Below the pieces are notes generated by a model. It made no database searches. It worked only from the letters and a program-made list of their open reading frames with translations, and was not told where the DNA came from. The position numbers and the translations under genes were made by a program. 64,000 nt of DNA. Origin: Armatimonas rosea. Its GTDB lineage: Bacteria > Armatimonadota > Armatimonadia > Armatimonadales > Armatimonadaceae. Location: assembly GCF_014202505.1 (NCBI RefSeq), contig NZ_JACHGW010000004.1:744001-808000 (forward strand). Direction: 5' to 3'. Position 1 is the first letter of the stretch. Each line of letters opens with the position of its first letter. Positions 1 through 64,000 of the stretch are shown piece after piece.

Positions 1-2189
1 GTGCCCCGGTTGTCCGGCACAGCGTACAGCACGTCCCAGGCCTCTTTGCGCCCCGAGCCGTTCTCCGCATCGGGATCGGTGGGGCGGGCGGCCCAAAAGG
101 CGTGCTCCGCGGCGAGCGGGGCGTAGCGCTCCAGGCACTTTCCCAGGTACCACAGTGAGCGGGGCGGAATCCGCTGCTCCGCGTGCGCTCCCTGCGGCGG
201 GTGGACGCGCCGGGGGCCTTTGCCTGGAGCGACCACCCCCCACTCGCGTCCCTGATCGACCACCATCAGGTTTTTGTAGCCCGCCTCGGACTCCCCGTTG
301 AAGGGAGCCGAGAGCGCGCTGACCAGCCAGTCGGCCAGCTCGGCGAGCTGGGGCGAGAGAAAGCGCTCACGGCCATCGTACTGGCGCAGCAGAAACTCGG
401 TGCGGAGCGACGGGCGCAGAAAGGCCCAGACATACGTCCCCAGGTTCTCCGTCCAGCGCCCCCCCGCTGCGTCCCAGGCCGTAACCGCGGGCCGCGTGTT
501 GAACCGCGTGTTCAGCTCGACACACTTCTCCCACAGGTCCGCCCAGGTCGCGGCCAGCGGGTGCTCGGGGAAGAGAAACGCCATCCCCGGCGGCACGGCC
601 TTGACATCGGCGAGGAAGTTCGGGTGACCACTGAGCATCCCGACCAGCGGCATGAACTCATCGGCGGCATGGACATGGGCCAGCAAGAGAAAGATCGCAG
701 TAAGCCGTCGGCGCTGGCGCACGCTCATCGAAGCGCGACACTGGTTGAATCCCTCGATCCAGCTGGTCACCTGGCGGGTCGGGACGGGGCTAAAATTGAC
801 AATGCTCCGGCCGGGGATCGGCCCGTGCCCCGCCATCTGCCGGGTCCCCGTGACCGGCAGGGTGCAGACAAACGGTGACGCCAGGACACGGCGCTCCAGC
901 TCCGCGGGGTCTGCGGGCGTTGGACTCGCCAAGATCACCGGCGGACGGCGCGCGGTCTCGGGATACTCCAGCACCCAGTCCTTCACGCGATTCAGGTCAA
1001 GGCTGCCGTAGCGGTTCTGCAAAAAGAGCGTGTGCGACGTGAAAGTCAGCGGGACGGCATAGGTCAGCGCATCGGGGTGCGGGACTTTCTGAAAGCACTT
1101 CTCCAGCGCGTGCATCGCCTGCTTGTCCTTGGCATGATCGTAGAAGGCAAGGCAGGTCGAGCGGCTCCCCTTCACCAGTGGCCACTTCCAGAGTAGCTTC
1201 CCCACTTGGTAGTGGAAGCGCACTTGCAGGGTCGGGGCCTCGACTTCGTAGGCGTACTCGTGGTCTTGCCAGCCCTCCACACAGTCGATAAACACCCCCA
1301 AGGCATCGCCCGAGCGCTGGTTCCAGAAGTTGGCCCAGGTCCCCGTCTTGAAGTTCCCCGGTGCCCGCTCGTAGACTCCCAGGCTAAAGGGCAGGCGCCC
1401 CTCGGGCAGGCTGTGCGGCTCAAAGATCCAGGGCGCATCGACCTGCTCCCACGGGTAGTCATCGTAGTTGCGAACCTCGTCCGTGAGGGGAAACGGGTGG
1501 TTCGGTGCCTGCCGGTGCGTGATGCCTAGGCCCGCCCAGTCAAGGACAAGGCTTCCCGTCACCCCCGGCCGCAGCCCCTCCATGTCCTCCTGGAAGCGCA
1601 CAAAATCCAGCCCGCCCTCACACTGCACCCGCGCGACATAGCGACTGCCGCCCTTGGTCTCGTAGGTCAGCGCGTAGGCAAGAAACAGCGGCCCGTCGGC
1701 GACGCGCTTGGCGGTGATACGTGTCACCTTGTCGTTGGCAAAACGCAGGGTCGAGGTACCAAACCACTTTCCCCCGCGCGATACCTGGAGAATCGGGCCA
1801 GGCGCGTCGCCCTGCACCTCCTGGCTCGCCGGGATGCGCACTCGCACCGCCCCCGAGTCCAGAACAATCGTCCGCCCCTCCCGCCGCTCGGTCACCTGCG
1901 CAGGATGCACCACGGGCGCACTTGTTGGCGTCAGTACAAACGCGCGCCGTCCGCCGCTGGGCAGGTCCGAGAAGAAGCTCAGGGTCGCCCGAGTCGCGCC
2001 CGCACGGTCTCTCACGATATCGGAGAGCTGCGCAGGAACCTGCTCTCCCGTCTCGGCACGCACCAGCGCCAAGTGGCGCAGCTCGGCGGGCGAGTCCAAG
2101 ACAAGCGGGTAGTGCAGCAGTGTCCGCGGCCACCAGTAGAACGGATGCTCCAGCGGGTCGTGCAGCACAAAGGTCTTTCGATAACTCAT
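1..2189 (-). CDS. Large uncharacterised protein, C-terminus cut by window edge
   Basis: An uninterrupted frame runs from ATG at 2189 off the left edge, giving 729 codons with no stop. It opens MSYRKTFVLHDPLEHPFYWW. There is no signal peptide or membrane helix, so the product is probably cytoplasmic. Residues 1 to about 330 look beta-rich, with many W, Y and F. The part after about 430 looks helical and includes HAADEFMPLVGMLSGHPNF. The layout (beta domain followed by a helical domain) recalls some polysaccharide lyases and hydrolases, but I see no family motif and do not assign a function. GGAG lies about 11 bases before the ATG. It is transcribed away from the FG-GAP gene at 2436. Confidence 0.8.
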   Translation of the reverse strand, partial: MSYRKTFVLHDPLEHPFYWWPRTLLHYPLVLDSPAELRHLALVRAETGEQVPAQLSDIVRDRAGATRATLSFFSDLPSGGRRAFVLTPTSAPVVHPAQVTERREGRTIVLDSGAVRVRIPASQEVQGDAPGPILQVSRGGKWFGTSTLRFANDKVTRITAKRVADGPLFLAYALTYETKGGSRYVARVQCEGGLDFVRFQEDMEGLRPGVTGSLVLDWAGLGITHRQAPNHPFPLTDEVRNYDDYPWEQVDAPWIFEPHSLPEGRLPFSLGVYERAPGNFKTGTWANFWNQRSGDALGVFIDCVEGWQDHEYAYEVEAPTLQVRFHYQVGKLLWKWPLVKGSRSTCLAFYDHAKDKQAMHALEKCFQKVPHPDALTYAVPLTFTSHTLFLQNRYGSLDLNRVKDWVLEYPETARRPPVILASPTPADPAELERRVLASPFVCTLPVTGTRQMAGHGPIPGRSIVNFSPVPTRQVTSWIEGFNQCRASMSVRQRRRLTAIFLLLAHVHAADEFMPLVGMLSGHPNFLADVKAVPPGMAFLFPEHPLAATWADLWEKCVELNTRFNTRPAVTAWDAAGGRWTENLGTYVWAFLRPSLRTEFLLRQYDGRERFLSPQLAELADWLVSALSAPFNGESEAGYKNLMVVDQGREWGVVAPGKGPRRVHPPQGAHAEQRIPPRSLWYLGKCLERYAPLAAEHAFWAARPTDPDAENGSGRKEAWDVLYAVPDNRG

Positions 2190-2254
2190 CTTAGAACGGC
2201 TCCATTGGTCTATTCCAATTACGGGTTAAATATATACCGATTTTCATAAATCTG

Positions 2255-2392
2255 CCGGGGCCTGAAAGTCCCCATCTCAGCCGCCTTCGGCGAAGCGGGC
2301 CGAGCCCGCGAGGAATTCGGTGCGGCCTCGGGCCGCTTCGCGCGGAGCGCGGCCCAGGCGGGGACTTTCAGGCCCCGACTTTCAGGCCCCGG
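2255..2392. repeat. Palindromic repeat family A, copy 1
   Basis: The outer arms CCTGAAAGTCCCC and GGGGACTTTCAGG are inverted. Inner GC-rich stem segments share the 'gaagcgggccgagcccgcga' core with the copy at 34036-34120. The right arm is partly duplicated (ACTTTCAGGCCCC appears twice). It fills the gap between two divergent genes. Confidence 0.7.
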
Positions 2393-2435
2393 CCATACCA
2401 CCGTCTCTTCCAGCCCAACGTGTTAAAATGCCCCC

Positions 2436-3857
2436 ATGAAATCTTGGCTCACCTCGCTCGTGCTGTTGGCAACCTTGGGGCTCGCCGCCCACGCTCAGCC
2501 ATTTCAAGACAAGACTGCGGCACTCGGGCTCGCACTGGGCAACGACCAGGCGTGCTGGGTGGACCTCGACAACGATGGCTTCACCGATCTCTGCGCCTCA
2601 GGGACGGTGTGGCACAACGAGCAGGGTCAGAGATTCACCAAGCGCGCCGAGGGGGTTGGGCTGGTGGTCGCGGCGGACTTCGACAACGATGGCTTTGCCG
2701 ATCTCTTCTCCTGGAGCCAGCTCAAGCTCTGGCACAACAACGGCGGCAAGAGCTTCACCGAGACGCCCCTTCCCACGCTACCCGCGTGTGTCTCCCGCGG
2801 CGCGTGCTGGGGGGACTTCAATGGCGATGGCTTCGTGGATCTCTTTATCGGCGGCTACGAGGACTGGGACCGGGGGATCACCTACCCCAGCCTGCTCCTG
2901 CTCAACCAGAAGGGCAAGGGCTTCACGCTCGCCTGGCAGGACGCGACCTACCGTGCGCGTGGCGTCACGGCCTGCGACTACGACCGCAGCGGGTCGCTCG
3001 ATATCTATGTCTCCAACTACCGCCTCCAGCCCAACCGGCTCTGGCGCAACGACGGCGCGGCACACTTCACCGATATCGCCCCCGATGTGCAGGCCCTCGC
3101 CACCACGCCAAGCTTCGAGGGCGGCCACTCGATCGGGGCGTGCTGGGGGGACTTCGACAACGACGGTCACTTCGATCTCTTTGCGGGCAACTTCGCCCAT
3201 GTGGATAGTCGCGGCGACCAGCCCAAGAGCCGCTTTCTGCGCAATCTCGGTCCCACGGGCGGCTACCACTTCGACGACAAAGGCGAGTGCGGGGTCTTCT
3301 ACCAGGAGTCCTATGCCAGCCCCGCGGCGGGTGACTTCAACAACGACGGCAACCTAGACTTGATCTTCACGACGGTCTACGGGGTCGCCTCGTTCAGCCG
3401 CCCCAACTTCCCCGTGCTCTACCAGAACCGCGGCAACTTTGTCTTCACCGATGCCACCGCAGCGGCGGGCGTGAGCAACCTACCCCCCACCTACCAAGCC
3501 GCCTGGGCAGACATCGACAACGACGGCGACTTGGACCTCGTCTGCGGCGGCAAGCTCTTTGTCTATCAAGGCTCCCCCAACACCCACTGGCTAGAAGTGC
3601 AGCTTGTCGGCGATGGCAAGCGCGTAAACGCCTCGGCGATTGGGGCACAGGTGCGGCTCACGCTCAAGGACAAGACCCTCACCCGACAAGTGGAAGCAGG
3701 AACCGGCGAGGGCAACCAGAACGACCTCACGCTTCATTTCGGCCTCGGCGCGGGGACGTCCCGTGTCACGCTTGAGATCCTCTGGCCCGATGGAAAAGTG
3801 CAGACCATCAAGCGCGCCAAGCCCGACCAGCGCCTGAGGGTTACCTACCGCAGGTAG
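2436..3857 (+). CDS. Secreted FG-GAP/VCBS repeat protein with ASPIC/UnbV C-terminus (CRTAC1 family)
   Basis: 473 residues. A Sec signal peptide covers residues 1-20 (MKSWLTSLVLLATLGLAAHA). At least seven calcium-binding FG-GAP motifs follow: DLDNDGFTDL, DFDNDGFADL, DFNGDGFVDL, DYDRSGSLDI, DFDNDGHFDL, DFNNDGNLDL and DIDNDGDLDL. These predict a seven-bladed beta-propeller. From about residue 395 comes an ASPIC/UnbV module (GAQVRL, LHFGLG, LEILWPDGK). The family is exported and probably binds ligands or carbohydrate; no enzymatic activity can be assigned. TAAAAT at 2424-2429 lies 6 bases before the ATG, so the transcript is probably leaderless. A distant relative is encoded at 55412. Confidence 0.9.
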   Translation: MKSWLTSLVLLATLGLAAHAQPFQDKTAALGLALGNDQACWVDLDNDGFTDLCASGTVWHNEQGQRFTKRAEGVGLVVAADFDNDGFADLFSWSQLKLWHNNGGKSFTETPLPTLPACVSRGACWGDFNGDGFVDLFIGGYEDWDRGITYPSLLLLNQKGKGFTLAWQDATYRARGVTACDYDRSGSLDIYVSNYRLQPNRLWRNDGAAHFTDIAPDVQALATTPSFEGGHSIGACWGDFDNDGHFDLFAGNFAHVDSRGDQPKSRFLRNLGPTGGYHFDDKGECGVFYQESYASPAAGDFNNDGNLDLIFTTVYGVASFSRPNFPVLYQNRGNFVFTDATAAAGVSNLPPTYQAAWADIDNDGDLDLVCGGKLFVYQGSPNTHWLEVQLVGDGKRVNASAIGAQVRLTLKDKTLTRQVEAGTGEGNQNDLTLHFGLGAGTSRVTLEILWPDGKVQTIKRAKPDQRLRVTYRR

Positions 3858-3912
3858 CGAGGGAGCCCGGATACTCGTTGTCCGGGCCAATGGAAACGCG
3901 TATACTGCGGCC

Positions 3913-4386
3913 ATGCGCAACGCAGACAAAAAGACTCAGGCAGTGGAGCGTGCCTTCGCGGCAGAGCTCCAGAAGCATGTCGAACGCGACGATCTCACGG
4001 CTCTGTTGACGTTCTTCGCCGCGTCCCTTGCTGCGGAGCGCTCGGAGCAGTTTCGACGTTTCTGGACAAAAGTACTCGCCCTCCTTGGCTTAGCCCTTCT
4101 CTTCGCCCTGTTTAGCGACTTCTCATTTAAAGACAGCCTTGAGCAAGCGATAGCCTTTGCGCTTATCCCCGCTCTCGGGCTCTACACGGTCACGCGCCCC
4201 AATAGCACGCCGCGTTACCCGCTCCTTCTGAAAGCCGCCACCAACATCCTTCTTGTCCCGCGTAGCTACACCCCAGAGCAAAAGAAGCGCATTGTCCAGA
4301 TCGCGCAAGCAGTCTCGGGCCCGGAGACCGACGCCGCGGCGCTGCTCCGGGAGACATGTACGAAAGTACTCCAGCGCAGTGCCTGA
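3913..4386 (+). CDS. Small membrane protein, paralogue of 5015-5449
   Basis: 157 residues: a charged N-terminal helix, a hydrophobic double segment at about 55-97 (VLALLGLALLFALF and IAFALIPALGLYTV), then a cytoplasmic tail with SYTPEQKKRIVQIAQA. The product at 5015-5449 has the same plan and shares (S/T)YTPEQ near the C-terminus and the pattern D(D/T)xxLLxF near the N-terminus. The function is unknown. TATACT at 3901-3906 lies 6 bases before the ATG (leaderless). The next gene overlaps its 3' end, so the three genes 3913-5449 form a unit. Confidence 0.8.
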   Translation: MRNADKKTQAVERAFAAELQKHVERDDLTALLTFFAASLAAERSEQFRRFWTKVLALLGLALLFALFSDFSFKDSLEQAIAFALIPALGLYTVTRPNSTPRYPLLLKAATNILLVPRSYTPEQKKRIVQIAQAVSGPETDAAALLRETCTKVLQRSA

Positions 4387-5005
4387 GTCCCCTTCCGTTC
4401 TCTTCGACAAGACCGCTCCCACCGACCAGCGCTGGAAGGCGATGTATGAGCTGGCGGCCGCAAAAAAAGCGCTGCGAGCACAGGCGCACCGGACATTGCT
4501 TCAGATTGCCTTCGACCAGACAGAGACCATCGAGGTTCGTCATATTGCCCTTTGCAGCCTGGCAAACTCCCGAGGTCGTCAGCGCCTAACGTATCATCTC
4601 CTACCACTGATTCTTGACAAAGACGCCCCCTGGGAGCTGCGTGCCGAAGCGGCGCATGTGCTGGGAATGGCATCGGAGCACCGCCCGTTTGCAATCCGTG
4701 CCCTCATGAGCGCCTGGAAGACCGCTCCACCGAGAGTGCGGGTCTATATCGCCTATGCCTTGGCCTGTCATGGTGGTCAGAGAGCCATCCCCATCCTACG
4801 AGAGAGCATTCACGACTTCACCCCGGCCCATGACTTGCCCTGGACACTGGCGCAGGAGTGCCGGTGGGCGATTCTCTGTTGCCGTGGTGCAAGCTGGTGC
4901 GTCGAAGGGCCGGAAGACCCGGTGCTCCTCAGCCCGGAGTGGGAGCAGCGGACACAGTACTTGCGCGCCAAGGGCCGCCGCGTCTTTCCCCGAAACTGCC
5001 GATAG
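4379..5005 (+). CDS. HEAT-like alpha-helical repeat protein
   Basis: About 208 residues if GTG at 4379 is the start. That codon overlaps the stop of the upstream gene by 8 bases, suggesting translational coupling. The frame stays open upstream to an ATG at 4253, but that segment is Arg/Ser-rich and looks like an out-of-frame shadow of the upstream gene. The body has paired helices such as LLQIAFDQTETIEVRHIAL, WELRAEAAHVLGMA and RVRVYIAYALACHGGQRAI, typical of HEAT repeats that scaffold protein contacts. It sits between two paralogous membrane proteins, so it may be their cytoplasmic partner (inference). Confidence 0.7.
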   Translation: MPESPSVLFDKTAPTDQRWKAMYELAAAKKALRAQAHRTLLQIAFDQTETIEVRHIALCSLANSRGRQRLTYHLLPLILDKDAPWELRAEAAHVLGMASEHRPFAIRALMSAWKTAPPRVRVYIAYALACHGGQRAIPILRESIHDFTPAHDLPWTLAQECRWAILCCRGASWCVEGPEDPVLLSPEWEQRTQYLRAKGRRVFPRNCR

Positions 5006-5014
5006 AATAGAGCC

Positions 5015-5449
5015 ATGCGAGACAAAGACGAAGAGATCAAAGCGATTCAGGAGGCGTTCCGCACCGAGTTTCGGGAGCGCCAGGAAAAAGAAGACACCAC
5101 CGGGCTCCTGCTCTTTCTGACACAGGCCCTCGAGGCCGACACCGCTGCCTACCAGAAGCGCTTCAAAGAGAGCGCCCTCGCCATGGCCGGTCTGGTCGTC
5201 CTGCTCGTGCAGTTCCGCGAGACACAGTACGAGCAAATCGCCTTTGTTCTGGTGCCCCTTGGCCTTGCCTACGCCGCGAGCCGGGTGAGCTCCGCCAAGC
5301 GCCCCGCCATTGTCGAGGCGATTGTCGAGACGCTCCAAGCGCCTGCCACCTACACCCCTGAGCAGCAAGGGCTGATTCGGCGAATCGCCGCGGCAGGCTT
5401 TCGGGGCGAGCGCAAGCTCAAGACCGTCTGCCAAGCTGCCGGGCATTGA
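5015..5449 (+). CDS. Small membrane protein, paralogue of 3913-4386
   Basis: 144 residues: a charged N-terminal helix (MRDKDEEIKAIQEAF), hydrophobic stretches ALAMAGLVVLLVQF and IAFVLVPLGLAYAA, and a C-terminal TYTPEQQGLIRRIAAAG segment matching the paralogue. TAGAAT at 5003-5008 lies 6 bases before the ATG, so it may be transcribed independently as a leaderless mRNA even though it follows the HEAT gene by 9 bases. Its last residues and stop (AGH-TGA) lie in the left arm of a palindromic repeat. The function is not known. Confidence 0.75.
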   Translation: MRDKDEEIKAIQEAFRTEFRERQEKEDTTGLLLFLTQALEADTAAYQKRFKESALAMAGLVVLLVQFRETQYEQIAFVLVPLGLAYAASRVSSAKRPAIVEAIVETLQAPATYTPEQQGLIRRIAAAGFRGERKLKTVCQAAGH

Positions 5450-5560
5450 AATACCCGGCAGGAGGGAAGGGAGCGCCCCGGGGGCGCAGAGGGTCTTTGA
5501 AATTTGCGTGTCCTCGGGACGCTCCCTCCCTTGCTGCCGGGTATTTCAATGCCCGGGATG
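5437..5560. repeat. Palindromic repeat family F, copy 1
   Basis: The arms gccgggcattgaaataccc and its reverse complement enclose a second inverted pair (gaagggagcgcccc / gggacgctccctcc). Genes converge on it from both sides and each stops inside an arm, at 5447-5449 on plus and 5546-5548 on minus. A related element is at 60791-60906. It probably folds as a strong bidirectional terminator-like hairpin. Confidence 0.75.
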
Positions 5561-8137
5561 CAGGTTATGCCAGAGGATGCGGTTGAGGGTCGCAAAGTCC
5601 GCGGCATCGGGCTGGCTCCAGTCGAGCGAGGCGGAGAGATCGTACCACTTCTTCTCGGAGGCGGAGAGCGCGGCGCGGGGCGTGTTCATCTCGCCCAGCT
5701 TGGTGCGGTTGGGGACGGCGGTAAAGGCCGAGAAGTTGGGCGTGTCGGTGAAGCAGGCAGCCATGGGCGGCGTGTTGGCATCGAACTTGTTCATTGGGTC
5801 TAGCCCCAGCATCTTCTCGATGGTGGAGAGCATGGTCACCGTGGTGTAGAAGTTCGAGTCCACAAAGCCGCGCTTGACATAGGGCGAGTAGCACGCAAAG
5901 ACCGTCCGGTGTCCATCGACATGGTCCGGCCCCGCCTGGGCATCGTCCTCGATCACAAAGATCGCGGTGTTCTTCCACTGCGGCGACTTGCTCACGGCCT
6001 CCACAATCCGCCCCAGCGCGAGGTCGTTATCGGCGACCATGCTCTTGGGCTTGGGGTACTCGGCGGAGAGCCCTTCCGTGTGGTCGGAGGGCAGCGACAT
6101 CACCATCAGGTTGGGCACGGTATCGGCCTTACTGAACTTTTGGTACTCCTCGATAAAGATATCCGCCTTGACCTGATCGCTCTGGAGAAGCGGCCAGTAG
6201 AGGTAGTTCGGGTGCGCCAGCTTCTTGACATTATGCACCTTAGGCACGGACTTATATGTGAACTTGTCTGTCCCGCGCGCCTGCCAGACCTCCAGCCAGT
6301 CCTTGGGCTTGGGCGAGATAATATTGCTGCTATCGTCGCAGAACTCCCCATAGATACGCACCGACTTCTTCTTCTTCAGCGCCGCGTCCCAGAGCGCCCC
6401 CGCCGACGAGATCCCCATGGGGTCATCGCCGTCATCGGGGTAGGTGCGGTAGCCGGTGTACATGTGCTCTAAGTAGTCGTTGGCCATCGCGGTGTCGGTC
6501 CACTGGTGGCCATCGGCGGAGTTGGTGCCGCTGACATAGCCATTGTCAAAGAGGGTGAAGCTCCGGGCGAGCGCGTGGTGGTTGGGGGTCACCTCCTCGC
6601 CCAGCCCACAGAGTGAAACCTCCCCATTCCCCTCCTTCATGTCGCCGAACACTTCGTCGTAGGTGCGGTTCTCTTTGATGATGTAGAGGACGTGCTTAAT
6701 CTCGCCATTGAAGACCTTGAGCTTGGGCGTCGCGCGGGGCGCGTCCCAGCTATTGAGCTGCGCCACCCGCGCCGTCGCCGCCTTCAGGTCGGTGCTCCGG
6801 TCGATCACCGAGATGCTCCCCTGAAAGTCGTGGGCATTGCCCGCCTGCCCCAGCACCGTGCGCCGCACCGAGCCATTGCCCTTGGTATTGAGGGCAAAAA
6901 TCTTCCCCGCCCCCACGGGAGCAAGCGCCATGGGGTAGTAGCCTGCGGGACGGTAGCCCAGCACTTTACCGGTCGCCGCATCCACCTCCGCAATCGCATT
7001 GTCCCCGCCACAGGCAACCAGGAGGATTTGTGCCATCTCTCCGCCTTCGTGGAACTCAGGCACCTCTCTTCCCCTGATGGCTCGTGCCTCGCCGGGAAGA
7101 GAGGCAGTCTCATGCCCTTCTTCCCGCGACGAAGGAGCAACAGGGGAAGAGGGGAAGCGCTCTAAGGCGCGGGGAGATGGCTCAGTGGAGATGGGACGTC
7201 TAACCATCGCCAGTGCCCCCGGCATCGCGCCGAGTAGCCGATTCTTTCCCCAGGTCAGCGGCCACGTGGCCGCGACACGCTTCTGCGCCAAGTCAATCAC
7301 ACTGATGCTGTCGCTGGCGGCGTTGGCGACAAAGGCGCGGTTGCCATCGAGAAGGAGCGCGGTCGGGTGCAGGCCAACGGGAACGTGAGTAGTGCTAGCG
7401 CCGTCGCGTGCGAGGATGCTCACGCTGCCCGTGGCGGTAAAGCCGCGCGGGTCGCTGACGAGCCAGGCTCCGTTGGACTCGGCACGCTCGCCGTTCTCCA
7501 GCTCGTCCTCGTCGGTGACGGGCCGCCCGCCCCAGTTGGTCGCAAGCACGGTCTTTTCATCGGTGGAGAGCGCGACGGCAAACGGGAGCTTCTGGGTGGG
7601 GAGGGTGCGGACGACCTTCCCACTCAAAACCTCGACCTCGGCGATGCTGTCGCGGTCCATCAAGGCCACAAAGAGCGTCTTACCGTCACGCGTCAGGCAC
7701 AGTCCGGTCGGGCGCGGGTTGTCCTTGCCGGCAAACTCCAGCTTCCGCCCCGCCGTCAGCTTTCCGTTTTCAAAGAGGCACTCCTGCACGATCCCATTGC
7801 TCACACTGGCAAAAAGCCGCGTCCCATCAGGTGTCCAGACCAGCCCATGGGCACCCGCGCCCGCGCCAAGCGGCACGTCGGTGCCGGGAATCCCCCCGCT
7901 CTCGATCGCCAGAAAGACCTTGTTCTGCCCCAGCACCGCCAGGGTCTTGCCATCGGGATGGAGCGCGATATCCACCGGGCGCCCATCGAAAGCGATCGTC
8001 CCCGCCTGGATCACCTGCCCCGACGAGACCTGGAACGTGCCATCGGGTTGCTTGCCCATCTTGCGGGTCTGGGTGGCCTGGAGCGTGAAGCCAACGGTGG
8101 CAAGGCCAAGCACGGTGGCGAGGAGAGCTTTCTTCAT
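5546..8137 (-). CDS. YncE-type beta-propeller / alkaline phosphatase-family phosphoesterase
   Basis: 863 residues with a signal peptide at 1-21. A YVTN/YncE-like seven-bladed propeller (about 45-460) has blades such as RPVDIALHPDGKTLAVLG and RPTGLCLTRDGKTLFVA. A PF04185-type phosphoesterase domain (about 475-850) includes IKHVLYIIKENRTYDEVFG, DNGYVSGTNSADGHQW, MSLPSDHTEG and FVIEDDAQAGPDHVDGHR. The product is probably exported and hydrolyses a phosphoester; its substrate is unknown. Residues about 318-368 come from a copy of repeat family D and interrupt the propeller in frame. The stop codon lies in repeat F. TAAAAT (plus-strand 8144-8149) is 6 bases before the ATG. Confidence 0.9.
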   Translation of the reverse strand: MKKALLATVLGLATVGFTLQATQTRKMGKQPDGTFQVSSGQVIQAGTIAFDGRPVDIALHPDGKTLAVLGQNKVFLAIESGGIPGTDVPLGAGAGAHGLVWTPDGTRLFASVSNGIVQECLFENGKLTAGRKLEFAGKDNPRPTGLCLTRDGKTLFVALMDRDSIAEVEVLSGKVVRTLPTQKLPFAVALSTDEKTVLATNWGGRPVTDEDELENGERAESNGAWLVSDPRGFTATGSVSILARDGASTTHVPVGLHPTALLLDGNRAFVANAASDSISVIDLAQKRVAATWPLTWGKNRLLGAMPGALAMVRRPISTEPSPRALERFPSSPVAPSSREEGHETASLPGEARAIRGREVPEFHEGGEMAQILLVACGGDNAIAEVDAATGKVLGYRPAGYYPMALAPVGAGKIFALNTKGNGSVRRTVLGQAGNAHDFQGSISVIDRSTDLKAATARVAQLNSWDAPRATPKLKVFNGEIKHVLYIIKENRTYDEVFGDMKEGNGEVSLCGLGEEVTPNHHALARSFTLFDNGYVSGTNSADGHQWTDTAMANDYLEHMYTGYRTYPDDGDDPMGISSAGALWDAALKKKKSVRIYGEFCDDSSNIISPKPKDWLEVWQARGTDKFTYKSVPKVHNVKKLAHPNYLYWPLLQSDQVKADIFIEEYQKFSKADTVPNLMVMSLPSDHTEGLSAEYPKPKSMVADNDLALGRIVEAVSKSPQWKNTAIFVIEDDAQAGPDHVDGHRTVFACYSPYVKRGFVDSNFYTTVTMLSTIEKMLGLDPMNKFDANTPPMAACFTDTPNFSAFTAVPNRTKLGEMNTPRAALSASEKKWYDLSASLDWSQPDAADFATLNRILWHNLHPGH
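7034..7185. repeat. Palindromic repeat family D, copy 1, inside a coding sequence
   Basis: The segment begins gccatctctccg and ends ggggagatgg. Inside it are cctctcttcccct paired with gaagagaggc, and cttcccgcgacgaaggagca followed by aggggaagaggg. The same blocks in the same order occur in the intergenic copy at 58092-58260. Here it lies wholly within the phosphoesterase gene and stays in frame (residues about 318-368). Confidence 0.8.
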
Positions 8138-8188
8138 GGAGCGATTTTACCTGCACCGAAAAAATAAATGTTAAGACTCTAAATTTTG

Positions 8189-8352
8189 GATCGCCCCCGT
8201 TGAAGGGGGGTGTCTTGCTGTCCTCGTGCCTCGGACACAAAGGGCTCCGCCCATAATTCAGTATGGCCGGAACGGCCTTTGTAGCGCGTAGCGCTCTCCA
8301 GTCCGGCCGTTCCAATCGGCCGGAGCTCCCGTCCCGCCGCTCCAACCGGCGG
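8189..8352. repeat. Palindromic repeat family B, copy 1
   Basis: It starts gatcgcccccgttgaaggggg and continues with tcttgctgtcctcgtgcctc and ggacacaaagg, a block shared with copies at 22331, 26041 and 53279. Several inner palindromes (ggccggaacggcc, gtccggccgttcc, ccaatcggcc) follow. It fills the gap between the DUF1501 and phosphoesterase genes and may terminate or process their transcript. Confidence 0.8.
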
Positions 8353-8354
8353 GG

Positions 8355-9785
8355 CTACGCCAGAATCTTCTTCACGACAGTGCCTTCCACATCCGTCAGG
8401 CGGAAGTCGCGGCCCTGGTAGCGGTAGGTCAGGCGGGTGTGGTCGATGCCGAGCAGGTGCAGGATGGTCGCGTTGAAGTCGTGGACGGGCACGGGGTCTT
8501 GGGTGATGTTGTAGCCGTAGTCGTCGGTGGCGCCGTGGACAATCCCCTTCTTGACGCCGCCGCCGGTCATCCAGAGGGAGAAAGCGCGGCCGTGGTGGTC
8601 GCGGCCGTAGTTGTCGCGCTTGAGCTCGCCTTGGCAGTAGACCGTGCGCCCAAACTCTCCCCCCCAGATCACGAGCGTATCGTCGAGCAGGCCGCGCTCC
8701 TTGAGGTCCATCACCAGCGCCGCCGACGGCTGATCGGTGTCTTTGCACTGGCTCCGAATCGCGCCAGGCAGGCCGCCGTGCTGGTCCCAGCCGCGGTGGT
8801 AGAGTTGGATAAAGCGCACGCCCCGCTCCGCCAGGCGCCGCGCGAGCAGGCAGTTGGCGGCAAAGGTCCCCGGCTTGCGGCTCTCCGGCCCGTAGCGCTC
8901 AAAGGTCGCGGGGGATTCTTTCGACAGGTCCATCAGGTCCGGCACCGATGCCTGCATCTTATAGGCCATCTCGTACTGCGCGATGCGGGTGACAATCTCC
9001 GGGTCGTGGACACGCGCGGACTGCATGGCATTGAGCTTCTCCAGCCCGTCCAGCATCCGCCGTCTATCGTCGCGCGAGAAGCCCGCGGGGTCGTTGAGGT
9101 GGAGCACCGGGTCCCCCACCGAGCGTAGCTTGACCCCTTGATGAATACTCGGAAGAAACCCACTGCCCCAGAGCCGGCCAAAGAGCGGCTGGTCATTGGC
9201 CCCGCTCGATGCCAGCGAGAGGAGCACCAGGAACGCGGGTAGCTCGCTATTCTCCGACCCGAGGCCGTAGCTTAGCCACGCGCCCATGCTCGGGCGGCCC
9301 GGTTGCTGGCTTCCGGTCTGAATAAACGTGATCGCCGGGTCGTGGTTGATCGCATCGGTGTGCATCGAGCGGATCAGGCAAAGCTCATCGGCGATCTTGG
9401 ACGTGTGCGGCAGGAGCTCGGAGAGCTCCATCCCGCTCTTGCCGTACTTTTGGAACTTAAACATCGACGGTGCCACGGGCAGGCGCTTCTGCCCACTGGT
9501 CATCCCCGTGATGCGCTGCCCCTGGCGAATGGAGTCGGGCAGGTCTTCGTCGAAGCGCTTCTCCAGTCCGGGCTTGGGGTCGAACAGGTCCAGGTGGCTG
9601 GGCGCGCCGCTCTGGAAGAGATAGATCACCCGCTTGACCTTGGCCGGGTGGTGCAGCGCCTTGAGCGCTCCCTTGCTCTCAAGGCTCGCAAGCGCTGCGG
9701 TGCCCAGGCCGGTTCGGGCGGCGTTCGAGAAAAGCTGGCGGCGCGTCTCCATCAGCGCGGCCTCGCGTTCCAATTTGGGGTCCAT
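8355..9785 (-). CDS. DUF1501 domain protein with Tat-like signal
   Basis: 476 residues. The N-terminus METRRQLFSNAARTGLG carries an RR-x-x-F Tat-like motif. Diagnostic DUF1501 stretches follow: KRVIYLFQSGAPSHLDLFDP, ELSELLPHTSKIADELCLIR, GGEFGRTVYCQGE, and near the C-terminus DYGYNITQDPVPVHDFNATI with LGIDHTRLTYRYQGRDFRL. The family is related to sulfatases/alkaline phosphatases, is often paired with DUF1549/DUF1553 cytochrome proteins, and is mostly uncharacterised; no such partner is seen here. TAGAAT (plus-strand 9792-9797) lies 6 bases before the ATG, suggesting a leaderless mRNA. The phosphoesterase gene follows on the same strand after repeat B. Confidence 0.9.
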   Translation of the reverse strand: MDPKLEREAALMETRRQLFSNAARTGLGTAALASLESKGALKALHHPAKVKRVIYLFQSGAPSHLDLFDPKPGLEKRFDEDLPDSIRQGQRITGMTSGQKRLPVAPSMFKFQKYGKSGMELSELLPHTSKIADELCLIRSMHTDAINHDPAITFIQTGSQQPGRPSMGAWLSYGLGSENSELPAFLVLLSLASSGANDQPLFGRLWGSGFLPSIHQGVKLRSVGDPVLHLNDPAGFSRDDRRRMLDGLEKLNAMQSARVHDPEIVTRIAQYEMAYKMQASVPDLMDLSKESPATFERYGPESRKPGTFAANCLLARRLAERGVRFIQLYHRGWDQHGGLPGAIRSQCKDTDQPSAALVMDLKERGLLDDTLVIWGGEFGRTVYCQGELKRDNYGRDHHGRAFSLWMTGGGVKKGIVHGATDDYGYNITQDPVPVHDFNATILHLLGIDHTRLTYRYQGRDFRLTDVEGTVVKKILA

Positions 9786-9810
9786 AAGGCTATTCTAGCA
9801 CCAACACCAG

Positions 9811-9886
9811 CCCCCTGACCCCCGCAAGCGGGGGAAATACAAGGAATTTCCTCTTGGATTCCCCCACGTGTGGGGGCCAGGGGGCC
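9811..9886. repeat. Palindromic repeat family C, copy 1
   Basis: Ends ccccctgacccccgc and tgggggccagggggcc flank an AT-rich centre (aaatacaaggaatttcc). Inner stems cccgcaagcgggg and cccccacgtgtggggg are perfect short palindromes. Copies are at 29536, 29981, 20752 (variant) and 24049 (partial). Confidence 0.8.
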
Positions 9887-9899
9887 GGTGGGGGCCTTC

Positions 9900-10805
9900 T
9901 CAGCAAATCCGCCGTTCGGGCTGGAGGAGCTTGGGGTTCCAGCCGGAGTAGATCAGCGGGAGCTTGCGCCAGTAGTATTTCAGGTCGTCGGTGTGCCAGG
10001 TTTCGTAGACCTGCTCCCAGGTCAGGCCGCAGTGTGGGAGGAGCGACTTTTCTTCCACGGGCTCGGAGAGGGGCTGGTAGCGCACATCGAACGAGAGGCG
10101 GATGCGGTCGGCGAACTGGCTGGGGAGGGCTTTGTGGACCGTGAAGGCAGGAAACGTCAGCACATCCCCGAGGGCAAAGTCGCCCTCGATCCAGTCGTCT
10201 TCGTTTTCTTCCCAGGGGCAGGTCTGCACGGCGATTGCTCCCGCGCCCTTGGCGGGTTTCAGCGGCAGGTAGCCCAGCTTGTGCGAGCCACGCAGGACTT
10301 TCAGTGAGCCCATGCTGCGCGGGCAGTCTCCGATGGGGAACCAGCAGGTCCAGGTGTTTTGCGTCCCCTGGATCAGCGGGAAGTCCTGGTGCGGCGGCGT
10401 CGGGAAGACCGCGGGGTGCGGGGAGATCATGCGGATGATGTGCCGCGCGTGCACGAGCACCTCATCGGCGAAGAGCGTATTGTAGAGCGCCAAGAGCCTC
10501 GGGTGGTGCGGCAGGGCATGGACACTCTCGAGCTTCTGCACCGCATCGTAGGCCGCAGCCGAGACCCCAATATCGGTGCGCATACGCGACTCCGGCACGG
10601 CGGCGAGCGCCGCGACATCCAGCGTCCCCGTGGCTTCGTCGGTGAGCCAGCCGTGCTGGCGGACGACATTAAGCAGGTCCGCGCGGACGGGCAGGATCGC
10701 CTCCGCGGGGAGCAGGCCTCGGAAGAAGAGGTAGCCGTCGGTGGCGGCGCGCTCCCGCAGTGCGTCGCCATCGTCGAGGATCGGCGTGGAGTCTGTGAAA
10801 AGCAT
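9900..10805 (-). CDS. Phytanoyl-CoA dioxygenase (PhyH) family protein
   Basis: 301 residues, non-haem Fe(II)/2-oxoglutarate oxygenase fold. The HxD iron motif is in TPPHQDFPLIQG, the distal His in FPAFTVHKALPSQFADR, and the 2OG-binding Arg is probably in DRIRLSFDVRYQ. The N-terminus (ATDGYLFFRGLLP) is the usual PhyH opening. It starts 6 bases after the stop of the upstream PhyH gene (10812-11642), so the two form an operon; they are only distantly similar. The substrate cannot be inferred. Alternative: any PhyH-like small-molecule hydroxylase. Confidence 0.85.
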   Translation of the reverse strand: MLFTDSTPILDDGDALRERAATDGYLFFRGLLPAEAILPVRADLLNVVRQHGWLTDEATGTLDVAALAAVPESRMRTDIGVSAAAYDAVQKLESVHALPHHPRLLALYNTLFADEVLVHARHIIRMISPHPAVFPTPPHQDFPLIQGTQNTWTCWFPIGDCPRSMGSLKVLRGSHKLGYLPLKPAKGAGAIAVQTCPWEENEDDWIEGDFALGDVLTFPAFTVHKALPSQFADRIRLSFDVRYQPLSEPVEEKSLLPHCGLTWEQVYETWHTDDLKYYWRKLPLIYSGWNPKLLQPERRIC

Positions 10806-10811
10806 GGGCTG

Positions 10812-11642
10812 CTAGGGGGCGGCTTTTTTCCAGACCAGCGGGTTGAGCGTGTCGTTGTTGAGGACATCGCCGATCTTCAGGCTCTGAAAATAATCGTCGG
10901 GGAGGATGTTCTGCTGGCCGTTGAAGGTCGCGCCATCGGGCATGTAGCCGCAGGTCATCGCGCGGCGGGGCTTGTTGGTCATGTTCGCCCCCGCCCCGTG
11001 CGCGGTCAGCCCATTGTGAAAGACCGCCGAGCCCGCCGGACACGGACAGGCCACCGGCTCGATCTCGCGCCACTGGGGATAGAGCTTGAACAGATCCGAC
11101 ATGTTCTGCCCGATCCCCGCGTTCTCCCAAGTAGCAGTCTTGTGCGAGCCGGGGATGTACCACATGCAGCCATTGCCCAGCGTGGCATCGTCGAGCGCCA
11201 CCCAGAGCGAGAGCGTGTCGCGGGTAGAAAAACTCCAGTACGGGTTGTCGAGGTGCCAGCCGGTGGGGTTGCCAAAGGGCGGCTTGAAGAGCGCTTGGTC
11301 GTGCCAGATACGGATGCCATCGACTCCCGCCAAGGTCGCGGCCAGCTCCCCGAGGCGCGGGTCCAGCATCAGCTCCTTCATGCCATCGTGGGTCTCCAGC
11401 AGCTTGATGCACTGGGTGAACACCTGGGCGTAGTAGCTGTCGGGGTTGTGCTGGTTGGAGAGAATTCGGTTGGTCTCCGTGCTGCTCACCCCCGCCGCGG
11501 TCAGCGCGAGGCGCTGGTCCACCGCCTCCTGGGTCGTCTTCTGCCAGTGGGCCAGCTCCCCCGAGTCGAGAAAGTTCTCGATCACCAGGAAGCCGTTTTC
11601 CCGATAGGAAGCGAGCTGCGCCTCCGAGAGTTGGTTCTTCAT
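10812..11642 (-). CDS. Phytanoyl-CoA dioxygenase (PhyH) family protein
   Basis: 276 residues. It opens MKNQLSEAQLASYRENGFLV, the classic PhyH start. The iron motif is HLD in PTGWHLDNPYWSF and the distal His is in NGLTAHGAGANMTNKPRRAM. SLWVALDDATLGNGCMWYIP and PGSH are family hallmarks. ATG at 11642 is chosen because GGAGG lies 6 bases upstream; an in-frame ATG at 11678 is not preceded by such a site. It is the first gene of a two-gene PhyH operon. Confidence 0.9.
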   Translation of the reverse strand: MKNQLSEAQLASYRENGFLVIENFLDSGELAHWQKTTQEAVDQRLALTAAGVSSTETNRILSNQHNPDSYYAQVFTQCIKLLETHDGMKELMLDPRLGELAATLAGVDGIRIWHDQALFKPPFGNPTGWHLDNPYWSFSTRDTLSLWVALDDATLGNGCMWYIPGSHKTATWENAGIGQNMSDLFKLYPQWREIEPVACPCPAGSAVFHNGLTAHGAGANMTNKPRRAMTCGYMPDGATFNGQQNILPDDYFQSLKIGDVLNNDTLNPLVWKKAAP

Positions 11643-11816
11643 CGTGCCTCCATCATACCAAGACTTCCCACGCGACAACAGGCATTGGACCGGGTAGCGG
11701 CACTCTGGATCTCGACACCTGCACTTTAGTTTATTTTTTCTTTCACGATTTTCTTACGCTGGCCTTACGGCAGCACTCTATCCTGTCTCTATTCCCTTAC
11801 TGGAGAGTTCCTAGCC

Positions 11817-12368
11817 ATGAACCGAGAGACCTTGATTCGCTACATCCGTGGACGCAAAGCCTTCTACAGCGACCCTACCCAGCTCCTCCACGCCGTGACT
11901 CCTGCCTTGGCACGATTTGCCCAGCACCATGACCTAGACACAGCGATTCTCCCCACTATCTCCAAGGGGCTCTATGTGCGACAGCGACTCACGGCCCCCG
12001 ACGAAGACTTTCAGCTGATTGCTGCGTTCTGGGGCCCGCAGAGCGCCGCCCCTATCCATGACCACGATGAAGTGACGGGAGCAGTCACGGCACTCCAAGG
12101 CACGGTGAGCGAGACCAAGTTTGCTCTGAAAGGTAGCGAAAAAAATATCGTCTTTCTGGAGGCCAGCGAGACGGAGACACTGGGTATCGGCCAGGTGAGC
12201 CCGATCTATCCGGGCGAAGCCCTCCAGCGCCATGACATGCGCAATAACTCAGAGACCTGGGCCGTCACACTTCATCTCTACCTAACCCCATTAGTACAGT
12301 TTCGTATCTATGTCCCCAACGAGGAAGGCGGCTACAGCTCCCTGCCACGCACTCTTTGGTTTGACTAG
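11817..12368 (+). CDS. Cysteine dioxygenase-like cupin
   Basis: 183 residues. The cupin motif IHDHDEVTGAVTALQGTVSE supplies His81 and His83, and His153 (VTLHLYLTP) completes a three-His iron site as in cysteine dioxygenases. This family oxidises cysteine or other small thiols to sulfinates. The usual mammalian Cys-Tyr cross-link cannot be judged from sequence alone, and the thiol substrate is open. The 174 bases upstream hold an AT-rich promoter-like tract, and GGAG lies about 11 bases before the ATG. The preceding PhyH operon is divergent. Confidence 0.8.
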   Translation: MNRETLIRYIRGRKAFYSDPTQLLHAVTPALARFAQHHDLDTAILPTISKGLYVRQRLTAPDEDFQLIAAFWGPQSAAPIHDHDEVTGAVTALQGTVSETKFALKGSEKNIVFLEASETETLGIGQVSPIYPGEALQRHDMRNNSETWAVTLHLYLTPLVQFRIYVPNEEGGYSSLPRTLWFD

Positions 12369-12419
12369 AAGTGCCTCCCCACGTAGTGTCTCAAGGGAAA
12401 ACCGGGTAAATTAGTCAGC

Positions 12420-12776
12420 ATGGCACGAAATGTTTTAGGCGATCCCTTGGTTCCCTGCTCCCATGCGCCGCTCACCGGGTTTTATCGCGATGGTTGCTGC
12501 AACACGGGACGTGAGGACCGCGGCCTGCACCTGGTCTGTGCGGTGATGACAGCGGAGTTTCTCGCCTTCTCCAAGGGCGCAGGCAACGACCTGAGCACGC
12601 CACGTGAGGAGTGGGGCTTTCCCGGCCTCAAGCCCGGCGACCGCTGGTGCTTGTGCATGGAGCGCTGGGTCGAGGCCTACCAGGCAGGCTTTGCGCCCAA
12701 GGTCGTGCTGGAGGCGACCAATGAGCTGGCCCTGGAGTGGGCCGATCTGGCAACCCTAAAAGAGCACGCGGCATGA
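12420..12776 (+). CDS. DUF2237 family protein
   Basis: 118 residues. The full-length DUF2237 pattern is visible: NVLGDPLVPCSHAPLTGFYR, DGCCNTGREDRGLHLVCAVM, FLAFSKGAGNDLSTP and FPGLKPGDRWCLCMERW. The family is conserved in bacteria and plants but has no established activity. The conserved Cys residues could bind metal or be redox-active (inference). TAAATT at 12407-12412 lies 7 bases before the ATG. The next gene overlaps its stop by ATGA, so they are co-translated. Confidence 0.9.
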   Translation: MARNVLGDPLVPCSHAPLTGFYRDGCCNTGREDRGLHLVCAVMTAEFLAFSKGAGNDLSTPREEWGFPGLKPGDRWCLCMERWVEAYQAGFAPKVVLEATNELALEWADLATLKEHAA

Positions 12777-13177
12777 ACGAAGACGATGCCCTGGCGCAGC
12801 TGCGGGAGAGCTCGGAGAAGCCGGCACTCCAGAGCAAAAAATGGACCATGGCTATTATCGGGCTGGCCTGCGTGATGCTCACCTACGGCACGGGCGTGAC
12901 GGTCTGTGTGATAAAGCCGGAGATCGCGCCGCATATCGTCTCCCTCTCGACCATGGTCGTCACGTTTCTCGGGAGCCTTGTTGGGGCCTACACGATCGGA
13001 CAGAGCTTTGTGGACTGGCGCACCCAGGCATCGGTGGCGACCGTGGCCCAGACCAGCCAGGAGAGCATCCGCCAGGAGCTGATCCAGCGAACCATCGACA
13101 CGAGCTCGCGCGCCAAGGAGCACGACTACAGCCTCGCGGAGCCTGAGGAGCTTGGAGCCCACGACGATGGCCCTTAG
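12773..13177 (+). CDS. Small two-helix membrane protein upstream of muramidase
   Basis: 134 residues from ATG at 12773, which overlaps the upstream TGA (ATGA). An acidic start (MNEDDALAQLRESSEK) is followed by two membrane helices at about 25-47 and 54-74, then a soluble helical tail rich in Q and E (VAQTSQESIRQELIQRTI). Its size, two helices and position directly before a muramidase resemble a phage holin/lysozyme arrangement, but no holin family motif is recognised and no phage genes are nearby. Confidence 0.7.
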   Translation: MNEDDALAQLRESSEKPALQSKKWTMAIIGLACVMLTYGTGVTVCVIKPEIAPHIVSLSTMVVTFLGSLVGAYTIGQSFVDWRTQASVATVAQTSQESIRQELIQRTIDTSSRAKEHDYSLAEPEELGAHDDGP

Positions 13178-13781
13178 TAGCGCGTCGCTCAAGCTGATCT
13201 TGCAGTTCGAGGTGGGCGGCGGACAGGCCTACTACGAAAAGAAGCTCAAGTCCCCCACCTGGCCCGGGGAGGCCTCCGGTGTCACGATCGGGGTGGGCTA
13301 CGACCTGGGCTACTACGAGAAAGAGACGATCCAGGCAGACTGGGAAGCCTACCTCACCCCCAAGGACCTCAAGCGCCTCCTGGCCTGCGCGGGCAAGAAG
13401 GGCAAGGACGCCGAGAAGGCCATCGCGGGCGTCAAAGATATCGTCGTGGACTGGGACGATGCTCTGGCGGTCTTTAAGAACACGACAATCGCGACCTTCT
13501 GGCGCAAGACCAAGGCCACCTTTCCCGGCGTGGAGAACCTCCCTCCCAATGTCCGTGGTGCCCTGCTCTCCCTGGTCTTTAACCGGGGGACGTCGCTGGT
13601 GGGCGAGCGGCGTAAAGAGATGCGCGCCATCAAGGACCTGGTCGCCACGAAAGACTACGCCGCCATCGCCGAGCAGCTGGAGGCCATGAAGCGTATCTGG
13701 GTGGGGACAACGATTGCAGAGGGCATGAACCGGCGGCGCGATGCGGAAGCGGCTCTTGTCCGAACCGCCCTCAAGGCATAA
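13167..13781 (+). CDS. Pesticin-like / T4-lysozyme-like muramidase
   Basis: 204 residues from ATG at 13167 (GGAG about 11 bases upstream); it overlaps the preceding gene by 11 bases. LILQFEVGGGQAYYEKKL holds the candidate catalytic Glu, and PTWPGEASGVTIGVGYDLGY matches the Gly/Asp-containing active-site segment of pesticin-type peptidoglycan hydrolases. LPPNVRGALLSLVFNRGTSL is the conserved helix of the C-lobe. It probably cleaves peptidoglycan. No signal peptide is present, so export would need the adjacent membrane protein or lysis (inference). Confidence 0.85.
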   Translation: MALSSASLKLILQFEVGGGQAYYEKKLKSPTWPGEASGVTIGVGYDLGYYEKETIQADWEAYLTPKDLKRLLACAGKKGKDAEKAIAGVKDIVVDWDDALAVFKNTTIATFWRKTKATFPGVENLPPNVRGALLSLVFNRGTSLVGERRKEMRAIKDLVATKDYAAIAEQLEAMKRIWVGTTIAEGMNRRRDAEAALVRTALKA

Positions 13782-13873
13782 AAAACCACTGTCCACGGTT
13801 TTAAACCCGCATTGTCCACCTTTCTGTCCACTATTCCCTGAGAGAATAGGCACTGAAAGGAACCTATTAGACA

Positions 13874-15112
13874 ATGTCTCTCTTTACCCACCCACGAGCT
13901 CTCTGGGGAAGCCTTGTTGCCCTTAGCCTGCTCGCCTGTCCCGCCGCACGCGCCGATATCAATGTCGTTGTCGATATCGACCAGATAAAGTGTATCGACG
14001 AAAACGACTCGCTCACTAAGGACGAGCCCTATTTGATCGCGGTCCCGTTCTTTATCGACGGGAGCACGGTTAAAGTCGGAGCGCTGAGTGGCAATGCCGG
14101 TTTCGCCGCCTTGCCATCGTCCACGGTGACGGTCCTCAAGGCCAACAAAACGCAGAAAAATATTAAGAACGAAGACGACTGGTGCAAGGAGGGAAGTACC
14201 TGGTACTCCATCCCCGCCTCGACAGGCCAGTTCAAGCACACGATGAAGCCCATCTCCCCGGATGTCATTGGCCCCTTCTCCAAGAAAGTCGCCCTGGCAG
14301 GGGTGATTGTCGCCGTCGTGGAGGAAGATGGAAGCACGGTGCAGGCCGCCAACGCCAGCCGTGATGCCATTGTGAGCACCCTCAAAGACCAGCTCACCCT
14401 CGCCATGTTTCAGCAGAAGTTCGATATCGACGCGATCCGTCAGAAGGTCACGACCCAGGTTAAGAACGCAGCGATCTCTGCGACGGTACAAAACCTGACC
14501 CTCGCGGGTATCGTGGACCCCGACGATCTCATGGGGGCGGATGCGGACACGTGGACCTACGAGCAGCTGGAGCAGGCGGGCGCCGGTGGCATCCCGATCA
14601 ACATGCACTTTAAAAACAAAGACGATGGAGAGTACGCGATTCGTGGCAAGGTACGCATCGTCCAGGAAGTGCTCCCCAGTCAGGTGACGGTCAAGGTCAC
14701 CAAGGTCTCCGCAGTCGGGGACTTTGGCGAGTCGCCGGATTTCTACGCCAAGCTCAGTATCGCCGGAAATGAGAAGCGCACCGGGACTGTCGAGGACAAG
14801 TCCATGATCGAGCCCAACTGGACACACACGGTCACGGTGGGCCAAGACGAAGAGGTGCCGATTGTGATCACACTCATGGAGTCCGACACCCTGAAGGACG
14901 ATGTGGTGGATATCAACCCCAATAAGAGCAGCGGGCCGGTCTCGGTGCCTCTGAGCAACCTGCCCCTGGTCTACAACCGGGTCAGTGGGGAGATCTTCCA
15001 CCGCGATCCCATCAGCGGAGAGCGAAAGAAGATCGGGACAAAGGGCCAGACCATCACGATGAAGGGCAAGGGCTCGGGCGAGACCGCAGAGATCCGCTTT
15101 ACCATCCAATAA
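13874..15112 (+). CDS. Secreted protein with a C2-like domain
   Basis: 412 residues with a signal peptide ending near residue 27 (LLACPAARA-DIN). The N-terminal domain (about 28-250) is unrecognised, with repeated D and K residues. From about residue 270 a C2-like beta-sandwich appears: SQVTVKVTKVSAVGDF, SPDFYAKLSIAGNEKRT, MIEPNWTHTVTVGQD and EVPIVITLMESD. This is the order of strands and Asp-bearing loops of calcium-dependent C2 domains, which bind membranes. Secreted bacterial C2 proteins are uncommon. It follows the muramidase by 92 bases in the same direction; any joint role at the envelope is inference. Confidence 0.65.
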   Translation: MSLFTHPRALWGSLVALSLLACPAARADINVVVDIDQIKCIDENDSLTKDEPYLIAVPFFIDGSTVKVGALSGNAGFAALPSSTVTVLKANKTQKNIKNEDDWCKEGSTWYSIPASTGQFKHTMKPISPDVIGPFSKKVALAGVIVAVVEEDGSTVQAANASRDAIVSTLKDQLTLAMFQQKFDIDAIRQKVTTQVKNAAISATVQNLTLAGIVDPDDLMGADADTWTYEQLEQAGAGGIPINMHFKNKDDGEYAIRGKVRIVQEVLPSQVTVKVTKVSAVGDFGESPDFYAKLSIAGNEKRTGTVEDKSMIEPNWTHTVTVGQDEEVPIVITLMESDTLKDDVVDINPNKSSGPVSVPLSNLPLVYNRVSGEIFHRDPISGERKKIGTKGQTITMKGKGSGETAEIRFTIQ

Positions 15113-15146
15113 GCCCCATTACGGTGCGCGCCGACAGCGCCCTGTG

Positions 15147-16460
15147 CTACTCGTAGCGCAGGGCGTTGATTGGGTCGAGCTTGGAGGCGCGCACCGCGGG
15201 GTAGATACCAAAGAACATCCCGACACTCACGGCAAAGCCAAAGCCCAGCCCCGCCGCCCAGAGCGGGACAAAGGTCGGGAGCCGGTCTTTCATCGCAAAG
15301 CCAATCGCCGCGGAGACACCGTAGCCAAAGGCCACTCCTAGAAGCCCCCCCAGCCCCGAGACCGTCATGCTCTCGGTGACAAACTGGAGCAGGATATCGT
15401 TGCGCTTGGCCCCGACTGCCTTGCGAATCCCAATCTCCTTGGTGCGCTCGGTGACCGAGACCAGCATGATGTTCATGATCCCGATCCCCCCGACCAGCAG
15501 CGAGAGAAAGCCCACCCCGCCCAGCACCACTTGAAAGACCAGCAGCACCTGATCGAGGCGCTTGAGGAGCCCCTCTTGCGTATCGATAATGAAGTCTTGC
15601 GCTTGGTCCGGGTGGCGTGCCTTGAGGATGGCAAAGATCTGGTCCGCCGCCGCCTCCGCCGTGCCGTCCCCCTTGGAGCGCGCGGAGAGCGCCGCCACGA
15701 CCCGGCTCCCGCTGAAGCGCTTCTGCATGGTCGAGAAGGGAATCAGGATCTGCTCATCGGGCGACGTATCCCCAAAGTTGTTGTTGCCCTTGTACTCCAG
15801 CACCCCCACCACGGTAAGGGGAAGCCGCGCCTGGCCAATCGAGACCGTGATCACCTGCCCAAGCGGGTCTTCGTCGGTCTCAAACAGCTGCTTCTTGATC
15901 TTATCCCCGATCACACAGACCTTCGCCCAGGTTTGTTGATCGTCGATTCCTAAAAAACGCCCATGGGCAACCTTGAGCTCATTGGCCTGCTGCTCCGCGA
16001 CCGCATCGAGCGCGCCCTTCAGGTTGAGGCCACTCCCCAAGAAGAAGCGCCCCTGCTCCACCTTCACCGGGTTCACCGAGAGATAGTCGCCCGTCGCGCC
16101 AACCGCCTTGGCATTGAAGTCTTTCTTGCCACGGACGACCTTGGCGGGGCCTTCTAGGCGGGGCACAATGGTCTCGATCAGGGTTGCCCGGCGCTCGATC
16201 GCCTCGACATCGTCCATGGTCAAGCCCTCGAACTTGCCTAGGTTGCGCTTCTCCCGCTTGGGGGCATAGAAGGCAAAGACCACGTTGGTGCCATTTTCAT
16301 TGAAGTCCTTGACGACTTTTTGGCGAGCGCCCTGGATGATGGAGATCATGATGATCACCGCCCCCACGCCAATGATGACCCCGAGCATGGTCAAGAGCGA
16401 GCGCAGCTTGTTGGCGATCAGCGCGGTGATCGCAACGCGTATGGATTCTAGAAAGTGCAC
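15147..16460 (-). CDS. MacB/FtsX-type ABC transporter permease
   Basis: 437 residues from GTG at 16460 (product begins MHFLESIRVAITALIANKLR). Layout: an N-terminal membrane helix at about 20-42 (SLLTMLGVIIGVGAVIIMIS), a MacB_PCD periplasmic domain at about 50-270, and three C-terminal helices in an FtsX domain (FLSLLVGGIGIMNIMLVSVT, EIGIRKAVGA). EIGIRKAVGAKR is the coupling motif contacting the ATPase. It probably takes part in lipoprotein or peptide export, but no ATPase gene is adjacent. It is the last of a minus-strand gene string beginning at ruvA. Confidence 0.9.
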   Translation of the reverse strand: MHFLESIRVAITALIANKLRSLLTMLGVIIGVGAVIIMISIIQGARQKVVKDFNENGTNVVFAFYAPKREKRNLGKFEGLTMDDVEAIERRATLIETIVPRLEGPAKVVRGKKDFNAKAVGATGDYLSVNPVKVEQGRFFLGSGLNLKGALDAVAEQQANELKVAHGRFLGIDDQQTWAKVCVIGDKIKKQLFETDEDPLGQVITVSIGQARLPLTVVGVLEYKGNNNFGDTSPDEQILIPFSTMQKRFSGSRVVAALSARSKGDGTAEAAADQIFAILKARHPDQAQDFIIDTQEGLLKRLDQVLLVFQVVLGGVGFLSLLVGGIGIMNIMLVSVTERTKEIGIRKAVGAKRNDILLQFVTESMTVSGLGGLLGVAFGYGVSAAIGFAMKDRLPTFVPLWAAGLGFGFAVSVGMFFGIYPAVRASKLDPINALRYE

Positions 16461-16510
16461 ACCAGCAAAGACAGGAAAAGCAGGGCAGAGGTTACAGCGC
16501 CCCGCCTCCC

Positions 16511-18196
16511 CTATTTCTTCGCGTTTTGGGCGTCTTTCATCTCGGTGTAGAACTCATTGAGCAGGGTTCGCGAGCGCACCCCCGTGGCCGTGTCCCCGGT
16601 CTCCAGAAACTCCTTGAGGCTCCCCAACGACTGCGAGAGGAGGCTGGCGGCCAGCACACGGCGGTTGTGGGAGATACGGAGTACCTCGGGGGCATTCTCC
16701 GGCGGTAGGGCTGTCGTCAGTAGCTCCGCAAGCTGCTTGGCACGGTCGGACTGGGAGGTCGCGGCTTTGTAGAAGATCTCGCGGCTGAGCTTGTTCTCTT
16801 CCCAAGCCGTCCGGTTCTGGAGCATGCGCGCGGCGATCGACTGGGCGGACTCGATAAAGATCTGGGTCGCCATGGCGTGCCGGACGGCCGGGGGGCTCGC
16901 CTGTGCCTCTTTTATCGCCTCATCAAGGGCTCCCCGTGAGAGCAAGAGGCTCGCCAGACCTTGGCCGGCATCGACATTGTTTTTATCGCTCTCTCGGATC
17001 AGGCGGAACTGGATCTCTGCCGCCTCCCCTTGGTTGCGTGCCAGCAAGAGCTCGGCGAGCCCAAGGCGTGCCTCACTGTTGCGGGGGTTGTCTGCGAGGA
17101 GCTGGTTGAAGAGCTGTGTCGCACCGTCTTGGTCACCGTCCTCGACGAGCGCTCGTGCGAGAAGGCGAATCAGCTCGGCGCGCTGGCCTGGGGTTGCATC
17201 GGTGGTGAGCTTGAGCGCCCGACGAATCTCATTGGCGGCATCGGCGGGGCGGTGGGCTTTCTGATAGGCCTCTGCCAGTAGGATGCGAGAAGCGGCGGCG
17301 CGTGGCTGGTAGTTAACCGCCTGACGTAGCAGGGCAATGGCCCCCGGCGCTTGGTCACGACGGAGCTGCTCTTGTGCCTCGGTGATCAGGCGGGCCGCTT
17401 CCTGGTCGAAGTCGAGGGGGACGACCTCCACGGGAGCGGGCCGCGGCGTGCTGGGCGGGACCAGCGAGGGATCGAGGGCGGTCCGTGTAAACTCCTTGAG
17501 CGGCCCCCCGAGAAACCGGTAGACCAGGGTTCGAGCGGCACTCTCCATACCCGGCGGAATCGCGCCCGGAAGGCGTCGCCCCCCCTGCACTGCCGCCATT
17601 CCGATCCGATCCTGCCAGCGCTGCCCGACCTTCCCTCCCGGACGGAGCTCGATGGCCTCCATCTCCAAGACAGGAGGCTGCTGGGAGGAAGCGATGGCAT
17701 TGAGCTGGTTGACCTGCTCGATGGGCTTCTGCCCCAAGGCATCGGCGATCTGCTTCTGGCGTCCCTTCAGTTCCTCGGGCTTGGGGGCCGCCTTTTGGCT
17801 GAGAGGCTGCTCAATCGAGAGCCGGGAGTAGACTGTGACAACATAGTGAACCCCGAGCTGGGCCCCAATCTTGATCCGCGCGGCTTCATCGGGCTCGGTG
17901 CCGGGGGCGAGCTTGACTTTTGAATCGACAATCGCTTTCTGGAAGTAGCTATCACTGCCATCGTAGAGCAGCGTCGTCACGACATTTTCTTCGTCGAGGC
18001 GCTCCCGGACCGCGCGAGCGGCCATGCTAATCCGGTCGCCATCGGTGAGCCCGTCGGGGCCGGCTTTCTCCTCGGTGACCGCCGCCACACGCCCCATGGC
18101 CGTCGGAAAGATCAGCACCTTAGGCCGTGCCTGAAACGCCTGCACGGGCAGGGCGCTCAGTCCCAGACAAGAGAGTAAAAAGATTCGTCGGTTCAT
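16511..18196 (-). CDS. Exported TPR-repeat protein
   Basis: 561 residues with a signal peptide at 1-20 (MNRRIFLLSCLGLSALPVQA). The N-terminal part (25-230) is unrecognised, with RVAAVTEEKAGPDGLTDGDR and HYVVTVYSRLSIEQ, suggesting a FlgO- or GNA1162-like beta fold. Residues about 265-520 are TPR helices (AIALLRQAVNYQPRAAASR, DGATQLFNQLLADNPRNSEA). It probably acts as an envelope scaffold. GTTAAGGATCTG gives a fair ribosome-binding site. The gene lies 20 bases downstream of the zinc-ribbon TPR gene, so they are very likely co-transcribed. Confidence 0.8.
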   Translation of the reverse strand: MNRRIFLLSCLGLSALPVQAFQARPKVLIFPTAMGRVAAVTEEKAGPDGLTDGDRISMAARAVRERLDEENVVTTLLYDGSDSYFQKAIVDSKVKLAPGTEPDEAARIKIGAQLGVHYVVTVYSRLSIEQPLSQKAAPKPEELKGRQKQIADALGQKPIEQVNQLNAIASSQQPPVLEMEAIELRPGGKVGQRWQDRIGMAAVQGGRRLPGAIPPGMESAARTLVYRFLGGPLKEFTRTALDPSLVPPSTPRPAPVEVVPLDFDQEAARLITEAQEQLRRDQAPGAIALLRQAVNYQPRAAASRILLAEAYQKAHRPADAANEIRRALKLTTDATPGQRAELIRLLARALVEDGDQDGATQLFNQLLADNPRNSEARLGLAELLLARNQGEAAEIQFRLIRESDKNNVDAGQGLASLLLSRGALDEAIKEAQASPPAVRHAMATQIFIESAQSIAARMLQNRTAWEENKLSREIFYKAATSQSDRAKQLAELLTTALPPENAPEVLRISHNRRVLAASLLSQSLGSLKEFLETGDTATGVRSRTLLNEFYTEMKDAQNAKK

Positions 18197-18216
18197 CAGA
18201 TCCTTAACAACAAAAG

Positions 18217-19629
18217 TCAGCTACCGAGGACATCCAGTGCTGCGCGGCAAGCAGCGATCCCTCGGCTTGCGAGATCGATACTGCGTCCGGCGCGCACCTG
18301 TGCCTCAAACGCCGTGATTGCCTGCTGGTAGGCAGAGCGCGCCGGGGCTTTCTCCCCAAGGCGCTGGTGGCAGAGGGCAATTCCCTGCTGGACATCGCCC
18401 GCTGGGGCTCCTGCAGAGAGCGCCTCCCGGTAGGTGGTGATCGCCTCGCGGTACCGACCTGCTACCTGCAAGGTCTGTGCCCGAAGCAAGGGATCGCCGC
18501 TACGTGACGAGGTCTGGTTCTCTCCACTCCCGCCCGTATTGCCGGTACCGCCGCCGCCCTGGTGCTCTCGGACGCGGATATAGCTCCCCCCCGAGCCACC
18601 GCTCTCCGCAGGAGGCTCCGCTCCCGTGGGACGGCCCGCGGGGATTCCTTGGCCCTGGGGCGAGGTCGGTGGCCCGGCGGGGATCGCATCGGGGTTGCGC
18701 TGGATGCCCCCGAGTGCGGGGAGCTGGGGATTGCGAATCCCGGTGCCTCCAGGCGCAGACGGCAAGCTCACAGGCGGCACTCCTAGGACCGTCTGGCCCT
18801 GCGGCTCGCGCGAGAAGGCCTCACGCGGGTTGGGCAGGGCCACGCCGCCCTCCGGTCGCCCCGCACGCGGCCCCGATGCCCGCATCGGATTGCGCTGTGG
18901 CTCCGGTGTCGCTCCCATCGGAACGCGGCCAATCGGTGCGAAGGGATCGCTTCGTGCCTCCACCGTGGGGGGAGAGAGCGGACCAGCCCCTCCCTGGGCG
19001 ACTCCCCCGGCTATCGTGCTACGTGCGCCGGGCAAGAGCGCAGGTGTCGGGGTTGCCACCACTTCCTGAACCGCCAGGGGCGCGGGATCCTTCTTGTCTT
19101 GGGACTTCACGAGAGCGATCCCCCCCAAGGTGAGCACCAGCGCTCCGGCCCCCACCGCGAAGGCAATGGGCAGCCAGCGCCGACGCCCGTCGTCGTCGGA
19201 CTCCTCCGCGGCAGCAATCGTGGGACGCGCGGGAAGGAGATGCACCCCCCGTTTCAGCCGGTCCAGCTTGTCCACATCGACCGTCGACTCCGGGTTGAGC
19301 GCGACCACCTTCTCCATCATGGCGATCGCCTGGTCGTTCTTGCCCAGGCGCTCATAGAGGGTAGAGCAGAGGGTCAGCGCGGATGTCGAGGAGGGCAGGA
19401 GCTCGGCAGCCTCCTCCGCTAGTGGCAAGGCCTCGGCAGGCTTGCCCTGCTGGGAGAGCGTGAAGGCGCGGGTCAGTAGCTGGGCCACACGCTCCCGCGC
19501 ACGCTCCGCCTCGGCCTTGAGTGCTTCTTCCTGCGCAAGCGTATTCTCTTCCAGTGGTATCTTCTGCCCACACTCACGGCAGAACTTATTGCCAATCGGA
19601 TTGCGTGCTCGACATCCCGGACAGTTCAT
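18217..19629 (-). CDS. Zinc-ribbon, TPR and single-TM protein
   Basis: 470 residues. Residues 1-22 form a zinc ribbon (CPGCRARNPIGNKFCRECGQ). TPR helices follow at about 30-135 (GKPAEALPLAEEAAELLP), then one membrane helix at about 160-182 (FAVGAGALVLTLGGIALVKS). A long Pro/Gly-rich disordered stretch covers about 190-370, and another TPR block (QVAGRYREAITTYREALSAG) covers about 385-465. It is a cytoplasm-to-periplasm scaffold of unknown role. It starts 15 bases after ruvB, with GGAGAT upstream of the ATG. Confidence 0.8.
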   Translation of the reverse strand: MNCPGCRARNPIGNKFCRECGQKIPLEENTLAQEEALKAEAERARERVAQLLTRAFTLSQQGKPAEALPLAEEAAELLPSSTSALTLCSTLYERLGKNDQAIAMMEKVVALNPESTVDVDKLDRLKRGVHLLPARPTIAAAEESDDDGRRRWLPIAFAVGAGALVLTLGGIALVKSQDKKDPAPLAVQEVVATPTPALLPGARSTIAGGVAQGGAGPLSPPTVEARSDPFAPIGRVPMGATPEPQRNPMRASGPRAGRPEGGVALPNPREAFSREPQGQTVLGVPPVSLPSAPGGTGIRNPQLPALGGIQRNPDAIPAGPPTSPQGQGIPAGRPTGAEPPAESGGSGGSYIRVREHQGGGGTGNTGGSGENQTSSRSGDPLLRAQTLQVAGRYREAITTYREALSAGAPAGDVQQGIALCHQRLGEKAPARSAYQQAITAFEAQVRAGRSIDLASRGIAACRAALDVLGS

Positions 19630-19644
19630 CGTTATTATCTCCGT

Positions 19645-20733
19645 CTAGCCATCAAAGAGCCCCGGCCCCTTGCCATAGGGAATCTTGAGATGCTCGTAGG
19701 CTCCACGCATTGCGACGCGGCCGCGGGGGGTTCGGTTCAAAAACCCCAGCATCATCAAGTAGGGCTCCACCACGTCCTCTATGGTATCGCGTTCTTCCCG
19801 CAGTGTCGCGGCCAAGGTCTCCAGACCCGCCGGGCCACCGTCAAATTTATCGATCAGCGTCCGCAAGAAGCGCCGGTCGAACTCATCCAAGCCTAGCGCA
19901 TCGACCTCGTACATCTTCAGCGCGGCATCCGCCATCGCCGCTGTGATCGTCCCATCACCCTTCACCAACGCGTAGTCCCGCGCCCGCCGCAGCAGCCGGT
20001 TGGCGATTCGCGGCGTCCCCCGCGAGCGGCTCGCGATCTGCTCTGCTCCGCTCTCATCGATCGCCGCTCCCAGAATCCCCGCTGAACGTGAGACAATCTG
20101 GGTGAGGTCGCCGGTTCCATAGAACTCAAAGGCCTCGTGAATGCCAAAGCGATCCCGCAGCGGGTTGGTCAAGAGCCCCGGCCGCGTGGTCGCCCCGATT
20201 AGGGTAAAGCGTGGGAGCTGGATCTTCACGGTCCGCGCCGACGGCCCCTGCCCGATGATCATGTCCATCTCGTAGTCCTCCATCGCCGGGTAGAGAAACT
20301 CCTCCGCCAGCCGATTGAGCCGATGGATCTCGTCGATAAATAAAACCGAGCCCTCTTCGAGGTTCGAGAGGATCGCCACAAGGTCACCAGGCTTTTCGAT
20401 CGCTGGACCGCTGGTTGCCTTCAAATTTGCGCCAATTTCATTGGCAATCACGTTTGCGAGGCTGGTCTTGCCCAGTCCGGGAGGGCCACTGAGTAGCACG
20501 TGGTCCAGCGCCTGCCCCAGCATCTTGCTCGCTGTGAGCGAGAGCCCGAGGCGCTCCTTGATCTTGGGCTGCCCGATGTACTCCGCCAGCCGCTTAGGCC
20601 GCAGCGAGAGCTCGCCTTCGTCGTCGCCGCCGCTCCCCCCGCCCTGAAAGCCCCCGCCGACCAAGCGCTCCGGGGGCGGCACACCGCCACCGCCGCCGCT
20701 GGCCGTTCGAATATCACTAGACTGAATTGGCAT
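19645..20733 (-). CDS. ruvB: Holliday junction branch migration ATPase RuvB
   Basis: 362 residues. The Walker A motif is [18 protein letters not shown], Walker B is [16 protein letters not shown], and sensor/arginine-finger features are in [20 protein letters not shown]. The C-terminal winged helix is present ([13 protein letters not shown]). It drives branch migration on the RuvA platform. The N-terminus before [12 protein letters not shown] is extended by about 35 Gly-rich residues ([16 protein letters not shown]). The ATG is preceded by GGAGAAGG, a strong ribosome-binding site. It lies downstream of ruvA on the same strand, separated by repeat C. Confidence 0.97.
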
Positions 20734-20751
20734 CTTCTTTACCTTCTCCTC

Positions 20752-20840
20752 TCCCCCCCCTGCCCCCGCCGGGCGGGGGGGAGAAAAGGAAGAAACATCG
20801 TTCCTCTTTGTCCCCCCGCCGGGCGGGGGTTAGGGGGAAT
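20752..20840. repeat. Palindromic repeat family C, variant copy between ruvA and ruvB
   Basis: Two short palindromes, cccgccgggcggggg and ccccgccgggcggggg, surround gagaaaaggaagaaac, with the same ccccc...ggggg ends as the other C copies. It lies within the presumed ruvAB transcript, so it is not a complete terminator or else ruvB has its own promoter. Confidence 0.65.
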
Positions 20841-20841
20841 C

Positions 20842-21474
20842 CTACCTCGAGAGCCGGTTAAGCCCGGCGCGGAGCACGGTTGCAAACTGGGGACTGCTGT
20901 CTGTCTTGAGCGCCTCGGTTAGGGCAAGCTCGGCGGCCTTGAGCGCGTCGTTCTTGTTGTAGCCCAGGTTGGTGAGCGCGGAGCTGACATCTTCCAAGAG
21001 CTGGTCGTTGGCACTGCGCACCTTGACCGTGGCCGAGGCCGCGAGATGCTCCACCTTTCGGCTAAAGCCATAGGCCATGAGCTTATCTTTGAGCTCCAGC
21101 ACGAGCCGCTGCGCCAGCTTGGGGCCGATCCCGGGTGTCTTGGTGATCGCCCGAACATCCTCCGAGCTCACGACCCGCGCAATTCCATCGCCGCCCAGCG
21201 CCGAGAGTAGGCCCAGCGCCACTTTTGGCCCGACCCCGCTCACCGTGAGAAGTAGCTCAAAGACCTGCTGGTCGCTCTCCTCCAGAAACCCATAGAGGCT
21301 CAGGTCGTCCTCACGGACAATCATGTGTGTCACCAAGGTCACCGGCGAGCCATCGGCAGGCAGCTGCTCGATCACCGAGAGCGGCACCGAGACCTTGTAC
21401 CCGACCCCGTTTACATCCAAGACCACCGCAGGTGTCGCCACCCGCACCACTTTTCCCGTCAGTTGCGCTATCAT
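20842..21474 (-). CDS. ruvA: Holliday junction DNA-binding protein RuvA
   Basis: 210 residues. The N-terminal OB-fold begins MIAQLTGKVVRVATPAVVLD, and HMIVREDDLSLYGFLEESDQ is the family signature. Helix-hairpin-helix motifs are LLTVSGVGPKVALGLLSALG and ITKTPGIGPKLAQRLVLELK. The C-terminal RuvB-binding three-helix domain is at about 160-205 (ALTNLGYNKNDALKAAELAL). RuvA forms the tetramer that holds the four-way junction. TATAAT (plus-strand 21483-21488) lies 8 bases before the ATG, so the operon mRNA is probably leaderless. Confidence 0.96.
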   Translation of the reverse strand: MIAQLTGKVVRVATPAVVLDVNGVGYKVSVPLSVIEQLPADGSPVTLVTHMIVREDDLSLYGFLEESDQQVFELLLTVSGVGPKVALGLLSALGGDGIARVVSSEDVRAITKTPGIGPKLAQRLVLELKDKLMAYGFSRKVEHLAASATVKVRSANDQLLEDVSSALTNLGYNKNDALKAAELALTEALKTDSSPQFATVLRAGLNRLSR

Positions 21475-21482
21475 TGCTCTGG

Positions 21483-21490
21483 ATTATACT
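21483..21490. promoter_or_regulatory. Overlapping divergent -10 boxes
   Basis: The octamer ATTATACT reads TATAAT on the minus strand (8 bases before ruvA) and TATACT on the plus strand (32 bases before the gene at 21523). The two divergent promoters share the same bases, so polymerase binding may be mutually exclusive. Confidence 0.5.
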
Positions 21491-21522
21491 CGCTCCCGTG
21501 CTAGCCAGGCGGAAAGTTCACC

Positions 21523-21969
21523 ATGAAAAAGATGCTCAAAATCGCACTCATTACCGGACTGGTTCTAGGCATTCTGTTGGTGACGGGCTATCTGGGAGAA
21601 CGCGACTGGCCTGCTCGCCCCGATCCTCTCCCTGAGTGGGCGAAGTCGCACGCTTCCCTTGCCGGTAAAGCCTACTGCTACGAGACATCGTTTGTTGTGG
21701 ATAGTAGAGAGCTCTGGCGAATCAAAGCAGACCCCAAGCTCTTTGACATTCTGGTTAAGGAGCTCCAGCTCACAGAGCACAACTCAAACACTGCGGTTCC
21801 ACCGCTCTTTTGGCACCAGCCTCCCTTTTGGTGGAAGCCAGGCGGCCCTGGTCGCTTTGCAATAACCCCCACTTTTGATCCGGCGAAGCGAGAGGATGGC
21901 ACGTACTACATTCTCTACTACGACAAGAAGACCGGACATCTCTACTGCTGGGTTCAGAAGAACTTCTAG
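21523..21969 (+). CDS. Small membrane-anchored protein of unknown function
   Basis: 148 residues with an N-terminal hydrophobic helix (IALITGLVLGILLVTGYLG) that could be a signal anchor. The remainder is a soluble domain with many aromatic residues (YCYETSFVVDSRELW, PLFWHQPPFWWKPGGPGRF). I recognise no family. GGAAAG lies about 7 bases before the ATG. The base composition looks more AT-rich than the neighbours. Its 3' end overlaps the convergent gene by 4 bases. Confidence 0.7.
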   Translation: MKKMLKIALITGLVLGILLVTGYLGERDWPARPDPLPEWAKSHASLAGKAYCYETSFVVDSRELWRIKADPKLFDILVKELQLTEHNSNTAVPPLFWHQPPFWWKPGGPGRFAITPTFDPAKREDGTYYILYYDKKTGHLYCWVQKNF

Positions 21970-22316
21970 AGGTTTTCACGCTCAATCGCCATTAGCACAC
22001 CTTCTTTGCGGCGCCAGCGCCACTGGTCCTCGGGGACTTGGGAGGCGGGGTCGTCGCCGAAGCGGGCGGCGTAGGCGACTGTCGCTAACGGGTCGCAGTC
22101 GCAGAAGAACTCTAGATCAAAAGACCAGCGGCGCTTGCCATCGGCCTCGGGCTCCCCGAGGGTTTCGTTGACGAGGCGCGAGGGGACGGTCTTGCCGTCG
22201 GGATCGGCGACGATCACCGGGGCGATGGTTCGGGTACGGTAGTCGGCGTGGAGGACGGCGAGGCCGTAGTAGGGCTCGCGGAGGGGGTTGGTGACGACGA
22301 GGTAGCGGACGCTCAT
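21966..22316 (-). CDS. Small soluble protein of unknown function near the proteasome genes
   Basis: 116 residues with no signal or membrane segment; it starts MSVRYLVVTNPLREPYYGLA and has FDLEFFCDCDPLATVAYAAR in the second half. GGGAG precedes the ATG by about 7 bases. It lies downstream of prcA on the same strand but is separated by the 157-base repeat B, so co-transcription is uncertain. I see no family match and make no functional claim. Confidence 0.7.
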   Translation of the reverse strand: MSVRYLVVTNPLREPYYGLAVLHADYRTRTIAPVIVADPDGKTVPSRLVNETLGEPEADGKRRWSFDLEFFCDCDPLATVAYAARFGDDPASQVPEDQWRWRRKEGVLMAIERENL

Positions 22317-22330
22317 TTTTGGCTCCCGTT

Positions 22331-22487
22331 TAGATCGCTCCCATGAACGGGAGCGTCTTGCTGTCCTCGTGCCTCGGACACAAAGGCCTCAGGCCATAAT
22401 CCCGAGTTCACTCGGGGTGGGCGAAGCCCTTTGTGTCGGAGCCTGCGACGACAGCAAGACGCCCCCCTCCAACGGGGGCGGTCTAAA
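22331..22487. repeat. Palindromic repeat family B, copy 2, downstream of prcA
   Basis: It begins gatcgctcccatgaacggga and carries the family block tcttgctgtcctcgtgcctc. A near reverse complement of that block (gacgacagcaagacgccccc) occurs at the far end, so the element folds end to end as a long hairpin. It ends directly at the prcA stop codon and is a plausible terminator of the proteasome operon. Confidence 0.8.
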
Positions 22488-23264
22488 CTACCTGTAGTCC
22501 GCCAGGACGGGCTCTAGCTGCGCTTCGGTGAGGAGGCGGAAGCGGCTCTCGCGCTTGGTGTGGCGCTCTAGGATGGCGGCCTCGACACTCAGGCCATCGG
22601 CGAAGGCGGTCTTGATGATCTCCTCAGGCGTCGGTGGGGGGACAATTTCCTCGCCGTCTTCGTCGAGCTTCTCCGGCAGGGGCGCGAGCTGCGTGCGGGC
22701 GATTCCCCACGCCTTCAGCGCTGCCTTGAGGGTGTCTTCCAGGTTGCCCAGGTGGGCGTCCTTGAGCGACTCTTCGGCCTGCTCCGACGCGTAGACCGTC
22801 CCGGCGACCACGGCGAAGCGCTTGGTGTTGCGAAACTCGCCGTCGTAGCCCAGCGTGAAGTAGAGATCGTCGGCGGGCTCCGGGTGGAGCTCCGCAAAGA
22901 CCCCCTTGAACGTGAGCGGGATCGTGTTGTTGTCGTTGTAGATGCGCTTGACGGCAGGCGAGAGGCCAAAGCCGACCAGCCGCTGGACGCTGACATCGTC
23001 TTCGGAGCGCTGGAAGCCCTCGCGGTGCGTTGCGTCGATCGCGGCGAGGCGGATGCTCTCGATATCGCTCTGCTTGCCCAGCGCCGCCATCATCATCTTG
23101 TCGTAGATCTCGTAGACCTTGCGCTGGCTGTGCCGGAGGGTCAGGAGCAGCAGGCCGCCGTCGTAGCTAAGCCCCACCACCGGGGAGCCGTCGCGCAGAC
23201 GGTCCTCGACATACTCGTTGCGCTGCTGGAGCGCGTTGTTAAAATCATAGAAATTGTAGGACAT
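22488..23264 (-). CDS. prcA: 20S proteasome alpha subunit PrcA
   Basis: 258 residues. An N-terminal proteasome alpha signature is visible (YDFNNALQQRNEYVEDRL, SPVVGLSYDGGLLLLTLRH), with no propeptide or active Thr, as expected for the outer ring. YEIYDKMMMAALGKQSDIES matches the bacterial alpha family. It forms heptameric gates on the PrcB rings. AGGGAT lies about 8 bases before the ATG, inside the 3' end of prcB; the two genes are 3 bases apart and clearly co-translated. The tail is longer than usual, with acidic and proline residues at about 205-225. Confidence 0.93.
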   Translation of the reverse strand: MSYNFYDFNNALQQRNEYVEDRLRDGSPVVGLSYDGGLLLLTLRHSQRKVYEIYDKMMMAALGKQSDIESIRLAAIDATHREGFQRSEDDVSVQRLVGFGLSPAVKRIYNDNNTIPLTFKGVFAELHPEPADDLYFTLGYDGEFRNTKRFAVVAGTVYASEQAEESLKDAHLGNLEDTLKAALKAWGIARTQLAPLPEKLDEDGEEIVPPPTPEEIIKTAFADGLSVEAAILERHTKRESRFRLLTEAQLEPVLADYR

Positions 23265-23267
23265 AGC

Positions 23268-24035
23268 TTATCCCTGAACCAGTGCGGGCTCGGACGCGAG
23301 GGTGGTCTTGACGATCGCGCGGAGGGTCTCTTCCTCCACATCGGCGATACCGTCGGCGGTGATGGTCTTGGCGAGCGGGAGGTACTTGGCCGCCCCGCCG
23401 GTCGCCGCATCCAGGTCCGCCGCGATCTCCAGGAGGGTCAGCACCTCACGGAGCGCCGTGTCACGATCCATCTCGCGAAACGGGCCCTTGGTGCGCCCGA
23501 TGTACTCAAACGCGCCGCGAATCTGGGTCGAGCCCGAGCCCGCCGCCGCGTACTCCGCGGTCTCGAAGCGCGCCCCGCCGCCGTCGTAGAAGAAGACACG
23601 TCCCTCGTTTTTCTTGGTGTCGAAGGTCGTGAGGATCGGGATCACGAGGCCGATTCCCTGCATCGCCGCCATCATGTTGCCGGCGATCAGCTTCCCGAGC
23701 TCGTTGAGCTTGCCATCGAGGCTCATGGGCTGGAGCTGGGAGCGCTCGTAGTACTTGAAGGCCATGCGCAGGTAGCGCACCAGCTCGATCGCCTTGGAGA
23801 AGCTCCCCGAGATCGAGATCAGCGTGTAGTCATCGAGCGAGAGCACCTTCTCGGCCTTGTCGTACATGATCGCCATCCCGCCCGTGGCGCGGCGGTCGCC
23901 CACGGTGAGGACACCGTCTTTGTACTTCACGGCGATCACGGTCGTGCCATGGATCGGGCCCTCCGCGAGGCCATTGAGCTGAAATCCGGTGAGCGCGGCA
24001 AAGTTGCCGCTATGGGGTTGCAATAAATCGGTCAT
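23268..24035 (-). CDS. prcB: 20S proteasome beta subunit PrcB
   Basis: 255 residues. Processing should follow Gly30 in AEGPIHG-TTVIAV, exposing Thr31 as the catalytic nucleophile after removal of a 30-residue propeptide. GDRRATGGMAIMYDKAEKVL provides the supporting Asp and Lys, and AAAGSGSTQIRGAFEYIG is the conserved Ser/Gly/Asp region. It is the protease of the bacterial proteasome. TATAGA (plus-strand 24042-24047) lies 6 bases before the ATG, so prcBA may have its own leaderless promoter in addition to read-through from dop-UBact. Confidence 0.95.
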   Translation of the reverse strand: MTDLLQPHSGNFAALTGFQLNGLAEGPIHGTTVIAVKYKDGVLTVGDRRATGGMAIMYDKAEKVLSLDDYTLISISGSFSKAIELVRYLRMAFKYYERSQLQPMSLDGKLNELGKLIAGNMMAAMQGIGLVIPILTTFDTKKNEGRVFFYDGGGARFETAEYAAAGSGSTQIRGAFEYIGRTKGPFREMDRDTALREVLTLLEIAADLDAATGGAAKYLPLAKTITADGIADVEEETLRAIVKTTLASEPALVQG

Positions 24036-24048
24036 TTTCCATCTATAT

Positions 24049-24090
24049 CCCCCCCACCCAGAGGGTACCCGGCGGGGGTCAGGGGGCAGG
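24049..24090. repeat. Partial repeat family C between UBact and prcB
   Basis: ccccccacccagagggtaccc followed by ggcgggggtcagggggcagg resembles the end segments of family C with its AT-rich centre missing. It separates the modifier genes from the proteasome subunit genes. Confidence 0.5.
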
Positions 24091-24101
24091 CGCGCAGGGG
24101 A

Positions 24102-24287
24102 TTATTGTCCGCTGCGTTGTTCGTAGCGGCGCGCAAGGGTTGGGTCGACGCGCTTCATGCGCTCAAGGACGAGCGGCGGAAGGCGACTCTCCCCTTGCCG
24201 CGCAGGTTGTGTGGGGCGCGGCGCGGGCGGCGGTGGCGGAAACGGTTCGTTATTGTCCGCTGCGTTGTCGGTAGCGTTTGGCGGCAT
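24102..24287 (-). CDS. UBact (Pup-like) protein modifier, second copy
   Basis: 61 residues from ATG at 24287. It has a disordered, Pro-rich N-terminus (PFPPPPPAPRPTQPARQGES) and a C-terminus ERMKRVDPTLARRYEQRSGQ that matches the first copy at 13 of its last 18 residues. Pup-type modifiers are disordered, end in Gly-Gln or Gly-Glu, and are ligated through that residue; a C-terminal Gln would need deamidation by Dop. The start lies inside the 3' end of the first copy, in another frame (38-base overlap). No other ATG precedes the conserved tail, but an alternative start is possible. Confidence 0.8.
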   Translation of the reverse strand: MPPNATDNAADNNEPFPPPPPAPRPTQPARQGESRLPPLVLERMKRVDPTLARRYEQRSGQ

Positions 24288-24441
24288 TGGGGTCCACCCG
24301 TTTCATTCGGTCGAGGATGCCACGCGAGTCAGGGCGCTTGACATCGGGAGCCTTGGGGCCGTCGCCGTCACCGTTGCGGCGGATCGGGTCCACCGGGGTG
24401 ACAGGGCGGGTGAGGCGGTCATCTGCACGAAACTCTTCCAT
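24250..24441 (-). CDS. UBact (Pup-like) protein modifier, first copy
   Basis: 63 residues, acidic/basic and disordered (MEEFRADDRLTRPVTPVDPI), ending DRMKRVDPNAAKRYRQRSGQ. The position between dop and prcB is the one occupied by pup in actinobacteria, and the C-terminal RYxQRSGQ block fits the UBact modifier described for Gram-negative bacteria with proteasomes. It starts 15 bases after the dop stop, so it is in the same transcript. It is expected to be attached to lysines of target proteins for proteasomal degradation, after Dop converts the final Gln to Glu (family knowledge). Confidence 0.88.
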   Translation of the reverse strand: MEEFRADDRLTRPVTPVDPIRRNGDGDGPKAPDVKRPDSRGILDRMKRVDPNAAKRYRQRSGQ

Positions 24442-24456
24442 AGTTATCCAATCTTT

Positions 24457-25962
24457 CTAAGGGGTCAAAACAGCAATAAACTCTGCGGGAGTTGTGGCGG
24501 CGTCCAGGGCAGTAGCGAGCGCTTGCGGCTCTCTCTCTTGAATATCGGCCATTCGGACGTTTGCACTCTGGCCGTCGTGCTCCAGCGTGAACCCGCCCCA
24601 GCTGATCTTCTGGATCGCCTCGGGGAACTTGCGGACCGCGAGGCCTCGGACAATCGCACGGGGCGAGCCGGCCGGCGGGGTGTCGAGTGCGGCCAGAATC
24701 TCTTCCTCGGTGACCACGCGCCGCAGCTTCTCTTCTTGCTCCAGCGCGTAGTAGAGCCCCGCCGCAGGGTCGGTGTTGTGGTACTCCAGGTCGAGGCTCT
24801 GGAGGTAGGGATCGCCCCAGGACTCAATGCCCTCGGCGTCCATGAAGCCCTCCAAAAGCGCGCGCTTGGCCGCCCAGTCGAGCGTGTCCGAGAGCGAGAG
24901 CGGGTCGGTTTCCAGCGTGTTGAGCACCTGCTCCCATTCTACCAGAACCGTGTCGGTATCGGGCGAGAGCCCAGTCAAGTGCTCCTTGGCCGCCGCCAGA
25001 TACGCCCGCTGGACATCGACCGCACCGATCGTCCCCCCGCCCTGACGCTCGACCTGCCACTTGAGGCTCTGGTCCGCGGAGACATGCTTGATCGCCGCCA
25101 CCGGATCGCGCAGGCCGACAGTGGTGGGAGCCAAGCCCTTCTCGATCAGCCGTAGCACCAGGAGGGTAGTCCCCACTTTCAGCAGGGTCGCCACCTCCGC
25201 GAAGTTGGCATCGCCACAGATCACGTGCAGCCGGCGGAACCGGCGCGCATCGGCGTGGGGCTCGTCGCGGGTGTTGACAATCGGGCGGTTGTAGAGCGTG
25301 TCCACCGACGCCATCGTCGTGAAGAAATCGGCGCGCTGGGAGAGCTGGAAGATCGCTTGCGGGTTCGCCCCCGCGTTCTCTCTCCCCACTTTTCCCGCCC
25401 CGGCATAGAGCTGACGCGTCGCAAAGAACGGAAGAAGACCCTCTAGCACACGGTCAAACGGGACCTCGCGGCGCATGAGATAGCTCTCATGAGTGCCGTA
25501 GCTGGCGCCGTGGAAGTCCGTGTTGTTCTTGTACATCGCCACCAGGCTCTCGGGGCCGAGCTGTTTCATTCGGCGCTCAGCGAGGCGCTGCATCCAGCGC
25601 TCCCCGGCCCGGTCGTGGGCGATCACTTCCCGCAGGCTGGTGCACTCCGGGGTCGAGTACTCGGGGTGCCCGTGGTCGTTGTAGAGGCGTGCGCCGTTGG
25701 TCAAAACTCTATCGGAGCGCACCTCGATATCGGTGGAGTGGGGCCGCCCGGTCTGCTCGAACTGGGCATCGTTGGGATCGATGGAGAGGTGATCGACCGT
25801 GAAGCCGCGCATGTCCCGCCGGGGGTGCTCCTGCTTGTAGTCCCAGCGCCCCGCCACGGTGGGTGAGGGAACCAGCTTGACCAGGTAGCCGGCTTCGTCC
25901 ACCAGGTCCTGTGCGCCCTTCCCCTCGACATAGATGCCGTACTCCGTCTCAATCCCGATCAT
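24457..25962 (-). CDS. dop: Dop: deamidase/depupylase of the Pup/UBact system
   Basis: 501 residues, full length. MIGIETEYGI is the nucleotide/Mg-binding opening. NGARLYNDHGHPEYSTPEC contains the candidate catalytic Asp96. LYKNN-like MYKNNTDFHGASYGTHESYL, FQLSQRADFF, and NTRDEPHADARRFRRLHVIC are Dop signatures. Residues about 52-85 form the extra loop found in Dop but not PafA, and 'YNDHGHPE' matches Dop rather than PafA. It should deamidate the modifier's C-terminal Gln and remove it from conjugates. TACAAT (plus-strand 25971-25976) lies 8 bases before the ATG: first gene of the operon, leaderless. Confidence 0.93.
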   Translation of the reverse strand: MIGIETEYGIYVEGKGAQDLVDEAGYLVKLVPSPTVAGRWDYKQEHPRRDMRGFTVDHLSIDPNDAQFEQTGRPHSTDIEVRSDRVLTNGARLYNDHGHPEYSTPECTSLREVIAHDRAGERWMQRLAERRMKQLGPESLVAMYKNNTDFHGASYGTHESYLMRREVPFDRVLEGLLPFFATRQLYAGAGKVGRENAGANPQAIFQLSQRADFFTTMASVDTLYNRPIVNTRDEPHADARRFRRLHVICGDANFAEVATLLKVGTTLLVLRLIEKGLAPTTVGLRDPVAAIKHVSADQSLKWQVERQGGGTIGAVDVQRAYLAAAKEHLTGLSPDTDTVLVEWEQVLNTLETDPLSLSDTLDWAAKRALLEGFMDAEGIESWGDPYLQSLDLEYHNTDPAAGLYYALEQEEKLRRVVTEEEILAALDTPPAGSPRAIVRGLAVRKFPEAIQKISWGGFTLEHDGQSANVRMADIQEREPQALATALDAATTPAEFIAVLTP

Positions 25963-26040
25963 GTGGGTCTATTGTACCTTGGGTTGATTCGCACGCCACT
26001 GACCGTTCGGGGAGTTTTGGAGTGCCCGTGGATTGCCATC

Positions 26041-26180
26041 TAGATCGCCCCGGTTAGAGCGGGGCGTCAACGAGCCTCGTGCCTCGGCTAGGAAGGGCTT
26101 CGCCCATCAGAGAGTCCTATGGCCGAAGGCCTTTGCGGCGGAACGCCCGTTGACGCCTCCCTCCAACGGGGGCGATCTCC
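26041..26180. repeat. Palindromic repeat family B, copy 3
   Basis: tagatcgccccggttagagc opens the element and ctccaacgggggcgatctcc closes it in inverted orientation; the internal cctcgtgcctcgg block is shared with the other B copies. It fills the gap between the divergent dop and Hsp70 genes, leaving about 20-60 bases on each side for the two promoters. Confidence 0.75.
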
Positions 26181-26212
26181 CGAGCGATCCAAACCGGGTA
26201 CACTCTAGCGGT

Positions 26213-27988
26213 ATGGCTACGATTCTTGGCATTGACTTAGGCACGACCAACTCGCTGGTCGCGGTGGTTAAAGACGGCGTCCCGCAGGTTCTGGGCGGGC
26301 TGGTTCCCTCCGTGGTGTACTTCCCCGAAGACGGCGCGACGCCGCTCGTGGGCACCGACGCGCTTCCCTACCTGACGTCGCACCCAAACCGCACGATCTA
26401 CTCGGCCAAGCGGCTCATGGGCAAGGGGCACGGCGATGCCGATGCGCTCCGGGGTGGGCTTCCCTATCTCCTCACCGGCGACTGCCAGATCGCGCTGGGC
26501 GAGCGGCTGGTCAGCGCCCCCGAGGTCGCGGCCTGGGTGCTCCGCGCCCTCAAGCAGCGCGCCGAGGCCACGCTTGGGGAGGCGGTGAGCAAGACCGTGA
26601 TCACGGTTCCCGCCTACTTCAACGACTCCCAGCGCCAGGCCACCAAGGACGCCGGCGAGCTGGCGGGGCTAGAGGTCATCCGTATTGTCAACGAGCCCAC
26701 CGCGGCGAGCCTTGCCTACGGCCTGCAGAACACCAAAACGGCGACTATCGCGGTCTATGATCTGGGCGGCGGGACCTTCGATATCTCGATCCTGCGCCTA
26801 GAAGATGGCCTGTTTGAAGTCTTAGCCACGGGCGGCGACACCCGCCTGGGCGGCGATGACTTCGACGATGCCTTGGTCGCGTGGCTCAAGCGACGCGCAA
26901 GCCTCCAGCACACCGAGCCCGCCACGGTTCGACTGGCAGCGGAGCGGGCCAAGCGGGAGCTGAGCTCCAAGACTGTCACCGACTTCTTTGGGATCGCCCT
27001 CACCCGCGAGGACTTTGAGGAGGCAATCGCCCCCCTGATCGAGCGGACACTGGCCGCCTGCCGCCAGTGCCTCACCGATGCGGGCCTCAGCGCCAGCGAG
27101 ATCGCCGAGGTCGTGCTGGTCGGAGGCTCCACTCGTGTCCCCGCCGTGCAAGCTGCGGTGGGGAAGCTCTTTGGGCGGACACCACACACGCACCTCAACC
27201 CCGACGAAGTGGTCGCGCTGGGGGCTGCACTCCAGGCCGATATCCTCTCCGGCAACCGCGACGACCTCCTCCTGCTCGATGTCACCCCGCTCTCGCTGGG
27301 GATCGAGACCATGGGCGGGGCGGTCGAGAAGCTGATCTTCCGCAACTCCAAGATCCCCAGCACGGCCAAGGAGGAGTTCACCACGAGCGTGGACGGCCAG
27401 ACTAAAGTCCTCCTCCACGTGGTCCAGGGCGAGCGCGAGCTGGCCGCCGACAACCGCTCACTGGCGCGTATCGAGCTGACGGGAGTGCCGCCGCTGCCCG
27501 CGGGAGTCCCCAAGATTGAGGTGCAGTTCCTGCTCGACGCCAATGGAATCCTGCAAGTGAGCGCAAAAGAGCTGCGCTCGGGAGTCGCCACGGAGGTGCG
27601 GATCAAGCCCACCTACGGCCTCGACCAAGCGCAGGTCAAGCAGCGGGTCCGCGACTCGTTTTTGCACGCCGACGAAGACTTCGCCGCGCGGATGGTCGCC
27701 GATATGCGCACCGAGGCCCAGTCTGCGATTCTCGGCGCACAGAAGCTCCTGCCCGGCTACGAAGGCGACGATAAACCCGCGATCGAGGCAGCCCTCGCCG
27801 AGCTGATCGCCGCCAAAGAATCCGGCACAGACCACAATCTCATCCGGGAGAAGATCGAAGCCCTCGACAAGATCGGGGAGAACCTCGCCGCCAGCGCCAT
27901 GAGTGGGGTCGCCAACAGCCTCATCGCCGGAAAAACCCTCGCCGAGGCCGCGGAGTACCTTGAGGAGCGCAAGAAGGAGCAGCCCTAA
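26213..27988 (+). CDS. Hsp70-family chaperone (DnaK/HscA-like)
   Basis: 591 residues from ATG at 26213. Hsp70 signatures are complete: TILGIDLGTTNSLVAVV, AVYDLGGGTFDISILRLEDG and VVLVGGSTRVPAVQAAVGKL. The substrate-binding domain follows (LDVTPLSLGIETMGG), with a helical lid ending without the usual Gly-rich acidic tail. At 591 residues it is shorter than typical DnaK and close to HscA, but no iron-sulfur genes are adjacent. The reading frame extends upstream into repeat B; ATG 26213 is chosen because TACACT (26199-26204) lies 8 bases before it. DinB and RqcH-like genes follow. Confidence 0.92.
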   Translation: MATILGIDLGTTNSLVAVVKDGVPQVLGGLVPSVVYFPEDGATPLVGTDALPYLTSHPNRTIYSAKRLMGKGHGDADALRGGLPYLLTGDCQIALGERLVSAPEVAAWVLRALKQRAEATLGEAVSKTVITVPAYFNDSQRQATKDAGELAGLEVIRIVNEPTAASLAYGLQNTKTATIAVYDLGGGTFDISILRLEDGLFEVLATGGDTRLGGDDFDDALVAWLKRRASLQHTEPATVRLAAERAKRELSSKTVTDFFGIALTREDFEEAIAPLIERTLAACRQCLTDAGLSASEIAEVVLVGGSTRVPAVQAAVGKLFGRTPHTHLNPDEVVALGAALQADILSGNRDDLLLLDVTPLSLGIETMGGAVEKLIFRNSKIPSTAKEEFTTSVDGQTKVLLHVVQGERELAADNRSLARIELTGVPPLPAGVPKIEVQFLLDANGILQVSAKELRSGVATEVRIKPTYGLDQAQVKQRVRDSFLHADEDFAARMVADMRTEAQSAILGAQKLLPGYEGDDKPAIEAALAELIAAKESGTDHNLIREKIEALDKIGENLAASAMSGVANSLIAGKTLAEAAEYLEERKKEQP

Positions 27989-27991
27989 GCC

Positions 27992-28462
27992 ATGGAACTC
28001 CCGCAACTCTTCGCCTACGCCGCAAGCTGCCGCGCGGCCCTCGCTCCGGTTCTTCGCGCCCACCACGAGCTGCTCCATCGGGAGTTTGTGACCACGTCGC
28101 GCTTCAACACGATTGCCAAGCTCTTGGCGCACAGCACCGCCGCCGAGGAGCGCTGGCACGCACGGCTGGATGGTCGGCCTTTTCCGCCGTCGTATGAGGA
28201 GCGCGCCCCGAGTGAGCTAGAGAGGCTCCTCACCGATGCTGAGGCGCTCCGCACGGAGACGCTCGCCCGGCTCGCCACCGACGAGCTGGCGCGAACCATC
28301 ACAATCTCCCTCGCGGACGGCAAGCGCCTCGACCTCACCGCGCACGATATCTTTTTTCATATCTACAGCCACGAGCAGTGGCACCGCGCCCAGCTCTACA
28401 CGGCCCTCCAGAGCTTTGGGGTCGAGCCCCCCAACCTCGACTACGTGCTGCTAAAGCCATGA
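27992..28462 (+). CDS. DinB-family protein
   Basis: 156 residues forming a predicted four-helix bundle. Candidate metal-binding His residues are in LLAHSTAAEERWHARL and FFHIYSHEQWHRAQLYTALQ, the latter being the family signature. DinB/YfiT proteins are metal-dependent and often act as thiol-dependent transferases; the substrate here is unknown. It begins 3 bases after the Hsp70 stop and its stop overlaps the next start (ATGA), so it is translationally coupled to both. Confidence 0.85.
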   Translation: MELPQLFAYAASCRAALAPVLRAHHELLHREFVTTSRFNTIAKLLAHSTAAEERWHARLDGRPFPPSYEERAPSELERLLTDAEALRTETLARLATDELARTITISLADGKRLDLTAHDIFFHIYSHEQWHRAQLYTALQSFGVEPPNLDYVLLKP

Positions 28463-29988
28463 CCATCCCCTTTGATTTCTTTGTCCTTGCGGCGGTCGCG
28501 GCGGAGCTTCGGGCGGCGCTGGTCGGGGGGCGGGTGCAGAAGGTGCAGCAGCCAAGTGCCAATGAGGTTATTCTCTCCACTTTCTCCAAGGCGGCGGGCG
28601 GGCGGCGCTTGCTCCTCTCCGTTGATCCCCACGCGGCGCGGGTGCACTTCACGCAGGTCAAGCGCGACAACCCGACCCAGCCGCCAGGGTTCTGCCAGAT
28701 CGCGCGCAAGTACCTAGAGGGCGCCTGGATCGAGGCCGTGGAGCTACCGTTTCCAGACCGCGTTCTGCACCTGGTCTGCCGGAGCGTCGAGGGCGAGCGC
28801 GTCACCCTGATCTGCGAGCTGATGGGCCGCAACTCCAATCTCGTGCTGGTGAGCGGTGCCAACACCGTGCGCGGCGTCTTGCGCCATGGCGGCGAGCGCG
28901 AGATGCACCACGGTGCGGTCTATAAATCCCCCCCCGGAATCTCCACCGACGCGCCCTTCCTCTCCAAGTTCGCCGAGACCGAGGCTGCCTTGCGACCGGA
29001 AGGCGAGCTGCTCCAGCGGGTAGCCCTTGGGGAGTTTGCACCGCACTCGATCCAGGGCGATGATGGCCATACGCTCGGGATCTGGGCGTTTGAGACCAAG
29101 AGCGTGATCGGCTTTCCGCGCGAGAGCATCTCGGTTGCGCTGGACACGTTCTGGGCCACCAAGCTCACGGAGAGAGCCGAAGACAGCGCCGAGGCCGCCG
29201 CGGAGCGTGCCCGCCTCCAGGCCCTTGCCCGTGTGGAAAAGCAGCTCGCCGAGCTCGAGAAGACCTTCGCCGAGGCCGCCCTCGCCGACCAGCACGAAGA
29301 GGCAGGAAACCTGCTCCTGGCGCATCTCGCCCAGATTCCCCGCGGCGCGGAGAGCACGACTGTCGAGGACTTCTACAACGACAGCGCTCCCCGCACGATC
29401 ACGCTCGATCCCAAGAAGTCCCCCCACGAGAACGCGCAAGGCTGGTTCGACCGCGCCCGCAAGGCCCGCGACGCCGCCGAGTACGCCACCCGCCGCAAGG
29501 CGGAGCTCGAAGCAGAGCAAGCAGCGCTACAGAGTGGCCCCCTAGCCCCCACAAGTGGGGGAAATTCAAGGAATACTCCGCAAAGTTCCCCCATGCATGG
29601 GGGTCAGGGGGCCAAGAAGTTCGATGGCCACAAGATTCGCACGCTCACCCTCGACGGTGAGTGGACACTCTATATCGGGGAGAACGCCACGAGCAACGAC
29701 TACCTGCTCACCAAGGTCGCGGGGCCAAAAGACCTGTGGTTTCACATCCGCGGAGTTGCGGGCGCACACGGCGTGCTACGCACCAACGGCCACCCGGAGC
29801 GTGTCCCGGACCCCATCCTGCGCCGAGCCGCCGGGCTGGTCGCGGCCCGCTCGGGGGAGAAGCACGCGGGGCTGGTTCCCGTGGACTACACCGAGCGCCG
29901 CTACGTGAGAAAACCACGTGGGGCCAAGCCGGGGCAGGCGGTCTACACGGTGGCCAAGACCATGGACGTGGAGCCGGCCACCCCCTGA
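28459..29988 (+). CDS. NFACT/RqcH-like ribosome quality-control protein
   Basis: 509 residues from ATG at 28459 (ATGA overlap with the DinB-like gene). The NFACT-N domain (1 to about 180) shows GGRVQKVQQPSANEVIL, QIARKYLEGA and LICELMGRNSNLVLVSG. A coiled-coil-rich middle (about 235-360) precedes the C-terminal NFACT-R/DUF814 domain (WTLYIGENATSNDYLLTKVA, DLWFHIRGVAGAHGVL). RqcH binds obstructed 50S subunits and recruits Ala-tRNA for tailing that marks chains for proteolysis. Residues about 360-386 are encoded by an inserted repeat C, and the stop codon lies in another repeat C copy. A link to the nearby proteasome is inference. Confidence 0.9.
   Translation: MTIPFDFFVLAAVAAELRAALVGGRVQKVQQPSANEVILSTFSKAAGGRRLLLSVDPHAARVHFTQVKRDNPTQPPGFCQIARKYLEGAWIEAVELPFPDRVLHLVCRSVEGERVTLICELMGRNSNLVLVSGANTVRGVLRHGGEREMHHGAVYKSPPGISTDAPFLSKFAETEAALRPEGELLQRVALGEFAPHSIQGDDGHTLGIWAFETKSVIGFPRESISVALDTFWATKLTERAEDSAEAAAERARLQALARVEKQLAELEKTFAEAALADQHEEAGNLLLAHLAQIPRGAESTTVEDFYNDSAPRTITLDPKKSPHENAQGWFDRARKARDAAEYATRRKAELEAEQAALQSGPLAPTSGGNSRNTPQSSPMHGGQGAKKFDGHKIRTLTLDGEWTLYIGENATSNDYLLTKVAGPKDLWFHIRGVAGAHGVLRTNGHPERVPDPILRRAAGLVAARSGEKHAGLVPVDYTERRYVRKPRGAKPGQAVYTVAKTMDVEPATP
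29536..29613. repeat. Palindromic repeat family C inserted in frame within the RqcH-like gene
   Basis: ggccccctagcccccacaag and ccatgcatgggggtcagggg flank the AT-rich centre (gaaattcaaggaatactcc). The 78-base element is a multiple of three and adds about 26 residues (SGPLAPTSGGNSRNTPQSS onward) in the linker between the coiled coil and the NFACT-R domain. It is nearly the same as the copies at 9811 and 29981. Confidence 0.88.
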
Positions 29989-30054
29989 CCCCCACACGTG
30001 GGGGAAATAATCGGAAATACCTTTTGTCTCCCCCACGTGTGGGGGCCGGGGGGC
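29981..30054. repeat. Palindromic repeat family C, copy 3
   Basis: ccccctgacccccacacgtg and cccccacgtgtgggggccgg flank gaaataatcggaaatacc. Its first TGA (29986-29988) is the stop codon of the RqcH-like gene, and its right end is 2 bases from the TATAAT box of the next gene. Confidence 0.85.
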
Positions 30055-30068
30055 TGTATAATGCCCGC

Positions 30069-31115
30069 ATGAAATCGTATCTCCCCCTCCTCCTCCTGCC
30101 CACGGTCGCGCTGGTGTTCACGCTCACCGAGGCGCAGTCCAAGGCGCAGGAAAAGTCCGCCAAGACCATGGCAAAGGCCGCCGAGAACCTGCTGACCCTG
30201 CTCACGCCCGAGCAAAAGGCCAAGGCGACCTTTGCCTTCACCGACCCCGAGCGCACCAACTGGCACTTTGTCCCACGCGATGACCGCAAGGGCGTGCAGA
30301 TCAAGGAGATGACCCCGGAGCAGAAAGCCGCCGCGATGGCGCTCCTCAAGACCGGGCTCTCGCAGAAGGGCTACACCAAGGCCACGACCATCATGGCGAT
30401 GGAGAATGTCCTCAAAGCCATCGAGAAGGGTACCGGCCCTATCCGCGACACGGAGCGCTACTTTGTCTCGTTCTTTGGGACACCCCCCTTCTCGGCGAGC
30501 AAGCCCTGGGGCTGGCGCTTCGAGGGGCACCACTTCGCGCTCAATGTCACTCTGGTCGGGGGGAAGATCGCGGCGAGCCCGAACTTCTACGGCACCAACC
30601 CGGCGGAGATTCGAGTCGATGACGGCGGGATGAAGGGGACACGCGCCCTCAAGGACGAAGAAGAGGCGGCCCGGGCGCTTCTGACCACGCTCACTCCCGA
30701 GCAGCAGAAGACCGCGATCTACGCCACCGACGCTCCCAACGATATCCTGACCGGCGATAAAGTGAAAGTGGCGGCGCTGGAAGCGAAGGGAATCGCCTAC
30801 AAAGCCCTCACCAAGGAGCAGAAGAAGCTGCTCGACGCACTGATCGGGGTGCACACCGGCAACATGGCATCGGAGCTGGCCAGCGCACGCACCGAGCGGC
30901 TCAAGAAGGCGGGGAAAGACGCGATCCTCTTTGCCTGGGCCGGGGAGACCGAGCGCGGCAAGCGGCACTACTACCGCATCCAAGGCCCGACCTTCCTGGT
31001 GGAGTACGACAACACCCAGAACAATGCCAACCACATCCACAGTGTCTGGCGGGACTTCGATGGTGACTTCGGCGAGAACCTGATCGCAGAGCACCTGGCG
31101 AGCGAGAAGCACTGA
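30069..31115 (+). CDS. DUF3500 family exported protein
   Basis: 348 residues with a signal peptide at about 1-21 (MKSYLPLLLLPTVALVFTLT). The DUF3500 pattern is clear throughout: LLTPEQKAKATFAFTDPERT, NWHFVPRDDRKGVQIKEM, SKPWGWRFEGHHFALNVTLV, YGTNPAEIRV and FLVEYDNTQNNANHIHSVWR. The function of the family is not established; conserved His/Asp/Asn clusters suggest a metal or hydrolase site. TATAAT at 30057-30062 lies 6 bases before the ATG, so the mRNA is leaderless. It is co-translated with the cyclophilin (TGATG overlap). Confidence 0.9.
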   Translation: MKSYLPLLLLPTVALVFTLTEAQSKAQEKSAKTMAKAAENLLTLLTPEQKAKATFAFTDPERTNWHFVPRDDRKGVQIKEMTPEQKAAAMALLKTGLSQKGYTKATTIMAMENVLKAIEKGTGPIRDTERYFVSFFGTPPFSASKPWGWRFEGHHFALNVTLVGGKIAASPNFYGTNPAEIRVDDGGMKGTRALKDEEEAARALLTTLTPEQQKTAIYATDAPNDILTGDKVKVAALEAKGIAYKALTKEQKKLLDALIGVHTGNMASELASARTERLKKAGKDAILFAWAGETERGKRHYYRIQGPTFLVEYDNTQNNANHIHSVWRDFDGDFGENLIAEHLASEKH

Positions 31116-31627
31116 TGCGCGCTGTCTTTCTCACCGAGCTCGGCGAGATCGAGGTCGAGCTAGACGACAAGCGCGCCCCCGCCACCGTGAAGAACTTCCT
31201 GCGCTATGTCAAGGCAAAGGCCTACGACGGCGGGACGTTCTACCGCACGGTGACGACCGAGCCGGACAACCAGCCCGATAAGACGATCAAGATCAATGTG
31301 ATCCAGGGCGGGGCGCGGGAAGGCTTCAAGGCCTTCCCACCCATCGCGCTGGAGCGGACCAGCAAGACGGGCCTCAAGCACAAAGACGGTGTCCTCTCCA
31401 TGGCGCGCGACACGCCCGACTCCGCGACCGAGGCGATCTTTATCTGTGTCGGGGACCAGCCGGAGCTGGACTTTGGCGGCAAGCGCAACCCCGATGGCCA
31501 GGGCTTTGCGGCGTTTGGCAAGGTCGTGCGGGGGATGGAGGTGGTCAAGAAGATCCATAAAAGCCACGCCGACGGCCAAGCGCTCACCCCCAAGATCGCG
31601 ATTAAGAAAGTAGTACAAAAGCCATGA
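31115..31627 (+). CDS. Cyclophilin-type peptidyl-prolyl isomerase
   Basis: 170 residues with no signal peptide, so cytoplasmic. Features include LGEIEVELDDKRAPATVKNF, GGTFYRTV, VIQGG, DGVLSMARDTPDSATEAIFI and FAAFGKVVRGMEVVKKI. The catalytic Arg is probably in FYRTV. The start overlaps the DUF3500 stop (TGATG) and its own stop overlaps the next start (ATGA). The DUF3500, cyclophilin and reductase genes thus form one tight operon. Confidence 0.93.
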   Translation: MRAVFLTELGEIEVELDDKRAPATVKNFLRYVKAKAYDGGTFYRTVTTEPDNQPDKTIKINVIQGGAREGFKAFPPIALERTSKTGLKHKDGVLSMARDTPDSATEAIFICVGDQPELDFGGKRNPDGQGFAAFGKVVRGMEVVKKIHKSHADGQALTPKIAIKKVVQKP

Positions 31628-32535
31628 TCGAGCGACGGAAGCTAGGACGAACAGGGCTTGAGGTCTCGGCGATGGGGCTGGGCGGCGCGGGGATCGGGGG
31701 TATCTACCAGAACACGGTGGCGGACCGCGATACGGTCGAGACAGTCGAGCTGGCCCTGACGAGCGGGATCAACTTTATCGATACGTCGCCGCTCTACGGC
31801 GAGAGCGAGCGGCGGCTCGGGATCGCGCTGCGGGGCGTGGACCGCAAGAGCTACTACCTCTCCACCAAGACCGGGACACACCGGGACCGCTGGCAGGACT
31901 ACTCGTGGGACGGAACCCTCTGGAGTGTGGAGAACTCCCTCAAGCTCCTCGGGGCGGACTACTTCGACATCCTCTTGGTCCACGACCCGGAGAAGATCGA
32001 GCCGGTCTTTGCCAAGCGCGGTGCCCTGGAGGCGCTAGAGTGGCTCCGCGAGCAGGGTGTGGTGAAGCATATCGGGCTGGGCCAGCGCCGCCACGACTTC
32101 CACCGGCAAGCCATCCAGAGCGAGCGCTTCGATGTGATCCTCACCTTCAATGACTACCATGTCACCCGCACGACGGCGCTCAAGAGCGGCCTGCTGGAGA
32201 TTGCGGCGGAGCACAATGTCGGGGTGCTCAATGGCTCGCCCATGGGCCACGGGCTCCTGACGGGGGTCGATCCGCGGACGCTCCAGACCCACCACCTGAT
32301 CGAGCGGGATGCCAAGGCCGCCGCACGCTTCTACGACTGGTGCCAGGACCGCAGGCTCAACCAGAAGGCACTTGTCCTGCAGAGCTGCCTGGCACAAGGG
32401 CTGATCCACTGCACGCTCACCGGTGCCAAGAACAAGGCGGAGCTACAAGAGAACCTGGACGCCCTCGAGGAGACGATCCCGGACTTTGTCTGGGAGGACC
32501 TGAAGGCGCTCAACCTCACTGAGGGACAAGTCTAA
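31624..32535 (+). CDS. Aldo/keto reductase
   Basis: 303 residues, TIM-barrel NAD(P)H oxidoreductase. The catalytic tetrad can be placed at Asp53, Tyr58 (FIDTSPLYGESERRLG), Lys82 (YLSTKTGTH) and His at about 121 (DILLVHDPE). It starts MIERRKLGRTGLEVSAMGLG and resembles the L-fucose/D-threo-aldose and L-galactose dehydrogenase branch (GVLNGSPMGHGLLTG). Its sugar substrate is not established. It ends 20 bases inside the convergent retropepsin-like gene. Confidence 0.92.
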   Translation: MIERRKLGRTGLEVSAMGLGGAGIGGIYQNTVADRDTVETVELALTSGINFIDTSPLYGESERRLGIALRGVDRKSYYLSTKTGTHRDRWQDYSWDGTLWSVENSLKLLGADYFDILLVHDPEKIEPVFAKRGALEALEWLREQGVVKHIGLGQRRHDFHRQAIQSERFDVILTFNDYHVTRTTALKSGLLEIAAEHNVGVLNGSPMGHGLLTGVDPRTLQTHHLIERDAKAAARFYDWCQDRRLNQKALVLQSCLAQGLIHCTLTGAKNKAELQENLDALEETIPDFVWEDLKALNLTEGQV

Positions 32536-33985
32536 CGCGGCGGCCCACGGGGTCGAGCTCGATCACGGAGAAGCGGCTCACAAAGTCCATCCCCAGCAGT
32601 AGGTCGTGCTCGAAGCCCGTGGCGGGGCTGTAGACCTGGTCCAGAAACGAGGCCGCACTTCCCTGGGTGTAGCTCGTGAGCCGCACCCCTTGCTCGGTGA
32701 GAAGGTCGAAGCCGACCGGGAGACTGCGTAGCTCAATCCGTGCGTGGGTCTGGCCGATTCCCAGCGGGTTCTGGATCGTCCGCCGGCTCCCCGTACGGCC
32801 CGCGATGCGCTCCCCCATCCGGAGCGAGAAGAGGTCCTCAACCGAGCCGGTGTCGAGGATCGCCTGAAGCGGAAGATTGGGCCGCCCCTTGCCCCGCTCG
32901 CACTGGAGCTGGAGCACGGGCTGGTCCTGGATCAGGTGGAAGGGCTGGCTCACGCCCCGCGCCTCGGGGGGGCTGGGCTTCTCCAAAAGGGTCAGTGTCC
33001 CCCGCCCCAGGTCCAGCCGCTGCACCCGCTCCCCAAAGACCCGCCAGCCGATCAGCCCATCGAAGCCCCCCAGGTTCCCCGCAGTGGACTCAATCGGCAC
33101 CCCCTGAAGCTCTAGCTCCCCGAGGCGCAGGCGCTCGCCCCGGTGGATCGCGCCCTTGCTCTGCCCCTGGAGCCCCATGAGCACAGTGCTAGCGACAAAT
33201 GTCGGCTTGAGCCGTGTGAGCGCGGCAGGCGTCAGGATGAAGTGCCGCCCCCCGCCCGTGTCGTAGAGCAGGCGAAACCGCTGGCCGTCGAGCTCCGCCT
33301 CTAGGTAGAGCATCCCGCGCGGGTCACGCTTGAGCGCCAGGGTCTGCACCGCGACCGGGGCACTCGTTAGGGAGAAGGTCTGGCCCTTCGGAAAGGCGGC
33401 GGAGTAGCGCGCGGCGGTGGTAGCCCGCTGCCGGAGGGGCGCGCTCCAGAAAGTAAACGGGTAGCCCTGGGGCGCAAGACGAGCGAGCTCTTCTTCGACC
33501 CGCTGTGCTTCGTCGGGGTCCTGCACCGCGGCGAGGAGCGTGAGCCAGGCCTCGGGAACATCGGGGCGTCGTTGGGTTGCTAGCTGCAGGAAGGCCCGGG
33601 CCGCATGGCTGTCGGCGTCCCAGCGCAGCGCGGCTGTCCCCCGTGCCACCAAGGGCCAGAACGCACGCGGCTCCTGCTGCCACGCGGCCACCGCGAGCGC
33701 CTGCGCCCGCACCGGCTGCCCTCCGCGAAGGTAGGCCAGCGCCAGGAGCCCCATCAGCTCGGGCTCGTCGTGCTTGCACTTCTCTCCGAGAGCAATAGCC
33801 TCGGACCAGCGGTCGAGCCGTAGGAGCGTGAGGAGCCGTCTCTCCCACCCCAAGCACGTCAGCGCCTGTGTCTTGGCCAGCGCTTGGTAGGCCACCTGTG
33901 CACGCGCGAACCGTCCCTCCTGGAAGTGGAGATTCGGCGTCAGCGGAGAGAGAGTCGCGGCCGCGATCCACGGCGTCAGAGGCAT
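32516..33985 (-). CDS. TPR protein with duplicated retropepsin-like aspartic protease domain
   Basis: 489 residues. The N-terminal 190 residues are helical repeats (ARAQVAYQALAKTQALTCLG, ALAYLRGGQPVRAQALAVAA). Two aspartic-protease half-sites follow: RLLYDTGGGRHFIL (Asp about 242) and AILDTGSVEDLFSLRMGERI (Asp about 375). Two DTG sites in one chain would let it act as a monomer, unlike viral retropepsins, which are dimers. A weak hydrophobic N-terminus (PWIAAATLSPL) leaves export uncertain. TAGAAT (plus-strand 33992-33997) lies 6 bases before the ATG. Confidence 0.85.
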   Translation of the reverse strand: MPLTPWIAAATLSPLTPNLHFQEGRFARAQVAYQALAKTQALTCLGWERRLLTLLRLDRWSEAIALGEKCKHDEPELMGLLALAYLRGGQPVRAQALAVAAWQQEPRAFWPLVARGTAALRWDADSHAARAFLQLATQRRPDVPEAWLTLLAAVQDPDEAQRVEEELARLAPQGYPFTFWSAPLRQRATTAARYSAAFPKGQTFSLTSAPVAVQTLALKRDPRGMLYLEAELDGQRFRLLYDTGGGRHFILTPAALTRLKPTFVASTVLMGLQGQSKGAIHRGERLRLGELELQGVPIESTAGNLGGFDGLIGWRVFGERVQRLDLGRGTLTLLEKPSPPEARGVSQPFHLIQDQPVLQLQCERGKGRPNLPLQAILDTGSVEDLFSLRMGERIAGRTGSRRTIQNPLGIGQTHARIELRSLPVGFDLLTEQGVRLTSYTQGSAASFLDQVYSPATGFEHDLLLGMDFVSRFSVIELDPVGRRVRLVPQ

Positions 33986-34035
33986 TGCCCTATTCTACCA
34001 AGAAACCGATTGGCACGAATAGGTAACCTGGTCGG

Positions 34036-34120
34036 TGGCCTGAAAGTCCACCTCTGGGCCGCGCAAGCGCGAAGCGGGCCGAGCCCGCGAGAACAAACTC
34101 GGTGCGGCCCCGCCTGCCTA
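34036..34120. repeat. Repeat family A, copy 2 (truncated)
   Basis: ggtggcctgaaagtccacct and gaagcgggccgagcccgcga match copy 1 at 2255, but the closing actttcaggcc arm is missing. Its right edge touches the stop codon of the M20 gene. Confidence 0.65.
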
Positions 34121-35290
34121 CGCTCCCAGGAAGCGGCGGGCGGTCTCGGTCATGAGGAGAATCCCGGTCTCCAGGGGGGCATCGCCGAAGTCGTACTTGG
34201 GGGTGTGGAGCAGGTACGGGCAGCCTGTGCCGAGGCGGACCATCGCGCCGGGGGCGTGCTCCAGATAGAACGAGAAGTCCTCGGCGCCCATCGTGGGCTC
34301 GGAGAGCTCGACCACATTCGACGTGCCAAACAGCTCCTCCCCGACCTCACGGACCAGCGCGATCACGCTGGAGTCGTTGATGACGGGCGGGGTGCCGGGC
34401 GTGAACTCAAAGGTGTAGGTGGCGCGGAAGCTCTCGCAGATGCCCTTGATGATGCGCTCCATGCGCTCGGGCATCGAGTCTCGGATCGCTTTGTTCAGCG
34501 TGCGGACCGTTCCCAGCAGCTCGGCCTTCTCGGCGATAATATTGCGCGCGGTTCCGGCGTGGAAGCTCGCGACCGTCACCACCACCGGCTCGACCGGGGA
34601 GAGCTCGCGGCTCACCAGGCTCTGGAGGGCCGTGACCAGCTGCGCCCCGATCAAGACCGGATCGACCGTCTTGTGCGGGTAGGCCGCGTGGCCGCCCTTG
34701 CCGTGGATCGTCAGCTTCCACGAGTCCGACGATGCCATCGCGGGGCCGACCCGCAGACCGAGCACGCCGGGGGCGAAGTCCGGCCAACCGTGGAGCATGA
34801 GCACGGCGTCCACGCCGTTCATGCACCCCGCCTTCACCATGGTCTCCGCGCCGCTGACGGTCTCCTCGGCGGGCTGAAAGAAGAGCTTCACGGTTCCGGC
34901 AAAGGTGTCTTTGAGAGCATTCAAGACCAGCGCCGTCCCCAGCAAGTTCGCCGTGTGGCCGTCGTGGCCGCACGCGTGCATCACCCCAGGATTCTGGCTC
35001 TTGTAGGGAACCTCGTTCTCCTCGGTGATCGGGAGCGCGTCCATGTCCCCGCGCAGGGCAATGGTTTTCCCGGTGCCCTTGCCACCGTGGATGGTCGCGA
35101 CAATCCCGTTCATCCCCCCAAGCTTGGTCTCATGCGCGATCCCCGCCGCCGTCAGCGCCTCCGAGACCTTGCGCGCCGTGTTGTCCTCGCTCCCCGAGAG
35201 CTCGGGATGGGCGTGGAGATCGTGACGAAACGCGACAATCTGCGGCAGGATCGCCGCGACTTGGTTATGGAGCTCGGTGTGCGTAGACAT
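34118..35290 (-). CDS. M20-family amidohydrolase (hippurate/IAA-amino acid hydrolase type)
   Basis: 390 residues from ATG at 35290. Metal-site motifs: LRGDMDALPITEENEVPYKS, HACGHDGHTANLLGTALVL, LFFQPAEETVSGAETMVKAG, and the distal MGAEDFSFYLEHAPGAMVRL. It probably removes N-acyl groups from amino acids or small conjugates in the cytoplasm. The frame runs upstream to 36301, but that part is antisense to the next gene; TATAAT (plus-strand 35298-35303) 7 bases before 35290 supports this start. Confidence 0.93.
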   Translation of the reverse strand: MSTHTELHNQVAAILPQIVAFRHDLHAHPELSGSEDNTARKVSEALTAAGIAHETKLGGMNGIVATIHGGKGTGKTIALRGDMDALPITEENEVPYKSQNPGVMHACGHDGHTANLLGTALVLNALKDTFAGTVKLFFQPAEETVSGAETMVKAGCMNGVDAVLMLHGWPDFAPGVLGLRVGPAMASSDSWKLTIHGKGGHAAYPHKTVDPVLIGAQLVTALQSLVSRELSPVEPVVVTVASFHAGTARNIIAEKAELLGTVRTLNKAIRDSMPERMERIIKGICESFRATYTFEFTPGTPPVINDSSVIALVREVGEELFGTSNVVELSEPTMGAEDFSFYLEHAPGAMVRLGTGCPYLLHTPKYDFGDAPLETGILLMTETARRFLGA

Positions 35291-35344
35291 GGCTGAAATT
35301 ATACCCGAGAAGGAATGTCTCAAGGGCCGCGCGAAACTGGCGCT

Positions 35345-36508
35345 ATGAACACGTCTCTTCTCCGGGCACCGAAGCCACGGCTCGCGGTCCTGCTCACCCA
35401 GTACGGTGCCACCAGCCATGGGATCTGCTACTGCACCAAGCTTCTCGAGGGCAAGCAGTTCGACGATCACTTTGAGCCGCCGCAGTGCGAGGTGGTGGCG
35501 ATGCACCTGATGGAGGTGGCGTCGAACGATATCGGGCTGGCGACCGCCAAGAAGCACGGGGTCCCGCTCTACCCGTCGGTGGCGACCGCGCTCTGCTGCG
35601 GCGGCGATACCCTGGCCGTGGACGGCGTGGTGATTATCGGGGAGCACGGCACCTACCCGCTCAATGAGAAGGGCCAGCAGCTCTACCCCCGCCGGGAGCT
35701 CTTTGACCAGGTCGTGAGTGTCTTCCGGCAGTCCGGCCGGGTCGTGCCGGTCTTCAACGACAAGCACCTCTCGTGGAACTGGACCTGGGCCAAGTACATG
35801 TGGCGCACGATTCAGGAGCTTAAGATTCCCTGGATGGCGGGCAGTAGCCTCCCCTTTGCCAAGTTCGAGCCGCTCGTGCCGCTCCCGCAGGGCAAGCTGG
35901 ACCACGTGGTTGCGGTGGGCTACGGCGGCCTGGAGTCGTATGGCTTTCACTCTATCGAGACCGGCCAGCGCATTGTCGAGAACCGGCCCGGCGGCGAGAC
36001 GGGGGTCAAGAGTGTCCAGGTGCTCAGTGGTGCGGCGGTCTGGGAGGCGCACCACCAAGGGCGCTGGCCCAAGGAGATCGCCGATGCCGCGCTGGGGTCG
36101 CTGAAGAAGCCCACGGGCAAGCCGCAGGACTACACCAAGGATGTCTACGCCTACGATATCGAGTACCGCGACGGCCAGCGGATGACGGTCCTGATGCCCA
36201 ATGGGTACTCCCAGGAGTTTGCCTTTGGCTACCGTGAGAGGGGCAAGAAAGAGATTGTCGCGGCCTCCTATTTTCTGGATGAGGTGCCGCGCCTCAAGCA
36301 CTTCTCCGCGACCGTCCGGGCGCTGGAGGAGATGTACCTCACCGGCAGGCCCACCGCCCCGAGCGCCCGCACGACCCTAACCACGGGAATCCTGGCCTAC
36401 GGGATCGAGAGCCACTTCCAGAACGGCGTGAAGCTCGAGACCCCGGACCTGAATATCAGCTACAAGCCGATACCGACCCCGGCGCACTGGAAGGAAGTTC
36501 TACGCTAG
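35345..36508 (+). CDS. Conserved-looking protein of unknown function next to transporters
   Basis: 387 residues from ATG at 35345. An in-frame ATG at 35315, preceded by TATACC 9 bases upstream, is an alternative start. There is no signal peptide. Notable segments are ATSHGICYCTKLLEGKQFDD, CGGDTLAVDGVVIIGEHGTY, NEKGQQLYPRRELFDQVV and VFNDKHLSWNWTWAKYMW, with many His, Asp and Cys residues that could bind metal. It looks like a cytoplasmic enzyme, possibly with an oxidoreductase-like N-terminus, but I cannot assign a family. It faces MFS and SSS transporters and an M20 hydrolase, suggesting a catabolic cluster (inference). Confidence 0.8.
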   Translation: MNTSLLRAPKPRLAVLLTQYGATSHGICYCTKLLEGKQFDDHFEPPQCEVVAMHLMEVASNDIGLATAKKHGVPLYPSVATALCCGGDTLAVDGVVIIGEHGTYPLNEKGQQLYPRRELFDQVVSVFRQSGRVVPVFNDKHLSWNWTWAKYMWRTIQELKIPWMAGSSLPFAKFEPLVPLPQGKLDHVVAVGYGGLESYGFHSIETGQRIVENRPGGETGVKSVQVLSGAAVWEAHHQGRWPKEIADAALGSLKKPTGKPQDYTKDVYAYDIEYRDGQRMTVLMPNGYSQEFAFGYRERGKKEIVAASYFLDEVPRLKHFSATVRALEEMYLTGRPTAPSARTTLTTGILAYGIESHFQNGVKLETPDLNISYKPIPTPAHWKEVLR

Positions 36509-37732
36509 CCGGGTGCGTGCGGCCCGAAACAGAATCGCGGCGACACCGAGGTAGATCAGCCCGGTCGAGGAGATCGCGGCGCTCATGGTCACCCCATGAT
36601 CGACCGCGACCCCGATCACCAGCGAGCCCAGGCCCGCCCCGAGCCAGCCCAAGAAGTTCATCAGGCCGGTGGCGGTGCTCCGCCGCGACGGGTGGATGAC
36701 ATCGTAGAAGGCGGCGGTGAGGTTGGAGTCGTAGATCCCCTTGCAGAGCCCGTAGCACGACATCGCGACAATCAGCACCCAGGGGTCGCGGGTCCAGCCG
36801 CAGAGGACGATAAACGGGGCCCCGACCAGGGTCGCGACCGCCTGCACGAGAATCCGCCCCCCGGCATTGGTCTGGCTCCATTTATCGGCGACCACGCCCC
36901 CTAAGAGCGAGCCGCCCATGCTGGCAAGCTGGATAAAGAGAGTTGCTCCCAGCCCCGCCACCGCGAGCTTGAGGTGGAACTTCTCGGTGAGAAAAGTCGG
37001 CATCCAGGTCAGAAAGACCAACCCGACCAGGTTCGCGCCAAAGTAGGCGACAATCAGCAGGACCGCGGTCTTGGTCTGGGCGAACTCCCGCAGGAACTGG
37101 CGCATCGGCACGGCGACTGGCTCGCCCTCCTCGGCACGCTCCCCCTCCTCGCGCTCGGCCTGGTTGCGCTGTGGCTCGTGGATAAAGCGCTGGAGCACGA
37201 GTCCCAGAAGAATTCCCGCGACCGCCAGCACCCAGAACGGGGAGTACCAGCCGTAGCGCTCCCCCATCCAGCCGGCCAGTGCCCCGCCCGCGATCGTCCC
37301 GGCGTAGATGCTGGTCTGGTGGAACCCGATCGCGCGGGAGCGGGTCCGCGGGCTGTGGTAGTCGCTGATGAGGGCCATCGACGCGGGAAAATAAAAGGTC
37401 TCCCCCAGCCCCTCGGCCCCACGCACCAGCACAAAGTGGATCACCCGCGTGCACTGCGCCGTCAGCCCGGTCACCAGGCTCCAGACATAGAGCCCCGCCA
37501 GGATCACCATCTTGCGGGGCATTTTATCCCCGACGTGCCCCGCAAAGGGTGCGGTCAGCGCGTAGACCCAGGTGAAGGCCGCCCCGATCAGCCCCAGCTC
37601 GGTCTTGGAGAAGCCCAGCTCTTTTTGTAGCAGGGGGAAGACCGAGAAGATCGCGAGCCGGTCGGCGTAGTTGAAGAAGCAGATGAACCAGAGCATCCCC
37701 ACGACCAGCCACTTGTAGCGAGGCGCTGTCAT
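36500..37732 (-). CDS. MFS transporter
   Basis: 410 residues with about 12 membrane helices. It opens YKWLVVGMLWFICFFNYADR, as in the anion/cation symporter (ACS) branch that carries sugar acids. GHVGDKMPRKMVILAGLYVW is the conserved loop 2-3 motif. A charged central loop (EREEGERAEEGEPVAVPMRQ) separates the two halves. It starts 6 bases after the SSS gene stop and is co-transcribed. Its end overlaps the convergent unknown gene by 9 bases. The substrate is not determined. Confidence 0.9.
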   Translation of the reverse strand: MTAPRYKWLVVGMLWFICFFNYADRLAIFSVFPLLQKELGFSKTELGLIGAAFTWVYALTAPFAGHVGDKMPRKMVILAGLYVWSLVTGLTAQCTRVIHFVLVRGAEGLGETFYFPASMALISDYHSPRTRSRAIGFHQTSIYAGTIAGGALAGWMGERYGWYSPFWVLAVAGILLGLVLQRFIHEPQRNQAEREEGERAEEGEPVAVPMRQFLREFAQTKTAVLLIVAYFGANLVGLVFLTWMPTFLTEKFHLKLAVAGLGATLFIQLASMGGSLLGGVVADKWSQTNAGGRILVQAVATLVGAPFIVLCGWTRDPWVLIVAMSCYGLCKGIYDSNLTAAFYDVIHPSRRSTATGLMNFLGWLGAGLGSLVIGVAVDHGVTMSAAISSTGLIYLGVAAILFRAARTRLA

Positions 37733-37738
37733 CTTGGC

Positions 37739-39463
37739 CTACTCCTCGGTCTCGGTGCGCAGCGATGGCGGCAGGTGGTCGTCGTCGCCGTCGGCGTTGT
37801 CGGCCTTGCGCTGTGCAGCGGCGAGCACCTCCGGCGGGGTCTTGAACCACACCCCGACCAAGAAGACCGTCAGCGAGCCGATCAGCGCAAACCAGGTAAA
37901 GGAGATGGTCGGGAGCCAGGCCGGGTGCGCGATCTTGATGCCCAGCGGGTCGAGCACCTTGATGTGTAGGTCGCCCAGAAAGCCCGTCATGAGCAGCCCC
38001 ACCGAGATCGCCAGCAGGTTGCCCTTGTCCGAGCCCCGGTCCTTGGTGAACATCCCCAGCAGGAACACCCCCAGCATCGGCCCCACGATATAGCCCGCGA
38101 TCCCCAGCACCACCGGGATGATACGAATGTCCGGGTTCTTCACCTTCATGTAGGCAAAGACGCTCGCTACCAGCACCATGAGCACGGCAAAGAGCACGGT
38201 AAAGCCGCGCGCCCCCTGCATCGCGGCCTCGTCGGTGTACTTCCCACGCCGCGCGAGCGCCGGGACATACCAGTCGTTGGTGGCGCTGGTGGCGAGGGCA
38301 TTGAGCGCCGCCGAGAGCGAGCCCATCGCGGTGGCAAAGACCCCCGCCAGAACGAGGCCGCGAATCCCCACCGGCATCACATTGAGGATGTAGGCCCCAA
38401 AGATATCCGAGTTGGCCTTGGGCTGGTTGGCGGGCACCTGCTGGTAGTAGACATAGAGCAGGATGCCGATAAACGTGAACACCGCCGCGATCGGGATGTC
38501 CATGAACGCCGCGGTGAGCAGGCTGCGCTTGGCTTTCTGGTGGGTCTCGGCGGTGAGCATGCGCTGCACCATGTCCTGGTCCGTGCCGAACATGGCGATA
38601 TTCATCATGGTCGCCCCGAAGAGCGCGCTAAAGATCGTGTAGTCGCCGGTGAAGATCAGCTTGATGTAGTCCAGAAACCCCATCGGCCCGACATGCTTGT
38701 TGGCGCTCTGCCACTCGGCGACTAGGTGGGGCTCGAAGCCGGTGACAAAGTACCCCTCGTGGGACTGCATCGCCGGGACGGCCTTTACCAGCGCATCGAA
38801 GCCCCCGATATGATTCAGCAGGGTGGCGATTGCGATCAGTGCGGAGCCGAACATCAGGCACGCCTGCACGACATCGGTCCAGATCACCGCCTTGATCCCG
38901 CCCTTGGCCGTGTAGAACGCGGTGAGGATGGTCAGCGTGATGATGGCCACGAGGTATGGCCCGACCGTGTCCACCTGCTGGAACGCGACCGTCGTCCCCC
39001 CGTGCTCCGCGAAGAGCTTCCAGGCCAGGACCATCACCAGCGACGGAATAAACAGCCGGGTCCCGGAGGCTAGGGTGCGCATGATGAGAAAGAGCATCGA
39101 GACAAAGCTCTTGGTGCGCGGCCCAAAGCGGATCGCCAAGTAATCGTAGACCGTGTAGACGCGGTAGGCGTAGTAGGGCTTCAGAAAGACCGTCGCCACC
39201 ACCCAGCGCCCGATCACCACCCCGAGCGTGAGCTGCACATAGGCTAGGCTCCGCTTCTCAAAGCCCTCGCCGGGTGCGCCCAGGAAGGTCGCCGCGCTGG
39301 TCTCCGCCGCAATGATCGAGGCCATCACCGCCCACCAAGGCACCTGCCGCCCGCCGAGGGCAAAGTCCTTGAGGTTCTTCTCCCGGCGGCCCATGTAGAG
39401 CCCAATCGCGGAGATCGCCACAAAGTAGAGCAGGATGATCGTCCCGTCAATGAAGAGTCCCAT
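37739..39463 (-). CDS. Sodium:solute symporter (SSS family)
   Basis: 574 residues with about 13-14 membrane helices. It begins MGLFIDGTIILLYFVAISAI, and FALGGRQVPWWAVMASIIAA followed by ETSAATFLGAPGEGF is the typical SSS helix 2 region holding Na-site residues. YDYLAIRFGPRTKSFVSMLF and ATAMGSLSAALNALATSATN (the helix-8 Na site) are also diagnostic. Likely substrates are sugars or organic acids. ATG at 39463 is chosen because TATAAT (plus-strand 39471-39476) is 7 bases upstream; the open frame further upstream overlaps the divergent gene. Confidence 0.92.
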   Translation of the reverse strand: MGLFIDGTIILLYFVAISAIGLYMGRREKNLKDFALGGRQVPWWAVMASIIAAETSAATFLGAPGEGFEKRSLAYVQLTLGVVIGRWVVATVFLKPYYAYRVYTVYDYLAIRFGPRTKSFVSMLFLIMRTLASGTRLFIPSLVMVLAWKLFAEHGGTTVAFQQVDTVGPYLVAIITLTILTAFYTAKGGIKAVIWTDVVQACLMFGSALIAIATLLNHIGGFDALVKAVPAMQSHEGYFVTGFEPHLVAEWQSANKHVGPMGFLDYIKLIFTGDYTIFSALFGATMMNIAMFGTDQDMVQRMLTAETHQKAKRSLLTAAFMDIPIAAVFTFIGILLYVYYQQVPANQPKANSDIFGAYILNVMPVGIRGLVLAGVFATAMGSLSAALNALATSATNDWYVPALARRGKYTDEAAMQGARGFTVLFAVLMVLVASVFAYMKVKNPDIRIIPVVLGIAGYIVGPMLGVFLLGMFTKDRGSDKGNLLAISVGLLMTGFLGDLHIKVLDPLGIKIAHPAWLPTISFTWFALIGSLTVFLVGVWFKTPPEVLAAAQRKADNADGDDDHLPPSLRTETEE

Positions 39464-39484
39464 GGGCAGGATTATACCTGTGCT

Positions 39485-39973
39485 TTGTCGAAGGCATTTC
39501 CAGTGCAGTCCCAACAGCTCCCACCGTCCCAAGACAGCTCCCCCCAACCGGGCCGCCTGCTCCGCCCACAGGAAGCCCTTGCCTGGCTCACGGCCGCAGG
39601 CCTTTACACTGTCTTTGCCGTCTGCAAGATCATAGATAGGCTCCTGCGCCACCAGCTCCCAGGCATCACCTACTTTGTGACGCCCATCGTCCTGATCTTT
39701 GCGTTGCACACGTGGTGGCGTGTCCAGCGTGGTGAGAAAGTCGGTGACCCCTTAGTGGCTCTGGATGCCCTGTCGGATCGCTTCCTGAAGACGTTCTTTT
39801 TCATTTTTATCCATCTGTTTTTTATCGGATCTGTCGCAATGATGATCATTGTCGCACAGTCGGCGCGGTTCTCAGCCTGGATGCAGTTTTCGGTTCTGTG
39901 TATGTTTGGCGCAAATATCATTGTGGGCACCCTTTTAGGGCAACACTGGCGACGAAAGCTTAAAGGCATGTGA
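39485..39973 (+). CDS. Small membrane protein, probable TTG start
   Basis: 162 residues with three or four hydrophobic helices (ALAWLTAAGLYTVFAVCKI, YFVTPIVLIFALHTWW, FFFIFIHLFFIGSVAMMIIV, FSVLCMFGANIIVGTLLG). It shares the pattern LTAAGLYTVF / RxQRGEKxxD with the following gene, so they may be paralogues. TTG at 39485 is placed 6 bases after TATACC, matching the leaderless spacing seen elsewhere. The shared ATTATACC also gives the -10 box of the divergent SSS gene. The function is not known. Confidence 0.65.
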   Translation: MSKAFPVQSQQLPPSQDSSPQPGRLLRPQEALAWLTAAGLYTVFAVCKIIDRLLRHQLPGITYFVTPIVLIFALHTWWRVQRGEKVGDPLVALDALSDRFLKTFFFIFIHLFFIGSVAMMIIVAQSARFSAWMQFSVLCMFGANIIVGTLLGQHWRRKLKGM

Positions 39974-40686
39974 TGCAACAACAAAAAGACGGCACTCGCG
40001 AAGCGCAAACGACTCGCCCGCAGCGCATTCTCCAGCCTGCAGACGCGCTGGCGGGGATGGTGTTCTGGGGAATGTTCCTCCTCGTGTGTACCACGATGTA
40101 CCTCGACAACTGGCTACGGCTCCAGAAGATGCCCACCAATCCGATGACCTTTCTGATGGGGGTTGGCACCTTCATGGCCTCGATCAACCGCTTCCTGCGT
40201 GCGCGGCGCGGGGAGAAGCTCCGGGATGTCATGACCTACCCCAAAAACGCCTCCTGGGGCTGGGTCTTTCTGGGCGGGCTGGGAGCTCTGGCGTGCGCCG
40301 CCGCGAGCGTCTATATTCTCGTGACACCTCCCGTTCACCGCTCTTTCCTCGCGACACTGGAGGGAGCAAGCCTGGTGGGGCTGGGGCTGATCGGGGCGGG
40401 GCTTCTGGGCAAGTGGACCTGGCGCGAGTGGCGACGGCGACGCTACGGCGACAGTGCCGAGCAGCTGGAGACCTTTCAGACCTCGCCAAACGACGAGCAC
40501 CGAGAGCTTCGTACGGGAGGCATGGGCGCCTTGGGAATGGCTCTCGGTGGCCTCTTCTTGCTCGTCCTGGGAGTTCTAGGGGCACGCACTCCCGGGAGCT
40601 CTTGGATAGGTGTTGCGATCGCCGTGTTTGGGGGGCTCTTTGCGCTTTCAGGGATAGTCGTCTTTGTGGAGCAACAGAAAAAGTAA
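39973..40686 (+). CDS. Membrane protein of unknown function
   Basis: 237 residues from ATG at 39973, which overlaps the upstream stop (TGATG); a GTG directly before it is also possible. Hydrophobic segments are GMVFWGMFLLVCTTMYLDNW, FLGGLGALACAAASVYILV, LEGASLVGLGLIGAGLL and two at the C-terminus (LGMALGGLFLLVLGVLG, IAVFGGLFALSGIVVFVE). The RARRGEKLRDVMTY loop resembles RVQRGEKVGDPLVA in the preceding protein, suggesting a duplicated pair. There is no functional clue. Confidence 0.75.
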   Translation: MQQQKDGTREAQTTRPQRILQPADALAGMVFWGMFLLVCTTMYLDNWLRLQKMPTNPMTFLMGVGTFMASINRFLRARRGEKLRDVMTYPKNASWGWVFLGGLGALACAAASVYILVTPPVHRSFLATLEGASLVGLGLIGAGLLGKWTWREWRRRRYGDSAEQLETFQTSPNDEHRELRTGGMGALGMALGGLFLLVLGVLGARTPGSSWIGVAIAVFGGLFALSGIVVFVEQQKK

Positions 40687-40689
40687 CAA

Positions 40690-40830
40690 AAGCCCTAGGA
40701 ACAAGTCCTTGGGCTTGAGAGGGCGACGGGCACCTTCGTGCCCAACAAATTCGGTGGCTGCGAAGGCCGGGTACCCGCTTGCGGGTGGATCGCCCTCTCA
40801 AGCCCGGACACTTGTTGTCCGGGCGACCTA
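40690..40830. repeat. Palindromic repeat family E, copy 1
   Basis: gccctaggaacaagtccttg with cttgagagggcgacgggcac is matched in inverted order by gatcgccctctcaagcccgg and cacttgttgtccgggcgacc. The centre contains caccttcgtgcccaac and ttcggtggctgcgaaggcc. The copy at 54325-54460 has the same blocks. Parts of the same sequence, such as ttgtccgggc, recur at about 3864-3890 and 44098-44145. Confidence 0.75.
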
Positions 40831-43800
40831 CCCCGTCTCAGGCGGGAAGGTAAACTGCGCCGCTGCCGCCACCAACGAGTGCTCGTCCTGGCAGAAACGC
40901 GCCAGAGCCGCACGAGCCTCGTCGGTCCAGCCCGCGCTTCCCCGGGTCTCGCCAATCAGAGCCGCGAGCCCCAAGCGCCGAAGGGTCGGGTGCGGGTGGA
41001 CACTCAGAAGCGCACGCAGCTCCGCACGCCCCGGCTGACGTGGCGGCACCTCGAACTGAGCAATACTCCACGCCAGGTTCTCCCCTTCCGGCACGTTCCG
41101 CTCCAGCCACGCGACCAGCTCCTCACCCTCCAGCGCCGTGAGTGCCAGCATGGTCTGGAACTTCCCCGTGAGGGGATCGGTGCGGAGGGCCTCCAGCGCC
41201 GCACGCCCTGCTGCTTGGTAGCGAGGATGCTCACTGCGCAGGACGCTACAGAGGCTCTCCACCACATGCGGTAAGACCCGCCGTTGCGGGAGAGTTTGCC
41301 GAATCGCAATGGCGGCTGCCTCGGGATGTTCCGTACCCACCACGCGAATCAGGGCAAAGGCGGCGACCGTGTACTCCCCAAAGAGGGAAGAGTTGAGGCG
41401 CTCCAAGATCGGCTCCGTCAAGAGGCCATCGAGATTGGGCATGCCCTGAGCGATCCCCAGCGCTTGGAGCCGCACCAGTGGATCGGGGTGGCGGAGACCG
41501 AGCACCAGGAGCTCGAGCTGGCGACGAAGCGCACTTGCGCTCAGGCCGTCGTTGGGGGCGCGGAGGGCGATGGTTGCCAGCGCAGCGTCCCCCGACTCCA
41601 GTGCCTGCCGCAAGACGAGCCAGGTAGCCTCGTGCTCTCGGTGTGCCCAGAGGGCGCGGACCAGCGCAACCCGCAGGTCGCGGTGGAGGTTGGGCTCCGC
41701 CGCCCAGGTCAACAGATCCGCGAGGCCCGCACTCTGGGACAGATCACCGAGGAGCCGGATGACCTCCTTGGCAACGGTGATTTTACGGCGCGGTGTCTCC
41801 CGCAAGAGCGCCAGGCTTCGTGTTAAAGGCAGCTCCAGCACGACACTTCGCAGGGCATAGATCGCCACCCGCGCCCGGCTATCGTCGAGCGCCGCGACCA
41901 GCTCCGCAGTCCCCTGACTGCTGTCGAGAAGCGCCAGTGCACGCAGGGCCGTGTCCCGCAGGGCAAGATTCTGCGCCTTTTCCTGAGCCAGCTCCACGAG
42001 GGGGGCCAATGCCACGTCCACCAGAGCGGCGTACTGCTTGACCGCTTGGAAGGCCTCGGGGTTGGGGCGCTCGCTGTCGACCAGCACCTCCGCGAGGGTC
42101 TGGGCAAAGAGCCCTTGCTGGCGCGGTGTCCAGCGGCCAAAGTGGGAGCGCACCGGCAGCACAAAGCGCGTCTTCCCCGTGGAGAAACGCCCCGAGAACG
42201 CCCGACGTCCCAGAAACTCGTCGGTCAGCAGGTCTTGACGCTGGCGGTGCAGAAACTCCCAGACACTTCTTTGGGTAATCCAGCTCTTGTCACGCTCCAG
42301 GAGCGCGGGTACCAGCACCCGAAAGCGCTCCCGCACAGTCTGGCCCAAGAGTGTCAAGAGATGCGCCGCCGTGTAGCCATTCACCGAGTCGTGGAGCAGC
42401 TCCTCAAGCAGCGCCACAGTCCCTGGTAGCTGTCGCAGGCGCGTGCTCAAGCCCACCGATGCCCGGACCAGGTAGTGCTCACTCTCCCGTGTCTTCCAGG
42501 AGCGCAGAACCGGGAGCAGGTGCGGCTCTAGGGTAGCAAGCTCCTTTGCCGAGAGGCTCTCCACGAGAGGCGCAAGATCTAGGTGCCCCCGTGTCCTCAC
42601 CCAGATAGCCAGCTCGGGTGCGGCCCACTCCGGGAAGCGAGCTAGAAGCTTGGTGACCAGAGCAACCGCGTGAGTCGCGGAGGCGAGAGAGAGATCAGAA
42701 GCGCTCCGTGCCTGCGCAAGTATCTGCGCGAGTGCCTCAAGGTGCCCTGCTTGCCAGCGTCCCAGGGGGATCTTAGCAAGCCCCGCCAGCATCGCCTGGC
42801 GCACCGGGTCCTGCTCAAACGCCCGCGCAGAGAACAGCGTGAGGAGGGCAGGGAGAGCCTCCTCGTCGTAGCCCGCCGCACCACAGAGTGCCGTCAAGGC
42901 CAGCCCGCGCAGCGTGGCGTCCGGGTTGTTGAGAAACGGCTCCAGAAGGGTTTGGGCTTCGTCCCAAGGAAGAACGCCCGCATAGGGAATCCGTTGCTCG
43001 GGGACGGTCGCCAGGCTCGAAAGGCCCCAGCAGCGCCGCGCCTCGGCGTGGCGAAGCGAGGCATCGGGGAGTGTTTGGACAAGAGCCAAGGGCAGCTCAC
43101 CGCCTGCACCACGCCAGCCAAGGCCGCAAGCCGCATAGAGCGCCCGCCGTTTTTCCGGGGCAAGGGCTCCCAGCCCGCACCAGAGGGGAAGGGTATGGGG
43201 GTGCTTTTGCACCAGCGCCACCAGCTGCGCACTCTCCAGCGAGTCGGCAATCGCCACAAACGAGAAGGAGAGGGGCTCGTCGGTTGCCAGCGCCAGCGCG
43301 ACAATGTCTTGTGGACAGCGGTGGATCAGGGCCTTGGGAAGCCCGATCGTCCCCAGCGGGAAGGTCGCCCGGAGTGCGGTTACCAGCGCCAGGGCGAGCT
43401 CGGGCCGACAGTGCGCCAGAGGGGTTAGTGCGGCACGGCAGAGCCCGAGGAGGAGATAGTCGCGCCCCGGTGTCGCCGCGATACGGCTCAGGAGCGTGCG
43501 CGTGAGTAGCTCAGGGTGGCGTGCGGCCAGCCGCGCACTCTCAACCGGTGTCAGGCGCTCCGCAAGCGTGGGAAGCAGGTTCTCAACAAAGGCTGGGGAC
43601 GTGTAGGCAAGAAACCGGGCGATCTCGCTGTCTCCGGCTGCCTGCCACTCCGTGAGAATCCGCTCAATGACTTCGGTTCGCTTTGCCTTTGCCAGGACCT
43701 GGAGATACCGGAGCCGCACCTTGCGCTGGGGGAGCGCCTGCACCGCAGCGAGCACTGCCTCGTCACTTCCAAAGCGCACCAAGACATCTAGCGCCAGTCG

Positions 43801-44037
43801 CCGCACAGCGCGTGAGCGATCCGTCCGTGCTCTCTCAGCCAGCCGAGCGTCTCCACTTCCCCAGCAAGCGCTCAGCGCCAGCGTCCGCTCGTAGACCGTC
43901 TCCCCCTGGCTCAGTGTCTCTAAGAGTGCCTGAGTCTCGGGGTTGGTGACGGACTCCCGTCCTAGGTTGTAGAGCCGCCGAAGGCGCGCTCCGTGGGTGA
44001 GGGTCTCCAGCTCCGCAAGCAGTGTTTCTCGTGTCAT
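40828..44037 (-). CDS. Giant HEAT-repeat protein
   Basis: 1069 residues composed almost entirely of alpha-helical HEAT-like repeats, for example AVRRLALDVLVRFGSDEAVL, ATLRGLALTALCGAAGYDEE, DLRVALVRALWAHREHEATW and PLVRLQALGIAQGMPNLDGL. No signal, membrane segment or catalytic domain is visible. The repeats predict a long solenoid acting as a scaffold or peptide-binding surface. The stop codon lies at the edge of repeat E. It is transcribed divergently from recQ. The function is unknown; it is the largest gene in the window. Confidence 0.85.
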   Translation of the reverse strand: MTRETLLAELETLTHGARLRRLYNLGRESVTNPETQALLETLSQGETVYERTLALSACWGSGDARLAERARTDRSRAVRRLALDVLVRFGSDEAVLAAVQALPQRKVRLRYLQVLAKAKRTEVIERILTEWQAAGDSEIARFLAYTSPAFVENLLPTLAERLTPVESARLAARHPELLTRTLLSRIAATPGRDYLLLGLCRAALTPLAHCRPELALALVTALRATFPLGTIGLPKALIHRCPQDIVALALATDEPLSFSFVAIADSLESAQLVALVQKHPHTLPLWCGLGALAPEKRRALYAACGLGWRGAGGELPLALVQTLPDASLRHAEARRCWGLSSLATVPEQRIPYAGVLPWDEAQTLLEPFLNNPDATLRGLALTALCGAAGYDEEALPALLTLFSARAFEQDPVRQAMLAGLAKIPLGRWQAGHLEALAQILAQARSASDLSLASATHAVALVTKLLARFPEWAAPELAIWVRTRGHLDLAPLVESLSAKELATLEPHLLPVLRSWKTRESEHYLVRASVGLSTRLRQLPGTVALLEELLHDSVNGYTAAHLLTLLGQTVRERFRVLVPALLERDKSWITQRSVWEFLHRQRQDLLTDEFLGRRAFSGRFSTGKTRFVLPVRSHFGRWTPRQQGLFAQTLAEVLVDSERPNPEAFQAVKQYAALVDVALAPLVELAQEKAQNLALRDTALRALALLDSSQGTAELVAALDDSRARVAIYALRSVVLELPLTRSLALLRETPRRKITVAKEVIRLLGDLSQSAGLADLLTWAAEPNLHRDLRVALVRALWAHREHEATWLVLRQALESGDAALATIALRAPNDGLSASALRRQLELLVLGLRHPDPLVRLQALGIAQGMPNLDGLLTEPILERLNSSLFGEYTVAAFALIRVVGTEHPEAAAIAIRQTLPQRRVLPHVVESLCSVLRSEHPRYQAAGRAALEALRTDPLTGKFQTMLALTALEGEELVAWLERNVPEGENLAWSIAQFEVPPRQPGRAELRALLSVHPHPTLRRLGLAALIGETRGSAGWTDEARAALARFCQDEHSLVAAAAQFTFPPETG

Positions 44038-44207
44038 GGTTTTCTTATTCTCGGTATCGAATCGTAGACGGCGGATGGTAAATTGGTCGCCGCAGACGCG
44101 GCCGAAGGCCCTCTAGCCGGACGTTCACCGTCCGGGCGACATCGTGGCAAAAATAAATTTTCCGCGTTTTGTCAGAATCGGGTAGTCTGAGCCGTACTAC
44201 AGGCGAG

Positions 44208-46136
44208 ATGAACACAAACATTACACAGCTCCTCGAAAAATACTTTGGCTTCTCCGCGTTCCGCCCGGGCCAAGAACAAGTGGTGGAGACCCTGCTGGCG
44301 GGGCGCTCGGCGCTGGCGGTCTTTCCCACGGGGGGCGGCAAGTCCCTGTGCTACCAGCTCCCGGCGCTCTGCTTCGACGGCGTGACAATCGTGGTCTCGC
44401 CGCTGATCGCCCTGATGAAGGACCAGATCGACTTTCTCACCGCGCGGGGAATCGCCGCCGCGCGCCTGGACTCGTCGCTGAGCCTCGATGAGGTGAAGCG
44501 TATCGGGGATGGGCTGGCCGATGGCTCGCTCAGGCTGCTCTATGTCTCGCCGGAGCGCTTCAACAACGAGCGCTTTCTCGGGCAGCTCCAGCGCACGAAG
44601 ATCTCGCTGTTTGCTATCGACGAAGCCCACTGTATCTCGGAGTGGGGGCACAACTTCCGCCCGGACTACCTCAAGCTCGCCGATGCCGCCAAGCGCTACG
44701 GCGCGGAGCGGGTGCTGGCGCTCACAGCCACGGCGACTCCGCAAGTCGTGAAAGACATCCACGAGGCCTTTGGGATCACGCCAGACGACGGGATCGTGAC
44801 GGGGTTCTACCGCCCGAACTTAGAGCTAGTGACGACACCGGTCACGGCCACCGAGCGCGACACCGTGCTCCTGCGCGTCCTCAAGCAGCGCCCGCCCGGC
44901 CCGACCATTGTCTATGTCACGCTCCAAAAGACCGCCGAGCGCCTCGCCGAGCTACTTAGCGAAGCGGGCCTCCCCGCCGAGCCCTACCACGCCGGGATGG
45001 AGGACGAGGCGCGCAGCGCGGTGCAGGAGCGCTGGATGGCGTCGGACAAGGGAATCGTGGTGGCGACAATCGCCTTTGGCATGGGGATCGACAAGAGCAA
45101 TGTCCGCTATGTTTACCACTACAACCTGCCCAAGTCGCTGGAGAGCTACAGCCAGGAGATCGGGCGCGCCGGGCGGGACGGGCAGCCGTCGGTGTGCCAT
45201 ATCCTCGCCTGCCTCGACGATGTCCCAACTCTGGAGAACTTTGTCTTTGGCGACACCCCCACACGTAGCGCACTCCACTCACTCCTCAGTGATCTGCTCA
45301 GCCGCGGCCTCGAGTTCGATATCGCCCTCTACGACCTCAGTGTCCGCCACGATATCCGCCAGCTCGTGCTCAAGACTATCCTGACGTACCTAGAGCTCAA
45401 TGGCATCCTGCGCCAGGGGACGCCGTTCTACGCTGCCTACGAGTTCCGCCCCCTGCCCGGCCAGACCGCCAAGAGCATCGCCGCCGCCTTCCCCGAGGCG
45501 CACCGCACGCTGGTGGAGAACATCTTCGAGGCGGCGACCAAGGGCCGGCTCTGGTACAAGCTCAACCCGGAAGACGCCTCTCTGGCACTCGCCGTCGAGC
45601 GTGGGAGGATAGTCCGCGTGCTGGAAGTCCTCGAAGAGCGCGGCCATATCGAGCTCCGCACCGCCGATGTGCGCCAGCGCTTCTACCGGCTCAACCCCAG
45701 CGACGATACCGAGGCCCTCACCGACGAGCTGGATAGTCGCTTTGCCCTGCGGGAGAAAAACGAGCTTGCGCGCCTCGCCAAGGTCGTGAAGCTCATCGGG
45801 CTGGGGAGCTGCCAGACCAACGCCCTTACTGGCTACTTCGGCGAGCGGCGCACAACACCCTGCGGCCACTGCTCCTTCTGCCTGACGGGCGAGGCCCAGC
45901 GCCTCCCCGAGTCCACCCCGCCCCACCCGATTCCTGCCAGCCTCCGCGACGAGCTCACCGCCCTCCGCGACGCGCACCCCGATGCCCTCCGCGAAGACCG
46001 CCAGCTCGCCCGCTTCCTCTGTGGCATCTCCAGCCCCGCTGTCTCCAAGGCCCGAATCGGCCGCCACAAGTGCTTCGGCATCCTCGAAGACCACCCGTTT
46101 GGAGCAGTGCTGGGGTGGCTTAGCACGGAGCTGTAG
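44208..46136 (+). CDS. recQ: RecQ-family ATP-dependent DNA helicase
   Basis: 642 residues from ATG at 44208. Motif 0 is FGFSAFRPGQEQVVETLL, Walker A is VFPTGGGKSLCYQLPAL (residues about 39-47), the DEAH box and aromatic-rich loop are FAIDEAHCISEWGHNFRPDY, and motif VI is SQEIGRAGRDGQPSVC. A RecQ-type zinc site uses Cys residues in GSCQTNALTGYFGE and TPCGHCSFCLTG. A winged-helix domain precedes the zinc Cys cluster, an unusual order, and a full HRDC domain is not obvious. It unwinds DNA during repair. An in-frame ATG at 44169 is rejected because 44208 opens the conserved N-terminus. Confidence 0.9.
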   Translation: MNTNITQLLEKYFGFSAFRPGQEQVVETLLAGRSALAVFPTGGGKSLCYQLPALCFDGVTIVVSPLIALMKDQIDFLTARGIAAARLDSSLSLDEVKRIGDGLADGSLRLLYVSPERFNNERFLGQLQRTKISLFAIDEAHCISEWGHNFRPDYLKLADAAKRYGAERVLALTATATPQVVKDIHEAFGITPDDGIVTGFYRPNLELVTTPVTATERDTVLLRVLKQRPPGPTIVYVTLQKTAERLAELLSEAGLPAEPYHAGMEDEARSAVQERWMASDKGIVVATIAFGMGIDKSNVRYVYHYNLPKSLESYSQEIGRAGRDGQPSVCHILACLDDVPTLENFVFGDTPTRSALHSLLSDLLSRGLEFDIALYDLSVRHDIRQLVLKTILTYLELNGILRQGTPFYAAYEFRPLPGQTAKSIAAAFPEAHRTLVENIFEAATKGRLWYKLNPEDASLALAVERGRIVRVLEVLEERGHIELRTADVRQRFYRLNPSDDTEALTDELDSRFALREKNELARLAKVVKLIGLGSCQTNALTGYFGERRTTPCGHCSFCLTGEAQRLPESTPPHPIPASLRDELTALRDAHPDALREDRQLARFLCGISSPAVSKARIGRHKCFGILEDHPFGAVLGWLSTEL

Positions 46137-46140
46137 TCTC

Positions 46141-47187
46141 ATGGCCACCCCCTTTGATGCCACCACGAAAGAGCTAGTGCGCCTCCACCCGGAAGACTGG
46201 CTGGAGCTCCTGGGACTTCCTCCTGCTTCCTGTGAACTGGTGGACGCCGATCTCGCAACCGTCTCAACGGAGGCGGATCGCCTGATCCGCGTCCTGACAC
46301 AAGAGCCGTATCTGGTCCATATCGAGTTTCAGGCGGGCCACGATGGTCATAGAGTTCCAGGACGAATGCTACGCTACAACGTCCTTGCCGCAGAACAAAC
46401 GGAACATGTCGTCCTGAGCTACGTGATTCTCCTCCGCCCCGAAGCAGATAGCCCCACCCTCACGGGAAGTGTGGTGCGCCTGCGGCCTAGTGGCCGACAG
46501 TACCTATACTTTGAGTACGAAGTCCTACGGCTCTGGCAAGTCCCCGTTTCTCATATCCTCAGTGGCGGGGTCTCCACCCTCCCGTTAGCTCTCCTCTGCG
46601 ACCTTTCCGAAACCAGCCCAGAGCGTGTCGTAGAGAGTCTGGAAGCCCGGATTCAGAGCGAAGTCGTTATTGAGAATCGCCGAAAGCTCTGGGCATCCAC
46701 CTACCTCCTCGCAGGTATACGGTACGCCCCCGAGATTGCCGGTAAACTATTATTGATCTTGCGTGAATGTTGTAAACTCACTCGACGGCACTACCTCAGC
46801 GAGAAGCAGTCGTCCCACCTAGGGGGCTGCCAATGGACGGTTTACGACATTCCCAAAAGATCAATAGAGAAAGCGGTAGCACAGATGAAAGAATCCATGA
46901 CCTATCAGAAAATCCTCGCAGATGGCCGCCAAGAAGGCATCGCTGAGGGACGCGCTATTGGACTAGCGCAAGGGATGGCGCAAGGAGTGGCGCAAGGGAT
47001 GGCGCAAGGAGTGGCGCAAGGGGAACGCGAGCTACTTCTCCTCCTTGGCACGGATCGCTTTGGCCCACCGGATGCCTCTTTCAATGAGGCACTGGAGAAG
47101 GCGCAAGAGCCACAGCTGCGCGCTTGGGCTCGCCGACTCTTTCACGCACAGTCTTGGTCCGACCTGCTCACGCTACCTGAGTCCTGA
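46141..47187 (+). CDS. Rpn/PD-(D/E)XK nuclease-family protein with short tandem repeats
   Basis: 348 residues from ATG at 46141, 4 bases after recQ. The nuclease core shows PYLVHIEFQAGHDGHRVPGR (candidate E-x-Q metal site), RMLRYNVLAA and LPLALLCDLSETSPERVVES. It is related to Rpn/YhgA-like transposase-derived nucleases, which cut DNA and aid recombination (family knowledge). Near the C-terminus five 12-base units (46966-47031) encode AQG(M/V)AQG repeats, residues about 274-294. Such slippage-prone repeats could alter length or frame. Co-transcription with recQ is likely. Confidence 0.8.
   Translation: MATPFDATTKELVRLHPEDWLELLGLPPASCELVDADLATVSTEADRLIRVLTQEPYLVHIEFQAGHDGHRVPGRMLRYNVLAAEQTEHVVLSYVILLRPEADSPTLTGSVVRLRPSGRQYLYFEYEVLRLWQVPVSHILSGGVSTLPLALLCDLSETSPERVVESLEARIQSEVVIENRRKLWASTYLLAGIRYAPEIAGKLLLILRECCKLTRRHYLSEKQSSHLGGCQWTVYDIPKRSIEKAVAQMKESMTYQKILADGRQEGIAEGRAIGLAQGMAQGVAQGMAQGVAQGERELLLLLGTDRFGPPDASFNEALEKAQEPQLRAWARRLFHAQSWSDLLTLPES
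46966..47031 (+). repeat. In-gene 12-base tandem repeat
   Basis: About five units of gcgcaagg(g/a)(a/g)tg lie head to tail in frame, giving the peptide AQGMAQGVAQGMAQGVAQG. The unit alternates between Met and Val versions, so the higher-order period is 24 bases. Because the unit is a multiple of three, gain or loss of units keeps the frame. Confidence 0.85.
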
Positions 47188-47207
47188 TGCGGGTATACTG
47201 ACGCGGC

Positions 47208-47840
47208 ATGGCTAAGATTCTCAATATGATCATCGCGTGGCTCCAGTCGCTGGGGCCGCTGGCGTACGGTGGGCTGTTTCTCATTATCTTTATCGAGACG
47301 GGCGTTGTTGTGATGCCGTTTCTCCCTGGCGACTCACTGCTCTTCACAGTGGGGGCGCTTGCCGCGGGCGAGAAGCCGGCGTTCGTGCTCGGAGTGCTCT
47401 ATCCACTCCTGATGGCCGCCGCCCTGCTCGGAGATAACTGTAACTACTTCCTCGGGAAGAAGTTCGGGCGAGGGCTCTTTAACAGCCCTAACTCGAAGAT
47501 CTTCAAGCGCGAGAACCTTACCAAGACCGAGGCGTTCTTTGCCAAGCACGGGCCCAAGGCAATCATCATGGCGCGCTTTGTGCCGATTGTGCGCACCTTC
47601 ATGCCGTTTGTCGCGGGCATGGGCGCGATGACCTACGGGCGCTTTCTGGCCTTCTCGCTCGCCGGCGCGGTGCTCTGGGTGGGACTCTGCATCACAGCAG
47701 GCTTCTTCTTTGGCAATATGGAGGTGGTCAAGAAGAACTTCGAGCTGGTGCTGGTCGGGATTATCCTGGTCTCCGTGCTCCCGATGGTGTTTGAGTTCCT
47801 TCAGCACCGCAAGCAGGCAAAAAACGAAGCGCCGCACTAG
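47208..47840 (+). CDS. DedA-family membrane protein
   Basis: 210 residues. Diagnostic stretches are FLIIFIETGVVVMPFLPGDS, LGDNCNYFLGKKFGRG, the FxxxHGxKAIxxARFxPxxR motif (FFAKHGPKAIIMARFVPIVR) and TFMPFVAGMGAMTYGRFLAF. DedA/VTT proteins are thought to flip polyprenyl-phosphate or phospholipid carriers and support proton-dependent membrane homeostasis. TATACT (47194-47199) lies 8 bases before the ATG, indicating a leaderless mRNA independent of the upstream nuclease gene. Confidence 0.94.
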   Translation: MAKILNMIIAWLQSLGPLAYGGLFLIIFIETGVVVMPFLPGDSLLFTVGALAAGEKPAFVLGVLYPLLMAAALLGDNCNYFLGKKFGRGLFNSPNSKIFKRENLTKTEAFFAKHGPKAIIMARFVPIVRTFMPFVAGMGAMTYGRFLAFSLAGAVLWVGLCITAGFFFGNMEVVKKNFELVLVGIILVSVLPMVFEFLQHRKQAKNEAPH

Positions 47841-47864
47841 CCTGGTTTGGGCTACAATAGCGCC

Positions 47865-48803
47865 ATGAGCACGATGGAGACGGCCCCGACGCTGGAGAAC
47901 CGGCGGACGGTCCCGCGCATTTTAAGCGACGAGCAAGTGGCGTTTTTTGTAGAGAACGGCTACCTGGTTCTGGAGCGTCTGGTCACGGACACCGAGGTCG
48001 AGGAGCTGCGACGAGACACGGCGCACTTGGCGCGCGGCGGCTATCCTTGCGAGAACTTGCAGCCGCTCCCCGCGGAGCTCACTGATGACGAAGCGCTTCG
48101 GCGGATTCTCTGCATCCATCAGCCGCACTTTATCAGCCCGGTGATCGAGAAGTATGTCAAGCACGAGAAAATCTGCGGCGCTCTGAGCCAGATCACGGCG
48201 GCGCATCTCCCGTTCTGGGATGGCTCGGTCAAGTGCATGCAGTCGATGCTCTTTGTCAAGCCCCCCACGTTTCAAGGGCAGGCGTGGCACCAAGACGAGA
48301 TCTACATCCCCACGCGAGACCGCTCGCTGATCGGGGCGTGGATCGCACTGGACGATGCGACTATCGAGAACGGCTGCCTCTGGGTGATTCCGGGCTCGCA
48401 CAAGGCGGGCTATCTCTATCCCCAGCGCAAGCACGATGAGGCCGAGGAGTACGACTTCGCGCCCCAGAGCTACGGCTTCGACGAGAGCCTGGCCGTGCCG
48501 GTGGAGGTGCCGGTGGGAAGTGTCGTGTTCTTCAATGGGTATCTCCTGCATAAATCTCTTAAGAACCGGAGCGAGGTCTACCGGCGGGTTCTGGTGAGCC
48601 ACTACATGAACGCCTGGAGCCTGCTTCCCTGGAGTGTCAAGGACGGCGAGTCGGTGGCGACGGCGGATCGGCGCAATGTGATCCCTGTGGCCGGGGCCGA
48701 TCCCTACGCCTGGAAGGGCTACGACAATCCCCCCAGTAATGTCTGGCTAAGAACGTGCAAAGCCACCGAGGAACTAAAACGCACCGACGAACCGTCTGAG
48801 TAG
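47865..48803 (+). CDS. Phytanoyl-CoA dioxygenase (PhyH) family protein
   Basis: 312 residues from ATG at 47865. The iron motif HQD is in GQAWHQDEIYIPTRDRSLIG and the distal His in GYLLHKSLKNRSEVYRRVLV. IALDDATIENGCLWVIPGSH is the family core. It starts with a variable 15-residue tail, then RILSDEQVAFFVENGYLVLE. TACAAT at 47853-47858 is 6 bases before this ATG, supporting it over the in-frame start at 47847. The cyclase gene follows by 4 bases and is probably co-transcribed. The substrate is unknown. Confidence 0.92.
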   Translation: MSTMETAPTLENRRTVPRILSDEQVAFFVENGYLVLERLVTDTEVEELRRDTAHLARGGYPCENLQPLPAELTDDEALRRILCIHQPHFISPVIEKYVKHEKICGALSQITAAHLPFWDGSVKCMQSMLFVKPPTFQGQAWHQDEIYIPTRDRSLIGAWIALDDATIENGCLWVIPGSHKAGYLYPQRKHDEAEEYDFAPQSYGFDESLAVPVEVPVGSVVFFNGYLLHKSLKNRSEVYRRVLVSHYMNAWSLLPWSVKDGESVATADRRNVIPVAGADPYAWKGYDNPPSNVWLRTCKATEELKRTDEPSE

Positions 48804-48807
48804 GGCA

Positions 48808-50856
48808 ATGGCGCTCCGAGCAACGCTCCGCACGACAATCCTCACGGCAACCCTGACCACACTCGCGGCGACCCTGATTGTCGTGCTGGGCAGTACCTAC
48901 CACCAGTGGCGAGTGACCTCCACGGACCTCTCCGCACAGGTCATCAAGCGAACGTCGCAGGTGATCGAGCGGCGCATGGGGCGACTCCTCGCCACCGCAC
49001 AGACCGCCAGCACCCTCGCCCAGACCTTTGTCGCACGCCACGAGGCCACGGGGCTGGACTTCGCGGACTTGGCGCCTATCGGCAATGACTTTCACGCTGT
49101 CTGCACCGCCCTCCCCGATATCTCCTATCTCACGCTGGGCATCCAGAACACCGGGGCCTACTGCCAGGTGCAGCGCCGCGCCGATGGACGGCTGCCCATC
49201 CAGCTCTGCACGCCCCCCAATTCGCAGGCGCTCACCCACCGGCGAGAGTGGCTCAAGCGCCCCGACGGCACCCTCCAGCTCCTCGCCGACGATCCCCACT
49301 GGAAGTACGATCCGCGCCTGCGGCCCTACTACCAAGCGGCGGTAAAGGCAGGAAGAGCCACCTGGACCGAGACCTACACCTTTGTCGATCCCGACCGCGG
49401 CGACATTGTCGGTGTCACCTACGCAACCCCGCGCTACGACAGCCAGCACCGCCTCCGCTGCGTCGTCTCCGTGGACTTCACCCTGGAGGACATCACCCGC
49501 TTTCTGCGCAGTGTCCGGCTTGGCGAGACGGGCTTTGGCTTTGTGGTCGAGGAAAAAGCCAGCGGCTCCCAGGTGATCGCGAGCGGCAGCGAGGCCCCCG
49601 ATGTGCTCAGGGCCGCACTCGCGCGGATCACCCGCCAGGCGCCCGGAGCGGCGCTACAGACCGCGCAGATTCGCGTCAAAGGCGCGGACTACCTGGTGAG
49701 CTGGCGGCGGCTTGCCGAGCCCGATGCCCCGCGCTGGGTGGTCTGCACGCTCACTCCCCAAAAAGAGCTGATGGGCCGTGTCGATGCGAGCCTACGAACG
49801 ACACTCTACTGGGTCGGGCTGGGCGGCATTCTTGGTATCGTGGGAAGCCTCTGGCTGGCGCAGGGAATCGCACGCCGCCTCCGCAAGATCACCCGGGAGA
49901 TGGACAAGGCCCGCCAGCTCCAGCTTGAGCCCGAGCCCGGCCTTGGCAAGGGGCGCATCGTGGAGGTCAACCAGCTCGGGGAGGGCCTGGAGCGCCTGAA
50001 GGCGAGCCTGCGGAGCTTTGAGCGCTTTGTCCCCACCGAGTATGTCCGCCAGCTGATGATCAGCGGCAAGGAGGCGGAGCCCGGCGGGGTCCGCACGGAG
50101 CTGACGGTCTTCTTCGCCGACCTGACGGGCTTCACGACAATCGCGGAGTCCCACGCGCCCGAGGAGGCGGTCGCGATCCTGAGCGCGTTTCTGGAGCTGG
50201 TCAGCCAGGAGATCGCACGCGCCGAGGGAGTTGTCGATAAGTACAACGGCGATGAGGTAATGGCCTTTTTCCATGGACAAGACCACGCAAAGCGCGCCTG
50301 CGACGCTGCCCTCCGCGCCCAAGCCGCGATGGCCCGCCTCCGAGAGCGCCGCGCCAACCCCGGCCTCACCATGCGTATCGGGCTCCACACGGGCGAGGCC
50401 ATCCTTGGGGTGATCGGCAGTGCCGTGCGCTACAACTACACCGTCCTCGGCGACACGGTCAACGCCGGCAAGCGCCTGGAGGGCCAGAACAAGGTCTACA
50501 AAACCCCGATCCTGCTCAGTGACGCCACGAACCAGCAGATCGCGGGTGGCTTTCTCACACGCCCCGTGGACATCCTCACCGTGGTCGGTAAGTCGCAGGC
50601 ACTCCGGGTCTTTGAGCTACTGGACACCGCCGAGGACGCCACGCCCCTGCAGCGCGCCCTTGCCGAGCAGACCGAGCAGGCACTCACTGCCTACCAGCGT
50701 CGCGACTTTGCCCAAGCTCGTGCCCTCTGCGACTCGCTACTTGCTGAATTTCCTAGCGATGGCCCCGCGACCGTTCTCCGCGCACGCGCCGATGCCTTCA
50801 CACAGTCTCCCCCGCCACCCGACTGGGATGGGGTCTGGCGCGCCACGGAAAAGTAG
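48808..50856 (+). CDS. Membrane adenylate cyclase with Cache-like sensor
   Basis: 682 residues. A first membrane helix (about 7-30: TILTATLTTLAATLIVVLGS) is followed by a periplasmic double-Cache-like domain (about 31-325; KYDPRLRPYYQAAVKAG and WTETYTF are Cache hallmarks), a second helix (about 332-352) and a HAMP-like linker. A class III cyclase domain covers about 425-610: FFADLTGFTTIAESHAPEEA and VVDKYNGDEVMAFF carry the two metal-binding Asp residues, and VLGDTVNAGKRLEG is conserved. The Lys in DKYNGDEV favours ATP. The C-terminus is TPR-like. It likely makes cAMP in response to an extracellular ligand. Confidence 0.92.
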   Translation: MALRATLRTTILTATLTTLAATLIVVLGSTYHQWRVTSTDLSAQVIKRTSQVIERRMGRLLATAQTASTLAQTFVARHEATGLDFADLAPIGNDFHAVCTALPDISYLTLGIQNTGAYCQVQRRADGRLPIQLCTPPNSQALTHRREWLKRPDGTLQLLADDPHWKYDPRLRPYYQAAVKAGRATWTETYTFVDPDRGDIVGVTYATPRYDSQHRLRCVVSVDFTLEDITRFLRSVRLGETGFGFVVEEKASGSQVIASGSEAPDVLRAALARITRQAPGAALQTAQIRVKGADYLVSWRRLAEPDAPRWVVCTLTPQKELMGRVDASLRTTLYWVGLGGILGIVGSLWLAQGIARRLRKITREMDKARQLQLEPEPGLGKGRIVEVNQLGEGLERLKASLRSFERFVPTEYVRQLMISGKEAEPGGVRTELTVFFADLTGFTTIAESHAPEEAVAILSAFLELVSQEIARAEGVVDKYNGDEVMAFFHGQDHAKRACDAALRAQAAMARLRERRANPGLTMRIGLHTGEAILGVIGSAVRYNYTVLGDTVNAGKRLEGQNKVYKTPILLSDATNQQIAGGFLTRPVDILTVVGKSQALRVFELLDTAEDATPLQRALAEQTEQALTAYQRRDFAQARALCDSLLAEFPSDGPATVLRARADAFTQSPPPPDWDGVWRATEK

Positions 50857-50860
50857 CCCC

Positions 50861-52039
50861 CTACTGCGCGTAGATGCTGCGCTTGCTGGCGACCAAGGCA
50901 CTGAGCGAGCACGCCAGCGCCAGTGGCAGGGCGTAGGCCACTCCAAAGAGCTCCAGCCCCAACACCGCGCAGGCGAGCGGCGCACGCGCGGCTCCCGCAA
51001 AGACTGCGACAAAGCCCAGCGCGGCAAAGAACCCGGTCGGCTGGCCCGTAACCGTGGCAAACGCAGCGCCAAGCGTCGCCCCGATGCAAAAGAGCGGGGT
51101 CACCTCACCGCCCTTGAAGCCCGTCCCCAGGGTCACGACCGTGAAGAGAAGCTTCAGCGCAAAGGCCCCGAGCACCACGCCCCCCGGAGAGAAGCTGCGC
51201 GTCAAGAGCGGCAACCCCAGCCCGAGATAGTCGCGTGTCCCCGTGGCGTAGGTCAGCCCGATCACCAGCAGCCCGCCCAGCGCCGGGCGGAGCCAGAAAA
51301 TGGGAAGCCGCCGCACGAGCGCCTGAACCCCGTGTAGCCCTTCCGTGAAGAGCCGACTTACCCCACCAAAGATACCGCCGGCGAGGACAACCCAGAGCAG
51401 GAGCGGCAGCGTGAGTGTCGGAAAGGGCGTCGCACTGGCGTAGACATGGTGGTGAATCCCCAGCCTCCGGCAGACAAAATCACCCACAAAGGCAGCGATC
51501 CCGCAGGGCAACAGCGCCTCGACGCGCGGCCTACCCGTGCGTGTCACCTCTAGGGCAAAGATCGTCCCCGCCCATGGTGTCCCAAAGACCGAGCCAAAGC
51601 CCCCACTCAGGCCGCAGAGCAAGAGCAGGCTCTGGTCGTCTGGAGGGAGCCGAAAGAGCCGCTGCGAGGCGCTTGCCACCGCCCCCCCAAGCTGGAGCGC
51701 CGTCCCCTCTCGGCCCGCCGACCCACCAAAGAGATGCGTAACAACCGTCGAGAGGAGAATGAGCGGTGCCATCCGAAAGGCCACGGGCTCGTCGGGCTCC
51801 TGAATGCGCGCCAAGAGGAGCTTAGTCCCCGCCTCCGTGCCGTTGCCGAGACGCTGGTAGAGAAGCGCGACCAGTGCCCCCGCCAAGGGAAGCCCGAATA
51901 AGAGAGCGGGGTGCGCGACACGAAAATCCGTGGCGGCGTAGAGTGCCTTGAGAAAGACCGCCGATGCCACTCCCGCAAGCCCCCCGACCCATGCCGCAAG
52001 CAGGCCCCACTTCCCTAGCCCTTTTAGTCGCGTCCGCAT
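50861..52039 (-). CDS. ClC-type chloride channel/antiporter, short form
   Basis: 392 residues, shorter than the usual 420-470 of bacterial ClCs. Filter-like elements are GGSAGREGTALQLGGAVASA (GREGT instead of GREGP; gating Glu111) and LGTGFKGGEVTPLFCIGATL (GGEVTP instead of GGIFAP). The first GSGIP motif appears absent. These changes are typical of the divergent YfeO/ion-channel-like ClC branch. It probably exchanges chloride or fluoride for protons; ion choice cannot be settled. TACAGT (plus-strand 52047-52052) and AGGAG precede the ATG. It is divergent from the glucarate dehydratase gene. Confidence 0.88.
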   Translation of the reverse strand: MRTRLKGLGKWGLLAAWVGGLAGVASAVFLKALYAATDFRVAHPALLFGLPLAGALVALLYQRLGNGTEAGTKLLLARIQEPDEPVAFRMAPLILLSTVVTHLFGGSAGREGTALQLGGAVASASQRLFRLPPDDQSLLLLCGLSGGFGSVFGTPWAGTIFALEVTRTGRPRVEALLPCGIAAFVGDFVCRRLGIHHHVYASATPFPTLTLPLLLWVVLAGGIFGGVSRLFTEGLHGVQALVRRLPIFWLRPALGGLLVIGLTYATGTRDYLGLGLPLLTRSFSPGGVVLGAFALKLLFTVVTLGTGFKGGEVTPLFCIGATLGAAFATVTGQPTGFFAALGFVAVFAGAARAPLACAVLGLELFGVAYALPLALACSLSALVASKRSIYAQ

Positions 52040-52046
52040 CTCTCCT

Positions 52047-52056
52047 ACTGTACACT
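52047..52056. promoter_or_regulatory. Overlapping divergent -10 boxes (ClC / glucarate dehydratase)
   Basis: ACTGTACACT contains TACAGT on the minus strand, 7 bases before the ClC start at 52039, and TACACT on the plus strand, 6 bases before the start at 52063. The two boxes overlap by two bases (52051-52052) and the start codons are only 23 bases apart. Confidence 0.55.
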
Positions 52057-52062
52057 ACAGGC

Positions 52063-53280
52063 ATGCAAATCCGTCACTTTCGCATCCACTCGTTTGCGAT
52101 CTCTGATCCCCCCCTTCGCTCGTCGTTTGGCCTCCATGCCCCGCTGGCGCTCCGTACCGTGATCGAGCTGGAGAGCGCCGACGGTGTGATCGGGATCGCC
52201 GAGACCCACGGCGGCTCTGGCCCCGCGGAGACCCTGGAGAGCCTGCGTCCCCAGGTGATCGGGCAGGATGCCTCCCAGCTCATGGCGTCGCTCACGGCGC
52301 TCCGAAGCCAGAGCAAGTACCGCACGGCGCTCTCGGCGCTGGAGGTCGCCGCGCTCGATCTGGTTGGCAAGACAGTCGGGTTGCCGGTGCACGCGCTCCT
52401 CGGAGGAAAGGTGCGTGAGGAGGTTCCGTTCTCGGCCTATGCCTTCTACAAGCACGCCTGGGGCGAGTCCAAGTACGGCGAGGCGCTCACCCCCGAGGGG
52501 CTGGTGACTCAAGTGCAGGAGCTCATCGCCGACTATGGCTTTGGCTCGGTGAAGCTGAAGGCGGGAGTGCTGGAGCCCGATCAGGAGATCGAGACGATTC
52601 GCCTGCTACGACAGACCCTGGGGCCGACCGTGCCGCTACGGATCGACCCCAACTGTGTCTGGAGCGTAGCGACATCGGTGCGGGTGGGCAAGGCGCTCCA
52701 AGCGGAGCTCAGCGACGGCGGCTACCTCGAGGACCCCGCCGAGGGCATGGCCGACATGGCCGCGGTGCGCGCCGGGCTCCTCGCGGAGGGAATCGACATG
52801 CCCCTCGCCAGCAACATGGCGGTCGTCTCCTTCGAGACTCTTGCGGAGGCGCACAAGACCGATGCCTGCCAAGTCGTGCTCGGGGACCACCACTACTGGG
52901 GCGGTCTGCGTGCGGTCGCCGCACTGGGCCGGGTCTGTGAGACCCTGGGGGTCGGGCTCTCGATGCACTCCAACAGCCACCTCGGGGTCTCGCTGATGGC
53001 CATGGCCCATGTCGCCGCCGCCACGCCGCAGCTGAGCTACGCCTGCGACACCCACTACCCCTGGCAGAGCGCCGATGAGGAGATTGTCGCCGAGGGCCGC
53101 ATCCCGATTGTCGGCGGCAATGTGCGTGTCTCCGATGCCCCCGGTCTCGGGGTGACCCTCAACTACGACACCCTCGCACGCCTCAAAGAGCGCTACGAAG
53201 CCAGCCCCATCCGTGCCCGCGACGATGTCGCCGAGATGCACCAGCACGTCGATCCCCACTGGCAGCGCCGCCGCTGGTAG
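52063..53280 (+). CDS. Glucarate dehydratase-like enolase-superfamily enzyme
   Basis: 405 residues from ATG at 52063. An enolase capping domain is followed by a barrel carrying SVKLKAGVLEPDQEIE (catalytic KxK), PLRIDPNCVWSVATSVRVGK (metal Asp), YLEDPAEGMADMAAV (metal Glu), LASNMAVVSFETLAEA and GLSMHSNSHLGVSLMAM (catalytic His). These match the glucarate dehydratase group, which converts D-glucarate to 5-keto-4-deoxyglucarate. TACACT at 52051-52056 lies 6 bases upstream; the in-frame extension back to 51964 is antisense to the ClC gene. The KdgD-like gene at 54476 could catalyse the next step. Confidence 0.88.
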   Translation: MQIRHFRIHSFAISDPPLRSSFGLHAPLALRTVIELESADGVIGIAETHGGSGPAETLESLRPQVIGQDASQLMASLTALRSQSKYRTALSALEVAALDLVGKTVGLPVHALLGGKVREEVPFSAYAFYKHAWGESKYGEALTPEGLVTQVQELIADYGFGSVKLKAGVLEPDQEIETIRLLRQTLGPTVPLRIDPNCVWSVATSVRVGKALQAELSDGGYLEDPAEGMADMAAVRAGLLAEGIDMPLASNMAVVSFETLAEAHKTDACQVVLGDHHYWGGLRAVAALGRVCETLGVGLSMHSNSHLGVSLMAMAHVAAATPQLSYACDTHYPWQSADEEIVAEGRIPIVGGNVRVSDAPGLGVTLNYDTLARLKERYEASPIRARDDVAEMHQHVDPHWQRRRW

Positions 53281-53420
53281 CGCCCCCATAAACGGGGGCG
53301 TCTTGCTGTCCTCGTGCCTCGGACACAAAGGCCTTCGGCCATCATTCGGTTCGGTATGGGCGGCACGCCCTTCGCAGCCGTAGGCTCTCCCGTCCCCTCG
53401 TTCCAATCGAGGGGAGTTGC
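53279..53420. repeat. Palindromic repeat family B, copy 4
   Basis: cgcccccataaacgggggcg opens the element and tcttgctgtcctcgtgcctc with ggacacaaaggccttcggcc follow, as in copy 1. The end (ctcgttccaatcgagggg) is a short hairpin. It lies between the glucarate dehydratase and PhyH genes, just before the PhyH start. Confidence 0.8.
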
Positions 53421-53454
53421 AGGAAATCGTCCCCACTCTGGCGAAGCAAGCCCC

Positions 53455-54321
53455 ATGGAAATGGAACCTGTGCTCACCGCCGAGGATCGGGCGTTTTTCG
53501 ATCAGTGGGGCTATCTCGTGGTCAAGAAAGTTGTGCCCAAAGAAAGCTGCGACGCGGTAATCGACGATATCTATCGCTTCCTTGAGATGCGCCCCGACGA
53601 TCCCGAGACGTGGTATCCGGTCAGGCGGCGCGGGTCGCTGGCGCACATCCACCAGACCCAGTCGCTCTGGGACAACCGGCAGAATCCCCGCCTCTACCAG
53701 ACCTTCGCCGATCTCTATGGCACGGAGAAGCTCTGGACCAGCCTGGACCGCGCCTGCTTCAAGCCGCCCCTCTCGGAGAGGCACCCGCACCACAACGACC
53801 AAGGATTCGTGCACTGGGACATGGACACCAGCACCCCGCCCGAGACCTGGCCGTTCTTTGTGCAAGCCGTCCTCTGCCTCACCGACACCACCGAGGAGAT
53901 GGGCGGCTTCTGCTGCATCCCCGGCTTCCACCGCAAGAACCTCGTCCGCTGGATCGCCGAGCAACCCGAGGGCCGCCATAGGTTCCAGCCCGATCTGACA
54001 CGCCTCCCGGAGGGCATGAAAGTCACCCCCATTCCCGCCGAGGCGGGCGATCTGGTGATCTGGGATGTCACCCTGGCCCACGGCAACGGCGCCAACCATG
54101 GAACTGCCCCCCGACTCTGTCAGTACGTGACACACTACCCCGCCAGTGACGATCCCGCACAGGCCGCGGAGCGAGTGGCGTGCTGGGGGGAGCGCACCGC
54201 CCCGCCATCCTGGGAGCGCGATATCCCCGAGCCCTACAAAGGCCGCGAGCGCCAGCAGCACCCCGAGCCCGCCACGCTGACAGAGCTAGGCAAAAAGCTC
54301 CTCGGGCTGGAGCGCTGGTAG
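53455..54321 (+). CDS. Phytanoyl-CoA dioxygenase (PhyH) family protein
   Basis: 288 residues from ATG at 53455. It opens LTAEDRAFFDQWGYLVVKKV, a PhyH start. The iron motif is HWD in QGFVHWDMDTSTPPETW and the distal His is in LVIWDVTLAHGNGANHGTAP, with PRLCQYVTHY near the end. QAVLCLTDTTEEMGGFCCIP and PGFH are family core. The 5' extension to 53314 lies in repeat B and is not expected to be coding. It sits between two glucarate-pathway genes; a role in sugar-acid metabolism is possible but unproven. No clear -10 box is seen. Confidence 0.9.
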   Translation: MEMEPVLTAEDRAFFDQWGYLVVKKVVPKESCDAVIDDIYRFLEMRPDDPETWYPVRRRGSLAHIHQTQSLWDNRQNPRLYQTFADLYGTEKLWTSLDRACFKPPLSERHPHHNDQGFVHWDMDTSTPPETWPFFVQAVLCLTDTTEEMGGFCCIPGFHRKNLVRWIAEQPEGRHRFQPDLTRLPEGMKVTPIPAEAGDLVIWDVTLAHGNGANHGTAPRLCQYVTHYPASDDPAQAAERVACWGERTAPPSWERDIPEPYKGRERQQHPEPATLTELGKKLLGLERW

Positions 54322-54324
54322 ACA

Positions 54325-54460
54325 CGGACAACAAGAGTGCCCTAAGAACAAGTCTTTGGGCTTGAGAGGGCTACGGCTGCCTTCGCAGCCAAGAGATTCC
54401 GTTGGGCACGAAGGTGCCCGTCGCCCTTTTAAGCCCGAGGACTCGTTCCTCGGGTCAATT
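54325..54460. repeat. Palindromic repeat family E, copy 2
   Basis: gccctaagaacaagtctttg with cttgagagggctacggctgc is answered by gggcacgaaggtgcccgtcg and aagcccgaggactcgttcct. The order matches copy 1 at 40690 with the centre rearranged. It ends 4 bases before the TAAAAT box of the next gene. Confidence 0.75.
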
Positions 54461-54475
54461 GGGTAAAATCAATTC

Positions 54476-55384
54476 ATGACCACGCCCGATGCGCTCCGCG
54501 CCCAGCTCTCCGGGGTGATCGCCTTTCCGGTGACACCCTTTCACGACGATCTCTCGCTCAACCTCGACGGCCTGCGCCACAACCTACAAGCCCTAAAGGA
54601 GGCTCCGATCTGCGCGGTGGTCGCCGGGGCGGGAACCGGGGAGTTCCACACGCTCTCGCCCGATGAGCTGCGCCAGGTGATCGAGGTGACGGTTGCGGAG
54701 CTGGGGGGGATCGTCCCCGTGCTGGCAGCGGCGGGGATCAGCACCGCGCTGGGGGTGCAGCTTGCACAGCAGGCAGTGGCGGCGGGCGTGGATGGCCTGC
54801 TTCTCTTTCCGGCCTACTACCCCACCACCGACGACGATGCCCTGCTGGAGTACTACAAGACCCTGGCGGCGGCGACACCGCTCGGGGTGCTGATCTACTC
54901 CCGCGATAGCTTTAATCCCTCGCCCGCCCTGGTGCAGCGCCTCGCCGACGCCATCCCCAATCTGATCGCCCTCAAAGACGGCCAAGGCGACACGCGGCGC
55001 TTGCAGCAGATCATGGACAAGGTCGGGGAGCGCCTGCTCTGGATCGGCGGCGCGGGCGATGACGCCGTGCCCAGCTACTACAGTATCGGGATTCGGACCT
55101 ACACGTCGAGTATCGCCAACCTCGATCCTGAGATCTCCCAGCTCCTCCATGTCTACGCCAGCACAGGCGACAGCGCCGCCCTTGCTGCCACGATGAAGCG
55201 CTATGTCCTGCCCCTCTACGCCTTCCGGGCACGGCGCAAGGGCTACGAGGTCTCGGTGATGAAGCGCCTGATGGACCAGATCGGGCTTGTCGGCGGTCCC
55301 GTGCGCCCGCCCCTCGCCGACCTGCGCCCCGCCGAGCTCACCGAGGTGGAACAAATGGCCCCGCTCTGGCGTTCAGAGCGCTAG
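54476..55384 (+). CDS. kdgD: 5-dehydro-4-deoxyglucarate dehydratase-like (DHDPS superfamily)
   Basis: 302 residues, class I aldolase barrel. GVIAFPVTPFHDDLSLNLDG opens the protein, VAGAGTGEFHTLSPDELRQV is the substrate loop, LIYSRDSFNPSPALVQRLAD carries the Tyr, and NLIALKDGQGDTRRLQQI holds the Schiff-base Lys at about 166. GAGTGEF and the LKDGxGD block distinguish KdgD from DapA. It should convert 5-keto-4-deoxyglucarate to 2-oxoglutarate semialdehyde, CO2 and water, directly after glucarate dehydratase. TAAAAT at 54464-54469 lies 6 bases before the ATG (leaderless). Confidence 0.85.
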   Translation: MTTPDALRAQLSGVIAFPVTPFHDDLSLNLDGLRHNLQALKEAPICAVVAGAGTGEFHTLSPDELRQVIEVTVAELGGIVPVLAAAGISTALGVQLAQQAVAAGVDGLLLFPAYYPTTDDDALLEYYKTLAAATPLGVLIYSRDSFNPSPALVQRLADAIPNLIALKDGQGDTRRLQQIMDKVGERLLWIGGAGDDAVPSYYSIGIRTYTSSIANLDPEISQLLHVYASTGDSAALAATMKRYVLPLYAFRARRKGYEVSVMKRLMDQIGLVGGPVRPPLADLRPAELTEVEQMAPLWRSER

Positions 55385-55411
55385 GAGCCCACCGGGCGAT
55401 AGAATAACAAC

Positions 55412-57226
55412 ATGGCACAGAACAATGGCGGTGCGCCCAAGGTAGTGGCGCTCCTTGCTTTCGTCGGGCTGCTGGGCGGGTCCTGGTGGCTGAATAAGAA
55501 AAATGTCGCGCCGGAGACGGGCACTGTCAGCGGCGGTCCCCTCACCCCTGCCGCGCCCGATGCTCTCCAACGCTACGGCTTCACCCTCACCGAGAGTGCC
55601 AAGAAACTGGGGATCGACTTCACCCACACCGCCCCCAAGCTCGACCCCAAGCTTGAGCCGATCCTTCCCCGAATCGCCGACATGGGTGCCGGTGTCGCGG
55701 TCTGTGACTACGACAAGGACGGCTGGCCCGATCTCTATGTCACCCGCTCGGGGGAGAACAGCAAGAACGCGCTCTACCACAACAAGGGCGATGGCACCTT
55801 CGAGGAGGTGGGCGAGAAGCTCGGAGTCGCGGATATCAACAAAGACGGTACCGGGACCAGCCAGGGCGCGCTCTGGGGGGACTTCGACGGCGACGGCTGG
55901 GAGGACCTGCTGGTCTACAAGTGGGGCCGCGCGGAGCTCTTTAAGAACGACGCGGGCAAGGGCTTCACCCAGATGACCGAGACCGCAAACCTCCCCAAGT
56001 GGATGAACGCCAACACCGCCACCCTGGTGGACTACGACAAAGACGGCAAGCTGGACATCCTGCTCTGTGGGTACTTCGACGAGGAGCACGACCTGTGGCA
56101 CCTGAAGACCACCAAGATCATGCCCGATGCCCTCAACTTTGCCACCAACGGCGCGCCCAAGCATCTTCTCCACAACGAGGGCAATTTCACCTTCCGCGAC
56201 ACGACCCAGGAGATGGGCATGACCATGCGCTCTTGGCTCCTCGCTGCGGTCGCGGCGGATCTTGTGGGCAGTGGCTACCCCGATCTCTTTCTGGCCTCGG
56301 ACTACGGCAAGCCCGAGATCTGGCGCAACAACGCCGGCAAGAGCTTCACCCAGATCGGGGAGGAGGCGGGGGTCCGCAAGCAGGCCAAGAGCGGCATGAA
56401 CGCCTCGCTGGGGGATATCTTCAACGATGGGCGCCTCTCGGTCTATATCTCCAATATCTGGGAAGACGGCCAAGTAATGCAGGGCAACAACCTCTGGGTG
56501 CCCAAGGAGAACCTCCCCAAGGGCAAGCTGGAGTACGAGAACCTCGCCGATGCCATGGGCGTGGAGAAGGGCGGCTGGAGCTTTGGGGCGCAGTTTGGCG
56601 ACCTCAACAACGATGGCTTCCAGGACCTCTACCTCACCAATGGCTACATCTCCGCCGACAAGACCCAGAGCTACTGGTACGATTACTCCACCATCACCCC
56701 CGCCAACGCCGAGATTGTCCGCGATGTCGTCAACTGGGTTCCCATGAAAGGGCGCAGCCTGTCAGGCTACCAGCAGAAGCGGGTCTGGCTCAACGATGGC
56801 GCGGGACGCTTCACCGAGGTGGCACAGGCCGTGGGTGCCACCGATCTCTACGATGGACGCGGGGTCGCCCTCGCCGATATCGACAACAACGGCACGCTCG
56901 ATGTGCTGGTCGCCAACCAGCGCGGCCCGCTGCTGGTCTACAAGAACCAAGCCGACTCCAAGAACCACTGGCTGACGCTCTCGTTGGAGGCAAAGGGCAG
57001 TGTAGTCGGGGCCGATGTGACGGTCTACTGGAAGGGCCACAAGCAGCGCCAGGTCGTGACCGGTGGGATGGGCTTCTGCGCCCAGAACGACCGCCGGCTC
57101 CACTTTGGGCTGGGCACAGATCCTGCCATCGAGAAGGTTGAAATCCGCTGGCCGAGCGGTAAACTATCCACAATCCCTGCACCGAAAGCAGACCAAATTC
57201 TTACCGTTAAAGAAAGCAATTCCTAA
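55412..57226 (+). CDS. FG-GAP/ASPIC-UnbV (CRTAC1) family protein
   Basis: 604 residues. An N-terminal hydrophobic segment (about 9-26, VVALLAFVGLLGGSWWLN) acts as a signal anchor. FG-GAP calcium motifs include DYDKDGWPDL, DFDGDGWEDL, DYDKDGKLDI, DLNNDGFQDL and DIDNNGTLDV. ASPIC/UnbV covers about 520-600 (GADVTVYWKGHKQRQVVTGG, RLHFGLGTDPAIEKVEIRWP). TAGAAT at 55400-55405 is 6 bases before the ATG. The RnfD-like gene follows after 4 bases, so the exported propeller is probably made together with a membrane redox-like protein. The ligand is unknown. Confidence 0.9.
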   Translation: MAQNNGGAPKVVALLAFVGLLGGSWWLNKKNVAPETGTVSGGPLTPAAPDALQRYGFTLTESAKKLGIDFTHTAPKLDPKLEPILPRIADMGAGVAVCDYDKDGWPDLYVTRSGENSKNALYHNKGDGTFEEVGEKLGVADINKDGTGTSQGALWGDFDGDGWEDLLVYKWGRAELFKNDAGKGFTQMTETANLPKWMNANTATLVDYDKDGKLDILLCGYFDEEHDLWHLKTTKIMPDALNFATNGAPKHLLHNEGNFTFRDTTQEMGMTMRSWLLAAVAADLVGSGYPDLFLASDYGKPEIWRNNAGKSFTQIGEEAGVRKQAKSGMNASLGDIFNDGRLSVYISNIWEDGQVMQGNNLWVPKENLPKGKLEYENLADAMGVEKGGWSFGAQFGDLNNDGFQDLYLTNGYISADKTQSYWYDYSTITPANAEIVRDVVNWVPMKGRSLSGYQQKRVWLNDGAGRFTEVAQAVGATDLYDGRGVALADIDNNGTLDVLVANQRGPLLVYKNQADSKNHWLTLSLEAKGSVVGADVTVYWKGHKQRQVVTGGMGFCAQNDRRLHFGLGTDPAIEKVEIRWPSGKLSTIPAPKADQILTVKESNS

Positions 57227-57230
57227 AGCC

Positions 57231-58091
57231 ATGACACCGGCACTCTCCTACAATGCCCCTGCCAAGCGGGGCTTTCAGATCGACAGCAAGTATGTCGCCC
57301 CTCTCCTCATCAGCTGTATTCTCCTCTTAGGCCACTTCACCACCGGCATGCTCGCCGACTGGCGCAAGACCGCGGTCTGTATTATTGTCAGCATCCTCAC
57401 CGAGGCCATCTTTGGCTACTTAACTCTCAAGAAGCTGCCGCACTTAGCGAGCGCCTATGTCTCGGGGATCTCCTGTGGGATTCTGGTGCGCTCGGTGGAG
57501 TGGTGGCCCTTTATTGTCGCCCCCGCCCTCTCAATCATCAGCAAGTACGTGATCCGCGTCGACGGCCGCCATATCTGGAACCCGTCGAACCTTGCCATCG
57601 TGTTGCTGCTGCTCGTGGCCCCTCAGTCGATGTACACGCTCTCGTTCCAGTTTGGCAACCATGTCTGGGCCGGAATCGTGATCTGGATCCTGGGCTCGGT
57701 GATTGTCTACCGGCTCAAGCGCTTCCATATCTGCTTCACCTACATCGCCAGCTTCGCACTCTTTGCCCTGCTCCGAGCCGCCCTGCACACCGACATGGCG
57801 TTTCTTCCTGCACTGAGCTTTGAGTTCGCGCCGCTGACCAGCGCGATGTACCAGCTCTTTGTCTTCTTCATGATCACCGACCCCAAGACCACGGTGCACT
57901 CCAAGAAGGGGCAGATGCTGGTAGCGTTCCTGGTCGCCGCGGCGGAGTTTGTCCTGCGTCAGTGGGGCAAGAACTGGAACATCCATATCGCCAGCCACGC
58001 GCCCTACTTCGCCCTAACCCTGATGGGCCCGGCAGCCAACCTGATCGAGATCTACAAGGCACGCCAGGCCAAGAAAGCAGCCAGCGCGTAG
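57231..58091 (+). CDS. RnfD/NqrB-like membrane protein
   Basis: 286 residues with about 8 membrane helices. KLPHLASAYVSGISCGILVR, DGRHIWNPSNLAIVLLLLVA and FFMITDPKTTVHSKKGQMLV match the RnfD/NqrB family. NqrB and RnfD carry FMN covalently on Thr of an SGAT motif; I do not find SGAT here, so covalent flavin binding is doubtful. No other Rnf or Nqr subunits are nearby. ATG at 57231 follows the upstream stop by 4 bases; the longer frame back to 57063 is a shadow. Confidence 0.8.
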   Translation: MTPALSYNAPAKRGFQIDSKYVAPLLISCILLLGHFTTGMLADWRKTAVCIIVSILTEAIFGYLTLKKLPHLASAYVSGISCGILVRSVEWWPFIVAPALSIISKYVIRVDGRHIWNPSNLAIVLLLLVAPQSMYTLSFQFGNHVWAGIVIWILGSVIVYRLKRFHICFTYIASFALFALLRAALHTDMAFLPALSFEFAPLTSAMYQLFVFFMITDPKTTVHSKKGQMLVAFLVAAAEFVLRQWGKNWNIHIASHAPYFALTLMGPAANLIEIYKARQAKKAASA

Positions 58092-58260
58092 GTTGCCATC
58101 TCTCCGGCTCGCTAGGGCTCTCCACCTCTCTTCCCCTATTGCTCGCAAGCTCGCGGGAAGAGAGGCGTACCTATCGTGGCAGGCTCGTCCCTCTTCCCGC
58201 GACGAAGGAGCAAAAGGGGAAGAGGGAAGCCGTCTCAGCGGCAGGGAGATGGCCCGAAGC
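58092..58260. repeat. Palindromic repeat family D, copy 2
   Basis: It runs from gttgccatctctccggctcg to cggcagggagatggc, with cctctcttcccctattgctc, gggaagagaggcg, cttcccgcgacgaaggagca and aaggggaagaggg between. It is the intergenic twin of the element inside the phosphoesterase gene (7034-7185) and separates two convergent genes. Confidence 0.85.
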
Positions 58261-58263
58261 GTC

Positions 58264-59052
58264 TCAACGGCCAAATAAAAAGAGGAGCACCTTGTCGAAG
58301 CGATCCGCCCACGATGCCTCGTTGTGCTGGGCACCGTCGAACTCCTGGTAGGCGAGGTCCGTCCCCTCTTTCCAGCCTTTGTCCTTGAGCGCGTCCCGTA
58401 GCAGGCGGGCATCGGGGAGGGCCGTGTCGCCCTCCGCGCTCCCGATATCCACCCAGAGCTTCAGAGGGAGCTTGCGTGTAACGGCCTTCAAGATCGCCTT
58501 CTCGTCCCACCAAACCGACGGTGACAGCACCGCGAGCTTGCCAAACACGTCGGGGCGCTGGAGCCCTACCCAGAGGGAGATCAGTCCCCCCAACGACGAG
58601 CCCCCCAGCGCGGTACTCGCGGCATCGGGCTTGGTGCGGTAGCTACGGTCGATAAAGGGCTTGAGGTCGTCGGTGAGGAGCTTGCTGTAGAGCTCGCCCT
58701 TGCCCCCACGACCGCGCTTGTCCCGGGTCGGGGTGTACTCTTCCAGGCGAGTCGCGCCGGTGTTGTAGATGCCCACGATAATCAGCGGCTCGATCTTGCC
58801 CTCTTTGATCAGCCGCTCCGCGGTCTCGTCCACGCGCCACTCCTGGCCGTAGATAAACGAGGTCGCGCCATCGAAGAGGTTCTGCCCATCGTGGAGGTAG
58901 AGCACGGGGTAGCGCCGGTCGGGGCTATCGTAGTACCCCGGCGGCAGGTAGACCAAGACCGTCCGGCGTGGCTTGAGGTGCGACGAAGCAAAGTCCGTGT
59001 GGAGCCGAAAGAGCCCTGTGCGCGTGTGCCGCTCGGGCAGCTCCTGCCTCAT
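58264..59052 (-). CDS. Putative esterase (enterochelin esterase/esterase D-like)
   Basis: 262 residues, alpha/beta hydrolase. VLVYLPPGYYDSPDRRYPVL and YLHDGQNLFDGATSFIYGQE are the oxyanion-hole strands. The nucleophile is in TALGGSSLGGLISLWVGLQR (GxSxG, Ser about 152), with the catalytic Asp/His probably in AEGD and FDGAQHNEASWADRF. There is no signal peptide from ATG 59052; an extension to 59136 is antisense-like and rejected. The gene starts 1 base after the stop of the small upstream gene, so it is coupled to it. The ester substrate is unknown. Confidence 0.88.
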   Translation of the reverse strand: MRQELPERHTRTGLFRLHTDFASSHLKPRRTVLVYLPPGYYDSPDRRYPVLYLHDGQNLFDGATSFIYGQEWRVDETAERLIKEGKIEPLIIVGIYNTGATRLEEYTPTRDKRGRGGKGELYSKLLTDDLKPFIDRSYRTKPDAASTALGGSSLGGLISLWVGLQRPDVFGKLAVLSPSVWWDEKAILKAVTRKLPLKLWVDIGSAEGDTALPDARLLRDALKDKGWKEGTDLAYQEFDGAQHNEASWADRFDKVLLFLFGR

Positions 59053-59053
59053 C

Positions 59054-59299
59054 TCAGCGACTGCCCAGCAGCCCCGCCTTGCGACTCTCCCCGCTCTCGG
59101 GCAGTGCCTCGCCCTCCACGGAGATCGCGGCGACATAGGCAGGGCGGATCAGGATGGTATTCTTCTCGCTCTCGTAGCGAATCGGGTCCACAGCCAAGGT
59201 CGCCCAGGCCGCCGCCTCCGCCGCTGCTGAATCAACGGCATCGAGTTCCCGGCGGAAGCTCCCCCCGGTGGTATGGTAACAAATCCGAAACTTAGGCAT
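59054..59299 (-). CDS. Small protein of unknown function upstream of esterase
   Basis: 81 residues starting MPKFRICYHTTGGSFRRELD, rich in Ala (AVDSAAAEAAAWATLAVDPI) and ending in a strand-like ILIRPAYVAAISV. No signal or membrane helix. TACACT (plus-strand 59305-59310) lies 5 bases before the ATG. It is translationally coupled to the esterase (TGAGATG). I recognise no family. Confidence 0.7.
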   Translation of the reverse strand: MPKFRICYHTTGGSFRRELDAVDSAAAEAAAWATLAVDPIRYESEKNTILIRPAYVAAISVEGEALPESGESRKAGLLGSR

Positions 59300-59328
59300 G
59301 GGCTAGTGTACCGTATTCCTAGAGAGAG

Positions 59329-60216
59329 CTAGCCCTGAAACCGAAACCCGAAGGCATCTTCCCAGTCGTAGATCCGGGCTTTGGTGACGGCACCGCGGAC
59401 GAACGAGCGGAAGGTCATGCCACTACGATAGATCTCGTCCTCTTGCCCTGCAAGCCGGCAGCGCAGGTGGGTCTTGCCCTGTTTCAGAGCCAGAGCGCAG
59501 CGCTTGTGACCATCGAGAATTGTCCAGTTGCCATCGACACGGCAGACCGTCACGGGGATTTCCTGATACTCCGGGTGTCTTGTCAAGCTCTCCAGCGCCT
59601 CCTCCGAGACCGAGCGAATCTCCTGTGAGGGCTGAAGCGACCGGGGCGAGACGAGGCTGATGGGGTGGAGCAAGCAGCCGTCTGTCGTGAGCTCGTTCAC
59701 AATGAGAGCCGCAATACTTTTTGCATCGAGCACGGACGAGTCCACCACTAAGTCGTAGTTGCTCAGGTTGTTTAGCGACGCATTGTAGTACTTCAAGAAC
59801 CGATTGTTCTCGCTAAAATAGCGCTCGCGCAGCAGGTTCATCGCGTTTTCTTTGGAGACAAAGCTCTCGCCAATGCGCTCCTGGCCATAGACGCGCGCTG
59901 CCGCCACCGCAGGCAGACAAGTCACAAAAACCTTGAGCGAGTAGGGCATGAAGTGCCACGCCAGCCGCGAGTCAAAGATAAAGCGCTCTTTCTCTTGCCC
60001 AATGCGCTGGGTGAGTGAGTCGATCTCATCGTCGATGGAGCGATCACTCTCCGCAAGCTTGTTGTACTCCAGAGTCGTCAAGTTCTTCGATGCGGCGATC
60101 TGGCGCTGCATTGCCCCCGTGGAGTAGTACTCAATCTGTAGGCTCTCCTGTAGTAGCTTTGCAACCGTTGTCTTCCCACAGCCCGGCTCGCCGGTAATTG
60201 TAATCTTAATGGACAT
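59329..60216 (-). CDS. P-loop (cytidylate-kinase-like) kinase fused to a ParB/Srx-like domain
   Basis: 295 residues from ATG at 60216. Residues 1-170 are a P-loop kinase: ITITGEPGCGKTTVAKLLQ (Walker A, 9-17), STGAMQRQIAAS and the DSRLAWHFMPYSLKVFVTC lid/base region, as in CMK-type nucleotide kinases. Residues about 195-260 resemble the ParB-N/sulfiredoxin fold: VCRVDGNWTILDGHKRCALA, where DGHKR fits the D-G-x-x-R signature of that fold's ATP-using members. This fusion is uncommon. The coding region looks more AT-rich than its neighbours, suggesting transfer. TAGAAT (plus-strand 60224-60229) is 7 bases before the ATG. Confidence 0.75.
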   Translation of the reverse strand: MSIKITITGEPGCGKTTVAKLLQESLQIEYYSTGAMQRQIAASKNLTTLEYNKLAESDRSIDDEIDSLTQRIGQEKERFIFDSRLAWHFMPYSLKVFVTCLPAVAAARVYGQERIGESFVSKENAMNLLRERYFSENNRFLKYYNASLNNLSNYDLVVDSSVLDAKSIAALIVNELTTDGCLLHPISLVSPRSLQPSQEIRSVSEEALESLTRHPEYQEIPVTVCRVDGNWTILDGHKRCALALKQGKTHLRCRLAGQEDEIYRSGMTFRSFVRGAVTKARIYDWEDAFGFRFQG

Positions 60217-60223
60217 TTCGTCT

Positions 60224-60244
60224 ATTCTATCGTAGCGGTACAAT
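60224..60244. promoter_or_regulatory. Divergent leaderless promoters (kinase fusion / ECF sigma)
   Basis: TAGAAT on minus (60224-60229) and TACAAT on plus (60239-60244) lie 9 bases apart, serving start codons at 60216 and GTG 60251 that are only 34 bases apart. Confidence 0.6.
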
Positions 60245-60250
60245 GCCTGA

Positions 60251-60802
60251 GTGCACGATGTTTTTGAGGCGCGGCTGGTAGAGCGATTTCGGCAAGGCGA
60301 TGCCCGCGCGATGGAGACACTCTTTGAGCTCTATGCGGACCGGGCGCTGGGGCTGGCGATGCGGCTGACGGAGACGCGGGAAGATGCCGAGGAAGTGGCC
60401 CAAGAGGCGTTTGTGCGGGCGTTTCGCAGTGCGCGCCAGCTCACGGGCGGCCACACAAAGCGCTTTGGTCCCTGGCTCTTTGCCATTGTGCGCTCGATTG
60501 CCGCCGATAAGCGCCGCCAGCTCCGGCTCCCCACGCTCTCGCTAGAGACTCCCGCGGGTGCAGCGCTGGTCAGCCGGGTCCGCACCGAGGACGAGGCCCT
60601 GGCCCGTGCGGAGCGCAAGGCGCTTCTGGACGCTCTCGAGTCCCTCCCCGAGGAGCACAAGCTCGTGCTGACCCTCTGCGATCTGGAGGACATCCCCCAC
60701 GCCGAGGCCGCCGAGGTGCTGGGCCGCTCGGTCGCCGCCACGAAATCCCTGCTCTACCGCGCCCGCCGGGCGTTGCGGGATGCGCTGGTCGCCGGGGGTT
60801 AA
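60251..60802 (+). CDS. ECF sigma factor (RpoE-like sigma-70)
   Basis: 183 residues from GTG at 60251. Region 2 is LFELYADRALGLAMRLTETR and DAEEVAQEAFVRAFRSARQL; region 4 is LESLPEEHKLVLTLCDLEDI and HAEAAEVLGRSVAATKSLLY with the helix-turn-helix. No extra C-terminal domain. TACAAT (60239-60244) lies 6 bases before the GTG, a leaderless GTG start. The stop codon sits in the left arm of a palindromic repeat. The small gene at 60967 is a candidate partner. Confidence 0.93.
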   Translation: MHDVFEARLVERFRQGDARAMETLFELYADRALGLAMRLTETREDAEEVAQEAFVRAFRSARQLTGGHTKRFGPWLFAIVRSIAADKRRQLRLPTLSLETPAGAALVSRVRTEDEALARAERKALLDALESLPEEHKLVLTLCDLEDIPHAEAAEVLGRSVAATKSLLYRARRALRDALVAGG

Positions 60803-60906
60803 AAATCCCCGGCAGCAGTCAAGAGCGTCCCAAGGACGCGTAAACCGCGTCGTTTATCGCGTCCCCGGGACGCTCCCCAACACCAGACGGGGATTTCCAA
60901 TCCCCG
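60791..60906. repeat. Palindromic repeat family F, copy 2
   Basis: gccgggggttaaaaatcccc and gggatttccaatccccggcg are the outer stems; the inner pair is caagagcgtcccaaggacgc / gcgtccccgggacgctcccc. It shares architecture with copy 1 at 5437. The sigma factor stop TAA (60800-60802) is inside the first stem. Confidence 0.7.
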
Positions 60907-60966
60907 GCGAAAAAAATCCCCAACCCCGCGACGCTTTTTGATTTCAACCTACGTCTTTGTTTGTGA

Positions 60967-61260
60967 ATGAACGACGAAACCATCCGTGAGCTGATCGGGC
61001 CGTACCTCGACGACGACCTGCCGACTGAGGCAAAGCGGCGTGTGGAGGAGGCGATCCTAGCCTCACCCGCGCTGGCATGGGAGGTGCAGACCCTCAAGAT
61101 CACCCGGGAGCGGCTCCGCACCGATGCCGGCGAGGTCGTCGCCTCGGATGCGTTCCGAGCCCGCACCCTGCGTGCGCTTTACACCGACAATCCACATCTT
61201 CAGAACGAAGACACCGAAAACAAAGAAGCCGGGCAGTTCACCTTGCCCATCAAGCTCTAA
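60967..61260 (+). CDS. Putative anti-sigma-like small soluble protein
   Basis: 97 residues starting MNDETIRELIGPYLDDDLPT, with EAKRRVEEAILASPALAWEV, the layout of an anti-sigma (zf-HC2 type) N-terminal helix pair. The HxxxCxxC zinc motif is missing and there is no membrane anchor. It follows the ECF gene on the same strand, separated by repeat F. The role as anti-sigma is inference from position and the shape of the N-terminus. Confidence 0.6.
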   Translation: MNDETIRELIGPYLDDDLPTEAKRRVEEAILASPALAWEVQTLKITRERLRTDAGEVVASDAFRARTLRALYTDNPHLQNEDTENKEAGQFTLPIKL

Positions 61261-61305
61261 ACACCACAGAGCTCCCCAAGACGTGGGAGCTAAAGGGCAA
61301 AAACT

Positions 61306-62466
61306 ATGCAAGCAATCACCGCACGAAAAGACCTCTACGAGGCAGTACAGACCGTCGGACGCGCCGTCTCCGGGCGCTCGACCCTCCCGATTCTCTCCCA
61401 TATCCTAGTCACCCCGCAGGGCGGCTCGAACCTGAAGCTCACCGCGACCGACCTGGAGATGTGGGTGGAGTGCTCGCTCACCGCGCGTATCCAGGCGAGC
61501 CTGGGCGACATGGAGGAGGCCGGTGGCTTCACGGTGCCGTCGCGCTACTTCACCGAGATCCTCGGCGCGCTCCCCGAGGCCGATGTGATCCTCGACCGCC
61601 CCGATGGTGGCAACAAGACCCAGCTGCGCTGTGGTCGCTCGGACTACAGCCTGCTTGGGCTGCCCGCCGAGGAGTTCCCCGCCCTCCCCGATGTCGAGCC
61701 CACCGCGACCATCACGATGAACGGTGCCGTGCTCAAGGCGATGATCAAGCAGGTCGCCTTCGCGGTCTCCACCGACGAGACCCGTGTGATCCTGACGGGC
61801 GTGCTCTTTATCTTCAATGGCCAGCAGATCAAGATGGTCGCCACCGACACCCACCGCCTCGCGGTGCGTGGCGGGATCGCGTCTTCGGGCGAGGGCCAGG
61901 GCCAAGCGGTCCTTCCTGCCCGTGCCATGAACGAGATCAGCCGCTTGGCTGGTGACGAAGACGAAGTGGTGATCGCGCTGGCGCAGGGTCAGGCACGCTT
62001 TGAGGTGAATAAGAAGAACTCCAACGGCGACACAGTTGCGACCACGACCCTCATCACCCGCCTGATCGAGGGCCAGTTCCCCAACTACGAGCGTGTCATC
62101 CCCGCCGGCCACGAGCGCAAGCTGACTCTGGAGACCGCCGAGTTCCAGAAAGCCGTCAAGCGTGTGGCCATTGTCGCCCGTGAGAACGCCAACCGGATTG
62201 TCCTAGAGACCGAGGGCGCGCAGCTGGCGATGTCCGCGGAATCGGGGACCATTGGCTCCGCCCGCGATGAGATCGAGGTGGCACGGGAGGGCGACGATAT
62301 CCAGATCGCGTTCAATGCCAAGTACCTCGGGGATGTGCTCGCCGCGATCGAGACCGAGGGAGTCGTCCTGGAGCTCACCGAGCCCCTGCGCCCCGGCATC
62401 CTCCGCCCCATCGGGGACAACGCCGCCGACTATCTCTGCGTCCTGATGCCCATGCAGGTGATCTAG
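61306..62466 (+). CDS. dnaN: DNA polymerase III sliding clamp, beta subunit
   Basis: 386 residues, three-domain clamp. RKDLYEAVQTVGRAVSGRST and LPILSHILVTPQGGSNLKL open domain 1. VLFIFNGQQIKMVATDTHRL is the diagnostic domain 2 segment, FPNYERVIP marks domain 2-3, and the C-terminus ends ADYLCVLMPMQVI, the usual clamp end. It tethers polymerase to DNA. AAAGGG lies about 9 bases before the ATG. It is not next to dnaA or recF, unlike in many bacteria; an ECF unit lies upstream. Confidence 0.96.
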   Translation: MQAITARKDLYEAVQTVGRAVSGRSTLPILSHILVTPQGGSNLKLTATDLEMWVECSLTARIQASLGDMEEAGGFTVPSRYFTEILGALPEADVILDRPDGGNKTQLRCGRSDYSLLGLPAEEFPALPDVEPTATITMNGAVLKAMIKQVAFAVSTDETRVILTGVLFIFNGQQIKMVATDTHRLAVRGGIASSGEGQGQAVLPARAMNEISRLAGDEDEVVIALAQGQARFEVNKKNSNGDTVATTTLITRLIEGQFPNYERVIPAGHERKLTLETAEFQKAVKRVAIVARENANRIVLETEGAQLAMSAESGTIGSARDEIEVAREGDDIQIAFNAKYLGDVLAAIETEGVVLELTEPLRPGILRPIGDNAADYLCVLMPMQVI

Positions 62467-62655
62467 GGGGGACATCCCTCCCCCCGGCCCCCTCCCTTCC
62501 CCTGAAACCCGACTTCGTCGGGGGGAAGGGAGGGGGTGAATCTACCAAACCCACCCCCACTCGTTCCTCGTCTCCCCTCCCTTCGTCCCCGCGAAGCGGG
62601 AAACAGAGCGAAGGGAGGGGCTGGGGGAGGGATGTATCCCCGGGGAGGGATGCTT
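62467..62655. repeat. Long G/C-strand palindromic element, family G
   Basis: gggggacatccctccccccg at the left pairs with ctgggggagggatgtatccc at the right. Inside, ctcccttcccctg / gggaagggagggg and gacttcgtcggg, and ctcccttcgtccccgcgaag / cgaagggagggg, form further hairpins. It begins directly after the dnaN stop and ends just upstream of the next promoter, so it can act as a terminator. Confidence 0.7.
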
Positions 62656-62677
62656 GTATGTCAGGTACACTTCTCCC

Positions 62678-64000
62678 ATGCCGTTGCAAACCCCACCCCA
62701 GACCCGCGCCGAGCGCACGGGCTACGCCGAGACAAGCCACTACGACGATGTGATTGCATTTCTGGAGGCGCTCAAGCTCCCCATTACCGTGCTGGCGACC
62801 AGCGACCAAGGGCGAAAAGTCCCGCTGGTAACCCTTGGGAAGGGCAAGCTCAAGGTCTACATCCAGGCCAATATCCACGGGGGCGAGGTGGAGGGTAAGG
62901 AGGCCGCGCTGATGCTCCTGCGCGACCTGCCCAAGTCCCACCCCAAGCTCCTAGAGAAGCTCACGCTGGTTGTCTGCCCGATCTACAACTGCGATGGCAA
63001 CGAGAAATGGGGCGAGGGCAAGCGCAACCGGGGCTCCCAAGACGGCCCCGAGGTGATTGGGGAGCGGGCCAATGGGGCGGGGCTCGATCTCAACCGAGAC
63101 TGCATGAAGGCGGAATCGCCGGAGATGCGCGGGGTCTTGGAGCACATCTACAGAAAACACGATCCCGCGCTCGTGCTGGATCTGCACACGACCAACGGGA
63201 CACGCCACGGGTATCATCTCACCTACTCCCCGCCCCTCAACCCCAACTCCGACCCCGCCGTGCTCGCCTATGTCCGCGACTCCCTGCTCCCGATTGTCCG
63301 CAAGCGCCTCGAAAAAGAGAAGTCCTGGAAGCTCTTTGACTACGGCAATGTCGAGCGGCGCGGCATGGAGCGTGTCTGGGCGACCTTTGGCGACGAGCCA
63401 CGCTACGTCACCAACTACGCCGGGCTACGGGGCCGCCTCTCCATCCTCTCCGAGGCCGTGAGCTTCCTGCCCTTTGAGACACGTGTCAAGGTGACCTATG
63501 ACTTTGTCTTGGCGATCCTGGAAGAGGCCGCCAAGGACAGCGAAAAGATCCAGCAGCTGGTCAGAGACGCCGACAAGCGCCGTCGTACTGAGCTTGGGGT
63601 GCGCTTTGAGATGGCCGCTCGCGCCACGCCAGAGTCCGTCCCGCTGGAAAAGCCCGGCCCCGATGCCGAGACAGACCATCGAAAAGCCCCCAAAGAGCTG
63701 GAGCAAGTAACTCTCCCTGTCTGGGATCGCTTCAAAACCACCCGCTCGAACAAAGTTCCGAAGGGTTATTTTGTCACCCACGGGAAGGTCATTGAGCTTC
63801 TCAAGAGCCATGGCATCCAAGGCCAAGACTACTCGCACAAAGGAAGTATCGAGACGTTCGTCGTGAGCCAGAAGCAAGTTAGTCGCACACCGTTTCAGGG
63901 GCATCGGCTGATTCAGTTTGAGGGAAGCTGGATCGAGAAGGAGGCGCTCGTCACCTTTGGCTGGTTTGTCCCGACAGACCAGCCCCTTCAGGCTCTGATC
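62678..64000 (+). CDS. M14-family zinc carboxypeptidase, C-terminus cut by window edge
   Basis: 441 codons from ATG at 62678 to the window end, with no stop. The M14 zinc site is visible: QANIHGGEVEGKEA (His67, Glu70) and LVLDLHTTNGTRHGYH (His170). The proton-donor Glu is probably Glu259 in RLSILSEAVSFLPF. CPIYNCDGNEKWGEG and GAGLDLNRDC are the usual substrate-binding region. There is no signal peptide at the N-terminus (MPLQTPPQTRAERTGY), so localisation is uncertain. TACACT at 62666-62671 lies 6 bases before the ATG. The region after about 300 is a family-unlike extension. Confidence 0.88.
   Translation, partial: MPLQTPPQTRAERTGYAETSHYDDVIAFLEALKLPITVLATSDQGRKVPLVTLGKGKLKVYIQANIHGGEVEGKEAALMLLRDLPKSHPKLLEKLTLVVCPIYNCDGNEKWGEGKRNRGSQDGPEVIGERANGAGLDLNRDCMKAESPEMRGVLEHIYRKHDPALVLDLHTTNGTRHGYHLTYSPPLNPNSDPAVLAYVRDSLLPIVRKRLEKEKSWKLFDYGNVERRGMERVWATFGDEPRYVTNYAGLRGRLSILSEAVSFLPFETRVKVTYDFVLAILEEAAKDSEKIQQLVRDADKRRRTELGVRFEMAARATPESVPLEKPGPDAETDHRKAPKELEQVTLPVWDRFKTTRSNKVPKGYFVTHGKVIELLKSHGIQGQDYSHKGSIETFVVSQKQVSRTPFQGHRLIQFEGSWIEKEALVTFGWFVPTDQPLQALI

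Follow-up and report, generated by a model that had tools for sequence, protein, structure and literature searches.

To our knowledge, the bacterial Pup/UBact pathway has been described with one modifier per locus, and Pup loci generally with one pup gene each; in the openly accessible literature we found no paper describing a locus with a pair of Pup or UBact genes. Eukaryotic ubiquitin-like tagging, for its part, rests on paralogous modifiers with different fates. The C-terminal part of Pup binds the coiled coil of the ATPase and bears the reactive end for Dop and PafA, and the ATPase threads the disordered N-terminus of Pup into its pore (PMC3511204, PMC8755798). UBact (PF20513, NF033388) is a Pup-like modifier of several non-actinobacterial phyla, and here we describe a proteasome locus in which a canonical UBact gene, UBact-1, is directly followed by a second UBact-like ORF, UBact-2.

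Locus layout and family membership

The locus lies on the minus strand of the window, that is, the whole stretch of 64,000 nucleotides analysed, in the order dop (25962-24457), UBact-1 (24441-24250), UBact-2 (24287-24102), prcB (24035-23268) and prcA (23264-22488). The 501-aa dop product, a depupylase/deamidase homologue, matched PF03136 (E=1.4e-154) and TIGR03688 (E=8.6e-137), retained both the GIETEYG and LYNDHGHPEYSTPEC motifs, and aligned to the solved Dop structure 4b0r (E=6e-107). The proteasome beta subunit encoded by prcB matched PF00227 (E=4.8e-27) and TIGR03690 (E=1.7e-49), and the alpha subunit encoded by prcA matched TIGR03691 (E=1.5e-18).

The presence of two UBact-tailed ORFs between dop and prcB, proposed in the initial annotation, was confirmed by their coordinates and by profile searches. 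UBact-1 encodes a protein of 63 aa (MEEFRADDRLTRPVTPVDPIRRNGDGDGPKAPDVKRPDSRGILDRMKRVDPNAAKRYRQRSGQ) with the C-terminus RSGQ, which matched PF20513 (73.6 bits, E=1.1e-20) and NF033388 (76.7 bits, E=1.2e-21) over its full length and cleared both curated cut-offs (27.8 bits, gathering, and 35 bits, equivalog, respectively). UBact-2 encodes 61 aa (MPPNATDNAADNNEPFPPPPPAPRPTQPARQGESRLPPLVLERMKRVDPTLARRYEQRSGQ), also ending in RSGQ, and scored 30.3 bits with PF20513 (E=3.7e-7) and 30.7 bits with NF033388 (E=2.8e-7), above the Pfam gathering score but under the NCBIfam equivalog cut-off, so that annotation may skip it, and we therefore claim it as a divergent paralogue and not as an equivalog. With the Pfam profile, UBact-2 matched the family only over its last ~22 residues. 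The match of both ORFs to UBact is far beyond chance, and when all six frames of the whole genome (6.3 Mb, 19 contigs) were searched they were the only two matches over cut-off. As to location, UBact-2 lies, as UBact genes do, together with dop and prcBA. The possibility that it is a chance ORF was ruled out by the profile E-values, its conservation in a congener and the simulations described below.

The two genes share 38 nt (24250-24287, minus strand), which each reads in a different frame, a feature that the initial annotation had missed. The first ~12 residues of UBact-2 correspond to the DNA of the UBact-1 tail read in the +1 frame, and its predicted start codon falls within UBact-1; the sole later in-frame start is the ATG of MKRVDP, from which a peptide of 18 residues would remain. 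The start of UBact-2 has thus clearly been overprinted on the tail of its paralogue. Downstream of the overlap, the reported run of five prolines is real (residues 17-21, 24225-24239), and a UBact-like tail (ERMKRVDPTLARRYEQRSGQ) occupies 24105-24164. Between the UBact-2 stop and the prcB start there is a gap of 66 nt (24036-24101), which showed no convincing copies as a dispersed repeat within the window.

Dop, PafA, the 20S subunits and a Pup-type ATPase are all encoded in the window's genome, and the Dop and PafA motifs are present, PafA lying outside the window (G000:C7). The ATPase ORF (G000:C1:1485192-1486673, L136) gave the best TIGR03689 score of the genome, 452.7 bits, below the cut-off of 504.75; it ends in KKPSGVI and lacks the GQYL-like terminus that Mpa has. 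The genome also encodes a third and distant member of the Dop/PafA family, 499 aa long (PF03136, 107 bits; L109 6308-7807, minus strand, G000:C2:704520-705437), which is not near any UBact and was not found in the congener G008. We ruled it out as a partner of UBact-2, since G008 has the UBact doublet yet only two Dop/PafA-like enzymes. Elsewhere in the same phylum, G054:C14:9607-13928 holds a cluster of four Pup_ligase-family matches in ~4.3 kb, in addition to the usual two of that genome.

Tail conservation and selection

As a reference for the tail columns we used 92 distinct primary UBacts, among which eight columns never vary (R-19, D-14, P-13, Y-7, R-6, Q-5, R-4 and G-2, counted from the C-terminus) and residue -3 is always S or T. 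The conserved tail of UBact-1 (DRMKRVDPNAAKRYRQRSGQ, 24253-24312) has every one of these invariant columns together with a C-terminal Q or E. That both ORFs carry the conserved tail motif, as had been suggested, is correct by sequence and by profile matches, the pattern kept in UBact-2 being RM.RV.P..AR.Y.QR.GQ, within the region that matches the UBact profiles. UBact-2 of the window nevertheless breaks one invariant column (R-6 to E).

The sole other genome of the genus compared, G008, is a Lake Pavin MAG (record JAPLCP010000083.1), and it retains both UBact genes with the same overlap. Its UBact-1 is identical to that of the window at 62 of 63 residues. The single difference is the last residue (24253-24255 in the window), which is Gln here and Glu in G008, implying that members of one genus differ in whether the tag needs deamidation. 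The UBact-2 of G008 (MPPSATDNEAESNRSPPPTPPLAPPTRPLRDVDHEVLPKVMERMRRVKPDMARHYKQRPGQ) is likewise 61 aa long and overlaps UBact-1 in the same frame, is identical to that of the window at 32 of 61 residues and contains neither a stop nor an indel; it scored below both cut-offs (24.1 bits with Pfam, 23.6 bits with NF033388), and only 7 nt separate its stop from the start of prcB, as compared with 66 nt in the window. Three tail positions are broken in G008, which has K for D-14, K for R-6 and P for S-3 (the last beside the terminal Gly), while R-19, P-13, Y-7, Q-5, R-4, G-2 and the final Q are intact in both species, so that both proteins end in Gly-Gln, one of the two dipeptides (Gly-Gln or Gly-Glu) expected of a UBact. 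By its sequence, the UBact-2 tail is recognisable but relaxed.

The dN/dS ratios against G008 were 0.037 for UBact-1, 0.023 for prcB, 0.065 for dop and 0.10 for prcA. For UBact-2 outside the overlap, dN was 0.54 and dS 1.32, a ratio of about 0.41. This part comprises 148 nt of 56%-identical DNA without a stop or an indel, and the other two frames of the G008 stretch contain one to five stops. When sequences were randomly substituted to equal divergence, the frame stayed open in 17-25% of simulated runs, and an open frame with a pN/pS no higher than that observed was found in 0.2-1.4% of neutral runs, the range reflecting transition bias and starting sequence. Outside the overlap, 12 of the 23 residues shared with G008 use different codons, as do six of the eight shared prolines. 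The identity of the tail (13/20) and that of the linker (10/28) did not differ significantly (Fisher p=0.08). The dN/dS ratio, the simulations and the codon changes favour UBact-2 being a translated, weakly constrained protein, and we regard the evidence for selection as moderate because it comes from two sequences only and each simulated run begins from an extant sequence. The initial annotation had named stops ahead of the tail in close relatives as a refuting result; none was found, the frame being open in G008, the sole congener, and no simple pseudogene with stops was seen.

Second UBact genes in other genomes

The phylum-wide search of Armatimonadota covered 291 genomes, 167 of them with a UBact over cut-off. 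Genomes with more than one match were searched again, leaving out five of one genus (G181, G183, G184, G185 and G187); in their relative G180 the second match was due to chance, and those of their UBact loci that were examined hold one copy. Within this phylum, tandem pairs were present in the window's genome and G008 only. A single UBact is present in the other genera of this family, followed by prcB where the contig continues as expected, while in G016 (L038) a gene other than prcB follows. With the primary-UBact profile, no second copy was detected in the other loci examined, except in G609.

G609 (L139) belongs to a second phylum, for which 64 genomes, including Latescibacterota and Gemmatimonadetes records, were searched and 45 had UBact. 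Its tandem pair (3111-3308 and 3311-3589) precedes prcB, and the stop of the second copy abuts the prcB ATG. This copy carries a polyproline block (VPPPPPPFSPPSPEP) and ends in RYRQRDGGVN, with RDGGVN in place of RTGE, which, set against the first copy, looks as though the last codons had gained one base, whether in the genome itself or through faulty assembly. Between dop and the pair lie about 1.9 kb of unrelated DNA (about 1185-3095) that end with a 194-aa ORF. No tandem pair was found in the sample of a third phylum (289 genomes) or in one order of that phylum (213 genomes). In all, the sweep, which took in the phyla reachable from loci found in the analysis, gave UBact over cut-off in about 329 genomes (167+45+9+111, less 3 counted twice), with a tandem pair in three of these and in two lineages. 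The arrangement is thus rare and was seen twice independently, in line with the initial annotation, which had called two modifier ORFs in one dop-prcB interval unusual.

Proline runs do not exceed two in any of the 92 primary UBacts, and reach five, three and six in the tandem second copies. Unlinked second UBacts were found on other contigs in G709 and G292, both with an ordinary N-terminus, so that polyproline does not mark second UBacts in general; the proline block accompanies tandem pairs and not all second copies, an association drawn from two independent tandem lineages only. In G709 (L166 about 2042-2285, G709:C227) the unlinked copy has an altered tail (RLRSINPDQSRRYRQRSGQ), and a normal UBact-prcB locus is present besides. 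In G292 (L140 4783-5025, G292:C146) the ORF that overlaps the second UBact and extends downstream ends, by eye, like a primary sigma factor, and another UBact lies beside dop. A proline-rich unlinked UBact ending in RNGE in G022 (L101 2367-2555, minus strand, G022:C100) was held back as a third case, since that bin contains the proteasome locus twice, in versions 87% identical to each other, making strain mixing likely, and the second UBact may belong to another strain.

Possible roles of UBact-2 and comparison with known systems

On our best reading, UBact-2 would be a young, weakly constrained paralogue in which the enzyme-binding tail has been kept and the ATPase-engaging part replaced. It lies directly behind UBact-1, is kept in G008 and has accumulated more synonymous than non-synonymous change per site; the polyproline-bearing second copy of the G609 pair and the presence of Dop and PafA also speak for this reading. 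Ribosomes would start at the ATG within the 3' end of UBact-1, the neighbouring Dop would deamidate the C-terminal Gln, and PafA would then join the protein to lysines; both enzymes could be expected to act on UBact-2 because both read the tail. By analogy with Pup, the ATPase may dock on or thread its front differently, this part having a polyproline stretch and no GDGDGPxxPDVKRPD block, and UBact-2 may thus be a tag whose fate is slower or non-degradative, or may temper tagging by UBact-1. Since it combines a reactive tail with a different front, a second tag with changed ATPase processing would be its likeliest role. The whole proposal, a genus-specific second paralogue that is translated, weakly selected and serves as such a tag, is one that we hold tentatively, giving it somewhat less than an even chance, and the dN/dS of UBact-2, far above that of UBact-1 (0.41 vs 0.037, from two sequences only), counts against it, as do the broken invariant tail positions, the altered end of the G609 copy and the lack of a significant difference between tail and linker identity.

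The same rapid change (32/61 identical residues, against 62/63 for UBact-1), together with the loss of family-invariant tail residues, the tail lesion in G609 and the absence of UBact-2 from other genera of the family, would suit UBact-2 being what is left of a partial tandem duplication, decaying or of little use, perhaps translated but on its way out and, at least in G008, no working modifier. Partial decay is possible given that neither species retains R-6, that G008 has lost D-14 and S/T-3 as well and that the G609 copy ends in RDGGVN; a relic would not readily explain, however, why 148 nt of such divergent DNA lack stops and indels, why non-synonymous change is below neutral or why shared prolines survive codon changes, and we consider it the less likely account, though a serious one. 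The altered S-3 and R-6 could also block catalysis in a tail kept well enough for plausible binding, and UBact-2, in the same operon position as UBact-1 and prcB, might then bind Dop or PafA as a decoy or regulator, conjugate poorly and limit UBact-1 tagging; this appears unlikely, as a pure decoy would not need the C-terminal GQ found in both species. The short distances to prcB, 7 nt in G008 and a directly abutting stop in G609, would fit a translated leader coupling UBact-1 translation to prcB, with the protein sequence being secondary, but in the window this distance is 66 nt and a leader needs neither a UBact tail nor a proline block, which makes this role improbable. We give very little credence to a +1 frameshift in the UBact-1 tail that would fuse the UBact-1 front to the UBact-2 tail: the UBact-2 frame is open a few codons upstream of its ATG, within UBact-1, and CCC AAT GCC is conserved in both species, but a usable ATG exists and selection acts strongly on the frame in which UBact-1 itself reads its tail.

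The earlier proposal of two modifiers is therefore supported in part. Two UBact-family ORFs in such a rare arrangement stand in its favour, while constraint on UBact-2 is weak, with R-6 lost, and its origin by duplication followed by divergence of the disordered part is not supported as worded; that account makes the change too small, because homology is confined to the tail and the UBact-2 front is partly overprinted on UBact-1. If UBact-2 is a working tag, a second modifier with a different N-terminus and the same two enzymes would offer a natural way to test what part of a tag sets its fate; if it is decaying, the locus shows how such paralogues arise and fail. More broadly, some bacteria might have a two-tag system in which a degradative UBact and a polyproline-headed UBact from an adjacent (here overlapping) gene share conjugating enzymes, differ in ATPase processing and evolved more than once, a generalisation that we regard as doubtful.

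Among the loci surveyed, the G609 pair resembles that of the window in that its second UBact, which has a polyproline insert, lies directly after the first and ahead of prcB, and differs in belonging to another phylum and in a second copy with a different N-terminus, more of the family block (59.6 bits with NF033388) and the RDGGVN tail. The unlinked copies of G709 and G292, and the uncertain one of G022, are likewise second family ORFs, but are not in tandem. With respect to the Pup of Actinobacteria, the role of UBact as a tag whose C-terminal Gln or Glu serves Dop and PafA and whose N-terminus the proteasome ATPase threads would hold by analogy, and a phmmer search with UBact-1 gave no sequence match to any solved chain. 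UBact-2 shares with the UBact family the tail RM.RV.P..A..Y.QR.G[QE], and both are short disordered proteins encoded between dop and prcB; unlike the family, UBact-2 is without the conserved GDGDGPxxPDVKRPD block and R-6, has a polyproline stretch, and overlaps UBact-1 in another frame.
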